Positions 1 to 64,000 of a DNA stretch of 64,000 nucleotides are shown here, piece after piece. This DNA comes from Chondrosia reniformis (taxonomy: Eukaryota; Porifera; Demospongiae; Chondrillida; Chondrillidae): assembly GCA_947172415.1 (NCBI GenBank), contig OX359197.1:3410001-3474000 (forward strand). Direction: 5' to 3'. Under the pieces are notes generated by a model. The model saw only the letters and a program-made list of their open reading frames with translations. It was not told the DNA's origin and did no database searches. Position numbers and translations under genes: made by a program. Each line of letters starts with the position of its first letter. Within the stretch, counting starts at the first letter, position 1.

Positions 1-910
1 TACGTACAACTAGTCCATACAACTAGTACATACAACTAGTACATACAACAAGACCATACATCTAGTTACTAGTACATGCAACTAGTACGAACAACTAGTA
101 CATACAACTAGTTCATATAACTAGTACAAACGACTAGTTCCTATTACATACAACTAGTACATACAACTAGTACATACAGATAGTTATTAGTACATACAAC
201 TAGTACATACAGAAAGTTACTAGTACATACAACTAGTACATAAAACTACTACTTGCAACTTGTACATATAACTAATACATTCAACTACTTAATGGCACAT
301 GCAACTAATACATACAATTAGTTCAAACAACTAGTACATACAAGTAGTAATTACAACTAGTATATACAACTAGTACATAACACTAGTACTAGTACATATA
401 ACTAATCCATACAACTACTTAATAGTACATACAACTAGTACATACAACTAGTAAATACAACAAGTACCTACAACTAGTACACACAACTAGTACATACAAC
501 TAGTATAAACATACAACTAGTATATATGACAAGTACATAAAGCTATTACATACAAGTGGTACATACAATTGTACATAACTAGTATACACAACTTGTACAT
601 ACAACAAGTACATTCAACTATAAGGTACATACAACTATAAGGTACATACAACCGGTACTACAACTAGGACATAGAACTAGTACATAAAACCTATAGATAT
701 GACTAGCACATTATAACTAGTACATATGACTAGTCCATATAACTAGTACATATAAAAAGTACATACACATATAACTAGTACATATATGTAGTACCAAAAA
801 CTAGAACACACTACTAGTACATACAAATAGTATAAACATATAACTAGTATATATAACAAACATAAAACTATTACATTCAACTAGTACATACAACTGGTAC
901 ATAACTAGTA

Positions 911-1400
911 CATGCAATTAGTACACACAACTGGAACATACAACTAACACTAAACTAGTACATACATTTAGTACATGCAATTTGAACTTGCAACTGCTAC
1001 TTACAATTGAGAAAATACAACTAGAACCTCCAAATAGGGAATATTACAAGAGCTAGAACATACAACTACAATATATACAACTTGTAACGTGTACTTACAC
1101 CTAATACATACAGCTATATAGTACCTTCAACAAGTACATTCAATTAGTACATCGAACTAGTACTAATACTATCACATAAAACTCAAACATACAACTGGAA
1201 CGTCTAACCAGTGCATACACATATAACTAGTACTTATAACTTGTACATACACCTAGACTACATACCACTAAAAACTAGTACATACCACTAATGAATACAA
1301 CTAGTTCATACAAATAGTCTACACAACTAGTACATTAAACTAGTAAATATACTTAGTACATAAAACTAGTACATAAAACTAGTACATATAACTAGTACAT
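911..1400 (+). repeat. Higher-order satellite segment, copy A
   Basis: This stretch shares an ordered series of satellite variants with 5353-5990, at an offset of about 4.44 kb. Shared rare variants include GGGAATATTACAAGAGCTAG, TTTGAACTTGCAACTGCTAC and ATCTAACCAGTGCATACAC (first base differs). The shared order shows that a block of hundreds of bases was duplicated rather than single monomers. Confidence 0.75.
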
Positions 1401-4400
1401 ACAACTAGTACATATAACCAGTACATACACATATAACTAGTACATATAAACACTACACAAAACTAGTACATACGACTGGTACAAACAACTGGTAGGTGCA
1501 CCTGGTACATAGAACTAGTACATACAGCTTGTATATACAACTAGTGCATACATCTAGTTACTAATACATACAACTTGTACATACAACTAGTACATACAAC
1601 TTCTACTTACAACTAGTACATACAACTAGTACATACAACTAGTACATACAACTAGTACATACAACTAGTACTACAACTAGGGCATAGAACTAGTACATAT
1701 AACCAGTACATATAACTACAATATATATCTAGTACATATAACTAGTTACTAGTACATTCAACTAGTAAATACAACTAGTACATGCAACTAGTAACTACTA
1801 GTAAATACAGATTGTCAGTAGTACATACAACTTGTAAATTCAACAGGTACATACAATTAGTACATATAACTAGTACATACAACTACTTTGTAGTACATAC
1901 AAATAGTACATATTAATAGCACATACAACTAGTATATACAACTAGCACATATAGCTAGTAGATACAACTAGTACATTTAACTAGTATATCAACTACTTAC
2001 TAGTACATACAACTAGTACATACAACTACAACTAGAACATACAACTAGTAACGTGAACTTACAACTAGTGCACACAACTATATAGTAGATTTAAATAGTA
2101 CATTCATTGAGTACATAAATCTAATACATACAACTAGTTCATACGTGTAGTATATACATATTACTGGTACACACAACTAGTACAAACGACAGATACATAC
2201 AACTAGTACAAACAACTAGTACTACAACTAGGGCATAGAACTAGTACATATAACCAATCCATATAACTAGTTCATATAGCTAGTAGTAATACAACTAGTA
2301 CATACAACTAGTACATTAAACTAGTAACTACGAATAGTAAATATAACTAGTACGTACAAAAATTACACCAAACTAGGACATAAAACTAAGTACCTACAGC
2401 TAGTACATTAACTACTACTTTGAATTGAGTACATACAACTAGAACATACAACTAGTAAATATAACTAGTACATATAACCAGTACATACAAATACATAGAA
2501 ATAATACATAAAACTAGAACATACTACTAGTACAAACGACTAGTACATAGAATAGGTAAATAAAACTAGTTTATACAACTACTTCCTATACATACATATA
2601 GTTACTAGTACATACAACTAGTACATACAACTTCTACCTACAACTCCTACATAAAACTAGTACTTACAACTAGTACATATAACTAATACCTACAACTACT
2701 TAATAGTACATACAACTAGTTCATACAATTAGTTCATACAACTAGTACATACAACTAGTTATTACACCTAGTACATACAACTAGTACCTACTACTAGTAC
2801 ATACAAGTAGTACTTTCAACTAGTTCATGTTACTTGTGCTTACGGCAAGTTGCTAGTAATACAACTAGTCCATACAACTAATTCCTATATATACAGTTAG
2901 TTATTAGTACATACAACTTGTAGAAAAAATAGTACATGCAACCAGCCCTACAACCAAAACATATAACTAGTACATACAACTAGTACATATAACTACATAC
3001 AACTAGTACATATAACTACATACAAGTAGTACATAAATATAGTACATAGACTAGTTACTAGTTCATAAAATTAGTACATACAATTAGTACATACAAATAT
3101 AACTAGTACATAGAAATAATACATAAAACTAGAACATACTACTAGGCCATTCGACTAGTACATTTAATAGGTAAATAAAACTAGTATATACAACTAGTTC
3201 CTATACATACAGATAGTTGCTAGTACATACACCTATTACATACAACTAGTACATTCAACTAGTACATAAAACTAGAACATTAAATTAGTACATACAACTA
3301 ATACATATAACTACATACGACTAGCACATACTACTACCCCATACATCTAAGACATCAGATAGTTACTAGAACATACTACTAGTACATACTATTAGTACAT
3401 ACAACAAGTACATACAACAATTACATATAACTAGTACATACGATTAGTTACTAGTACATTTATACAACTAGTACATACAACTAGGACATACAATAAGTAC
3501 ATATGTATACCACTAGTTACTAGTACATTCAACTATTACATACAAATAGTCCATAAAACGGATAACTGCAACTAGAAAATATAATTAATACATACAAAAA
3601 TTAAATACAACTAGTACATACAAGTAGTACATATAACTACATACAATTAATTCAAGCAACTAGTACAAACAACTAATACATACAGATTGTTACTAGTACA
3701 TACAACCAGAATATACAAATTCTACATACAACGAGTACATAAAACTAGTACATACACCTAGAACATATACCTAATACATACAACTACTTAATAGTACATA
3801 CAACTAGTACAAACCATTAGTTCATGCAACTATTACATACAACTAGTAAATACAAATAGTGCATCAACTACTTACTAGTATGTGCTACTAGTACATACAA
3901 CTAGTAAATACAACAAGTACATACTACTAGTACATACAACTAGTAAATACAGCAAGTACATAAAACTAGTACATACAACTGGTACATACAACTAGTACTT
4001 ATAACTAGTACTTACGACAAGTTACTAGTAATACAACTAGTACATAAAACTAATACCGTTATATACAATTAGTTAATAGTTTAAACAATGAGTAGATACA
4101 ACTAGTACAAACAACTAGTAAATATATCTTGTACATATAACAGTTACACACAATTAGTAAGTATAATTAGTACATATAACTGGTACACACAACTATTATA
4201 TACAACTAGTATATGTTACGTAAAGCTAGTACATACAACTAGAACTTTGAACTAATACATTCAAAGAGTACTACAACCGGGATATATCACTAGTACATAC
4301 AACTAGTAGATATAACCAGTACATATAACTACATACAACTAGTACATACAACTAGTACATACAAGTAGGACAAACAGATAGTCACTAGTACATGCTACTA

Positions 4401-5352
4401 GTATATACAACTAGTACCTAAATATACAACTGATAGATAAAACTAGTACATACAACTAGTAACAACAACTAGTAAATATAGCTGGTACATACAACAATTA
4501 CACATAATTAGAACATATAAAAAAACTGTACATACAACTTGTATATACAACTAGTATCTCGTACATAAAACTAATCCATAAAACTGGTAAATACAACTAG
4601 TACATACAACTTCTCCATACATTTAGTTAACTAGTACCTGCAACTAGTACATACAACTAGTACACAGAACTAGTACATATAACTAATACATACAACTAGT
4701 TACTAGTATATTTAAACAACTAGTACATACAACTAGTGCATACAAGTAGTAACTATATATAAAACTAGTTACTAGTACATACAACTAGTACATACAACTA
4801 GCACATACAAATAGAACATATAACTGCATACAACTACCACACACTACTACTACATACATATAAGACATACAGATAGTTACTAGTGCATACAACTAGTATA
4901 TACAATTAGTAAATACAACTAGTACATACAACTTGTATATAAAACTAGTACCTATATATACTATTAGTTACTAGTATATAGAACTAATACATAAAACTAG
5001 TACATACAACTACGACATAAATAACTAGTTCATAAAATTAGTACATACATCTAGTTGCTAGAACATACAACTAGTATATAAAACGGAAAACTACTGCTAG
5101 TAAATATAACTAGCACATACAAAAATTACACACAACTTGTACATACAAGTAGTGCATATAATTACAAACAAACAGTAAAACAACTAGTACATACAACTAG
5201 TACATACAACTTCTACATGCAGCTAGTACATAAAACTAGTACTTACAACTTGTACATATAACAAATACATACCACTACTTAATAGTACATACAACTAGTA
5301 CATACAATTAGTTCAAACAACTAGTACATACAATTAGTTCAAACAACTAGTA

Positions 5353-5990
5353 CATGCAATTAGTACACACAACTGGAACATAAAACTAACACAAAACTAG
5401 TACATACATTTAGTACATAAAATTTGAACTTGCAACTGCTACTTACAATTGAGTAAATACAACTAGAACCTCCAAAAAGGGAATATTACAAGAGCTAGAA
5501 CATACAACTACAATATACAACTAGTAATGTGTAGTTACACCTAGTACATACAGCTATATGGTACCTTCAACAAGTACCTTCAATTAGTACATCGAACTAG
5601 TACTACAACTATCACATAAAACTCAAACATACAACTAGAACATCTAACCAGTGCATACACATATAACTAGTACTTATAACTTGTACATACACCTAGACTA
5701 CATACAACTACAAACTAGTACATACACCTAGACTACATACAACTAGAAATTAGTACATACCACTAGTTCATACTACAAGTCCACACAACTAGTACATTAA
5801 ACTAGTAAATATAATTAGTACATAAAACTAGTACATAAAATTAGTACTACATACAACTACAAACTAGTACATACACCTAGACTACATACAACTAGAAATT
5901 AGTACATACCACTAGTTCATACTACAAGTCCACACAACTAGTACATTAAACTAGTAAATATAATTAGTACATAAAACTAGTACATGCAAT
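5353..5990 (+). repeat. Higher-order satellite segment, copy B
   Basis: Counterpart of 911-1400, with the same ordered variants and scattered substitutions. The two copies are older than the 3,064-bp duplication further on, since they have diverged. This copy later gained its own 149-bp internal duplication. Confidence 0.75.
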
Positions 5991-5994
5991 TAGT
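5697..5994 (+). repeat. 149-bp tandem duplication inside the satellite
   Basis: The segment starting near 5699 (CATACAACTACAAACTAG) is repeated 149 bp later, starting near 5848. It includes the run CCACTAGTTCATACTACAAG in both copies. The two copies are nearly identical, so this is a recent local event. Confidence 0.8.
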
Positions 5995-8634
5995 ACGTAG
6001 AACTAGTACATACAACTAGTACATATAACCAGTACATACACATGTAACTAGTGCATGGAAACAGTACATATTACTAGTACATACAACTACTTACTTGTAC
6101 ATAAAACTAGTACATACAATTAGTACATATAACTAGTACATAGACCTAGTACATACAATTACTTACTAGAACATATATACACTAATACAAACAACTAGTT
6201 CATACAACTAGTCCACACAACTAGTACATAAAACTAGTAAATATAATTAGTACATAAAACTAGTACATACCATTAGTACATAAAACTAGTACTAACAACT
6301 AGTACTTATAACCAGTACATACACATATAACGAGTACATATAAACACTACATAAACTAGTACATACAACTAGTACATACAATTACTCACTAGTACATAAA
6401 ACTAGTACATACAATTAGAACATACGACTAGTATATACAACTACTTACAACAACATATATACAACTAGTATGGACAACTTGTATATACAACAAGTACATA
6501 CAACTGGTACATACACCTGGAACATACAACTAGTAAATACAATTAGTATATACAACTAGTACATACATCTAGTTACTAGTACATACAATTAGTACATACA
6601 ACTAGTGCATAAAACCAGAACCTCCAACTAGTAAATATAACTAATCATAGTACATACAACTAGAACATACAACTAGTAAAGAGTACTTATATCTAGCATA
6701 TACAATTAGTACATTCAACTAGTAAATACAATTAGTACATACAACTAGTACGTTCAACTTCTCCTTATAACTGGTCCATACAACTAGAACATACAACTAG
6801 CACTACAACTAGGGCATAGAACTAGTACATATAACCAGTACATATAACTAGAATATACAACTAGTACATGGAACTAGTAACCAGTGCATACAACTAGTAA
6901 ATTCAACTAGTAAATACAGATTGTTAGTAGTACGTCCACCTTGTAAATTAAAAAGGTACATACAATTAGTACATATAACTAGTGCATACAACTACTTAGT
7001 AGTACATACAACTAGTACATACTATTAATACATACAACTAGTATATACAACTAGTACATACAGGTAGTACATACAACTAGTACGTATACATATAACTAGT
7101 ATATCAAGCACTTACTAGTTCATACAACGAGTACATACAACTACAACTAGTAAATACAACTAGTATGTACAACTAGTATAAACATACAACTAGTATATAT
7201 AACAAGCATATAAAACTATTACATACAACTAGTACATAACTAGTACATACAATTAGTACATACAACTATAAAGTACATACAAACAATACTACAACTAAAA
7301 CATAGAACTAGAACATATAACCAGTACATATGACTTTTCCTTATAACTAGTACATATAACCATTACACACACATATAACTAGTACATATATATAGTGCTT
7401 AAAACTAGAACATACTACTATTACATACAACCTATAACTAGTGTATATAACAAGTACATAAAACTATTACATACAACTAGTACATACAACTATTACATAA
7501 CTAGTACATAAAAATAGTATACACATACAACTGGAACACACGACTAGCACAAAACTAGTACATACATTTTGTATATACGTTTAAAACATTTAACCACCAC
7601 TTACAATTGAGTATATACAACTAGAACCTCCAACTAGTAAATATAACGGGAGCTAGTTCATACAACTAGAACAAACAACTAGTAACGTGAACTTACAACT
7701 AGTGCATACAACTATATAGTAGATTTAAATAGTACATTCAATTAGTACCTACAACTAATACATACAAGAAGTTCATACGACTGGTATATACATATAACTA
7801 GTACATACAACTAGTATAAACAACAAGTATATACAACTAGTGCATACAACTAGTACCACAACTAGGGCATAGAACTAGAACATATAACCAATGTATAAAA
7901 CTAGTTCATATAACTAGTACATTCAACTAGTCCTACCACTAGTAAATAGAACTAGTACATATAACCAGTACATATAACTAGTACACACAACTACCACATT
8001 TAACGAGTTCATACACATATAAATAGTTGATATAAATTGTATATAAAACTAGAACTACCACTTGTACATACAACTAGTACATAAAACTAGTACATACACA
8101 TTGGCTACATACAACTAGTACATACAACTAGTAACCAGGGCATACAACTAGTACATACAACTAGTACATTAAACTAGTACATACAACTAGTACATTCAAC
8201 AATTACACAAAATTAGTAAATACAATTAGTACATATACCTAATACATAAATCTAGAACATACTACTAGGACATACGACTAGTACATATAATAGGTAAATA
8301 AAACTAGTATATACAACTAGTTCCTATACATACAGATTGTTGCTAGTACATACAACTAGTACATATAATTAGTACATACAACTAGTACATCTAACTACAT
8401 ACGACTAGCATATACTACTACTACATATATACATCTAAGACATACAGATAGTTACTAGTACATACTACTAGTACATACAACTAGTACTTACAATTACTAC
8501 ATAATATAAGTACATATAACTAGTACATTCGACTAGTTACTAGTACATATATACAACTAGTACATACAACAAGTACTTATATATACCTCTAGTTACTGGT
8601 ACACACAACTAGTACATACAACTAGTACATGAAA

Positions 8635-9560
8635 CTAGTTCATATAACCGGTAAATACAACTAGTACATACAATTAGAACATGCAACTACTATTTACAAC
8701 TGGGTACATACAACTAAAACCTCAAACTAGTAAATATAACAAGAACAAGTACATAGAGCTAGAACATAGAGTTAGAATATAGAACTTGTAACGTATACTT
8801 AAAACTAGTACATACAACTATATAGTACATTCAAATAGTACATTCAATTAGTACATTCACCTAGTACATACAACTAGTACATGCTACTAGTACATACAAC
8901 AAGTACATACAACTAGTACATACAGCTAGTACATACAACTAGTTCATACAACTAGTACCTATATATACAACTGGTAGTTACAACTAGTACATACAACTAG
9001 TAACTACAACTACTAAATATAACTAGTACATACAAAAATTACACACAATGAGTACATACATATAACTAGTACATACTACCAGTATATACAACTCGTATCT
9101 AGTACATAAAACTAGTACTTACAAGTAGTACATGCAAGTAGTACATACAACTATTACATACATCTAGTTACTAGTACATGCAACTAGTATGTACAACTAG
9201 TACATACAACTAGTACATATAACTAGTACATACGACTAGTTAATAGTACATATATACACACTAGTACATAAAACTAGTACACGCAACTACTACTTATATA
9301 TTCAACTGCTTTCTAGTACATACAACTAGTACATAGAACTAGTACATAAAACTAGTTCATATAACCAGTAAATACAACTAGTACATACAATTAGAACATA
9401 CAACTACTACTTAAAATTGAATACATACAACTAAAACCTCTAAGTAGTAAATATAACAAGAACTAGTAGATAGAGCTAGAACATACAGCTAGAAAATACA
9501 ACTAGAAATGTGTACTTAAAGCTAGTACATGCATCCATATAATACATTCAAATATTATAT
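8635..9560 (+). repeat. Direct repeat pair about 715 bp apart
   Basis: Bases 8635-8845 and 9350-9560 share an ordered series of variants (AGTTCATATAACC, then AACTACTA, AACTAAAACCTC, AGAGCTAGAACATA) with substitutions. This is another block-level duplication within the satellite. Confidence 0.65.
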
Positions 9561-11390
9561 TCAAGTAGTACATACAACTAGTATATACAACTAGTACATA
9601 CTACTACTACATACAACTAGTACATACAACTAGTACATAAAAGTCCATGCAACTAGTACTACAACTAGTACATGAAACTAGTACATATAACCAGTATATA
9701 TAACTAGTACATACAACTAGACTACATACAACTAGAAACTAGTACATACAATTAGTAACTAGTACATAATACTAGTACATACAACTAGTGCATTAAACTA
9801 GTACATAAAACTAGTACATACAATTAGTATATATAACTAGTACATACTCATATAACTAGTACATAAAAAAGTACATAGACATAAAACTAGTTCATACACA
9901 CATTACAAAAACTAGAACGTACTACTAGTACAAACAATTAGTACATCCAATTGGAACATGCAACTACTACTTAGAATTGAGTACATTCAACTAGAACCTC
10001 TAACTAGTAACCTAGTCCTAGTACATACAACTGGAATATACAACTAGTAACGAGTACGAACAACTAGTACATACGACTAGTACATTCAACTAGCACATAC
10101 AACTAGTATATAACTAGTACAAAAAACTAATACCTTTATATACAATTAGTTACTAGTTTATACAACTAGTAGTATAACTAGTACAAACAACTAGTAAATA
10201 TATCTAGTACATACAACAATTACACACAATTAGTAAATACAATTAGTACATATAACTGGTACATACAACTAGTATATACAACTAGTAAATATTACCCAAA
10301 ACTAGTACGTACAACTAGTACATGGAACTAATACATACAAAAAGTACTACAACCAGAATATGTAACTAGTATATACAACTAGTAGATATAACCAGTACGT
10401 ACGATTACACACACCAAGTACATACAATTAGAACTAATAACTACAAACAACTAGTACATACAAATTGTACATACAACTAGTACATAAAACAGAAAACTAC
10501 AACTAGTAAATATAACTAGCACAAACAAACATTACACACAACTAGTATATTAAAGTAATACATATAACTAGTATATACAACTAGTACATATAACCAGTAC
10601 ATACAGATACATAGAAATAATACACAAAACTAGAACATACTATTAGCACACACAACTAGTACATATAATAGATAAATAAAACTAGTCTATACAACTAGTT
10701 CTTATATATACAGATAGTAATTAGTACATACAACTATTACCAAGAACTAGTACATTCAACTAGTACCTAAAACGGAAAACTACTACTAGTAAATATAACT
10801 TGTATATATATACAAAAATTTGTACATGCAAGTAGTGCGTATAACTGCATACAACTAGTTAAAACAACTAGTACATACATTTAGTACATAAAACTAGTAC
10901 TGACCACTAGTACATATAACTAAGACATCGAACTACTTAATAGTACGTACAATTAGTACATACAATTAGTTCATACAACTAGTACACACAACTAGTAATT
11001 ACAACTAGTACATAAAACTAGTACTAGTACATATAACTAAAACATACAACTACCTAATATTACATACAACTAGTTCATACAACTAGTATAAACATACAAC
11101 TAGTATATATAACAAGTACATAAAACTATTACCTACAAGTAGGACATACAATAGTACATAACTAGTATATAAAACTAGTACATGCAACCAGTACATACAA
11201 CTATAAAGTACATACAACCGGTACTACAACTAGGACATTAAACTAGAACATAAAACTGGTACATACAACTGGTATATACAACAAGAACATACAACTAGTA
11301 TATACAACTAGTACATACATCTAGGTACTAGTACATACAACTAGTACATACAACTAGTGCATAAAACTAGTAACTAAAACTAGTAAAAAC

Positions 11391-11670
11391 AAGTAGTTCG
11401 AGTTTAAAAAACTCGTGGGGCGCCAGGCGCCCCTAAGTAAACTCGAACTACTTGGCTGGTTTTTATAGATATCCGGTTAACCGATTTCCGATTGACTCTT
11501 GTTGGCCGTCAATTTTTCAAGGCCATATCTCGTAGAAAACGTTTTTGCGCAAGCTTTACGTCCGCCATTTTTTGACAGATATATATATATATATATACAA
11601 GACTACGAACAGGAAGCCATACGTCAACATAATTTCTGAAAACAATATAGGGGCGCCTGTGGCGCCCAAA
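11391..11670. mobile_element. MITE-like element with GC-rich hairpin ends (copy 1)
   Basis: Non-satellite insert of about 280 bp. Its left end is a nested hairpin: AAGTAGTTCGAGTTT at 11391-11405 is the exact reverse complement of 11439-11453, and it encloses the palindrome GGGGCGCCAGGCGCCCC at 11417-11433. The right end holds the related GGGGCGCCTGTGGCGCCC at 11650-11667, so the GC-rich motifs form an inverted pair. A TA dinucleotide run lies at about 11578-11597. A second copy lies at 21532-21834 plus 24191-24255 with similar satellite flanks on both sides, so element and flanks were probably duplicated together. No coding capacity is seen; the family is unknown. Confidence 0.75.
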
Positions 11671-12439
11671 TAAATAGTACATACAATAGTTACACACAAC
11701 TAGTCCATACAAGTACTACATACAACTAGTACATACAACTAGTAGAGACAGCTAGTACATAAACTACTACTTACAACTAGTACATAGAGCTAGTACATAC
11801 AACTAGTACTAAACCTAAGGCACACAACTAGTACATAAACCAGTACATATAACTAGTATATATAACTAGTATAATTAACTAGTACATACAACTAGTTATA
11901 AGTACATACAACAAGTACATACAACTAGTACATACAACTACTGCATAAAACTAGTAAATATAAATCGTACATACAAAAATTACACACAGGTAGTACATAC
12001 AAGAACTACATATAACTACATACAACTAGTAGATACAGCTAATACATAAACTACTACTTAGAATTGAGTACATACAACTAGAACTTCCAACTAGTAAATA
12101 TAACTAGTCCTAGTATATACAACTAGAACATACAACTAGCACATACAGCTAGTAACGAGGACTTACATCTAGTACATACAACTAGTACATACAACTTCAA
12201 CTTACAACTTGTACATACATCTAGTTCATACAACTAGTGCACACAACTAGTACATTAAACTAGTAGATATAATTGGTACACAGAACTAGTACATCCAACA
12301 AGTACATATAACCCGTCCATAAATATATATCTAGTACATACATATAAAAATTACATAAAACTAGTAGATACAACAAGTACATATAACTATATAGTATTTA
12401 CAACTATTTACTCATATATACAACTAGTATATACAATTA

Positions 12440-13130
12440 GTACATGCAACTAGTACATACAACTAGTACATACAACTAGTACATACAACTAGTACATACA
12501 ATTAGTAGATACAACAACTTACTTGAACATACCCACAACTAGTACACACAGCTAGTACATATACTACTACTTAAAAATAAGTACATACAACTAGAACCTC
12601 CAACTAGTGAATATAACTAGTCCTAGTACATACAACTACAACATACAACTAGTAACGAGTGTTTACATCTGGTACATACAACTAGTACATTAAATTAGTA
12701 CATACAATTAGTACATACAACTAGGATATGTGACTAGTTTATAAAACTAGCACATATAACCAGTACATACAACTAGCAACTACAACTAATAAATATAACT
12801 AGTACATTCAGCAATTGCACACAACTAGTCCTTAAACTAGTACATATAACTATATACATACAACTAGTTCATACAACGTATAACTACAATTAGTAAATAT
12901 AACTAGTACTTACAATTAGTCACTAGTATATACAATTAGTACATACAACTAGTACTTACAACTGGTACCTACATATACAACTAGTTCCTAGAGGATACAA
13001 ATAGTGCATACAATTAGTACATACAACTACTAACATCAACTAGTAAATATAACTAGTACGTTGAAGAAGTACATAAAACTACATACAACTAGTACATACA
13101 ACTAGTATATCCAATTAGTAGATAGGGATA
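12440..13130 (+). repeat. Higher-order satellite segment shared with 19.9-20.6 kb
   Basis: Ordered variants including AACTTACTTGAACATACCCA, CACACAGCTAGTACAT and TAGTCCTTA recur at 19890-20640, an offset of about 7.45 kb, with small indels. The copies lie on either side of the RLE LINE. Confidence 0.7.
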
Positions 13131-13375
13131 ATTATTAGTACATGCAACTAGTTCATATAATTAATAAATACAACTAGTTACTAGTACATACAACTAGTAT
13201 ATCCAATTAGTACATAGGGATAATTATTAGTACATGCAACTAGTTCATATAATTAATAAATACAACTAGTTACTAGTACATACAACTAGTATATCCAATT
13301 AGTACATAGGGATAATTATTAGTACATGCAACTAGTTCATATAATTAATAAATACAACTAGTTACTCGTACATAC
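13100..13375 (+). repeat. 92-bp repeat, three tandem copies
   Basis: The marker AGGGATAATTATTAGTACAT occurs at 13124, 13216 and 13308, exactly 92 bp apart each time. The surrounding bases are nearly identical in all three copies, so this is a young higher-order unit of about seven 13-bp monomers (7 x 13 = 91, plus one). A single diverged copy lies near 20560-20650. Confidence 0.9.
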
Positions 13376-14173
13376 AATTAGTACAAACAACTAGTACCTA
13401 CAACTAGTAAATAGAACTAGTACAGAGAACTAGTACATACAACTAGTTCATATAATTAATACATACCACTTCTTACTAGTACATACAACTTGTACATAGA
13501 ACTAGTACACAGAAGTATTACATACAACTAGTACCTATACATACAGTTAGTTACTAGTACATATAAGTAGTACATACGACTAGTTACAAGTACATATATA
13601 CAACTAGTACATACAATTAGTACATACAACTAGTTTCTATATATTCGACTAGTTACTAGAACATACAACTAGTGCATACAACTAGTACATCCAACTAGTA
13701 CATAAAACTGGTAAATACAACTAGTAAATATAACTAGTACATACAAAAATTAACCACAATTAGTACATACAACTAGTACATACAACTAATACATATAATT
13801 ACATACAACTAGTACATACAATTAGTACATACAATTAGTTCCTATATATACGACTAGTTACTAGAAAATGCAACTAGTGCATACAACTAGTACGTCCAAC
13901 TAGTACATACATCCAGTTACTGGTGCATACAACTAGTACATACAACTAGTACATAAAACTGGTAACTACAACTAGTAAATATAACTAGTACATACAAAAA
14001 TTACCCACAATAAGTACATACAACTAGTACATACAACTAATACATTCAACTAGTACATACAACTATTTAATACAGATTTTCACTATTACATACACCTAGT
14101 ACATAGAACTAGTACATAAAACTAGTAACTACTACTTGAAAAACAAAAGCCTTAACGGAGAACCTTGTTACTT

Positions 14174-14197
14174 CTTGCCTTAGTGTACTAAGGCAAG
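14174..14197 (-). other. Hairpin in the 3' region of the RLE LINE
   Basis: CTTGCCTTAGT and ACTAAGGCAAG form perfect 11-bp arms around a 2-base loop. The deleted relatives keep it in slightly altered form (32.3 and 57.2 kb). Conservation of a 3'-terminal hairpin suggests a role in recognition of the RNA by the element's reverse transcriptase, which is inference from R2-type elements generally. Confidence 0.7.
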
Positions 14198-14404
14198 GAG
14201 TATCTGACTTGGACAACCCTCAGTCAGTTATGTTTTCCTTTCTTTGGGTTTTTAGCCAGAAGCCTCGGCTTTTCCTCCTTCCGACAGCAGCAGACGGGTG
14301 CACGTCGGGCCAAAGTTGACCGTCATAATAGGAGGGAGTACCTCCATACACCAATCCACCACTGCTTTCCAGAGGTCGACAGGCAAGGACTGGGACAGGA
14401 CTAC

Positions 14405-15160
14405 TTATCGTCCAGGCCCCAATCCCTCAATAGATAGATGTCGCCTCAATATCCTCACAGCCGAACAGAGAACAGTTCTCTGCATGGCTCTCATCACTTC
14501 TGCTGCACTTTTTGACAGCTTTGGAATTCCCCTAAGGTCTTCCAGGAGCGTCTCCACTGTCCCCAAAGCACCAATTATCATCGGGACTACCTTAATTCGG
14601 TAGCCCCTAAATTGTTTCCTCATATCAGCTGCCAGCTTCTGGTACTTTTGGAACTTCTCTTGCCATCTTCCATTAATATTGCTGTCAGTAGGAACTGACA
14701 TCTCAATAATGAAGATGGACTTACTTAGCCGATCCTCAACCACTAAGTCTGGCCTTCTTTCTGTCATTTCATCATCTGTAGGGATACTAGGATCCCACAA
14801 AATTTTGACAGCCCTATTCTCATAGACTGGTTTTGCTTCTAGTTTGTACCAGGGCTCTTCCTGCTTGAATCCATATTCTTTCAACAGTCTCCACAACACT
14901 ATCAGTATTGCCCGGTCATGTCTCTCTTTGTAGAGAGAAAATCCCTTGGGCTCACACATGTTTAGTATGTGTTTGACCGTTTCCATAGCCTTGCCACATT
15001 CTCTGCACATTAGGAGGCTAGAATTCTTCAGGATCCTATTTTGGTACCACCTAGTGTGCAGCACATTATCTTGGGCTGCAAGAATCAGAGCCTCAGTTTG
15101 AGGTCTGAGTCTCCCCTCAGAAAGCCACACATAAAGACTCCCTATTTGTGACTTGTCTGT
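14405..15160 (-). pseudogene. RLE LINE C-terminal CCHC and restriction-like endonuclease part
   Basis: About 250 codons open in one frame. The first part (LRPQTEALILAAQDN) resembles the region after the RT thumb. The CCHC motif is CRECGKAMETVKHILNMC. About 90 residues later come RRPDLVVEDR and IFIIEMSVPTD, which fit the PD...(D/E)XK-type core of the restriction-like endonuclease that nicks the target in R2-type elements. The frame ends with GLGPGR and a stop. This segment is internally intact, but it is out of frame with the linker segment upstream, whose frame stops near 15183, so it could not be made as part of a full polyprotein. The CCHC-RLE order is established for this LINE group; assignment of the individual catalytic residues is inferred from the motif. 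Confidence 0.85.
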
Positions 15161-15182
15161 GGTATGAGCCCTGGTGAGACTT

Positions 15183-15662
15183 TTAGGCTAGGTTACTTTT
15201 TAACCTTTCAATCTGAGCCTCCCGGAGCTCACGTGCCACTCTCCTCCATTCTCTTGCACTATTTTGTGAGGGATCTGTCTTCAGCCACATTTCCGGTTCT
15301 AGTTCTATTCCGTGGCTTCTCAGTATCAATCTGGCTTCTTTCAAGACAGTCCTCCTCTGCTTTGAGCACTCCAGCCACTTTTGGTGTTTAACCACAACAG
15401 CTATGAGTGGATCATTGGCAGTATGGAGGTATCTTGCCAGATTCACAACAGCCCTGTCGTGATCCAAAGGAAAACTACAGAGCCCTCTACCACCTTGAGA
15501 GCGAGGCAAATTCACTCTTTCAATGGCAGAGTTATAGTGATGACACTGGTACTTTCTCATGATCTTTCTCACCATTCGGTCCAGTTTTGGAAGCTCACTT
15601 GAGTCCACTTCAAAACTGGGTAAGAGTATCTCAATAGAGAGGCACAAAACATGTTTTAACAT
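15183..15662 (-). pseudogene. RLE LINE, region between RT and endonuclease
   Basis: A 159-codon open segment beginning just after the RT segment stops. It contains the runs LLPSFEVDSSELPKLDRMVR and VNLPRSQGGRGLCSFPLD, typical of the thumb/connector downstream of the RT in R2-type elements (a basic helix, then a LPR.QGGRGL motif). It is shifted by one base relative to the RT frame at about 15660 and shifts again before the endonuclease part at about 15170. It has no function alone; it is a piece of the broken polyprotein. Confidence 0.8.
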
Positions 15663-16736
15663 GCTTCTGCAGCATTCTTACCATTGAGGTGAGAGCCCCA
15701 CACTTTGTGGAGTCTCCTCCTCAATTCATTGATCAAGCAAGCTTTGACCTTGCTGTCATCTACCTCAAACAGTTGTTCTAGCCCTAGGTACTTATAAGTA
15801 GTACCTTTTTCAAGGCTCCTTATGGATTCTTCACTGCATTCAGGGTTGTCTGGGCCAGCCAGAACTTTCCCCTTTTGCATGTGAGCTGTTCCACACTTTC
15901 TCACTCCAAACCTCATGCCAATGGCATTTGAGGTTTTCTCCACACATTCCATGGCTTCCCTGAGTTTATCAGGCCCTCCAGCATATATCTTAAGGTCATC
16001 CATGTACAACAAGTGTGACATGGTGTTCCTTTCCCCATCATGCCAGAGGGCATATCCCTTGGTTCTGTTAAGAACTTGGGATATGGGAGCTATGGCCAGA
16101 CAAAAGAGGAGTGGCGATAAGGAGTCTCCTTGGAAGAGTCCCCTGTTATATTTAACAGGGGTGCTCCTAACCACCTTCCCCGCAGTTCTCAACTCAAGCA
16201 CAGTAGCCCAGTGTTTGGAGAAGAGCTCTATAGACCTCCTGATCCAATCTGGGCACTTGATGGTTTTTAGCACCTTCATCACCCACTTGTGAGGGACTCT
16301 GTCATATGCCTTCTCATAATTGATCCATGCCACACTAAGTGGCTTACCCATAATTTTGGCATCTAGACCGATTGATTGATCCAGCAGTAGACAGTCCACA
16401 CAGCCCCACCTCCCTTTCCTCATGGCCCTTTGGGCCATAGGCAAAAGATCATTAGTGTAGGTGTAAGTGAGTAGTTCTGACGCAATGTATGCTGTGACAG
16501 CCTTGTACATTGTGTTGAGACACGCAATAGGTCGGTAGTTGGCCGCACTTTTCGGGTCACCCTTTTTGGGGATGAGTAGAGTGCGACCCCTTGTAAACTA
16601 GTCTGGGACTGACAGATCTCCACTCACCACCCTCCGTAGCACATCTGCCAAGGCAGACTGTGCAGAGGGGAGTGCTTTCCACCAAAAAGTGTGGATGCCA
16701 TCCGGCCCAGGGGCAGACCAGCTTTTGGCCTTTTCA
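15656..16736 (-). pseudogene. RLE LINE reverse transcriptase
   Basis: Read from about 16736, this frame gives a segment with SAPGPDGIHTFWWKALPSAQ, then GRTLLIPKKGDPKSAANYRP, then AWINYEKAYDRVPHKWV (first catalytic Asp region), GLFQGDSLSPLLFCLAIAPI, and the catalytic box LLYMDDLKIYAGG. All main RT blocks are present with catalytic residues in place. An in-frame TAG near 16594 stands where family logic expects tryptophan (VPD-stop-FTRGRT, a TGG to TAG change). A one-base frameshift near 16735 separates it from the N-terminal part, and another near 15660 from the connector. It is a recently dead gene rather than an ancient fossil, since most of the frame is still open. Confidence 0.88.
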
Positions 16737-18316
16737 AGGCCTTCCTCAGTTTGGTCTCATCAATGCTATCGGGACCTTCAGAGGAGGTTCTACCCACCCT
16801 CTTTTTGGTTTCCTTTAGCCATTCTTTCACCCCTGGGTCATCTTTGTTGACCTTACCAACAGTACCTACAATCTTTGTCCAAAAGTCTCTTACTACCTCA
16901 ATTGAGGGAGCTTCATTGGAGGTTGGAACATTGCCATTCATCCGGAACTTCCTTTGGGTATTCCAAAGGTGGTTTTGTTCCTGGAATTTCCTGCGTTCAG
17001 CTGATCTTCGCTCTTGTAGGGTCCAGACCTTGGGTTTCCCCAGTGTCTGTTCCCGAGCTCTGATCAGCACATTCAGGTTAAATGAATGGAACTCCCTCCT
17101 AAGCTTTCTTCGGAGTACTTTCTGGCGTTTGGTCATAGGATTATTATTCTGTTGACGCGCTATTTCCACATCCAACCAGGCAAGCAGTCTTCTAAACCTA
17201 AGGCCCTTTGCCTTCCTGTCACTTATGTGACCTTCCTGTCTCTTACTTCCCTTCTGATTATCTGATTTCCTTCCCTGGTTGCATGGCTGCGATTCGTAGG
17301 TTGTTTTTCCCCTCACAGCCATAGCAACAGAGTAGACCAGGCAGTTCAGGTGCCAGGCCGACCTAGGGCCTTCCTGCCACTCTTTCTCCACCCAATCATT
17401 GGCCTCCTGAAGCAGTGCCGCATCAACATGGTTGAACCACACTGCCCCACAGGGTTTTCTTCCAGAGAAATCTCCAGGTTTCTTTCGGAGACAGGCATCT
17501 TTTGCTTTGCCTAAAAGTTGCATCAGATTATCATTGCCACTTGTCCTGGGTCTAGGATGATCATGTGCAGGAGTTTCAACAGGGACTGCAGGCTGCTCAC
17601 CATTTTGTTCAGTCCCAGCCTGAACTTGGTGAAGCTCCCCCCTTCCCTGGGCTCCCACACCTTCCTCCACAGTCCCAGTTAGGGTGGCTACACCACAAGA
17701 GTCAGGTTCCACAAGGTTCATTCTAGAGAGACCTTGACCTCTGCGGATTCTACTAAGTCTTGTAGTTAGCGCTACCTTTGTGGTTTTATGGTCTGGCATT
17801 GCAGCATTCCAAGCCTGGTACAACCGCTCGGCATACCCCTTTTCCATGGGCTTACTTTCTCGGTAGAGCTCCATGAGGATATTATCCCTCTGAAGGTTCT
17901 AGATCACCCCTTGGATCCTTCTCCTTCTAGAGGCACCTTGCGGTGCATCATTAACCAAATCTAAATCTCGGCTACCCGTTACTTGCAGTACTCCGTCTCC
18001 TACCAAGCTCCTTTTGGCTTGGAAGGCAAGGGTTCGACCGGTCTGAGGCAAATGTGGGTATTTGCTCAGCCATTCCCGCTCTAAACGTTTCTGATAGCCA
18101 CCTCTTTTGGGTTCAGATCGCTCAAAGCAATCAATTAGTGTCCTAACCATTTCCTCGGTCCATAGGGTTGGTTGGCCCGTCACGGGGACCAAAGAAGGGT
18201 TATTACATTCAGGTACATCTACCTGTGAGGCACCAGTGGAATCGCCTATTCTGGTTAACCCAGGGTTTTCTTCACCACTGGTGCACCTAGGCCACAGCCT
18301 GTCTTGAAAATTGTTA
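16737..18316 (-). pseudogene. RLE LINE N-terminal part with two Myb-like units
   Basis: One frame runs from about 18316 to a frameshift near 16735, broken only by a TAG at 17899-17901. Residues around LWTEEMVRTLIDCFERSEPK with GGYQKRLEREWLSKYPHL, and after the stop KGYAERLYQAWNAAMPDH, look like two related helix-rich units of the form YxxRLxxxW...P. I read these as Myb/SANT-like DNA-binding units, the kind of domain R2-type LINEs use to find their target. A long basic, proline-poor stretch follows before the RT. The first clear methionine is at 18192 (MVPVTGQPT), but the frame is open further upstream, so the true start is uncertain. The Myb reading is inference from helix pattern and tryptophans only. 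Confidence 0.65.
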
Positions 18317-18477
18317 TTCTCATGACGTAACGTAACCCAGTGTAGCTGCCAGACGGGGGGTTAGCCCATACTGACAGGGAGGCTGATTTAGCCACAGGAT
18401 GCCACATGAGGGGCTAAGCACCCTGCTCCATCGGGGGGTTGAATTGGACAATACCCATCCTCTTGTCAGCTCGGAAC

Positions 18478-18521
18478 CACAGCCTCCAATTCCCACGACC
18501 GCAGCCTCCAATTCCCACGAC
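18478..18521 (-). repeat. 22-bp tandem repeat at the 5' end of the RLE LINE
   Basis: Two adjacent copies of a 22-bp unit containing CAGCCTCCAATTCCCACGAC, differing at one base. It sits at the extreme 5' end of the element next to the satellite, either a 5'-UTR repeat or a product of template jumping at integration. Confidence 0.75.
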
Positions 18522-18526
18522 AAAAA

Positions 18527-21500
18527 CTACAACTAGTAAATAGAACTAGTTCGTGCAAAAATACACACAACTAGTAGATATAACTGGTACATATAACTAC
18601 ATACAATTAGTACATACAACCAGTAGAGACAACTGGTAAATACAGATTGTTAGTAGTACATACACCTGGTACATACAATTAGTATATACAACTACAACTT
18701 ACAACTATTACATAAAGCTAGTAGAAACCACTAGTACATACAACTAATACATAAAAGTAGTAAATACAATAAGTACATAAAACTAGTACATGCAACAAGT
18801 ACATACAACCAGTATATACATCTATAAAGTATATAAAACTAGTACTACAACTAGGTCATAGAACTAGTACATATAACCAATACATATAACTAGTACATAT
18901 AACTAGTACATATAACTAGTACATATAGCTGGTCTATACAACTAGTATATATAACCGGTACATACACATATAACTAGTACATATAACTAGTACATATAAA
19001 GGTACATACACATATAACTAGTACAGATATATAGTACATGAAACTAGAACATACTACTAGTACATACAACTAGTTTATACCTACAACTAGTATATATAAC
19101 AAGTACATTAAGCAATTATATGCAACTAGTACAAAACAACCAGTACATAACTAGTAAAAACAATTAGTATATACAACTGGAACATACAACTAGCACAAAA
19201 CTAGTACATACATTTAGTACAAACAATTAGAATATGTAACTACTACTTACAATTGAGTAAATACAACTGGAAGCTTCAACTAGTAAATATAACAAGAGCT
19301 TGTACATACAACTAGAACATACAACTAGTAACATGAACTTACAACTAGTGCATACAACTATATAGTACATTCAACTAGTACATTCAATTAGTACATATAA
19401 CTAGTGCATTCAACTAGTACTACAACTAGTACATACAACCAGGTATATAACTAGTACATACAACTATTACATTTACCCAGTATATACACATTTAACTAGT
19501 TAATATAAATAGTACATAAAACTAGGACATACTACTAGTACATACAACTAGTACTAAAACTAGTACATAAAACTAGTACTTACAACTAGTACGTCAAACC
19601 AGTACATACACAAATAACTAGTATATATAACAAGTACATACACATGTAATTAGTACATATAACTGGTTCATACATATAGACTACATAAAACATGAAACTA
19701 GAACATACAACTAATACATACAACAAGTAACTAGTACACACTACTAGTAGTTCATACAACTAGTACACACAACTAGTACATTAAACTAGTACATATAACT
19801 AGTACATACAACCACTTACTCGTGCATACAACTAGCATATACTATTAGTACATACAACTAGTACATACAACTAGTGTATATCTAGTACATACCACAAGTA
19901 CATACAACTAGTACATACAACTAGTACATACAACTAGTACATACAATTAGTACATACAACAACTTACTTGAACATACCCACAACTAGTACACACAGCTAG
20001 TACATTAACTACTTCTTAGAATTGAGTACATACAACTAGAACCTCCAACTAGTGAATATAACTAGTCCTAGTACATACAACAAGAACATACAACTAGTAA
20101 CGAGTATTTTCATCTGGTACATACAACTAATATATTCAAATAGTACATACAATTAGTACATACAACTAGGACATATGACTAGTACATAAACCTAGAACAT
20201 ATAACCAGTACATACAACTAGCAACTACAACTAGTAAATATAACTGGTACATTCAGCAATTGCACACAACTAGTCCTTACAACTAGTACATATTACTATA
20301 TACAACTAGTTCATACAACTTAAATATACAATTAGTAAATATAACTAGTACTTACAACTAGTCACTAGTATATACAATTAGTACATATAATTAGAACATA
20401 AAACTAGTACTTACAACTGGTACCTATATATACAACTTCTCCTTCAACCTATTCCTAGAGGATACAACTAGTGCATACAATTAGTACATACAACTACTAA
20501 CATCAACTAGTAAATATAACTAGTACATTGAAGAGGTACATATAACTACATACAACTAGTACATACAACTAGTATATCCAATTAGAACATAGGAATAATT
20601 ATTAGTACATACAACTAGTTCATATAATTAATACATACAACTTGTTACCAGTACATACAACAAGTACCTACAACTAGTACATACAACTAGTACATACACC
20701 TAGTACATCCAACTAGTACATACAACTAGTCCATTCAACTAGTACATAAAATTAGTGCTTGCAACTAGTTCATACATCTAGTTACTAGTACATACAACTA
20801 GTACTTACAACTAAGACATAAAACTAGTAACTAAACCTAGTAAATATAACTAGTACATACAACTAGTAAATACAGATTGTTACTAGTTCATACAACTAGT
20901 ACATATAACTAGTACATACAACTACTTACTAGTACATACAGCTAGTACATACAATTAGTACATACAACTAGTATATACAACTATTTCATACAGCTAGTAA
21001 ATACAACTAGTACATATATCTAGTACATACAACTACTTACTAGAACATATATACAACCAGTACATACAACTAGTACATTCAAAAAGTACATAAAACTAGT
21101 ACATACAACTAATACCTACAACTAAGACATAAAACTAGTAACTAAAACTAGTAAATATAACTAGTAAATACAGATTGTTACTAGTTCATACAACTAGTAC
21201 ATATAACTAATACATACTACTGCTTATTAGTACACACAACTATTACATACAACTATTACAAAAAGCTGGTACATTCAACTAGTAGATATATCTAGTACAT
21301 CCAACTACTTACTGGGACATATATACAACTAGTACATACAACCAGTACATTCAAATAGTACATAAAACTAGTACATACAACTAGTACATACAACTAGTAC
21401 ATACAACTAGTACATACAACTAGTACATACAACTAGTACATGCAATTAGTACATACAACTAGTACATACATCTTGTTACTAGTACATACAACTAGTACCT

Positions 21501-21531
21501 ACAGCTAGTGCATAAAACTAGTAACTAAAAC
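18527..21531 (+). repeat. 13-bp satellite, block 3
   Basis: ACTAGTACATACA array between the RLE LINE and the second MITE copy. It contains at 19890-20640 the counterpart of the 12440-13130 segment. No gene is seen. Confidence 0.95.
19890..20640 (+). repeat. Higher-order satellite segment, counterpart of 12440-13130
   Basis: Same ordered variants as 12440-13130, including AACTTACTTGAACATACCCA and one diverged form of the 92-bp unit (AGGAATAATTATTAG near 20591). Here the 92-bp unit is single, so its triplication at 13.1 kb happened after this block was duplicated, or was lost here. Confidence 0.7.
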
Positions 21532-21861
21532 AAGTATTTTGAGTTTAAAAGTCGTGGGGAGCCAGTCGCCTCTAAGTAAATTCCAACTACTTGGCTGGTT
21601 CTCATGGATATCCTGTAGCCAATTTCGATCGACTCTGTTGGCGGTCAATTTTTCAAGGCCATATCTCATAGAAAACTTTATGTTACATAGTATTAGTAAG
21701 GGTTCTTTTTAAGTCCATTTTGTTCATTCAATGTTCTACACTAAGGAAGAGAAAGCTATTTTTAAGCTAGAAAACGAAAGCTAGCCGAAAGTCCTACAGT
21801 TTTTGTCAGATATATACAAAACTACGAACAGGAACCAGCGCTGGTTCAAGGCATTGTCCAC

Positions 21862-22520
21862 AACAGAAACTGAATCGCAACCAAGATCTACTACGAGACT
21901 TGGCAGATGGAGCAGACTTGGTGGCTATAAACACCCAATTCCAAAACCTAGGTACCATTTAGTCACCTTCAATGGACCTAGAGGCAAAAAGGCATATCTA
22001 GATCACATTCTTGTACAGCAAAAGTGGTGCTCATCTTTCCTTGACTGTGAGAGTAAGCAAGTGCACAATGTTAAGTCAGATCACGCAGCCCTGATTGTCA
22101 AGTGCTGCTGGCGCTTAGCAACAAAGAAGACCAAAGTTCCATGCTGTTTTCGCCGTGACTGGAAAACACTCTACCAAAGCCAAGAACACTGTGCTGAAGT
22201 TATTAGTCATGTCAAGGGTTCCTGTCGTGGAGCCAACGGAGAGGTAAACTATTTGCTGTTTACCAAAGCCATCAGAAGTGCAACCACAGCTATTCCAGCT
22301 CTAACAGCCAGGCAAAGAGCGACACCTTTGGCTGAGGACCAAGACATCCAAGCATCCCGTCAACCACTAGTGGATGCCTGCAGAGCCTTGCAAGAAAACA
22401 GGAGTAGTGCAGCAGCCAGGAAGAAGGTTGAAGTTACAGCTCGATCTCTATCTGATCTTCACACTGAAAAGCATAAAGAGGCAAAGTCGAGTGCTGTGAT
22501 GAGGCACTTCGGCACAAGGC
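21862..22520 (+). pseudogene. RTE-like LINE, end of APE endonuclease and linker
   Basis: The start lies in one frame (LADGADLVAINTQFQ) and the rest in another (VTFNGPRGKKAYLDHILVQQ), so there is a frameshift near 21945. KAYLDHILVQQKW and HNVKSDHAALIVK are the final blocks of the exonuclease-endonuclease-phosphatase fold, with the SDH motif whose Asp and His take part in catalysis. A linker rich in Ala, Lys and Glu follows up to a second frameshift near 22500. The N-terminal half of the endonuclease is missing because of 5' truncation. Confidence 0.8.
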
Positions 22521-23691
22521 TGTCTGGAACTTGATCAATACTCTCATTGGAAGGAAGGGGAGAGCTTTGGGCATCATTCCTGCTGATTCCCCTACTGAAC
22601 GACTTCATGGGTGGCGGAATCATTTTGAAACTCTCTTGTCATCTCCTGATTCTAATGCCACCACAATATCCTTCTCCTGGCAGCCAGTGTTTGAAGTATC
22701 CCCTCAATTTGAGCAAGATCCAATCACCATTGAGGAACTGGATTCAGCAGTGAAAGCACTCAGGACTGGTTGTGCTCCTGGCTTGGACCAAGTCACAGCT
22801 GAGTCATTGAAGTTGCCTGAGCTACGTGAATAGCTCCTCAAAGTATTCAATGCTGTTTATGCATCTGGCACAGTGTCTGAAGAATGGCACTTGAGTGCTT
22901 TGATCCCCATTCCCAAGAAAGGGGATTTGTCTATGCGAACCAACTACAGAGACATAGCCCTGATGTCCATACCTGCAAAACTGTACAATCGCATCCTTCT
23001 AAGTAGAATCTGCCGTGTCCTGAACTCCCACCTCAGACCCAACCAGAATGGTTTTCGACCACCCAGATCCACTACACAGCATGTGCTCGCACTGCGATGG
23101 CTGATAGAGGGTTGTCAGACCAAGCAGGTGAACCTTGTTATCACTTTCATTGACTTCAGAAAGGCGTTTGACTCCATCAGATGGCCAGCCCTGAACAGCA
23201 TACTGGCTGCATACGGTATCCCACAGAAGCTGAACAATGCGATAATGGCACTCTATTACGGAGCTAAGGCAGTAGTGACCACCAAAGATTGAGAGGCAGA
23301 CCCATTTGAACTATCTGCTGGGGTACTGCAAGGAGACACTCTGGCACCATACTTGTTTGTACTGGTGGTGGACTACATTTTGAGATGTGCCATACCAGAC
23401 AACACTCGCGGCTTTACCATCAGTCCACGTGTGGGTACTCGATCACGTACAACTTTCCCCGCATATGCAGTATCAGACCTGGACTTTGCGGATGACATTG
23501 CTTTGCTCTCACACAATCATGTGGACCCTCAATCTCTACTCACTGTTGTGGAACAGGAGGCTCTGCCTGCTGGTCTGAAGATCAATCGGAAGAAGACAGA
23601 GTACATGCTAGTGGGTAGCTTCAAGTGTGACCCAGGGCTAACCGTGATTGAAGGTCCCATTGCCCGTTTGGATGACTTCAAATACCTATAA
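22501..23691 (+). pseudogene. RTE-like LINE reverse transcriptase
   Basis: A single frame broken by two in-frame stops, TAG at 22831 and TGA at 23290. RT blocks in order: GCAPGLDQVTAESLKL, ALIPIPKKGDLSMRTNYRDI, NQNGFRPPRSTTQHVLALRW, VITFIDFRKAFDSIRWPALN (first catalytic Asp), SAGVLQGDTLAPYLFVLVVD, and DLDFADDIALLSHNH, the catalytic box, with both aspartates kept. The thumb begins with LKINRKKTEYMLVG and ends in a stop after DDFKYL. The protein copied element RNA into the nicked target; this copy cannot now. Confidence 0.88.
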
Positions 23692-23695
23692 GCGA

Positions 23696-24168
23696 ATGTA
23701 CAGGGTCTGGCAGTCAAGTGTGTCCCGCAAAATGAAGGTACATCTTTTTCAAGCCACCGTAGAGACTGTTCTGCTCTATGGAGCAGAAGCATGTACACTG
23801 ACTAAAGGGCTAGAGAGAGCAAAGGATGGCACCTACACTCGGTTGCTAAGATACGCACTAGGTATCAAATAGCAAGACCACTAGACCAATGCCCAAGTGT
23901 ATCGAAGCATCCAACCAGTGACAGAGAGGCTTTGAGCTAAGAGACTCAAGTTTGCTGGCCACTGCACTCGCATGAACAGCTATGCCCCACAACCAGTATG
24001 TCAGCTGGTCATGTGGGAGCAAAAAGCAAAGACTAGACGTGGCAAGGGGGCTAAGCAAACTTACTCTGACACCATCCTGAGAGACTGTGGCATGAGGAGA
24101 GAGGATCAATAAGACTTATGGAAGGCAATGCATGACAAGGACTGCTGGAGATACTTCTCCCAGATTTA
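23696..24168 (+). pseudogene. RTE-like LINE C-terminal region
   Basis: After a frame change the segment KRMYRVWQSSVSRKMKVHLF continues with TVLLYGAEACTLTKGLERAK, the conserved post-RT helices. There seems to be a small deletion between DDFKYL and KRMYRV, judging from the normal spacing in related elements. Further on, FAGHCTRM, CQLVMWEQ and KQTYSDTILRDCGMRRE form the usual C-terminal tail, interrupted by a TAA near 24109. No known enzymatic role; in this group the region probably helps RNA binding. Confidence 0.75.
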
Positions 24169-24656
24169 ACTGAACTAATGTATGTATGTACGAACAGGAA
24201 GCTATACGTTAAAATAATTTCTGAAAAAAATATAGGGGCGTTTCTGGCACCCCAACTAGTAAATAATACTAGTACATACAAAACGTACACACAACTAGTA
24301 CATACAAGTACTAAATATAACTAAATACAACTAGTTCAAACAACTAGTATATACAACTAGAACATACATATAGTTATTAGTACATACAACTGGAACATAC
24401 AACTTCTACGTACTACTAGTACATACAACTATTACAAAGAACTAATACATACAACTAGTTACTAGTACACACAACTAGTACATAAAACTAGTACATACAA
24501 CTAGTAATTACTTTAACTAGTAAATATAACTAGTACGTACAACAATTTCACACAACTAGTACATACAACTAGTCCATAGAACAACATAAAACTAGTAAAT
24601 ACAACTAGTACACACAACTGGTAAATACAGATTGTTAGTAGTACATACAATTAGTA

Positions 24657-27600
24657 CATACAACTATTACATACAGCTAGTTCATACAACTATAAAGTAC
24701 TTACAACTAGTTAATAGTATATACACATAGTACATAAAACTAGTACATACAACTAGTAACTACAACTAGTAAATATAACTAGTACGTACAACCATTACAC
24801 AACTAGTACATAAAACTAGTACATATAACTACATACAACTAGTACATACAACTAGTAAATACAGAATGTTACTAGTACATACACCTAGTATATACAACTA
24901 GTACTAACAACAAGTACATATAACTAGTTCATACAACAACTTACTAGTACATACAACTAGTACATACAATTAGCACATACAACTAGTATATACAACTATT
25001 ACATACAGCTAGTACATACAACTAGTACATATAGCTAGTACATCAACTACTAACTAGTACATACAACTTGTACATACAACTAGTAAATACAACAAGTTCA
25101 TACAACTAGTACAAACAACTAGTACATACAACTAGTACATAAAACTAGTTATTAGTACATAAACCTAGTAAAAATAACTGCATACAACTAGCACTAACGT
25201 CTAGTACATACACCTAAGACACCCAGATAGTTAATAGTACATAAAACCAGTACATACAAGTAGTTTACAACTAGTACACATAATTAGTTCATACAACTAC
25301 TTACTAGATACATAAAACTAGTACATTCAATTAGTACATACAACAAGTTCATCAACTGTTACATAGAGCTAGTACATACAACTAGTACATATAACTAGTA
25401 CATCAACTACTTACTAGTACATACAACTAGTACATACAACCAGTATATACAACTATAAAGTACATACAACTAGTACTACAACTAGGACATAGAACTAGTT
25501 CATATAACCAGTACATATAAGTAGCACATATAACTAGTTCATACACATATAACTAGTACATATTATATAGTACATAAAACTAGAAAATACTACTAGAACT
25601 ACAACTAGTACATAAAACTAGTACATACAACTAGTATGAATAACCAGTGCATACACATACAACTAGTACATATAACCAGTACATCCACATAAAACTAATA
25701 CAAGTATCTGGTATAGACACCTAGACTACATACCACTAGAAACTAGTACATACAGCTAGTACATATAACTAGTACATACAACTAGTACATAAAACCAGTA
25801 TATACACATATAACTAGTACATATAAACAGTGCATAAAACTAGAACATACTACTAGTTCATTCAACTACTAAATACAACTAGTACATATAACAAGTCCAT
25901 AAAACCAGTAGATACAACAAGTACAAATAACTATTGCATACAACTACTTACTAGTACATACAACTAGTAAATACAATTAGTGCATACAACTAGTTAATAC
26001 AACTAGTTCATACCGCTAGTACATACTACTGGTACATATAACTAGTACATACAACTACTAATTAGAACATATATACAACTAGGACATACAACAAGTACAT
26101 ACAACTTGTACACACAACGGGTACATACAACGGGTACATACAACTAATGCATACAACTAGTCCATAAAAATAGTACATACAATTAGTACATACAACTAGT
26201 ACATACAACAAGTTACTAGTACATATAACTAGTACCTAAAACTAGTAACTAAAAGTAGTAAATATAACTAGTACATGAAAAAATTACACACAACTAGTAT
26301 ATACAAGTACTACATATAACAACATACAACTAGTTCAGCCAATTAGTATATACGACTTGTATATGCAGATAGTTACTAGTTCATACAACTAGTACACCCA
26401 ACATCTTCATAGAACTATTACATACAACTAGCACATAAAACTAGTAAACACAACTAGTTACTACAACTAGTAAATATAACTAGCACGTACAACAAATACA
26501 CACAACTAGTACATACAACTAGTTCATATAACTATCTACACTTGGTACAACAACTAGTAAATACTGATTGTTACTAGTACATGCACCTAGTTTATACAAC
26601 TAGTACATACAACTAGTACATGTAACCAGTAAATACAACAACTTACTAGTACATACATCTAGTACATACAATTAATATATACAACTCTTACATATAGCTA
26701 GTACATACCACTAGTACATATAACTAGTGCATCAACTACCTACTATTACATAAAACTAGTACATACAACTAGTAAATACAACAAGTACATACAACAAGTA
26801 CTTTCAACTAGTACATACAACTACTACATACAACTAGTACATACAACTAGTACAGTAAGTAGTACATAGAACAAGTACATATAACCAGTACATAAAACTT
26901 GCACATTCAACTAGTACATATAACCAGTACATAAAACTTGCACATTCAACTAGTACATACTTCTAGTACATACAAGTAGTAAATACCGATTGTTACTAGT
27001 AGTACATACAATGAGTACATACAACTAGTACACACAACAATTACACACAACTAGCACATACAAATAGTAAATACAACTTGAATCTTGGATATACAACTAA
27101 AATCTACATAGTACCTACTAAAACAAGGACAAGAGCCTACAATTTGTACATAAAATTGGTACATACAACTAGCACATACAACTAATAAATACAACTAGTT
27201 ACACACAACTATCATATATAACCAGTACATGCATATACAACTAGTACCTTTAAAGAGTACATACAACTAGTACATACCACTTGTGCATAATACTAGTACA
27301 TACAACTAGAAACTAGTACATACAGCTAGTACACTCAACTAGTACATATCTAGTATATACACCTGGTGTATACAAACAACTAGTACATACAATTAGTACA
27401 TAACTTATATACAACAACTACATACAACTAGTATAGACACTTCGTACATACAACTACTACATAGAACTACTATATACAACTACTATAATTAGTAAATATA
27501 AATAGTACTAGTACATACAACTAGTACATACAATTAGTAGATAGAATTAGTACAAACAGCTAGGAAATAGACCTAGTAAATAAAAGTAGTAAATACAACT

Positions 27601-27720
27601 AGTACCAACAGCTAGTGCATACACTTACATCATACAATTAGTACATACAACTAGTACATAAAACGATCACATAAAACTAGTATACACAACCACTACATAT
27701 AACTATTACATACACATATA
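24657..27720 (+). repeat. 3,064-bp satellite unit, copy 1
   Basis: Followed immediately by a second copy at 27721-30784. At every position I compared the offset is exactly 3,064 bases with no difference, including rare variants such as TTGAATCTTGGATATACAAC and ACCTAAGACACCCAG. The bases CATACAACTATTACATACAG occur at the start of copy 1, at the junction and after the end of copy 2. Confidence 0.93.
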
Positions 27721-30700
27721 CATACAACTATTACATACAGCTAGTTCATACAACTATAAAGTACTTACAACTAGTTAATAGTATATACACATAGTACATA
27801 AAACTAGTACATACAACTAGTAACTACAACTAGTAAATATAACTAGTACGTACAACCATTACACAACTAGTACATAAAACTAGTACATATAACTACATAC
27901 AACTAGTACATACAACTAGTAAATACAGAATGTTACTAGTACATACACCTAGTATATACAACTAGTACTAACAACAAGTACATATAACTAGTTCATACAA
28001 CAACTTACTAGTACATACAACTAGTACATACAATTAGCACATACAACTAGTATATACAACTATTACATACAGCTAGTACATACAACTAGTACATATAGCT
28101 AGTACATCAACTACTAACTAGTACATACAACTTGTACATACAACTAGTAAATACAACAAGTTCATACAACTAGTACAAACAACTAGTACATACAACTAGT
28201 ACATAAAACTAGTTATTAGTACATAAACCTAGTAAAAATAACTGCATACAACTAGCACTAACGTCTAGTACATACACCTAAGACACCCAGATAGTTAATA
28301 GTACATAAAACCAGTACATACAAGTAGTTTACAACTAGTACACATAATTAGTTCATACAACTACTTACTAGATACATAAAACTAGTACATTCAATTAGTA
28401 CATACAACAAGTTCATCAACTGTTACATAGAGCTAGTACATACAACTAGTACATATAACTAGTACATCAACTACTTACTAGTACATACAACTAGTACATA
28501 CAACCAGTATATACAACTATAAAGTACATACAACTAGTACTACAACTAGGACATAGAACTAGTTCATATAACCAGTACATATAAGTAGCACATATAACTA
28601 GTTCATACACATATAACTAGTACATATTATATAGTACATAAAACTAGAAAATACTACTAGAACTACAACTAGTACATAAAACTAGTACATACAACTAGTA
28701 TGAATAACCAGTGCATACACATACAACTAGTACATATAACCAGTACATCCACATAAAACTAATACAAGTATCTGGTATAGACACCTAGACTACATACCAC
28801 TAGAAACTAGTACATACAGCTAGTACATATAACTAGTACATACAACTAGTACATAAAACCAGTATATACACATATAACTAGTACATATAAACAGTGCATA
28901 AAACTAGAACATACTACTAGTTCATTCAACTACTAAATACAACTAGTACATATAACAAGTCCATAAAACCAGTAGATACAACAAGTACAAATAACTATTG
29001 CATACAACTACTTACTAGTACATACAACTAGTAAATACAATTAGTGCATACAACTAGTTAATACAACTAGTTCATACCGCTAGTACATACTACTGGTACA
29101 TATAACTAGTACATACAACTACTAATTAGAACATATATACAACTAGGACATACAACAAGTACATACAACTTGTACACACAACGGGTACATACAACGGGTA
29201 CATACAACTAATGCATACAACTAGTCCATAAAAATAGTACATACAATTAGTACATACAACTAGTACATACAACAAGTTACTAGTACATATAACTAGTACC
29301 TAAAACTAGTAACTAAAAGTAGTAAATATAACTAGTACATGAAAAAATTACACACAACTAGTATATACAAGTACTACATATAACAACATACAACTAGTTC
29401 AGCCAATTAGTATATACGACTTGTATATGCAGATAGTTACTAGTTCATACAACTAGTACACCCAACATCTTCATAGAACTATTACATACAACTAGCACAT
29501 AAAACTAGTAAACACAACTAGTTACTACAACTAGTAAATATAACTAGCACGTACAACAAATACACACAACTAGTACATACAACTAGTTCATATAACTATC
29601 TACACTTGGTACAACAACTAGTAAATACTGATTGTTACTAGTACATGCACCTAGTTTATACAACTAGTACATACAACTAGTACATGTAACCAGTAAATAC
29701 AACAACTTACTAGTACATACATCTAGTACATACAATTAATATATACAACTCTTACATATAGCTAGTACATACCACTAGTACATATAACTAGTGCATCAAC
29801 TACCTACTATTACATAAAACTAGTACATACAACTAGTAAATACAACAAGTACATACAACAAGTACTTTCAACTAGTACATACAACTACTACATACAACTA
29901 GTACATACAACTAGTACAGTAAGTAGTACATAGAACAAGTACATATAACCAGTACATAAAACTTGCACATTCAACTAGTACATATAACCAGTACATAAAA
30001 CTTGCACATTCAACTAGTACATACTTCTAGTACATACAAGTAGTAAATACCGATTGTTACTAGTAGTACATACAATGAGTACATACAACTAGTACACACA
30101 ACAATTACACACAACTAGCACATACAAATAGTAAATACAACTTGAATCTTGGATATACAACTAAAATCTACATAGTACCTACTAAAACAAGGACAAGAGC
30201 CTACAATTTGTACATAAAATTGGTACATACAACTAGCACATACAACTAATAAATACAACTAGTTACACACAACTATCATATATAACCAGTACATGCATAT
30301 ACAACTAGTACCTTTAAAGAGTACATACAACTAGTACATACCACTTGTGCATAATACTAGTACATACAACTAGAAACTAGTACATACAGCTAGTACACTC
30401 AACTAGTACATATCTAGTATATACACCTGGTGTATACAAACAACTAGTACATACAATTAGTACATAACTTATATACAACAACTACATACAACTAGTATAG
30501 ACACTTCGTACATACAACTACTACATAGAACTACTATATACAACTACTATAATTAGTAAATATAAATAGTACTAGTACATACAACTAGTACATACAATTA
30601 GTAGATAGAATTAGTACAAACAGCTAGGAAATAGACCTAGTAAATAAAAGTAGTAAATACAACTAGTACCAACAGCTAGTGCATACACTTACATCATACA

Positions 30701-30784
30701 ATTAGTACATACAACTAGTACATAAAACGATCACATAAAACTAGTATACACAACCACTACATATAACTATTACATACACATATA
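27721..30784 (+). repeat. 3,064-bp satellite unit, copy 2
   Basis: Apparently perfect repeat of 24657-27720 in direct orientation. In an array whose monomers otherwise differ at many positions, perfect identity means a very recent duplication (unequal exchange between the short flanking repeats) or an assembly artefact. Confidence 0.93.
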
Positions 30785-31296
30785 CATACAACTATTACAT
30801 ACAGCTAGTACATAAAACTAGTACATACAACTAGTACATACAACTAGTACATATTACTAGTACAAAAAAATAGCTAGTACATATTACTTCTAGAACTAGA
30901 ACCTATAACTATCACACACAGCTAGTGCATACAACTAGTACATATAACTAGTACATACAACTAGTACATATACCTAATAAATACATATACTGTTCATACA
31001 TCTAGTACATACAACTAGTATATATAATTAGTACCCACAACATATATATACATGTAGTACATGCAACTACTACACATCACTAGTACATACAACTAGTACA
31101 TGCAACTAATACATATAACTGGTACATAGAAGGAGTACGTAAAACTATAACATACAACTAGTACTTACAGCTGGCACATATCCAGTACATAAATCTAATA
31201 CATACAATAAGTACAAAAAATTAATTCATACAACTACCATATACACCTAGGGTACATACACGAATGTACCTGGCACTAGTACATACACAAAGAACA

Positions 31297-31870
31297 TACA
31301 CCCAGTTCATTCAACAAGTACATTCAACTAGTACATACAACTAGTAAATATAAATTGAACATAAAACAATTACACACAACTAGAGGAAACAACTAGTACA
31401 TATACTAGTACATGCAACTAGTACATACAACTAGTCTATACAACTAGTCCATACAGCTAGTCCGTACAACCAGTCCATCCAACTAGTACATAAAACAAGT
31501 GCATACATCTAGTATACAACTAGTACATAAAACTAATACAAAAAACTAAAACATAAAACTACTACATACAACTAGTACTCACAACTGGTACATACCCAGT
31601 ACATACATCTAGTACATACAATTAGTACATACACTTAGTTCCTACAACTACCATATACATCTAGAGTACATACACGCAGTACCTAGAGGCAGTAAATATA
31701 CCTAGTACTAGTACATACAACTAGTGCATACAACTAGGACATACAAATAGAACATACACCCAGTTCATACAACAAGTACATACAACTAGTACATACAACT
31801 AGTAAATATAAATAGAACATACAAAAATTACACACAACTAGAGGAAACAACTAGTACATATACTAGTACA
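31297..31870 (+). repeat. Direct repeat pair about 458 bp apart
   Basis: Ordered variants CACCCAGTTCATTCAACAAG and CACACAACTAGAGGAAACAA near 31300-31390 recur at about 31755-31845 with few changes. This is another block-level duplication. Confidence 0.65.
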
Positions 31871-32247
31871 TGCAACTAGTACATACAGCTAGTCCGTACA
31901 ACTAGTAAATAAAACTAGTACATACATCTACTAAAACAACCAGTCCTTTCAACTGGTACATAAAATAAGTGCATATATCTAGTACATACAAGTAGTTCAT
32001 AAAACTAATACAAAAAATTAAAACATACAACTAGTACATACAATTAGTACATACACCCAATACATAAAAGTAGTACATACAACTTGTACATACACATGTA
32101 AAGAGTACATATAAAGAGTACATACACATAGTACATACAACTAGGAAATATAAGTAATACATATAAATAGTACATAGAGCTAGAACATACAACCGGTACA
32201 TACAACTTGTAACTAATATATACAACTAGTACATACAAGTAGTACAT

Positions 32248-32952
32248 AGTTAACAAACAAAGCCTTAATGGAGAACCTTGTTACTGCTGGCCTTAGTTTA
32301 CTAAGGCAAGTAGTGTCTGACTTGGACATCCCTCAGTCAGTCATGTTTTCCCTTGTTTGGGTTTTTTGCCTGAAGCTTTGGCTTTGCCTTCTTCCAGCAG
32401 CAGCAGACAGATGCACGTCAGGACAAAGTTGACCTCCATACACCAATCCACCACTACTTTCCAGTGGTCAAAAGGCAAGGACTGGGACAGGACTACTTAT
32501 CATCGAGGCCCCTATCCCTCAACAGCTAGATGTTTCCTCCATATCCTTACAGCTGAACAGAAAACAGCTCTCTTCATGGCTCTCATCACTTCTACTGCAC
32601 TTTTGACAGCTTTGGAATTCCCCTAAGGTCTTCCAGGAGAGTATCCACAGTCCCAAAAGCTCCAATTATCATTGCAACCACCTAAATCGGTAGCCCCTAA
32701 ATTGTTTCCTCATCTCAGGCGACAGATTATGGTTCTTTTGGGACGTCTGTTGTCATCTTCCATCAAGATTAAGTGAGTAGTTCTGATACAGTGCATGCTG
32801 TAACAGCCTTGTATATTGTGTTGGGACATGTAATTGGTCGGTAGTTGGCCGCACGTTTCGGGTCATCCTTTTTGGGGATGAGTAGAGTGCGACCCCTTCT
32901 GACAGATCTCTGCTCACCACCCTCCATAGTACATCTGCCAAGAAATCAATTA
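32248..32952 (-). mobile_element. Internally deleted RLE LINE derivative, copy 1
   Basis: Minus-strand relative of the 14-18 kb LINE. Its 5' portion (right side) matches the RT region around GRTLLIPKK and ANYRPIA. Near 32767 it jumps directly to the 3' portion that starts in the endonuclease region and runs through the 3' hairpin. About 1.8 kb of the parent is missing. The copy at 56524-57226 has the same internal junction and the same outer junctions (GTTAAC next to satellite on the 3' side, TAATTGAT on the 5' side). No long frame remains, so any movement depended on enzymes from a full-length element. Confidence 0.85.
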
Positions 32953-33376
32953 CGTACAACTACTACATACAACTAGTACATACAACTAGTACATACAACT
33001 AGAACCTACAACTAGTAAATATAACTAGTACATGCAACAATTACACACAACTAGTTCATTCAACTAATACATATCACTAGTAAATACAAATAGTACATAC
33101 ATCTAGTTTGGAGTACATACAACTAGTACATACAATTAGTACATACAACCGGTATATACAACTAATACAGCTAGTACATATAACTAGTTATTAGTACATA
33201 AAACTGGTAAAAAATACTACATACAACCAGCACAAACTACTAGTACATACAACTAAGACATGCAGATAGTTACTAGTACATACAACTAAGTATTAGTACA
33301 TACAACTAGTAAATAGAACTAGTACATGCAGCTAGTACTTACAACTAGTAAACATAACTAGTACATAATACAATTA
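32953..33376 (+). repeat. 13-bp satellite, block 5
   Basis: Short array between the deleted LINE and the Penelope-like remnant. Nothing else is seen. Confidence 0.93.
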
Positions 33377-33409
33377 TGAAGTGATAAGGGTTTTTTGTTG
33401 CCATCATGT

Positions 33410-33460
33410 TTTAATCCAGAGGTATTATTGAGTAATAGCAACATGATAAAATGAGGAATC
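33410..33460 (-). repeat. Left inverted pseudo-LTR of the Penelope-like element
   Basis: TTTAATCCAGAGGTATTATT at the left matches the reverse complement of the right end. Compared with the right repeat it lacks about 50 bp between two copies of CAACAT, exactly the segment that holds the hammerhead-like core on the right. Confidence 0.8.
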
Positions 33461-33518
33461 GTTTGGCTTTATAAGGAAGTTGGAAGATACAGAAGAAGAA
33501 GGGATACAGTGTCTGCGG

Positions 33519-33942
33519 TACATCAAGGGTGTCAGTGAAATTCTCCAAAGAACCTAAAGACTACTCAATGTCAAAGTTTTTTACAAAGACCCCACAACTC
33601 TACGTTCCCTCTTAAAAAAAGTGAAAACTCCAATACCCCAAATCTAGCTTACTGATGTTAAATTCCCTGCGAGTGTGGGGACACATACATTGGAGAAACC
33701 TCCAAGACCTTGGGTGAAAGACGGAAGGAACATCAAAGAGCTGTGAGGAGATTTAATAACAACAACTCAGTTGCCACCCATGTCAGGTGCACTGGATGTA
33801 ACATCGCCTGGAAGGATGCTAAAGTAATCCTAAAGAAAGACATAAGACCAGAAGGAAGGCGAACGAAACCATCAAGATCAAGACTACCACCTGCTTCAAG
33901 GGAATCTCCCTTCATCCTATTTGGAATGATCTAGTCAATTAA
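33519..33942 (+). pseudogene. Penelope-like polyprotein C-terminus with GIY-YIG endonuclease
   Basis: The first frame reads YIKGVSEILQRT, stop, RLLNVKVFYKDPTTLRSLLK, which is the conserved stretch linking RT and endonuclease in Penelope-like elements. A frameshift near 33660 leads to CECGDTYIGETSKTLGERRK, where TYIG corresponds to the YIG part of the GIY-YIG motif, followed by HQRAVRRFNNNNSVATHV with the conserved Arg and His residues. A third frame near the end gives LHPIWNDLVN. Three frames and two stops make it non-functional. The domain would nick DNA for priming. The identification is firm because linker, nuclease and tail occur in the expected order. Confidence 0.88.
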
Positions 33943-34045
33943 CTCTCTTAGTCTAGAATTCACATTTATCTTAATTTAATATTCGGAGCAATTTATGACA
34001 TCATCTTTTCACACCTCCCATCAAACTTCTATCTAAACCCCAACC

Positions 34046-34145
34046 ATTCCTCATTTTATCATGTTTTGCGGATGAAGACCTACGTTAAAACGTTCTATAA
34101 TCGATAATTTATGTTGCTGTTGCTCAATAATACTTCTGGATTAAA
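34046..34145 (+). repeat. Right inverted pseudo-LTR of the Penelope-like element
   Basis: Ends in ACTTCTGGATTAAA, the complement of the left repeat. It is about 50 bp longer than the left copy and includes a degenerate hammerhead-like core at 34068-34095. Confidence 0.8.
34068..34095 (+). ncRNA. Degenerate hammerhead ribozyme core in the pseudo-LTR
   Basis: GCGGATGAAGACC followed by TACG and TTAAAACGTTC resembles the hammerhead core CTGATGA...stem II...GAAAC. Here CTGATGA has become CGGATGA, stem II no longer pairs well, and GAAAC reads AAAAC. Hammerhead ribozymes in the terminal repeats of Penelope-like elements are established. This copy is expected to be inactive. Moderate confidence because only fragments of the core remain. 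Confidence 0.45.
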
Positions 34146-34930
34146 TACAACAATTATATACACACAAATAGTATATAAAACTAGTACATAAAACTAGTAA
34201 ATATAGCCAATACTAGTACATACAACTACTACATACACCTAGTATATACAACAAGTACATACACCTAGAACATACAACTAGTACATACAACTAGTACATA
34301 CAACTAGCACATACAATTATTACATACAACTAGTAAATAAAACTAGTACTAATCCATACAACTAGTACACACAACTAGTAAATATAACCAGTATTAGTTC
34401 ATACAATTACTACATATACCTAGTACCAACAACTAGTACATACACCTAGTACATACAACTAGTACATACAAGTAGTACATACAACTAGTTAATTAATTAG
34501 TACATAAAAGTAGTACATAGAACGAGTACATGAAACAAGCACAAACCGAGTTTCTAGAATGACTAGTACTAGAACCTACAACTAGTACATACAACTAGTA
34601 CTTTCAATTAGTACATACAACTAGTAAATAAAACTAGTACTAGTCCCTACAACTAGTACATACAACTAGTACATAGAACGAGTTTATAAAACTAGTTCAT
34701 ACAACTAGTACATACAACTAGTACATAACCAGTACATACAATTAGTATATAGAACTAGTACATATGCCTAGTACATAGAACTAGTACATTCAATTAGTAC
34801 ATATTCACAGAACATACACATATAACTAGAACATATAAATAGAACATATAACTAGTAGATACAACTAATACATAAAATTAGTACATACAACTAGTACATA
34901 CAATTAGTACATACAACAAGTACATTCAAC
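34146..34930 (+). repeat. 13-bp satellite, block 6
   Basis: Array between the Penelope-like remnant and the pogo-type MITE. Its last 210 bp (34717-34930) recur at 36253-36441 and, in part, at 37217-37316. Confidence 0.94.
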
Positions 34931-34932
34931 TA
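34717..34932 (+). repeat. Higher-order satellite segment holding the filled MITE site
   Basis: Shares ordered variants (CTAGTACATAACCAG, GTACATATTCACAGAACATA) with 36253-36442 and 37217-37316. The 36-kb copy lacks two monomers (26 bp) and the MITE. Confidence 0.8.
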
Positions 34933-35860
34933 CAGTGAAACCTCCGAATAACGGACACGCTCGGACCCACCATCTTGTCCTTTATTCAGAGGTTGTCCTC
35001 TTCTCGGAGGTCGGCCCATCAATCACCCTCTAAACAACTAATTGTGTAATAGTAACTAGCTACCAGTTATATATGTCATGCGCAAAGTACGGATTCGGAC
35101 AATCCACGGATTGGCCTGCGCAAAGCGTTAATCCACGGTTTGCGCAGGCCAATCTGTGGATTGTCTGAATCTGTACTTTGCGCATGACATATATAGTGAC
35201 ACTATATTATGGCTCATGATCAAGATCCAAGAGATGCAATAAATACACACCAACAAGTTATATAGAAAGCTACAAACACTAACATTTTACTAACATAACG
35301 GGTTACTAACTTAAAGGATATGCTGGGCACGATCCTCAGAAGCAGGACTTCCTATTAGATGGTTTGGTATGAGTGGTTTTAGGACAGTTAAAATGAACAA
35401 CAACCAAATGGATAAATCATTCGCTTAGACCAATCAGGTTTAAGGCCACTTTTATCGACCTTTGAATAGTTGAAAAAAATAGGAGTGCAATGAGCTAGCG
35501 GGCGGAACCGAAATTCACTTGAGACTACTGTACGTACGATCCGCTGGACATCTGTAGCTATTTTATGTAGCTAGATACTTACGTATGACTTACGCTAATT
35601 TAGTTCACTGTACTATTATCGTTTTATCGTATTAGTTTCGTCTCGTCTTTAGTTTAACTGTCCGCTTTCGGAGGTCAGTATATATTGTCAGAGATCAGTC
35701 TGAGGCTTGGTCAGTGTCCGTTGTCCGGAGTTCAGAGGTGCCGCTACTCGGAGGTTCGAAATGTACTAGTTTTATTGGAAAGTCAATCGGGGGCGTAATA
35801 TTTGTCCGCTGTACAGAGGTTGTCCGCTTTTCGGAGAGTCCGCTATTAGAGGTTTTACTG
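34933..35860. mobile_element. Pogo/Tigger-type MITE, 928 bp, with TA duplication
   Basis: Terminal inverted repeats CAGTGAAACCTC and GAGGTTTTACTG, flanked by TA on both sides (34931-34932 and 35861-35862). The ends resemble those of the Tigger element at 41.6 kb (CAGTCAAACCTC), so that family could have mobilised it. It has no transposase. Copies of short CGGAGG/CCGCT motifs recur inside it. A strong internal hairpin lies at 35069-35194. The unoccupied site survives at 36441. Confidence 0.9.
35069..35194. repeat. Long internal hairpin of the MITE
   Basis: Arms of 56 bp at 35069-35124 and 35139-35194 pair with three mismatches around a 14-base loop. The arms start with ATATATGTCATGCGCAAAGT. 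A transcript would make a small-RNA-sized duplex. Confidence 0.9.
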
Positions 35861-35862
35861 TA

Positions 35863-38458
35863 GTACAAGTTACTTGTAGGTACAACTAGTACATACAACT
35901 AGTACATACTATTAATATATATAGATAGTACATACAAGTAGTACATACAACTAGTAGATACACCTAGTACGCACAAGTAGTACATGCAACTAATACATAC
36001 AACCAGTACTACAACTAGTATATTGAACCATAACATAGAACGAGTACATAAAACTAGTACGTATAACTAGTATATACAACTAGCAAATATAACTAGTACT
36101 AGTACATACAACCACTACATACAACTAGTACATACAGTAAATACTTACACCTAGTACATACACCTAGTACATACAGGTAGTACTACAATTAGTACATAGA
36201 ACTAGTAGATACAACGGGTACATAAAACTAGTACATACAACTAGTACATATAACTAGTACATAACCAGTACATACAATTAGTATATAGAACTATTACATA
36301 TACCTAGTTCATAGAACTAGTACATTCAATTAGTACATATTCACAGAACATACACATATAATTAGAACATATAAATAGAACATATAACTAGTAGATACAA
36401 CTAGTACATAAAATTAGTACATACAACAAGTACATTCAACTAGTACAAGCCTCTTGTAGGTAAAACTAGTACATACAACTAGTACACACAATTAAAAATA
36501 TAGATAGTACATACAAGTAGTACATACAACTAGTACATACAACTAGTACCTACATCTAGTAAATATAACCAGCGATAGTACATACAACTAGTACACAGCA
36601 TTAATACATAAAACTTGTAAATGCAACTAGTCCATACAACTAGAAACTAGTACATACAGCTAGTACATAGGACAAGTCCATAAAACTACTACAGACAACT
36701 AGTACATTTAACTAGTACATAGCTAGTACATACACCTGGTATATACAAACAACTAGTACATACAATTTTTACATAACTAGTATATACAACACGTACATAC
36801 AACTAGTATAGATTCTTTGTACATACAATTACTACATAGAACTACTACATACAACTAGTACCAACAATTAATAACTATAAATAGTACTAGTACCTACAAC
36901 TAGTACATACAACTAGTACATACAATTAGTAAATAGAATTAGTACAAACAGCTAGGATATACACCTAGTACATACAATTAGTACATACAACTAGTACATT
37001 GAACGATTACATAAAACTAGTACACACAACCACTACATATAACTATTACATACACATATACATACCACTACTACATACAACTAGTACATACAAGTAGTAC
37101 ATACAACTAGTTAATTAATTAAGTACATAAAAGTAGTACATAGAATGAGTACATGAAACAAGCACAAACCGATTTTCTAGAATGACTAGTACTAGAACCT
37201 ACAACTAGTACATACAACTAGTACATAACCAGTACATACAATTAGTATATAGAACTAGTACATATGCCTAGTTCATAGAACTAGTACATTCAATTAGTAC
37301 ATATTCACAGAACTAGTAAATAAAATTAGTACATAGAACGAATACAAAAAACTAGGACATACAACTAGGACATACAACTGGTATATAACTAGTATGTACG
37401 ACTAGTACGTACAACTCGTACATATAATTAGTACAAACAAATAGCTAGTACATACAACTTCTACCTACCAAATACCACTATAACTAGTACTAGAACTTAT
37501 AACTTTTACACACAGCTAGTACATACAACTAGTACATATAACTAGTACATACAACTAGTACATATACCTAATACCTACATACATAACTAGTATATATAAA
37601 TAGTACATACATCTAGTACATACAACTAGTATATACAATTAGTACACACAACATGTATATACATGTAGTATATGCAGCTACTACACACTACTAGTACATA
37701 CAACTAGTACACACAACTAGTACAAACAACCAGTACATTCAACTAGTACATGCAACTAGTGCAAAAACAAAAACTAGAACATATTAATACTACATATAAT
37801 TAGTATATACAACTAGTGCATATAACTAGTTCTACAACTAGTGCAGAGAACTAGTACATAGAAGGAGTACGTAAAACAACTACATACAACTAGTAATTAC
37901 AATTGGTAGATATCTAGTACATACAATTAATACATACAATAAGTTCATACAACTACCATATACATAGTACATACATGTAGTACCTACAACCCTTGAATAT
38001 ACCTAGTACTAGTATATACAAATAGAAAATACACCCAGTTCATACAACTAGTAAATATAAATAGAACATACAACAATTCCACACAACTAGAAGAAACAAC
38101 TAGTACATATAACTAGTACATACAACTAGTACATATAACTAGTACATACAACTAGTACATATAACTAGTACATATAACTAGTACATACAACTAGTACATA
38201 TAACTAGTACATACAACTAGTTCCCACCTTTTACCTTGTATAACTAATACTAGATCCTACAACTAGTACTTACAACTAGTACATACAACTAATACATAAA
38301 AATAGGGTATACAAATAGTACACTCAACTAGTACATACAACTAGTTCATACAAGTAGTACATGCAACTAGTACATACCTAATACCTGATATAACTAGTAG
38401 TAGAACCTACAACTAGTACTTACAACTAGTACATACAACTACTACATACAACTACTAG
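35863..38458 (+). repeat. 13-bp satellite, block 7
   Basis: Array with several higher-order segments: 36253-36450 matches the flanks of the MITE, 36640-37080 resembles 27300-27720, and 37436-37700 resembles 30840-31100. No gene is seen. Confidence 0.94.
36441..36442. other. Empty TA target site matching the 34.9-kb MITE
   Basis: The left flank AACAAGTACATTCAAC and right flank GTACAAG...CTTGTAGGTA are the same as those around the MITE, but here a single TA joins them. This shows the element inserted at TA and duplicated it. Confidence 0.88.
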
Positions 38459-38474
38459 TTAGTAGTTGTATGTA
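38443..38474. repeat. Palindrome at satellite orientation switch, left junction
   Basis: TACATACAACTACTA, two bases, then its exact reverse complement. Left of this point the satellite reads ACTAGTACATACA on the plus strand; to the right it reads TGTATGTACTAGT. Confidence 0.92.
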
Positions 38475-39479
38475 CTACTTCTATGTACTAGTTGGATGTT
38501 CCAGTTGCATGTACTAAGTGTATGTACTATTTAAATGTACTAGTTATATGTGTATGTACTAGTTATATGTACTAGTTGTATATACTAGTTGAATGTACTA
38601 GAACTAGTTATATTTACTAGTTGTAGGTACTAGTTGTATGTAGTAGTCGTATGTAGTAGTCGTATATACTAATTTTATGTACTAGTTGTGTGTACTAGTT
38701 GTATGTATATATTAGTTTTATGTAATCGTTCTATGTACTTGTAGTATGTATTAGTTTCTAGTTGTATGAAGTGGCTGTATGCACTAGTTGTGTGTACGAC
38801 TTGTATGTTCTACTTTTATGTACTAGTTGTGTGTAGTGGTTTTATGTACTCATTCTATGTACTAGTTGTAAGAACTAGTTTCTAGGTGAATGTACCAGTT
38901 GTATGTAGTAGTTGTGTGTACTAGTTGTATGTACTACTTCTATGTACTAGTTGTATGTACCAGTTGCATGTACTAAGTGTATGTACTATTTAAATGTACT
39001 AGTTATATGTGTATGTACTAGTTATATGTACTAGTTGTATATACTAGTTGAATGTACTAGAACTAGTTATATTTACTAGTTGTAGGTACTAGTTGTATGT
39101 AATAGTCGTATGTAGTAGTCGTATATACTAATTTTATGTACTACTTGTGTGTACTAGTTGTAGGTACTAGTTATGTACCAGTTGTATGTACTAGTTGTAT
39201 GTATATATTAGTTTTATGTAATCGTTCTATGTACTTGTTGTATGTATTAGTTTCTAGTTGTATGAAGTGGCTGTATGCACTAGTTGTGTGTACTAGTTGT
39301 ATGTTCTACTTTTATGTACTAGTTGTGTGTAGTGGTTTTATGTACTCATTCTATGTACTAGTTGTAAGTACTAGTTTCTAGTTGTATGTACTAGTTGTAT
39401 GTAGTAGTTGTGTACTAGTTTTATGTACTACTTCTATGTGCTAATTGTGTGTTCTAGTTGTAGTACTAGTTGTATGTAC
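38459..39479 (-). repeat. 13-bp satellite in inverted orientation, short block
   Basis: About 1 kb of satellite in reverse orientation between two palindromic junctions. Inside, 38462-38905 and 38921-39400 are two copies of one segment 459 bp apart (marker CCAGTTGCATGTACTAAGTG at 38501 and 38960). The second copy has extra monomers near 39160-39205. Confidence 0.93.
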
Positions 39480-39495
39480 TAGTACATACAACTAG
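39466..39495. repeat. Palindrome at satellite orientation switch, right junction
   Basis: A 30-bp perfect palindrome without a loop: CTAGTTGTATGTACT followed by AGTACATACAACTAG. The satellite returns to forward orientation here. Confidence 0.93.
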
Positions 39496-40105
39496 GACAA
39501 ACACCTAGTACGTATATCTAATACACAACACTACTACATATTACTAGTACATACACATATAACTAGAACATATATATATGACATAAAACTAGTAAACACA
39601 ACTGGTATATACAACTATATAATACATACAAGTAGTACACACAACTAGTACACACAACTAGTACATACAACTAGTACACACAACAAGTACATAAATAGTA
39701 CATTCAACTAGTGAATGGAACTAGTACTTACAACTAGTTCATATAACTTGTGCTCACAACTAATACATATTACTAGAACATACACATATAAATAGTACAT
39801 AAAAATAGTATTTACAAATAGTACATACAACTAGTACATTAAACTAGAAATACACTCAGAACATTGAACTATTATAAACAACTAGTACATACATCTAGTA
39901 TGTACAACTAGTACATAACTAGTTCATACAATTAATACATAGAACTAGAACATACAACTAGTATATACAACTAGTACATATAATTAGTACACACATCTAG
40001 TACATACAACTACTACTTACAACTAGTATGTACAACTAGTAAATATATCTAGTTCTAGTACATACAAATAGTAAAAACTACTAGTACATTCAACTAGTAC
40101 ATGCA
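39480..40105 (+). repeat. 13-bp satellite, block 8
   Basis: Forward array up to the first hammerhead element. Its last part (about 39975-40105) matches 47920-48047 upstream of the second hammerhead element. Confidence 0.93.
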
Positions 40106-40120
40106 ACATAATGCAAACAA

Positions 40121-40499
40121 TATGAAAAAATAAGGGAACTTCAAGATCCAAAGCCGATCTTAAAGCATCGATGTCATCATCATTTAACTCTGGGTATTAC
40201 CCCTGCCCTACTATTAGTGGGGTGCCACACTTTTGGCTGTACCCATTATCTTCTGATAAGGAAGCCACAAGCTTTTATGCTTCTGGGAGTCCATATTAAC
40301 AGACAAGCCACTCAAACTTCCATCATATGCCACACTGATGAGTCCTAATAAGGACGAAACAGCTGTGTATGGCTTGACCATCTTTTTGAGTGGATATGGG
40401 TAAACACCATCAAGCGATCTTCGGTTCCACCCATTAGCTCATTGCACTCCTCAGAGGACATGAGTGAGCAGGGGTAAACCCCAGAGTTAAATGATGATA
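40121..40499 (+). mobile_element. Small hammerhead-ribozyme retroelement, copy 1
   Basis: Non-satellite insert of 379 bp, related along its length to 48062-48447. It holds a subterminal inverted repeat: ATCATCATTTAACTCTGGG near 40175 pairs with the complement of CCCCAGAGTTAAATGATGAT ending near 40498. A complete hammerhead core lies in the middle. Flanks ACATAATGCAAACAA (left) and ACATGTACAAACAA (right) are an imperfect target-site duplication, exact in copy 2. A 14-bp duplication points to retrotransposition rather than cut-and-paste. It has no coding capacity, so it is non-autonomous. Penelope-like enzymes are a plausible but unproven helper, since those elements also carry hammerheads. Confidence 0.8.
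40308..40393 (+). ncRNA. Hammerhead ribozyme, intact core (type I)
   Basis: CTGATGA at 40335-40341, stem II GTCC/GGAC (40342-40345 with 40352-40355) around loop TAATAA, and GAAA at 40356-40359. A short stem III ACA/TGT then leads to the cleavage triplet GTA, with predicted cut between 40369 and 40370. The outer stem I is closed by CCACTCAAA (40308-40316) and TTTGAGTGG (40385-40393), giving the type I arrangement found in retroelement-borne hammerheads. All invariant core bases are present. Stem III is only three pairs, but CAGCTG there is self-complementary, so two RNAs could pair to form a dimeric ribozyme. The inner part of stem I pairs imperfectly, as expected for loops that contact loop II. 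It would cut element transcripts into unit lengths. Confidence 0.88.
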
Positions 40500-41625
40500 A
40501 CATGTACAAACAAGTACTGCATATAACTAATACATACAACTAGTACATAGAACTATTACATACAACTAGTATATACAACTAGTACTACAACTAGTACATA
40601 GAACTAGCACATACAATTAGTACATACCCAGTACATACAATTAGTACATACAAGTATTACATTCAAATAGAACATACAACTAGTTCCTACAACTAGTATA
40701 TATTACTAGTACTAGAACATTCAACTCATATATAACATGTAAAAAAAGTTGTACATATAAATAATACATACAACTAGTACATACATCTAGTACTACTTAG
40801 ATTATATAAAACTACTACAAAAACTAGTACTTTTAAATGGTTTAATAAACTGTAAATACAACTAGTACATAGAACTATTACATACAACTAGTATGTACAA
40901 CTATTAAAACAGCTAGTAAATAGAAATAGCACATACAACTAGTACTACAACTAGTACATACAACTAGTACATACAACGAGTATATACAACTAGTACCTAC
41001 AACTGGTACCTACAATTAGAAACTACTTTATACAACTAGTACATATAACTAGTATATACAAGTAGTACCTACAACTAGTAAATATAACTTGTACTAGTAC
41101 ATACAATCGGTACATACAACAAGTACACACAACAAGTACATAACCAGTACACACAACTAGTGCATAGAACTAGTACTTACAACTAGTAGATATCACTTGT
41201 GCCTACAATTAATACATATTACTAAAACATACACATATAAATAGTAAATATAAATAATAAATATAAAGAGTACATACAACTAGTACATACATTTAGTACA
41301 TTAAAGTAGAAATACACCCACATCTTTGAACTATTACTAACAACTAGTACATACATCTAGGACTCACAACTAGTACTTTAATTAGTAAATAGAATTAGTA
41401 AAAACAACTGGTGTATACAACTAGTACATATAGTTAGAACATACAACTGGTACATAACTAGTACATACAATTAATACATACAACTAGTACATACAACTGG
41501 TACATAACTAGAAGATATAACTAGTACATACAACTAGTACATATAATTAGTACATACAACTCTTACATTCAACTAGTACATACAACTAGTACCTACAACA
41601 TGTACAAACAAGTCGTACAGAGAAA
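40500..41625 (+). repeat. 13-bp satellite, block 9
   Basis: Forward array between the hammerhead element and the Tigger element. The first 13 bases contain the right target-site duplication of the hammerhead element. No gene is seen. Confidence 0.93.
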
Positions 41626-41627
41626 TA

Positions 41628-41642
41628 CAGTCAAACCTCCCA
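41628..41642 (+). repeat. Left terminal inverted repeat of the Tigger element
   Basis: CAGTCAAACCTCCCA, matching the complement of the right end over about 15 bp with a few mismatches; the TA target dinucleotide lies immediately outside. Confidence 0.88.
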
Positions 41643-42200
41643 TAACGGACCCGCTGAGAAGCGGACAGCCTCCCTTCAATGGACAGGCTCTATGGTACGG
41701 ATTGAAATCGGCATAGTTGTAATATTAAACCAACCTCCGAGAAGCGGACTCTTCTGGATTCCGGACAACGGACAAGATTCGAACTCCCAACCTGATTTTT
41801 CAATACAAAATTACCTCTGAATAACGGACACCCAGGAAAGCTCACCCTTATAATGACACGTGGCTCGAACGTGTCACATGTCTTACGGTAACTATATAGG
41901 AACGGGTGTCGTTTACCACTTCCAGTTTTAATGGTGCAAGATGTGTTAAAATCGTATTACGCTTGCACAGTAACGGATGCACGTTCACCTACTGGTGACT
42001 CTACCTAAATCTCTATCCAGAAACTGGACGCCGGTACCTCTATGTTTGAAATAAATAGAATTTGGTGAGGAATTAAATTTGGTGAGCCTCAAACTACTCT
42101 CGCCAAATCGACAAGTTTAAGTCCTCACCAAATTTTCCCATTATATGTTATATTAATAATTGTCATTAAGTAGTTTTTAGGATGTAGAACTATAAATTTA

Positions 42201-42596
42201 CTATGACACAAGTCCAGATGATATTAATGAGTCCACTAATTCCTTCATCTTATCTATGTAAGGCTTCGGTCTGTAAAGATGATATATACATGGGATTTCA
42301 AGTCCATATCCAGCTCCTCTGTTAACTTTCTCTCCAACAACATTGGCAAATGCCTTGTTAATGTCTCTCATAAAGAGTGAAATACTGGGGGCTAGGTTGA
42401 AAGGAACATGACCAACCGATTGATCTTCTTTGTATACTGCTACAGCATTTTTATCAGCTACATTTGTAGGTTCATGTTTCAGAATCGGCATTTCATCTTG
42501 AACTGGTGTCCATAGTTCCATGTATACATGATAGCCTCTTACATATGAGCTAATTTGTAAAAGGTTAAGATGTTCACCTACAATTTGACTCGCCAT
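42201..42596 (-). CDS. HIRAN-domain protein carried by the Tigger element
   Basis: Intact 131-residue frame starting MASQIVGEHL. Residues about 17-100 fit the HIRAN domain: a start around SSYVRGYHVYMELWTP, then EPTNVADKNAVAVYKED and SVGHVPFNLAPSISLF, matching the family pattern of P.N..DKNA.AV followed by VGH...LA. In HLTF-type helicases HIRAN binds the 3' end of single-stranded DNA, but no helicase or other enzyme domain is attached here. The rest (GAGYGLEIPCIYHLYRPKPY, then a short C-terminal helix) is not a domain I recognise. It lies wholly inside the transposon, pointing away from the transposase with about 97 bp between the two starts, so a shared bidirectional promoter is likely. A helper role at DNA ends or junctions during transposition is inference. 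It could instead be a captured host gene. Confidence 0.82.
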   Translation of the reverse strand: MASQIVGEHLNLLQISSYVRGYHVYMELWTPVQDEMPILKHEPTNVADKNAVAVYKEDQSVGHVPFNLAPSISLFMRDINKAFANVVGEKVNRGAGYGLEIPCIYHLYRPKPYIDKMKELVDSLISSGLVS

Positions 42597-42693
42597 TTTA
42601 TTATGCTAATTTAGCAATCTGCATTAAAAACCGTAATATTTTGATTGAGATAGCTGCATGTAAAACCATGTGGTTGCTAATTTGAGCTTAAGT
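42597..42693. promoter_or_regulatory. Likely bidirectional promoter of the Tigger element
   Basis: The 97 bp between the divergent starts of the HIRAN gene and the transposase are AT-rich and hold no other feature. Their position alone argues for promoter function; I see no clear core promoter motif. Confidence 0.4.
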
Positions 42694-44270
42694 ATGGCTT
42701 CAAGAGCAAGTGCTAGTGGCTCACAGAAGAGGAAGTATTTATCATTAGAGAAGAAGGTAGAAGTTATCAAGCATTTACAGAAGAATCATGGAACATCTAT
42801 CAGAACTCTTGGGGAAATCTTTGAATGTGGAAAAACAAAGATTGCCTATATCCTTAAGAACAAAAAATCAATACTATCTCTTTACCAGGCTAATACTTCA
42901 GGCAGTAGAATTTATACAGGGAAGTCTCGCACATCAGAGTATGTTGAAGTCAATGATACTCTCTACAAATGGTTCACTCTTGCTTGCTCTAAGAATATTT
43001 ATCCCGGAGGGCTAGAATTAATGGAGAAGGCTAAAGAGGTTGCAGAAAAGCTAGGGAAACCAGATTTCAAAGGCTTTAGGGGATGGTTAGATAAGTGGAA
43101 GAAGAGGTACAATGTGAAGCAGTTGAGAAATTGTGGGGAGTCTGGTGATGTGCAAGGAGAAACGGTAGAATCTTGGAAGGAAAGAATCCCAGAAATTGTT
43201 CAAGGGTATGAAAAAGAAGATATATGGAGCATGGATGAAACGGGCATATTTTGGTGTGCTTTACCAGAACATGGATTTGGCCAGAAGAGTAGAAGCTGTA
43301 AAGGAGGGAAAAAAAGCAAGCAGCGTATCACAGTTGCCTTTTTGTATCTGCATCAGGTCAAAAAGAGAAACCTGTTGTCATCTGGAAATCTGACAATCCT
43401 AGATATATGAAAAATTTTGATAAATCTTCTTTGCCAGTTTGTTATTTCAGCCAAAGAAAAGCATGGATGACTGGAGAAATACTAGAAGCTATTTTAACCC
43501 AGTTGAATTGCCGCTTGTCCAGCTCAAACCGCAAAATTTTGCTCCTTATGGATAATGCAGGCTGTCACCCAGGCGATTTGTCTGTAAAATTCTCCAACAT
43601 CAAGATTTGCTTTCTACCACCAAAAACAACCTCAACTCTGCAGCCTTTGGACCTAGGAATAATTCAAAATTTCAAGGTCCATTATCGTCGATATTTTTTG
43701 AGATATGTTCTCTCAAATATTGATGAGTGTGATTCGGCTTCTGATGTTGTAAAATCAGTCAACATATTGGTCACAATCAGATGGGTTGCTCTAGCATGGT
43801 CTCAAGTAACAGCTGAAACCATAACAAAATGTTTTAGAATGGCAGGCATCTTGGACATGGGGTTGGATGTGGTCTACCGTGGAATTGAAGATGATTTGGA
43901 GGCTGATAAACGCATGGAATTGCAAACTCTAATAGAACAAACTGGTTGTGAAGGCTGTACTGTAGATCAGTTTTTGACTGGTGATAGTGATCTTCCTGTG
44001 TGCATGGAAATGGACGATGACAATTGGGAAGCAGCATTCCTTGAAGAGCTTGAGGAACATCAGCAAGTAGAAGATTGTGGACAAGTAGATGGAAATAGTG
44101 ATGCTGAGGATGACTCTACTGCTAACACAGAAGAGCCCCTTCCCAAGTTGAAGACATACAAGGAAGTGTCCCAATTTTTGGAATATAAAGGACATGGAGA
44201 TGAAGCCTTATCTATTGGTTCCACAATTGAGAGGATTGTGAACCTAAAGCACACTTTGCAAGACAGGTAA
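42694..44270 (+). pseudogene. Tigger/pogo transposase with one frameshift
   Basis: The start MASRASASGSQKRKYLSLEK is preferred because the basic psq-type helix-turn-helix follows at once (residues about 12-60, with TSIRTLGEIFECGKTKIAYI). A CENP-B-type second HTH follows at about 86-145 (KWFTLACSKNIYPGG to FKGFRGWLDKWKKRYNV). The DDE domain has its first Asp in WSMDETGIFW (residue 181), the second in LLLMDNAGCHPGDL and the third in TLQPLDLGII, with 32 residues between the last two, as in pogo elements. The frame shifts by one base near 43338-43345, in a T-run where AFF becomes AFL. Apart from that the protein runs to the acidic tail and the stop at 44270. It would cut the element out and reinsert it at TA. 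As it stands it cannot make an active enzyme. Confidence 0.93.
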
Positions 44271-44543
44271 CACTACATGACTATTTCACTCAACAATGAT
44301 CATGACGGGTAAAACTAACAATCCAATAAATTTATTGATTCATGCATGCATCCATGGCATTCACAACACTTAATCCAAAATCACTGTTTTTCAACTTTCA
44401 CTACTCACAACCATGCATTTTATTAAATTGTCTACCATATCTAAACATTTTAGAGGATGATACAATGAATATTTGATTAACCTCTGAGATAGGGACAACC
44501 TCCGAACAAAGGACAAAAGGCCCAGTCCTAAAGTGTCCTTTCT
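44271..44543. other. 3' untranslated region of the Tigger element
   Basis: AT-rich non-coding stretch between the transposase stop and the right inverted repeat, with several CTCCGAA/GGACAA motifs close to the end. A possible polyadenylation signal AATAAA lies near 44325 (CCAATAAATTTATTG). No gene is seen. Confidence 0.6.
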
Positions 44544-44558
44544 TCAGAGGTTCGACTG
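44544..44558 (-). repeat. Right terminal inverted repeat of the Tigger element
   Basis: TCAGAGGTTCGACTG; its reverse complement matches the left end CAGTC.AACCTC. TA follows directly. Confidence 0.88.
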
Positions 44559-44560
44559 TA

Positions 44561-47500
44561 GTACATACAACTAGTTTATACATCTAGTACATTCAACTAC
44601 TACTTACCACTAGTATTTACAACTACTACATAAAGCAAGTACTTGCAACTAGTTCATTAAACTAGAACTTGAACTAGTACATAAAATTGTTACATTCAAT
44701 TAGTATATACAACTAGTACTACAACTAGTACATAGAACTAGCACATTCAACTAGTACTACAACTAGTACAAAGAATTAGTATATACAATTAGTTCACATA
44801 ACTAGAACATACTAGTACATACAATCAGTACTTTCATCTAGTATATACAACTAGCTCATAAAACTAGTATATACAGCTAGTATCTAGTATAGAGAATTAG
44901 TAACTAGTACATGCAACTAGTATATGCACCCAAATAGTATATACAACTAGGTCATACAACTAGTACATACAAGTAGTAATTAAAACAATTACACACAACT
45001 AGTACATACAACGAGTATATATAACTAGCTCATAAAACTAGTATATACAGCTAGTATCTAGTACATACAACTAGTACCTACCTAGAACCTAATCTAATTA
45101 GTACTAGAACCTACAGCTATGACATACAACTTGTACATTCAACTAGAACATACAAGTAGCACATATCAGTAGTACAAACTTATATAACTAGCAGATATAA
45201 ATAGTTCATAAAACTAGTATATACAACTAATATATACAATTAGTTAGTAGAACATACAACTATTACAAACATTAATTATATACAACTAGTGCATACAATT
45301 ATTACATCAACTAGTATCCAGTACATACAACCAGTACAAATACCTGGTACATGCAATTAGTACATACAACTAGTAAATGCAGAAAGTATCAACTACATAC
45401 AACTAGTACCTACCTAGTACCTAGTATAACTAGTACTAGAACTTACAACTAGTACATAAAACTAGTACACAAACCTAGTACATACAACTAGTACATACAA
45501 CTAGTACCTATAACTAGTACACACAACTAATACAAATAACTAGTATATACACATATAACTATCACATATTAATAGTACATACAAGTAGTACATACAGCTA
45601 GTACATACAATTGATGCTTACAACTAATACATAGAACTATGTACATAGTACCTAAACTAGTAAATATAACCAGGACTAGTACATACACCGAGCACATACA
45701 ACTAGTACATTCAACTTGTACAAACAAGAAGTACATAAAACTAGTACACAAACCAGTACATACAAATAGTACATGCAACTAGAAACTAGTACATAGAACT
45801 AGTACATAGAAAGAGTACATAAAGTACATAGGTAGCACATACAATTACTACATACAACTAATACATGCAATTGGTACACACAACTAGTGCATACAATTAG
45901 TACATAAAACTACTACACACAGCTAATACATACATTTAGTACCTACAAATAGTAAATATAACTAGGACTAGTACATACAACTAGTACACACAACTAGTTC
46001 AAACAAGTTGTACATACACCAATACCTACCTTGTACCTAGTTTAACTAGTACTAGAACCTGCAACTATTTCATACAACTAGTACATATCTAATAAATACA
46101 ACTAGTACATACAATTTGTACATACAATTAGTACATAAAACTACTAAATACAACTAGTCCACACAACTTGTACATACAGCTAGTATGTACAACTAGTTCA
46201 TATTACTAGTAAATACAACTAGTATCTACTGCATTTAACTAGAACCTATCGAGAATTTAGTTTAATTAGTACTAGGACCTACAATTAGTACATACAACTA
46301 TTACACACACATATAACTAAAACACACAACTAGTACATACAACTAGTACATACAATTAGTACCTACAACTAGTAAATATAACTAGAACTAGTATATACCA
46401 CTAGTGAATACAACCAGTTATTATAACTAGTACATGCAACTAGTACAAAGAACAAGTACATGCAAGTAGTACATCCAACTAGATTATACAATTAGTATCT
46501 ACAACTAGTAAATATAACTAGGACTAGTACATACAACTGGTAAAGAACATACAACTAGTAAACCCAATTAGTACATTCAACTAGTACATACAAGTAATAG
46601 ATAGAACTAGTAGCTATAACTAGTACACAAGTTCTACATATATCTAGCACATAGACATATAACTAGTCCATATAAATAATACATACAACTAGATCACACC
46701 ACTAATTAATACCACTAGTACATACAACTAGTACATACAACTAGTACATACAAATAATACATACAATTAGTACACAAAAGTAGTACATTCAACTTGAACA
46801 TACAACAAGTACAAACAAGTAGTGCAAATAACTAGTACATACAAATAGTTCATACAACTAGTACTTACAATTAGTACAGACAACTACTTCTTATTGCTAC
46901 TACATACAACTGGAACCTACAACTAGTAAATATAACTGGTACTAGAACATACAACTACTAAATACAGGTAATACATATATACAACTATTACAAATAACTA
47001 GCACATGCACATATATTTAATACATATAAATAGTAAAACTACTACATACAACTTCTAAATAAAAATTACATAAAACTACGACATACAACTAGTACACAAT
47101 TATTACAAAGATGTAGTACATACAACTAATACCTATGTAGTGCCTAACTTAACTAGTATCAACTAGTTCATACAACTAGTACATATCTAGTACACACAAC
47201 TAGTACATAGAACTATTACATACCAATATTACATACAACTCCTACATACAACTAGTACATACAAATAGTACAAACAACTAGTACATATAACTAGTACACA
47301 ACACTACTACATATAACTAGTACATACACATACAACTAGTACATACAACTAGTACATACAACTAGTGCATACAACTAGTATATGGAAGTACTACTTAGAG
47401 CGGGTACATAAAACTAGCATATAGCTTGTACATACAACTTGTACACACAACTAGTACATACAACTAGAACCTACAACTAGTCAATATAACTAGTATATAC

Positions 47501-48047
47501 AACAATAACACACAACTAGTCTAAACAACTAGTTCTTATAAGTAGTACATACAACTATTATATGCAATTAGGATATACAACTAGTACATACAACGAGTGG
47601 ATACGACTAGTATATAAAACTAGTATATATAACTAGTACACACAACTACTACTTATAACTAATACATACACATATAACTAGTACTTATAAATAGTACATA
47701 CAACAAGTACAGAGTACTAGTACATACAACTAGTACTACAACTAATAAGTAGAATTAGTACATACGACTAGTACACACACCTAGTACATACAACAAGTAC
47801 ATACAACAAGCACATACAACTAATACATATTACTAGGACATTCACATATAACTAGTACATATAAATAGTACATACAACTACAACATACAACTAGTACATA
47901 ACTTGTACATACAACTAACACTTACAACTAGCACATACAACTAGTACATAGCTAGTTCATACAACAAGTACCTACAACTAGTAAATATATCTAGTTCTAG
48001 TACATACAAATAGTAAATACTACTAGTACATTCAACTAGTACATGCA
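44561..48047 (+). repeat. 13-bp satellite, block 10
   Basis: Forward array with recurring higher-order variants such as TAGTACTAGAACCTACAACT. The segment 47920-48047 equals the upstream flank of the first hammerhead element. No gene is seen. Confidence 0.94.
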
Positions 48048-48061
48048 ACATGTACAAACAA

Positions 48062-48447
48062 TATGGAAAAAATTGGGGAACTACAAGATCTAAAGTTGAT
48101 CTTAAACCATCGATGTCATCATCATTTAACTCTGGGTATTACCCCTGCCCTACTATTAGTGGGCTGCCACACTTTTGGCTGTACCCTTTATCTGCTGATA
48201 AGGAAACCACAGGCTTTTTTGCTTCTGGGAGTCCATATTAGCAGACTAGCCACTCAAACTTCCATCATATGCCACACTGATGAGTCCTAATAAGGACAAA
48301 ACAGCTGTGTATGGCTTGACCATCTTTTTGAGTGGCTAGGGGGAAACTATGGTTCCCATAAAGCAAACTTTGGTTCCGTCCATTAACTCATTGCGCTCCT
48401 CAAGGGACATGAGTGGACGGGGTAAAACCCAGAGTTAAATGATGATG
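48062..48447 (+). mobile_element. Small hammerhead-ribozyme retroelement, copy 2
   Basis: A 386-bp insert matching 40121-40499 throughout. It is flanked by the exact 14-bp direct repeat ACATGTACAAACAA at 48048-48061 and 48448-48461, which defines both ends of the element. The satellite on both sides also matches that around copy 1, so the two copies probably arose by one insertion followed by block duplication (offset about 7.94 kb). Differences from copy 1 are scattered substitutions and small indels, one of which hits the ribozyme core. Confidence 0.85.
48250..48335 (+). ncRNA. Hammerhead ribozyme with mutated core (G12 to A)
   Basis: Same layout as 40308-40393: CTGATGA at 48277-48283, stem II GTCC/GGAC, stem I closed by CCACTCAAA and TTTGAGTGG. 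The GAAA segment reads AAAA because the base at 48298 is A. That base is G12, the general base of the reaction, and known hammerheads lose nearly all activity without it. The RNA should fold but not cleave. Confidence 0.85.
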
Positions 48448-48461
48448 ACATGTACAAACAA

Positions 48462-49611
48462 GTACTACATATAACTAATACATACAACTAGTACATACAT
48501 CTAGTACATCCAACTACTATTTACAACTAGTACATACAACAACTACATACAACTGACACTAGCAACTAGTTCATTAAACTACAAATACAACTAGTACATA
48601 AAACTATAACATACAACTAGTACTACAACTAGTACATAGGACTAGCACATACAATTAGGACTACAACTAGTACATAGAATTAGTTCATACAACTAGTACA
48701 TACAACTAGGACATACCCAGTACATACAATTAGTATATACAACTAGTACATACAATAAGAACCAAGAACGAGTACAAACAACTAGTACTTACATCTAGTA
48801 CGTACGACTTGTGCATACAGCTAATACATAAGACTAGAATATACACATATAACTAGTACATATAAATAGTACATACTACTACTGCATACACCTAGTACAT
48901 TAAACTAGAACTAAAACTTGTACATAGAATTATTACATATAACTAGTACCTACAATAGTTACCAACAGGTCGTACATATAAATAAAGCACCCAACTAGTA
49001 CAAACAACTAGTACAAACAACTAGTACTTGCCACTAGTAGGTACAACCAGTACAAAAACTAGTTAATAGTACATACAACTAGAACCTACAACTAGTAAAT
49101 ATACCTAGTGTAAACATCAATTACACACAACTAGTAAATACAACTAGTACATACAACTAATACATACAGCTAGTATCTAGTATAGAGAACTAGTAACTAG
49201 TACATACTACTAGTATATGCACCCGACTAGTACAAACAACTATATAGAACATACAAGTAGTTTTAAAACAATTACACGCAACTAGTACATACAACTAGTT
49301 CATATAACTAGCTCATACAACTAGTATATACAACTAGTATCTAGTACATACAACTAGTACCTACCTAGTACCTATTCAAATTAGTACTAGAACCTACAAC
49401 TAGTACATACATCTTGTATATTCAACTGGTACATACAAGTAGTATATATTAATAGTACATACAAACATAACTAGTAGATATAAATAGTTCATACAACTAG
49501 TATATACAACTAGTACATACAATTACTTTGTAGAACATGCAACTATTACAAGCATCAAGTATGTACAACTAATACATACAATTAGAACATACAACTAGTA
49601 TCTAGTACATA
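48462..49611 (+). repeat. 13-bp satellite, block 11
   Basis: Forward array ending at the next orientation switch, where CTAGTACA at 49602-49609 faces its complement TGTACTAG at 49618-49625. No gene is seen. Confidence 0.93.
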
Positions 49612-52600
49612 GTGGTTTGTACTAGTTGTATTTACTACTTGTATGTACCATTAATATGTACTAGTTATATGTGTATGTACCCATTACATGTAGTGCTTGT
49701 GTGTACTAGGTATTTGTACTAGTTGTATCCACTAATTGTATGTATTAGTAGTATGTACTAGTACAAGTTATATTTACTAGTTGTAGGTACTAGTTGTATG
49801 TAGCAGTTGTATGTAGTAGTTGTATGTACTAGTTGTATGTACTAGTTGTGTATACTAATTGTTGTACTGGTTTGTATTTGATGTATGTACTAGTTGTATG
49901 TATATGGTAGCTATATGTACAAGTTATGTACTAGTTGTATGTACTAGTTTATAGTTGTATGAAGTAGCTGTATGTACTGGTTGTGTGTACTAGTTGAACA
50001 TTCTAGTACTGGTTGTACTAGGTACTAGGCAGGTACTAGTCGTATGTACTAGTTGTATGTCCTAATTTTATGTGTTCCCTACTAGTTGTATGTATTACTT
50101 GTGTATGCTAGTTAGTTGTATTTACTAGTTTAAAGTACAGTATATCTGAACTTGTTGTATGTACTAATTGTATGTACTGGTTATAGGTTCTAGTGCTAGT
50201 TATACTAGGTTATAGGTAGGTACTAATTGTTTGTACTTGGTGTGTGTAATTGTTGTATGTACTAGTTATATTTACTAGTTGTAGGTTCAAGTTGCATGGA
50301 CTAGCTGTATGTACTATTTATTAGTATTACTTAAAACCATATGCACTAGTTATATGTAGTAATTGTGTGTACTGGCTATATGTACTAGTTGTAAGTATTT
50401 ACTAGTTGTATGTACTAGTTGTAGGTACTAGTAGTATGTACCACTTGTAGGTTCTAGTCTTAGTTATACTAGGTACAAAGTAGGTACTCATTGTACGTAC
50501 TAGTTACTAGTTGAATGTACTAGATGTATGTACTAGTTTCATCTACTAGTTGTGTGTACTAGATCTGTATAATTGTTGTATGTATAAGTTGTATGTACTA
50601 GTTGTATGTACTAGTTGTAAGTAATCCAAACTATACAGTTGTATGTTTCAGTTATATATACTACTTATATGTATTAATTGTATGTACTAGTTGGGTGTTA
50701 TTGTTGTATGCACTAGTTGCATGAACAAGTTGTATGTATTAGTTGTAAGTACTGGTTGTATATACTAGTTGTATGTACTACTTGTATGCACTATTTATAG
50801 GTACTAGTCATATGTGTATGACTAGGAATACATACTATTTGTATGTACTACTTTTATGTACTGGTTGTATGCACTGGTTGTATGTACTAGTTGTATTTAC
50901 TAGTTGTATGTACTATTGGTATGTCTAGTTGTATGTACCAGATATGTACCAATTGTATGTACTAGTTGTATGTACTAGATGCATTTACTGGTTGCATGTA
51001 CCAGTTGTATGTACTGGTTGTATGTACTGGTTGTAGGTTCTAGTACTAGTCGTACTAGGTACAAGGTAGGTACTAGTTGTATGTACTAATTGTATATACT
51101 AGTTGTACGTCCAGTTGTATATACACAGTTTTATGTACTAGTGGTAGGTACTAGTTGTTTGTACTAGCTATGTACTAGTTGTATGTAACTAGTTGTAATA
51201 ACTAGTTTTATGTATACTTGTATGTAGCAGTTGAATGTACATTTATATGTTGTAGTTATATGTGTATGTATTTATAATATGCAGTCGTTTTGTGTACTAG
51301 TTATATGTATTAGTTGTATGTAGTAGTTGTGTGCAGTAGTTGTATTTTCTAGTAGTCAATACTAGTTGAATGTAGTAGTTGTATATACTAGTTGTACTTA
51401 CTAGTTACTAGTTGTAAGATTTAGCTGTATGAACTAGTTGTATGTTCTAGTTGTATTTACTAGTTGTATGTACTAGTTGTGTGTACTAGTTCTATGTACA
51501 ATTTCAATGAATATACTAGTTGTATCTACAAAGTGTATGTGCTAGGTGTATGTACTATTTATATGTACTAGTTATAGGTGTATGTACTAGTTATATATTA
51601 TAGTTGTATGCTTCATTTGTATGTACTAGTTGTATATATGTACTAGATGTATGTACTAGATGTAAATACTAATTTTATGTAGTAGTTGTATGTACTAGTT
51701 GTATGTACTAATTGTATGTACTATTATTATGTACTAGATGTATGTCTATATACTAGATATATGTTATAGTTGTATGTACTAGGTATGTGTAATAATGGTA
51801 TGTACTATTTATAGGTCCTAGTTTTATGTATATATACTAGGTGTATGTACAAATTGTATGTATTAGTTGTATGAACTAGTTGTGCGTACTAGTACAAGTT
51901 ATATTTATTTATGTAGGTTCTAGTTGTATGTGCTAGTTGTATGTAGTAGTTGTATGAACCTTTTGTATGTACTAGTTGTATGTACTAGCTATATGTACTA
52001 GTTGTATGTTCTAGTTATATTTACTTGTCGTAGTTACTATTTGTATGTGCTAGTAGTATGTTGTGTTTGTATGTACTAGTTGTATCTACTAATTGTATTT
52101 ACTAGTTGTATATATAAACTACTATTAGGTACTCACATATACTAGTTGTATGTATTAGTTGTATGTACTAGTTGTACTTGCTAGTTACTAGTTGTAAAAT
52201 CTAGTTGTGTGAACTAGCTGTATGTTTCAGTTGCATATACTAGTAGTGTGTACTAGTTGTCTGTACTAGTTTAATGTACTAGTTGTATGTACTAGTTGTA
52301 TATACTAGTTGTGTACTAGTTGTATGTACTATTTCTATGTATATACTAGTTGTATTTATAAACTGTATGTGCTAGTTGTATGTACTATTTATAGGTACTT
52401 GTTATTGGTGTATGTACTAGTTGTATGTACTATTTATATGTACTAGTTATATGTGTATTTACAATACAGATGTACTAGTTGTATATCCTAGTTATATGTA
52501 CTAGTTGTGTGTACTACTTATAGGTACTAGTTGTATATGTATGACTAGGTATATGTAGTACTTGTATGTACTAGTTGTATATACTGGTTGTATGTACTAA

Positions 52601-52844
52601 TTGTAGGTACTAGTTGTTTGTTCTAGTTGTAGGTTCTGGAATTAGTTATACTAGTTACTAGGAAGGTACTAGTTATATGTACTAGTTGTTTGTGTTAGCT
52701 ATAGACCAGTTGTATGAACTGCTTGGTTGTATGATTTTTACGTAGTAGTTGAATGTACATTTATATGTACTAGTTATATGTGTATGTATTTTTTATATGC
52801 GGTCGTTGTGTGTACTAATCATATGTATTAGTTGTATGTACTAT
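49612..52844 (-). repeat. 13-bp satellite in inverted orientation, block 12
   Basis: From here to about 61.27 kb the satellite reads TGTATGTACTAGT on the plus strand. It shows the complements of the same higher-order variants seen in forward blocks (for example ACTAGTTATATTTACTAGTT). No gene is seen. Confidence 0.94.
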
Positions 52845-52964
52845 TGTAATAGAATAAGGATTCCTTTTAACTGCGTCGAATTTATCTTTGGGATGGTACA
52901 TCCTTCGACTTTTGAGCGTTTAAAACGCCGTTGGTTTTTCGATTCTTGGTCAAACGTTTGACGT
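52845..52964 (+). other. Unclassified 120-bp non-satellite insert
   Basis: The segment around CGAATTTATCTTTGGGATGG interrupts the satellite 40 bp before the CR1-like LINE. It translates as IRIPFNCVEFIFGMVHPSTF followed by ERLKRRWFFDSWSNV and a stop, a plausible piece of coding sequence that I do not recognise. It could be a detached 5' fragment of the neighbouring LINE or an independent insertion. Confidence 0.4.
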
Positions 52965-53004
52965 TTACTAGTGATATGTATTAGTTGCATGTACTAGTTG
53001 TGTG
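52965..53004 (-). repeat. 13-bp satellite, small inverted fragment
   Basis: Three monomers between the unclassified insert and the CR1-like LINE. Confidence 0.85.
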
Positions 53005-53279
53005 TTCGAGGTTCGAGGTGCGAGAAAATGGTAGAAAGTCTAGTTTATAGAATATAGTTGTTGATCGTTCTCGCAACTGTTTCAACAGAAGTCAAAGTGT
53101 GTTACCCTAAGTGTATTTTATGCGATCTCCATATTTGGACGATTTCTTACAAACCTTCTCGCCACGAAACCTTTTCCCACCTTCGCGATGCTCCCAGGAC
53201 CTACTCATGGAATTGACGTTACTCTTCTCTATCTCTTCCGCTTTGGGGTGATGTAGAGGCTAACCGTTGACCCACAAGA
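53005..53279 (+). pseudogene. CR1/L2-like LINE leader, possible PHD-like remnant
   Basis: One frame gives CILCDLHIWTISYKPSRHET and FSHLRDAPRTYSWN before stops. The spacing of Cys, Trp and the hydrophobic residues vaguely fits the PHD-type zinc finger found upstream of the endonuclease in some CR1/L2-group elements. Too few cysteines remain to be sure. Confidence 0.4.
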
Positions 53280-54143
53280 TTGTGTCGAAAACTAAAGACA
53301 AAGAAACTTACCATTATCCACCTAAAAACTTGTAGTCTGCTACGGCACTTCGAGGAACTTCAATACTTTGTTTCTGTCACTTGCCAAGAGATTCTCTGCC
53401 CCTCCGAGACTTGGTTGGACTTTTATATCAACGATTTCGAGGTTTATCTTCGAGAATATACTCTTTTTCGTCGAGATTGAAACCGCTCAGGTGGAGGTGT
53501 TGCTTGCTATATATCTGACACCCTTTCTAGCAGAGTCATCTCCTGTGGGACTACAAATGCGAGTCTAGAGTTTCTGTGGGTTGGCTTCGATGGGACCCTC
53601 CTTCCTTCAGAGTTGTTGGTTGGCTGCTTCTATCGTCCTCCCAGCTCTCCTGTCCAGTCAGTGCACGACATATATTCAACTATCGACAACATCCTCATCT
53701 CCAGTAAGTACTTCATTGCTTGTGGTGACTTCAATGCTGATTTTAGTGACTCTAGCAACCAACCCTACAAGATCTTACATGACTTTGTCTACTCTCATCT
53801 CGTATCCCAACCAATTTGCCATCCCACTCGTTTCTCTGAGAGCACCAGTTCTATTTTCAATTTATTCCTTATCTCTCCTGATGTTCTTTATACCCAAGCC
53901 ACAGTACTAGATCATGCCATTACTGATCATTATCCAATTAGCCTCTTAACATCCTGGTCATCTCCTAAGTCTTCTCCCAAAACTATCTCCTGTCGCTCAT
54001 TTAAAAACTTTGATGCCTCCAAGTTCTTAGCTGATTTAGATCACATTCCCTGGCAGCGGATGGATACATTTGACGATATTGATGATAAGGTTAAGGTCTT
54101 TGAAACCCTTTTTTGGTGTCATAGATTGACATGCCCCTCTTAA
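53280..54143 (+). pseudogene. CR1/L2-like LINE endonuclease (APE)
   Basis: One frame, broken by a TGA at 53478-53480 (probably CGA to TGA). It reads IIHLKTCSLLRHFEELQYFV, then ILCPSETWLD with the SETWL motif holding the catalytic Glu. After the stop come NRSGGGVACYISDTL, LVGCFYRPPSSP, then YFIACGDFNADF with the catalytic GDFN motif, and near the end VLDHAITDHYPISLL with the DH pair. All main APE blocks are thus still visible. A frameshift near 54120 separates this segment from the RT. The enzyme would nick the target to prime reverse transcription. Confidence 0.85.
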
Positions 54144-54149
54144 GACCAT

Positions 54150-55158
54150 AAGAGTCAAAAGCCACCCAGCCTCCTGGATTTCTCAGCCTATCAGACGTGA
54201 AATGGACAAACGTAATAAGCTACTTAAACCCTTCCGTTCTAACCGATCCAATCAAAACTGGCAACAGTACAGGACCCAAAGAAATTTCGTCACCAACTTG
54301 CAGAGACAAGCCAAACAATCCCATTTTGCTCACCTCATTTCCAATAACACTTATCCATCCACTCTTTGGAGGGCTCTGAAGGCTGCCAAACCTCTTCAGT
54401 CTTCACATAAGTGGAACGCATTTGGCTCTACCTACCAGTCCATTGCAGATAAATTCAATGTTCACTTTACCTCCATCTCCAGCTGTGCCTGCACCACTCT
54501 ATCAGACCTATATCAACCTTCTACTCCTTCCTCAAATCCACCCACCTCAGTTTTGTCACCAACCCCTGAAGACTAGTGTAAATCACCTCTCTCAGGACTA
54601 AACATCAGCAAAGGGACTGGCTCTGATGGAATACCTGCTTTCATGCTCAAGCTAGCTTCTTCAGTTATCATGAAGCCCATCTGCTCCATCTTCAACCATT
54701 CTATCCAAACTTCCACCTTTCCAACTACATGGAAGCATGCCATTGTCCACCTTCTCCACAAAGGTGGTGATCCTTCCAGCCTCTCCAATTACCGTCCTAT
54801 ATCTATCCTACCTGCTTGCAGCAAGGTCCTTGAAAGGCATGTAAAACATCAGTTATATCGTCATCTTTCTGAGAATGGCCTTATCTATCCATTGCAATCC
54901 AGTTTTCACCCTGGCCACTCCACCACCACATCTTTGTTATTTTGTACCGATACTTGGTCCAAAGCCCTTGATTCTGGGAAGTTTGTAGCCACTCTGTTCA
55001 TCGACGTGTCTAAAACCTTTGACACAGTAAATCACTCACTTCTTCTGAGCAAACTCACCAACCTGGGTCTTGATCCATCTACTGTGCAAAGGTTTAGATC
55101 CTACCTAGCCAACCGTTCCCAGTCCACTCATATGGAAGGTCACACCTCTACCTCTTGA
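54150..55158 (+). pseudogene. CR1/L2-like LINE reverse transcriptase, first part
   Basis: One frame with an in-frame TAG at 54574-54576. Contains GTGSDGIPAFMLKLASSVIM, WKHAIVHLLHKGGDPSSLSN with YRPISILPACSKVLERHV, QSSFHPGHSTTTSLLF, and VATLFIDVSKTFDTVNHSLL holding the first catalytic Asp. These are RT blocks in the correct order. The segment ends at a TGA at 55156-55158, just before SSGVPQESILG, which would be the G-P-Q-G block; the usual Gly there is Glu. Confidence 0.86.
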
Positions 55159-55922
55159 CCTCTGTCTTCAGGAGTTCCCCAAGAATCCATCCTAGGCTCT
55201 TCCCTCTTCTTGGCTTTCATTAATGATTTACCTGATACCATCATTGACTCTACCACCGTCCCATTTGCCCATGACACTACTATATTCTTTGCAGGCCATG
55301 AAATATTACCAACACCCTGCAGAACTGTCTTAACCTTTTTAATCTCTGGATGAAATCCAATGGTCTCTTGTTAAACCCTCTGAAGACCAACTTCATCCTA
55401 CTCCACTCTAGTTGTAAGACTAATCTTCCACCACTTAACCTATCCTTGGACGGTCACACTATTAAACAAGTTCGAGTCTACAAATTTCTTGGTATCCAAA
55501 TTAACGACACCCTGACCTGGAAGGACCATATTGACTTTATCATTTCCAAAGCTTCTCGGCAGATCAACCTCTTACGGAGGCTATCTTTGTTCCTTCCAAC
55601 ACCCTTGAGGATTTTATTCTACAAATCCTATATTATGCCTATCTTTGATTACTGTGATGTTGTGTGGCAGCAATGTACATCCCAGGAATCTACTAGGCTA
55701 GAGCTTCTCCACAATTTAGCCATCAAAAGCATTCTACACAAGAGTCGCTTTGACTCCGCTTCTACCCCCAGACAACAGCTCGGGGTTACATCCTTGGAAC
55801 ATAGAAGACGTCTCCACTTGTCACAGCAAGTTTTGAAATCTGTTAAGGGCATACACCCCCTTATCTTAGAGACCTATTTAAACCCCCACCCACCACTACC
55901 ACACAAGAGGGAGTGCATCTGA
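55159..55922 (+). pseudogene. CR1/L2-like LINE reverse transcriptase, second part
   Basis: Begins SSGVPQESILGSSLFLAFIN. The catalytic box, normally FADDT, reads FAHDT here, so one of the two essential aspartates is lost. A frameshift near 55300 follows, and from 55350 a long clean frame gives the thumb and C-terminal part: MKSNGLLLNPLKTNFILLHS, VRVYKFLGIQINDTLTWKDH, and FLPTPLRILFYKSYIMPIFD, ending at 55922. This is the usual CR1/L2-type C-terminus. Confidence 0.86.
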
Positions 55923-56363
55923 CTTCAACCCTCCTCCTGTGAAAACCAAAATGGGTAAACCGTCCTACACCTATGGCGGCACCTCCATCTGGAGATCACT
56001 TCCTACAGATGCAAAGACAGCCTCAACCCCGGCACGTGCTCAGTGCTGGCTGGTAATTCTATAAACAGTTAGCCTATTATTGTTCTTAATTCGACTTAAA
56101 TTATTTTATTTATTTTTATGTATTATACCCACTCCCAATCCTGTAAATTTGGTATTTATTATTTCCTGTATTATATCACTCTAGTTATTTCTTGTACATA
56201 ACAATTAGGCCTTTTATTTTTAACCAGCTTTCCCCCTTCATGTTCTTTTTCCCATCTTAGCCAATGTTTGTCATCGCCCATTTTTAAAACTGGGTGCCTA
56301 GTATAGTAGCCAATGGTTAAAGGCCTCCCCAGTCTAAATAAGATACTTGACTCGACTGGACTT
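55923..56363 (+). other. 3' region of the CR1/L2-like LINE
   Basis: First part contains a short residual coding tail (YGGTSIWRSL-like), then AT-rich untranslated sequence. No separate gene is seen. Confidence 0.65.
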
Positions 56364-56523
56364 GTGTAATTGTTGTATGTACTAGTTATATTTACTAGTT
56401 GTAGGTTATAGTTGTATGTACTAGTTGTATGTACCAGTTGTATGTACTAGTAACTAGTTGTAAATATTTGCAACTAGTTTATGTACTTGTTGTATGTACT
56501 AGTTGTATGGACTAGTTGTATGT
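56364..56523 (-). repeat. 13-bp satellite in inverted orientation, short block
   Basis: Array between the CR1/L2-like LINE and the second deleted RLE LINE. Confidence 0.92.
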
Positions 56524-57226
56524 AATTGATGCCTTGGCAGAAGTACTATGGAGGGTGGTGAGCGGAGATCTGTCAGAAGGGGTCGCACTCTACTCATCCC
56601 CAAAAAGGATGACCCAAAACGTGCGGCCAACTACCGGCCTTTTGCATGTCTCAACACAATGTGCAAGACTATCACAGCATACATTGCATCAGAACTACTC
56701 ACTTAATCTTAATGGAAGATGACAACAGACGTTCCAAAAGTACCCGAAGCTGTCGGCTGAGATGAGGAAACAATTTAGGGGCTACCGAATTAAGGTTGTC
56801 CCGATGATTGGAGCTTTTGGGACTGTGGATACTCTCTTGGAAGACGTTAGGGGAATTGCAAAGCTGTCAAAAATGCAGTAGAAGTGATGAGAGCCATGTA
56901 GAGAACTGTTCTCTGTTCAGCTAAAAGGATATGGAGTAAACATCCAAGCTGTTGAGGGATTGGGGCCTGGCTGATAAGTAGTCCTGTACAAGTCCTTGAC
57001 TGTTGACCACTGGAAAGTAGTGGCGGATTGGTGATTGGAGGTCAACTTTGTCCTGACGTGCATCTGTCTGCTGCTGCTGGAAGAAGGCAGAGCCAAAGCT
57101 TCAGGCTAAAAACCCAAACAAGGGAAAACATGACTGACTGAGGGCTTTCCAAGTCAGACACTACTTGCCTTAATAAACTAAGACAAGCAGTAACAAGGTT
57201 CTCAATTAAGGCTTTTCTATGTTAAC
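56524..57226 (+). mobile_element. Internally deleted RLE LINE derivative, copy 2
   Basis: Plus-strand counterpart of 32248-32952, with the same 5' start, the same internal junction (around CTCACTTAATCTTAATGGAA near 56700) and the same 3' end including the hairpin region and GTTAACTATGTACTA. The satellite here is inverted too, so all three RLE elements in the window have the same orientation relative to the satellite. No long frame remains. Confidence 0.85.
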
Positions 57227-58022
57227 TATGTACTAGTTGTATGTATTAGTTGTATGTACTAGTTGAATGTTCTACCTGTATCTACTAGTGATACGTACTA
57301 GTTATATGTAGCAATTGTAGTTACAAGTTGTACGTACCAGTTGTATGTTCTAGCTGTATGTACTATTTATATGTATTAGTTATATTTCCTAGTTGTATGT
57401 ACTATATATTTGTATGTACTCTTTATGCTTTTTATATGTGTATGTTAAATTGAATGTACTAGTTGTTAGTTTTATGTACTAGTTGTATGTACTAGATGTA
57501 TGTACTGGTTGTATGCACTTGTTTTATGTACTAGTTGGATGGACTGGTTGTTTCTATAGATGTATGCCCTAGTTATATGTACTAGTTGTATGTACTATTT
57601 GTACGGACTAGCAGCATGTACTAGTTGAATGGACTATTTGTATGTACTTGTTGCATGTACTAGTTGTATGTACTGGTTGTATGTACTAGTTGTATGTACT
57701 AGGTTTATGTACTAGTTGTATGTTCTAGTTGTATGTATTATAATATTTACTAGTTATGTACTAAATACATGTATTAGTTGAATGTACTAGTTGGATGGAT
57801 TAGTTATATGTAGAGATGTATGAACTAGTTGTATCTACTAGTTGTATGTACTAGTTGTATGTACCACTAATTAGTTGTGCATACTAGTTGTAAGTTCTAG
57901 TTGTGTGTACTAATTGTATGTACTAGTTTTGGGTAATGGTTGTATGTAGTAGTTATATGTGCTATTATATATGTATTAGTTGTATGTACTAGTCGTATGT
58001 ACTTTTGTATGTACTTTTTATG
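57227..58022 (-). repeat. 13-bp satellite in inverted orientation, block 13
   Basis: Reverse-orientation array up to the first of two related MITEs. No gene is seen. Confidence 0.94.
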
Positions 58023-58024
58023 TA

Positions 58025-58533
58025 CAGTGGCAGTTTATCAGAATTCGTTTAATAGAGATTTTTGGTTAAACAGGTGCATTCCTGTGGAACAGATTCGCTA
58101 TAAACGTTTTATATACAAATTACTTCTGATAATCGGGACGAGATTTCGATTAATTGGGACATTTGGCGAAAGCTAAGGAAGAAATCTTGTAGCAGTTTGA
58201 AAGCGGCTGCAATTGTGAGCGTAAGCGACAGGGAGTTGGGAAAGAGGAGGATGTTGGTAGTGCCCTGTTTCTATGGTTAAACAGAAGTTGAGCCAGGGTG
58301 CACGACTATCAGGACCAATAATAAAGCAGAAGACCAAGGAATTCGGAGAAGCGGATGGGTCTAATTTTTCACCTTCTGGCTACTGACTGGCACGTTGGAA
58401 GAAACTCTACGACATTGTTTAAACTTTAATATGTAGCTATTACATTATTCTTATCTTCTGCTTAATTGGGCCTACTGATTAAATGGGACATACTCCCGAC
58501 TCCTGAGGCATTCCGATTAAGTGGAATGTATTA
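58025..58533. mobile_element. Pogo-type MITE, ~500-bp family, copy 1
   Basis: Starts TACAGTGGCAG and ends near CCGATTAAGTGGAATGTATT with TA on the outside. It is about 75-85% alike by eye to 60122-60621. Inverted ends share TACAGT and TTAATCGG-like motifs. Short forms of TTAATTGGGACATTTGGCGA occur inside. No coding capacity. The ends are related in style to pogo but differ from the 34.9-kb MITE, so this is a separate family. Confidence 0.8.
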
Positions 58534-58535
58534 TA

Positions 58536-60119
58536 CCAGTTATAAGTGCATGTACTAGCTATATGTACTAGTTGTATGTACTAGTTGTAGGTACTACTTA
58601 TATGTACTACTTCTATGTACTATTTGTATGTACTATTTGTATGTACTAATTGTATATACTAGTTGGATGTACTACTTGGATGTTCTTGTACTACATATAT
58701 TTACTAATTGTAGGTACTAGTTGCATGTACTTGGTGTGTGTACTGGTTTTATGTTCTAGTTGTATGTACTAGTTATATGTGCTATTTATATGTACTAGTT
58801 GTATGTACTAGTTGTATGTACTAGTTATATACCAGTGGTATATACTAGCTGTGTACTAGTTGTATGAACCAGTTGTATGTCCTAGTTTTATGTAATCGTT
58901 CTATGCACTAGTTGTATGTACTAGCTTATAGTTGTATGTAGTACCTGTATGTACTAGTTGTGTACTAGTTGTATGTACTTGTTATATTTACTTCTACTAT
59001 GTACTAGTTGTATGTACTAGTTGTATGTATTAATCGTATGTACTAGTTGAATGTTCTAGTGGTATGTTCTAATACTAGTTATATTTATTAGTTGTAAGTA
59101 CTAGTTGTATGAACTAGTTGTGTGTTCTAGTTATATGTAATAGTAGTATGTACTAGTTACTAGTTGTATGTATTAGTACAATGTACCCGTTGTATTTACT
59201 ATTGTATATTTAAGTTGTATGTACTCCATACTACCTCTATGTACTAGTTGTATATACTAGTGATATGTACTAGTTGTATGTACTTGTTATATGCATTAGT
59301 TATATGTACTAGTTGTATGTAGTGGTTGTACCCACAGGGTAGGTACTAGTTGTATGTGCAAGATACTTGTTGTATGTACTAGTTGTTTGCACTAGTTATA
59401 GGCAATAGATGTTTGTAAAATTTAGTACACACTAGGTGTGTGTACTAGTTATACGTACTACTTGTATGTACAAGTTGTATGTACCAGTTGTATGCACTAG
59501 TTACTAGTTGTGTGTACTAGTTGTATGTTCTATTTGTATGTACTAGTTATATGTACTAGTTCTCAGTACTAGTTCTATGTACTAGTTCTATGTATTAATC
59601 ATAATTACTAGTTATAGGTACTAGTTGTATGGACTAGTTCTACACACTATTTGTAAGAATTATTACTATATATTAATTTTTACAAATTGTAGGTACTAGT
59701 TGTATGTACTAGTTGTATGTAGTCGTTTTATGTACTAATTGCATGTCTTAGTTTTATGTACTAGTTTTATGTACTAGTTATGTACCAGTTGTATGTACTA
59801 ATTGTATGTATTAATTGCATGTACTTGTTGCATGTACTAGTTGGGTTTACTAGTTGTGTGTCCTATATGTATGTACTAGCTGTATGAACTAGTTGTATGT
59901 TGTCATTGTAAGTACTAGTTCTATTTACTAGTTTAATGTACTAGTTATTTGTACCAGTTCTATGGACTAGTCGTAATGTACTAGTATAATTTACTAGTTG
60001 TATGTAGTAGTCGTATGTACTAGTTGTAGTACTAGTATAATTTACTAATTATATGTACTAGTTGTAGTACTAGTATAATGTAATAGTTGTATGTACTATT
60101 TGTAGGTACTATTTATATC
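58536..60119 (-). repeat. 13-bp satellite in inverted orientation, block 14
   Basis: The first part (58536-58960) and the array after the second MITE (60624-60830) share ordered variants such as TTTTATGTAATCGTTCTATG, so the MITE and the flanking satellite were duplicated together. Confidence 0.93.
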
Positions 60120-60121
60120 TA

Positions 60122-60621
60122 CAGTGGCGGCCGGTTAATCGGTATCCGATTAAAAGAGACTTTTGGTTAAACAGGTCCATTCCTGTGTAAGTGATTCGCT
60201 ATAAACGTTTTGTATACAAATTACTTGTGAGAATCGGGACGAGATTTCGGTTAATTGGGACATTTGGCGAAGACTAAGGAAGAAATCTTGTAGCAGCTTG
60301 AAAGCGGCTGCAATCTCGAGCTTAAGCAACAGCGAGTTGGGAAAGAGGAGGTAGTTGGCAGTGCCCTGTTTCTATGGTTAAACAGTAGTTGAGCCAGGGT
60401 GCACGACTTTTAGGACCAATACTAAATATTTCGGAGAAGCGGATGGATCTAATTTTTCACCTTCTGACGGCTGGCTGTCACGTTGGAAGAAATCCTACAA
60501 CATTGTTTAAACTTTAATATGTAGCTGTTACATTTTTCTTTACCTTCTGCTTATTTGGGACTAGTGATTAATTGGAATAGTCTCCCAACAGCAAGGCATC
60601 CCGATTAAGTGAAATGTACTG
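60122..60621. mobile_element. Pogo-type MITE, ~500-bp family, copy 2
   Basis: 500 bp between TA dinucleotides at 60120-60121 and 60622-60623. Left end CAGTGGCGGCCGGTTAATCG; right end complement begins CAGTACATTTCACTTAATCG. The shared CAGT and TTAATCG, with nine variable bases between them, define the inverted ends. Better preserved at the ends than copy 1. Confidence 0.85.
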
Positions 60622-60623
60622 TA

Positions 60624-61270
60624 CCAGTTATATGTGTATGTACTAGGTATATGTACTGGTTGTAGGTACTAGTTATGTACCAGTTGTATGTTCTAGTTGG
60701 ATGTACTAGCTATGTACTAGTTGTATGAACCAGTTGTATGTAACAGTTTTATGTAATCGTTCTATGTATTAGTTGTATGTCCTAGCTTCTAGTTGTATGT
60801 AGTACCTCTTTGTACTAGTTTTGTGTACTAGTTGTATGTACTAGTTGTATGAACTAGTTGTATGTACCAGATGTATGAACTAGTTGTATGTACCAGTTGT
60901 ATGTAATAGTTGTATGTACCAGTTGTTTGTACTAGTTGTATGAACTATTTATAAGTACTAGTTACATGTGTATGTACTAGTTATAAGTAGTAGTTGTGTG
61001 TAATAGTTATATATACTAGTTTTTATACTAGTGGTATCTATTCGTTGTATGTACTAGTTGTAAGTACTACTTGTAGGCACCAATTGTATAAACTACTTAT
61101 ATGTTCTAGTTGAATGTACTAGTTGTATGTACTAGTTGTAGGTTATGGAACTAGTTATACTAGGTAGGTACTAGATGTATGTACTAGTTGTAAGTCCTCC
61201 ATATTAATTGCATGTAATATTTGTATGTACTAGTTTTAGGTACTACTTGTATGTACTAGTGTTATGAAAT
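60624..61270 (-). repeat. 13-bp satellite in inverted orientation, block 15
   Basis: Last part of the long inverted block. No gene is seen. Confidence 0.93.
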
Positions 61271-62015
61271 AGTTTATATAATTAATGCCTACAAGTAGCC
61301 CATACAACTAGTACATACAATTAGGACATACAACTAGTACATACAGTGAGTAGATACAACTAGTATAAAAATCCAGTATATATAACTATTACACACAACT
61401 ACTACTCCCAACTAGTACATACAAGTATAACTAGTTCTTATAAATAGTACACACAACCAGTACAAACAGCTGGTACATACAACTATTACATACAACTGGT
61501 ACATAACTAGTACATACAACTAGTACCCACAACTAATAAATACAATTAGTACATACAACTACTACATACAACTAGTACATACACCTAGTACATATAACTA
61601 GTACCCGCAAGTACTACATATAACTAGTACATACACATTAACTAGTACATATATATAGTACATACAATTAATACATACAACTAGTACATACAACTAGGAC
61701 ATATAACTAGGACATGAAATTAATGCATACAACTTGTACATACAACTAGGACGTACAACTAGTACATACAACTAATACACACAACTAGCACACACCACTA
61801 CTACATATTACTAGTCCATACATGTATAACTAGTACATATAAATGCTACATAAAACGAGTCCATACAACTAGTTCACACAACTCATACATACAACTAGTA
61901 CATACAAGTAGTACATACAACTACTACATACAACTAGTACATACACCTAGTACATATAAATAGTACCCACAAGTACTACATATAACTAGTACATACACAT
62001 ATAACTAGTACATAT
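61271..62015 (+). repeat. 13-bp satellite, forward block 16
   Basis: Orientation returns to ACTAGTACATACA at about 61.27 kb through a messy junction (TTTATATAATTAATGCC) rather than a clean palindrome. Confidence 0.92.
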
Positions 62016-62234
62016 CAGAGAGTACGATAGTACTCTCTATGTAGGGATGGTACGGGTTGTTTCGTTTTCCCCATACATTGGTATAGGAGCGAAATTCCGA
62101 ATTAGGCTGAAAATTGCCAAAACGAGACTATGTAGAGTTGAATATAGAACAAACATGTTATAAATTGGCCTTGAAGGCAAGCGACCGTGTATCGTTGGCA
62201 AACGAACGAACTTTGAAATCTCCTATTTTCGTTT

Positions 62235-62276
62235 TCTTCTTCTTCATCTTCTTCTTCTTCTTCTTCATCTTCTTCG
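62235..62276. repeat. CTT-rich microsatellite
   Basis: Repeated TTCTTC/TTCATC units over about 40 bp. Confidence 0.9.
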
Positions 62277-62531
62277 CCCGCTGTAACTAAAAAACTATAC
62301 AAAGTTTTGGACTAATTGTTAAACGAAATTATTGCAAATTTTCCGAGCTGTATTCTTTTGTAGAAGCGAGAGCGATAACGCTATTATTGAGTATGACGGT
62401 TTTCATGGCCCCAGAGTCAAGGCCTCGATAATTTCGCCATTTTAATGACGTCATATTCAGTCGAAGATTGCGAAACCAAAATGGTATACAATTATAATTC
62501 CTAGCGCATACTCCATAAAAAGTACAGAAAC

Positions 62532-62772
62532 TAGAAATATTAAAAATTTTCTACAAAAATAGTGAAGATGTAGGGATGGCACAAAAAGTAGAGAAACAAG
62601 AAAGGGATGTTACACAGTGAAGTATTAGCTATGCATGAATCGTACAACACCCTTGCTTGTAGGATTCATGTATAGCTAATACTTCACTGTGTAACATCCC
62701 TTTCTTGTTTCTCTACTTTTTGTGCCATCCCTACATCTTCACTATTTTTGTAGAAAATTTTTAATATTTCTA
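62532..62772. repeat. Near-perfect hairpin with 116-bp arms
   Basis: Arms at 62532-62647 and 62657-62772 pair with only about two mismatches around a 9-base loop. Marker CAAGAAAGGGATGTTACACA on the left has its exact complement on the right. Arms this similar mean a recent inverted duplication or a structure under constraint. Confidence 0.95.
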
Positions 62773-63338
62773 TACTAGTTGTATATAATAGTAAGTAGTT
62801 GCATGTACTAGTTATATTTATTAGTTTCATATAAAAGTTGTATGTACTAGTTTTATGTACTAGTTTCTATTTCTGGTTACATGTATTAATTTTGATATAC
62901 TAGTTTGATATACTAGTTGTGTGTTTGTACTAGCTCTATGTACTAGCTGTATGAACTAGTCGTATGTACTGGTAGTATTAACTAGTTACTACTTGTATCT
63001 ACTAGTTTTATGTACTAGTTTCTATTTGTGCGTCGTCTAGATTTATGTACTAGTTTTATGTACAAGTTATATGTGTATGTACTAGTTATACGTACTAGTT
63101 GTTTGTACTAGTTTTATATCCTAGTTGTACTACTAGTTGTATGACTAGTTGTATGAAAAATCTATATATACTGTATATATGTACTAGTTATATGTATTAG
63201 TTATATGTACAGGTATATATACTAGCTATATATATATATACTAGTTTTGTACTGCTTCTATGTACTAGTTGAAATACTAGTTATATGTACTAGTTGTATG
63301 TTCTATTTGTATGTATTATTTGCATGAAAAATCTAAGA
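62773..63338 (-). repeat. 13-bp satellite in inverted orientation, block 17
   Basis: Last satellite block, reverse orientation, more degraded than the others, with some TA-rich runs near 63160-63240. Confidence 0.9.
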
Positions 63339-63710
63339 TACCATTTTCCTACATGCTATATGCCTATTCAGTAAAAAGAGCCTATAGGGGAACTAAACCT
63401 AAAGAGAGCTTTAGATGAAGATGCAGGAGTCTTTTCTTCCTTCTTTCCCCTTCTTTCATCTTCTTCTCCACTGGGTCAGACAGCCGTTTCTGGGAATTCC
63501 ACCCTTCATCAGTGATCCTGGGAGTTTTTGTTTTTTCTTTATCTTTTTCTTTATCTTGATCTTCTGTGAATCCTTGGCTCTCTATGCTAAATCTAGGGGC
63601 CTTATATACACTATCTTGGCGCCAACAGTTAAATAAGGTGTTAACTAAGACACATGATGAAATTTAATTTTATGAAAAGAATGTAGGTCCAATTAACTTT
63701 TATGAATTAA
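63339..63710. other. Non-satellite region without recognisable gene
   Basis: Mixed-composition DNA with a pyrimidine-rich stretch at about 63430-63560 (TTTCTTTATC repeats). A 73-codon plus-strand frame there is low-complexity and not convincing. It may be the 3' flank or untranslated part of whatever encodes the frame at 63711-63989. Confidence 0.45.
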
Positions 63711-64000
63711 TTATAAATCTATTAGTAATCTTGCTTGTACGGGTAAAACAGACTCAGCATAACTATAGACACAAGTAGGTAAGTCTACCCCTAGGTTTCT
63801 ATTAGTAACATTTCTTTGGAGGTGGGGTAACACAATATGGGGTAACACAAGACAGTCCTTAAGCATACTAGCTACTTTTTGCTTATACTTGATTCTAACT
63901 AGAGGCTGCCGGGATAGGAAGGTTTTAAAGGTTGATTTTAGCTTAAAGTATTTGTAACCCTGCTTAATAAACCTACTGCATAACTGCAAACTTTTAGCCT
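63711..64000 (-). CDS. Unrecognised protein fragment at the window edge
   Basis: A frame open from the window edge to a stop at 63711. It reads through CSRFIKQGYKYFKLKSTFKT, FLSRQPLVRIKYKQKVASML and CLVLPHIVLPHLQRNV to PVQARLLIDL. It is basic and helix-rich, unlike the low-complexity frames nearby, and codon use looks like a real protein. The style recalls the C-terminal part of a mobile-element polymerase, but I cannot assign a family. No start is visible in the window with certainty, since the frame stays open at the edge; the methionine near 63989 is only the first seen. Confidence 0.5.
   Translation of the reverse strand, partial: AKSLQLCSRFIKQGYKYFKLKSTFKTFLSRQPLVRIKYKQKVASMLKDCLVLPHIVLPHLQRNVTNRNLGVDLPTCVYSYAESVLPVQARLLIDL

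Follow-up and report, generated by a model that had tools for sequence, protein, structure and literature searches.

A decayed type I hammerhead retroelement in satellite DNA of the sponge Chondrosia reniformis and the probable Penelope-mediated life cycle of its family

The window, a stretch of 64,000 nucleotides from contig C9 (chromosome 9) of the Chondrosia reniformis assembly (117.4 Mb in 15 contigs), consists for much of its length of a 13-bp satellite, in which two copies of a small element are embedded. Between the satellite stretches lie pieces of reverse transcriptase domains, at 15656-16597 (-), 22834-23292 (+) and 54577-55158 (+). A pogo/Tc5-like transposase occupies two overlapping frames at 42664-44270 (+), with Tc5/CENP-B DNA-binding and DDE_1 domains, and a 134-aa ORF at 42201-42605 (-) has a match to the HIRAN domain (27.4 bits). 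The satellite runs in the opposite orientation (TAGTTGTATGTAC) at 38463-39483, and the GC skew flips at 50-52 kb. The features of the two element copies are given below in window coordinates; reference coordinates of the element are those of the L022 unit.

40106..40120, + strand: left target-site duplication, diverged, ACATAATGCAAACAA (by reading and comparison with other satellite copies)
40124..40208, - strand: inverted left arm by BLAST against the L022 unit, with the 3' region reversed as far as the long 3' end (reference 145-235)
40212..40498, + strand: main unit by BLAST against the L022 unit (reference 238-349, then 1-177)
40308..40316, + strand: 5' strand of the outer stem, CCACTCAAA, pairing with 40385-40393
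40329..40373, + strand: type I hammerhead, predicted inactive (RF00163 match and family alignment)
40385..40393, + strand: 3' strand of the outer stem, TTTGAGTGG, pairing with 40308-40316
40500..40513, + strand: right target-site duplication, ACATGTACAAACAA (by reading and comparison with other satellite copies)
48048..48061, + strand: second copy, left target-site duplication, exact, ACATGTACAAACAA
48062..48448, + strand: second copy, read as the same original insertion (inverted arm 48062-48150)
48271..48315, + strand: second copy, hammerhead with G12 to A and C17 to G, predicted to be inactive
48448..48461, + strand: second copy, right target-site duplication, exact

The first-pass annotation had placed a type I hammerhead in a small retroelement within satellite DNA, and in this respect it is supported. 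The core that it had read is present at 40335-40359: CTGATGA at 40335-40341, stem II formed by GTCC (40342-40345) and GGAC (40352-40355) around the loop TAATAA (40346-40351), and GAAA at 40356-40359. The 9-bp outer stem was confirmed as well, at the positions listed. The palindrome CAGCTG (40360-40365) gives a stem III of three pairs with no loop, which points to a dimeric family ribozyme, as had been proposed; stem I has its 3' strand in TATGGC at 40368-40373. The search with a covariance model that the annotation had suggested gave for this copy a match at 40329-40373 below the threshold (RF00163, E 4.4e-5 in 461 nt; 28.7 bits, where the gathering score is 34), an outcome that the annotation had named as refuting, and Rfam at gathering score found no match in the whole window. 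Nevertheless, the signal is more than chance, judging from this E-value and from the counts of a generalised core pattern, which occurs in the genome at 253+246 places with at most two mismatches while its backward control gives none. The copy ends in an inverted repeat (40171-40206 and 40468-40503) whose 36-nt arms are 92% complementary.

The same model does succeed with the wider family. At least 73 places of the genome were scored with RF00163, from 11921 first-look candidates, and 51 of them exceeded the cut-off; matches at E up to 10 were found in 11 of 14 control genomes, none over the cut-off. The family core is present at 133+110 places with at most two mismatches (among 100 places listed, 67 exact and 33 with one mismatch), and a pattern scan of IMG/VR gave no match. 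The dispersed copies have a 354-bp unit and are arranged in tandem, with a spacing of 350-355 bp, and head to head. In an alignment of 89 copies from the fetched loci, which includes the window copies and one row, C1_1210341, that is not hammerhead-like, the commonest 45-mer reads GCCATA, CTGATGA, GTCC, TAATAA, GGAC, GAAA, CAG, CTG, TC and TATGGC in succession. The dispersed family has the core, the NUH triplet and the paired stems I-III of a type I hammerhead. Sister families with a stem II of GCCC/GGGC also exist, two of them as tetramers with units of 359-362 bp; these tetramers lie at C4:3837454-3838563 and C7:2773361-2774477 and have a 33-base core in common.

Several observations bear on the structure of the family ribozyme. 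Changes that fit the pairing occur in stem I (G-C to A-U, U-A to C-G) and in stem II (U-A to C-G), and the outer stem, helix 1, is paired in 78% of the alignment cells. Covariation goes beyond shuffling only partly: the ten cells changed on both sides were equalled in 3 of 500 shuffles and the covariation score in 24 of 500, whereas the four pairs changed on both sides were equalled in 258 of 500 and the further pair types in 500 of 500. Relative to the majority sequence, dispersed copies differ less in the ribozyme (9/990) than in the tail downstream of it (71/2747; p 0.0012). Since stem III has no loop, the dimer is likely to be the active form. The predicted folding of the family copy L017 is -74.7 for the dimer against -69.2 for two monomers, but the window copy behaves alike (-61.3 against -54.6), and folding energy does not separate the two.

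The flanks and edges of the insertions carry the marks of their integration. Forty-five insertions were entered in a direct-repeat test, of which three with short flanks were dropped and 42, two of them satellite copies, were used. Exact direct repeats of at least 10 bp were found at the ends of 18 of the 42, against 1.15% of mispaired flanks, and of at least 8 bp in 24, against 3.7%; it must be taken into account in these counts that C9:5223 and C9:5254 resemble a single insertion that was duplicated and that C8:2970 and C8:3094 have a common left flank. The ends were analysed in 44 dispersed insertions, with three at the edge of the fetched stretches and pieces shorter than 150 bp omitted, and in 30 of them 3' ends point outward on both sides. 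With 3' ends sorted into a short class (reference 174-190) and a long class (228-246), defined after viewing the BLAST of the copies, both outer ends of 19 of the 44 insertions fell into the classes: 18 paired short with long, one long with long and none short with short (p 4e-5; p 7e-5 without one of a near-identical pair). In the other 25 the two ends were not both in the classes, and 14 of these had a 5' edge outward. Moreover, among the first 100 of 499 places of the retrozyme core pattern, adjacent pairs on opposite strands were head-to-head in ten cases and tail-to-tail in none, with 12 same-strand pairs. The retrozyme insertions have the arrangement of a Penelope-type integration, in which an inverted copy is joined head to head and one of the two outer ends bears a tail.

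Penelope-like elements are present in the same genome. In the L089 locus the end of a second copy is followed by a 761-aa ORF that joins RVT_1 (40.4 bits) and GIY-YIG in one frame, as expected for such an element; the GIY-YIG match scored 22.2 bits (E 1.8e-4), slightly below the cut-off of 22.6, and exceeded it with 25.9 bits in the genome search. Between the ORF and the end of the second copy a minimal hammerhead was found by eye (GTCA-CTGAGGA-A-GACC..GGTC-GAAA-CG-TT-TGAC), of a kind known from Penelope elements (PMC6155905); Rfam, at E up to 5, gave no match to it in L089. Counted as a pattern with at most three mismatches, it has 355+376 places in the genome and none in the control. Adjacent opposite-strand pairs of this hammerhead, in the first 100 of 731 places, were head-to-head 23 times and never tail-to-tail (seven same-strand). 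Among 47 matches to the Penelope 3' region there were 15 head-to-head, two tail-to-tail and one same-strand pairs, both exceptions belonging to one array on C6. Four pairs of a hammerhead and a GIY-YIG match lay within 10 kb, where 1.9 were expected; this is about chance and we do not take such nearness as evidence. The RVT_1 places (150 scored of 1688 candidates) yielded no adjacent pairs under 5 kb in any orientation, and for this reason the list is a weak control.

The 3' ends of the Penelope copies lie near L089 positions 657 or 693-694, which corresponds to a 37-nt tail; a 30-mer of this tail has 13 places in the genome and was too specific. Exactly one long-end member was listed for 12 of 13 simple head-to-head pairs and none for the other, but the long-end list is the best 40 of 1556 candidates, so that for 9 of these 12 pairs it is absence from the list that suggests a short end. 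Two further pairs within these best 40 of 1556 have one long and one short end, and both ends were seen directly in three pairs, the L089 locus included. In Penelope-like elements the tail has been described as an extension that one of the inverted copies may carry (PMC3846280), and it corresponds to the stretch between two start sites of reverse transcription, with a protein that cuts and extends both target strands (PMC11167929). As the retrozyme ends match this published signature and the Penelope copies of the sponge share the geometry, we link the two and regard the family as a metazoan retrozyme that was probably moved by Penelope machinery.

A different reverse transcriptase, that of a LINE, might instead have moved the retrozyme, the head-to-head copies being products of twin priming. 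The genome has many RVT_1 matches, reverse transcriptase pieces occur within the window itself, and the target-site duplications of 8-14 bp in the retrozyme would also suit LINEs. Twin priming is known for LINEs, but two fixed 3' ends at the outer edges are not expected from it, and one short and one long outer 3' end are paired in 18 of the 19 classed retrozyme insertions. Since Penelope copies of the same genome do have the short and long ends, we consider mobilisation by a LINE rather unlikely.

Much less probable is a miniature inverted-repeat (foldback) DNA transposon in which a hammerhead arose by chance and the arms are the ends bound by the transposase. The complementary arms that close the window copy, the target-site duplications and the Tc5/CENP-B-type transposase nearby would agree with it. 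In the dispersed insertions, on the other hand, the terminal inverted repeats are neither fixed nor matching: arm length and inner junction vary, the outer ends are unequal, and 14 of the 44 have no second outward 3' end, while tandem units of 350-355 bp exist. On account of the variable arms and unequal ends we reject this explanation.

Element copies in satellite stretches number 24, on C7, C9, C12 and C14. In 23 of them reference 145 marks the end of the inverted arm, and the main unit starts from 238-243; the 24th, C7:4174, matched the main unit alone. Flanks were compared for nine satellite copies: the right duplication is ACATGTACAAACAA in eight, and C7:4116 begins further out, while the left one is exact in two, has one change in one (C7:3318) and is diverged to ACATAATGCAAACAA in six. 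Beyond the duplication, the left flank of C7:3589 is another repeat. Because the arm junction is the same in 23 of the 24 copies and the nine share their flanks, we read all 24 as descendants of one insertion that spread with the satellite.

The ribozyme has fared differently in the two settings. In a single similarity list (40 scored of 746 candidates), from which copies were not chosen by ribozyme score, the hammerhead core was intact in 5 of 24 satellite copies and in 20 of 22 dispersed ones (Fisher 1.5e-6, relatedness ignored), and both an intact core and fully paired stems were found in none of the 24 against 15 of the 22 (Fisher 3.3e-7, relatedness ignored). In another 43 dispersed copies, which came mostly from the ribozyme search, the core was intact in 39; among the 23 satellite sisters of the window copy it was broken in 18. 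Ribozymes carried in the satellite thus decay, in contrast to those of the dispersed family, which stay conserved. One satellite copy, C9:3266365, nevertheless scores above the RF00163 cut-off at 34.4 bits. One might still suppose that the hammerhead was retained because it serves the satellite itself, for instance in the processing of satellite transcripts. The 24 copies did multiply with the satellite, and differences from the group majority are slightly fewer in the 45-nt ribozyme (44/1080) than in the downstream tail (168/2970; p 0.046). The core, however, is no better conserved than the tail (p 0.51) and is broken in 19 of the 24; we reject a function maintained by the satellite and give this explanation hardly any weight. 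The window copy most likely travels with the satellite as a passenger.

The window copy differs from the commonest 45-mer of the family at two positions. C17 is changed to G at 40367, just 5' of the cut, and turns the family triplet GTC (40365-40367) into GTG, which is outside the NUH rule; a T to C change at 40333 leaves stem I as GCCACA/TATGGC with one C.A mismatch. The ribozyme had earlier been called intact, which these changes contradict, and its GTA triplet came from a register slip of two bases, as the 89-copy alignment places the triplet at 40365-40367. In the register of the family the cut would be at 40367/40368 instead of 40369/40370. A GUG triplet has been reported as not cleaved, the G mutants of ten designed hammerheads remaining uncut (PMC4191386; the NUH rule is also given in PMC2238771), and on this basis we predict that the ribozyme of the window copy is decayed and inactive. 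Activity in the GTA register, where GUA is an allowed NUH triplet and two pairs of stem III might close a GCTG loop, is scarcely credible and is rejected on the family alignment and the folds: two unpaired bases would be left between stem I and the core, 88 aligned rows have the triplet two bases earlier, and the minimum-energy folds of the window copy contain no hammerhead, as is also the case for the L017 monomer.

In the second copy the additional change affects G12, described as the general base of the hammerhead (PMC6155905). The junction of stem II and G12 (40355-40356 in the window) is the sole CpG of the 33-base family core, and among the 33 listed places with one mismatch it has become TG in five and CA in nine (14 of 33). 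The change of G12 to A is found in 13 of the 24 satellite copies, partly by descent. Decay of this CpG may be a common route of death for the family ribozyme.

Taken as a whole, the feature in the window is, in our judgement, quite likely a decayed non-autonomous type I hammerhead retroelement, a metazoan retrozyme, whose family has a Penelope-mediated life cycle. Tandem transcripts of the family would be cleaved after GUC into units of 354 nt, which may then form circles; as the CAG/CTG of stem III has no loop, cleavage would probably take place in dimers. Next, a Penelope-like RT/GIY-YIG protein would cut both strands of the target and start reverse transcription about 140 nt or 195-200 nt downstream of the site of ribozyme cleavage. 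Head-to-head joining of the two cDNAs would turn a short and a long 3' end outward, and integration would duplicate about 8-14 bp of the target site. The window copy would stem from an insertion of this kind in the 13-bp satellite, and would later have been multiplied with the satellite and have lost its ribozyme function. Motif, mutations, family, copy geometry, duplications and the common insertion are read from the sequence, while cleavage, circles, the Penelope helper and the inactivity of this copy are inferred.

We lean slightly towards a further proposal, that the sponge retrozymes are minimal Penelope satellites for which a hammerhead and two reverse-transcription start sites of Penelope type suffice for mobilisation in trans, the pairing of short and long 3' ends being a fossil of priming on both cut target strands. 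Against the Penelope link, no sequence common to the retrozyme and the Penelope element was identified, and their tails differ in length, with about 55-60 nt in the retrozyme against 37 nt in the Penelope element of this genome and 30-40 nt in published ones (PMC3846280, PMC11167929). PMC7229834 already names Penelope-like elements as strong candidates for moving animal retrozymes, on account of their common type I hammerheads, tandem copies and co-occurrence. If true, the minimal-satellite proposal would name the machinery that moves them, and as both partners occur in one genome with a common positional signature of integration, the question of the mover becomes testable in vitro. The interest thus lies in the family and its ends rather than in the window copy.

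In the sequence features examined, the sponge family is like the non-LTR retrozymes of metazoans as described in PMC7229834: a type I hammerhead in tandem repeats within 150-450 bp (354 bp here), GC below 50% (45% in the L022 unit), target-site duplications longer than 4 bp, and Penelope elements in the same genome. It is unlike them in its sponge host and in being known from DNA sequence alone; moreover, the word 'inverted' is absent from the main text of that paper, whereas the sponge family has head-to-head arms with short and long 3' ends. With Penelope-like elements, as presented in PMC3846280 and PMC11167929, it has in common the head-to-head inverted copy on the 5' side, the optional tail at one end, partial tandems, short target-site duplications and a type I hammerhead near the ends, but no ORF was seen by eye in its 354 bp and its hammerhead is fuller, with a 3-bp stem III. 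The satellite hammerheads of newt, schistosome and cave cricket are likewise type I and lie in repetitive DNA; according to PMC6155905 and PMC4918200, the hammerhead there belongs to the tandem repeat itself, unlike the 13-bp sponge satellite, which is unrelated to the element and holds copies of one old insertion. A literature search covering a minority of the subscription papers found no report of hammerhead ribozymes in Porifera or Amphimedon, with or without a retrotransposon, nor, judged mostly from listings, of retrozymes in sponges; PMC7761336 and PMC4918200 have the latter word in titles of references.

A second hammerhead-like motif lies in the window at 63479-63512 (-), and it occurs also in L002, L026 and L051, as part of another dispersed repeat. 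Neither the window motif nor these copies gave an Rfam hammerhead match at E 5 or less. The motif reads CTGATGA..GAAA-CGGCTG-TC, with five of the six pairs of stem I formed and A/A at the base of stem II.
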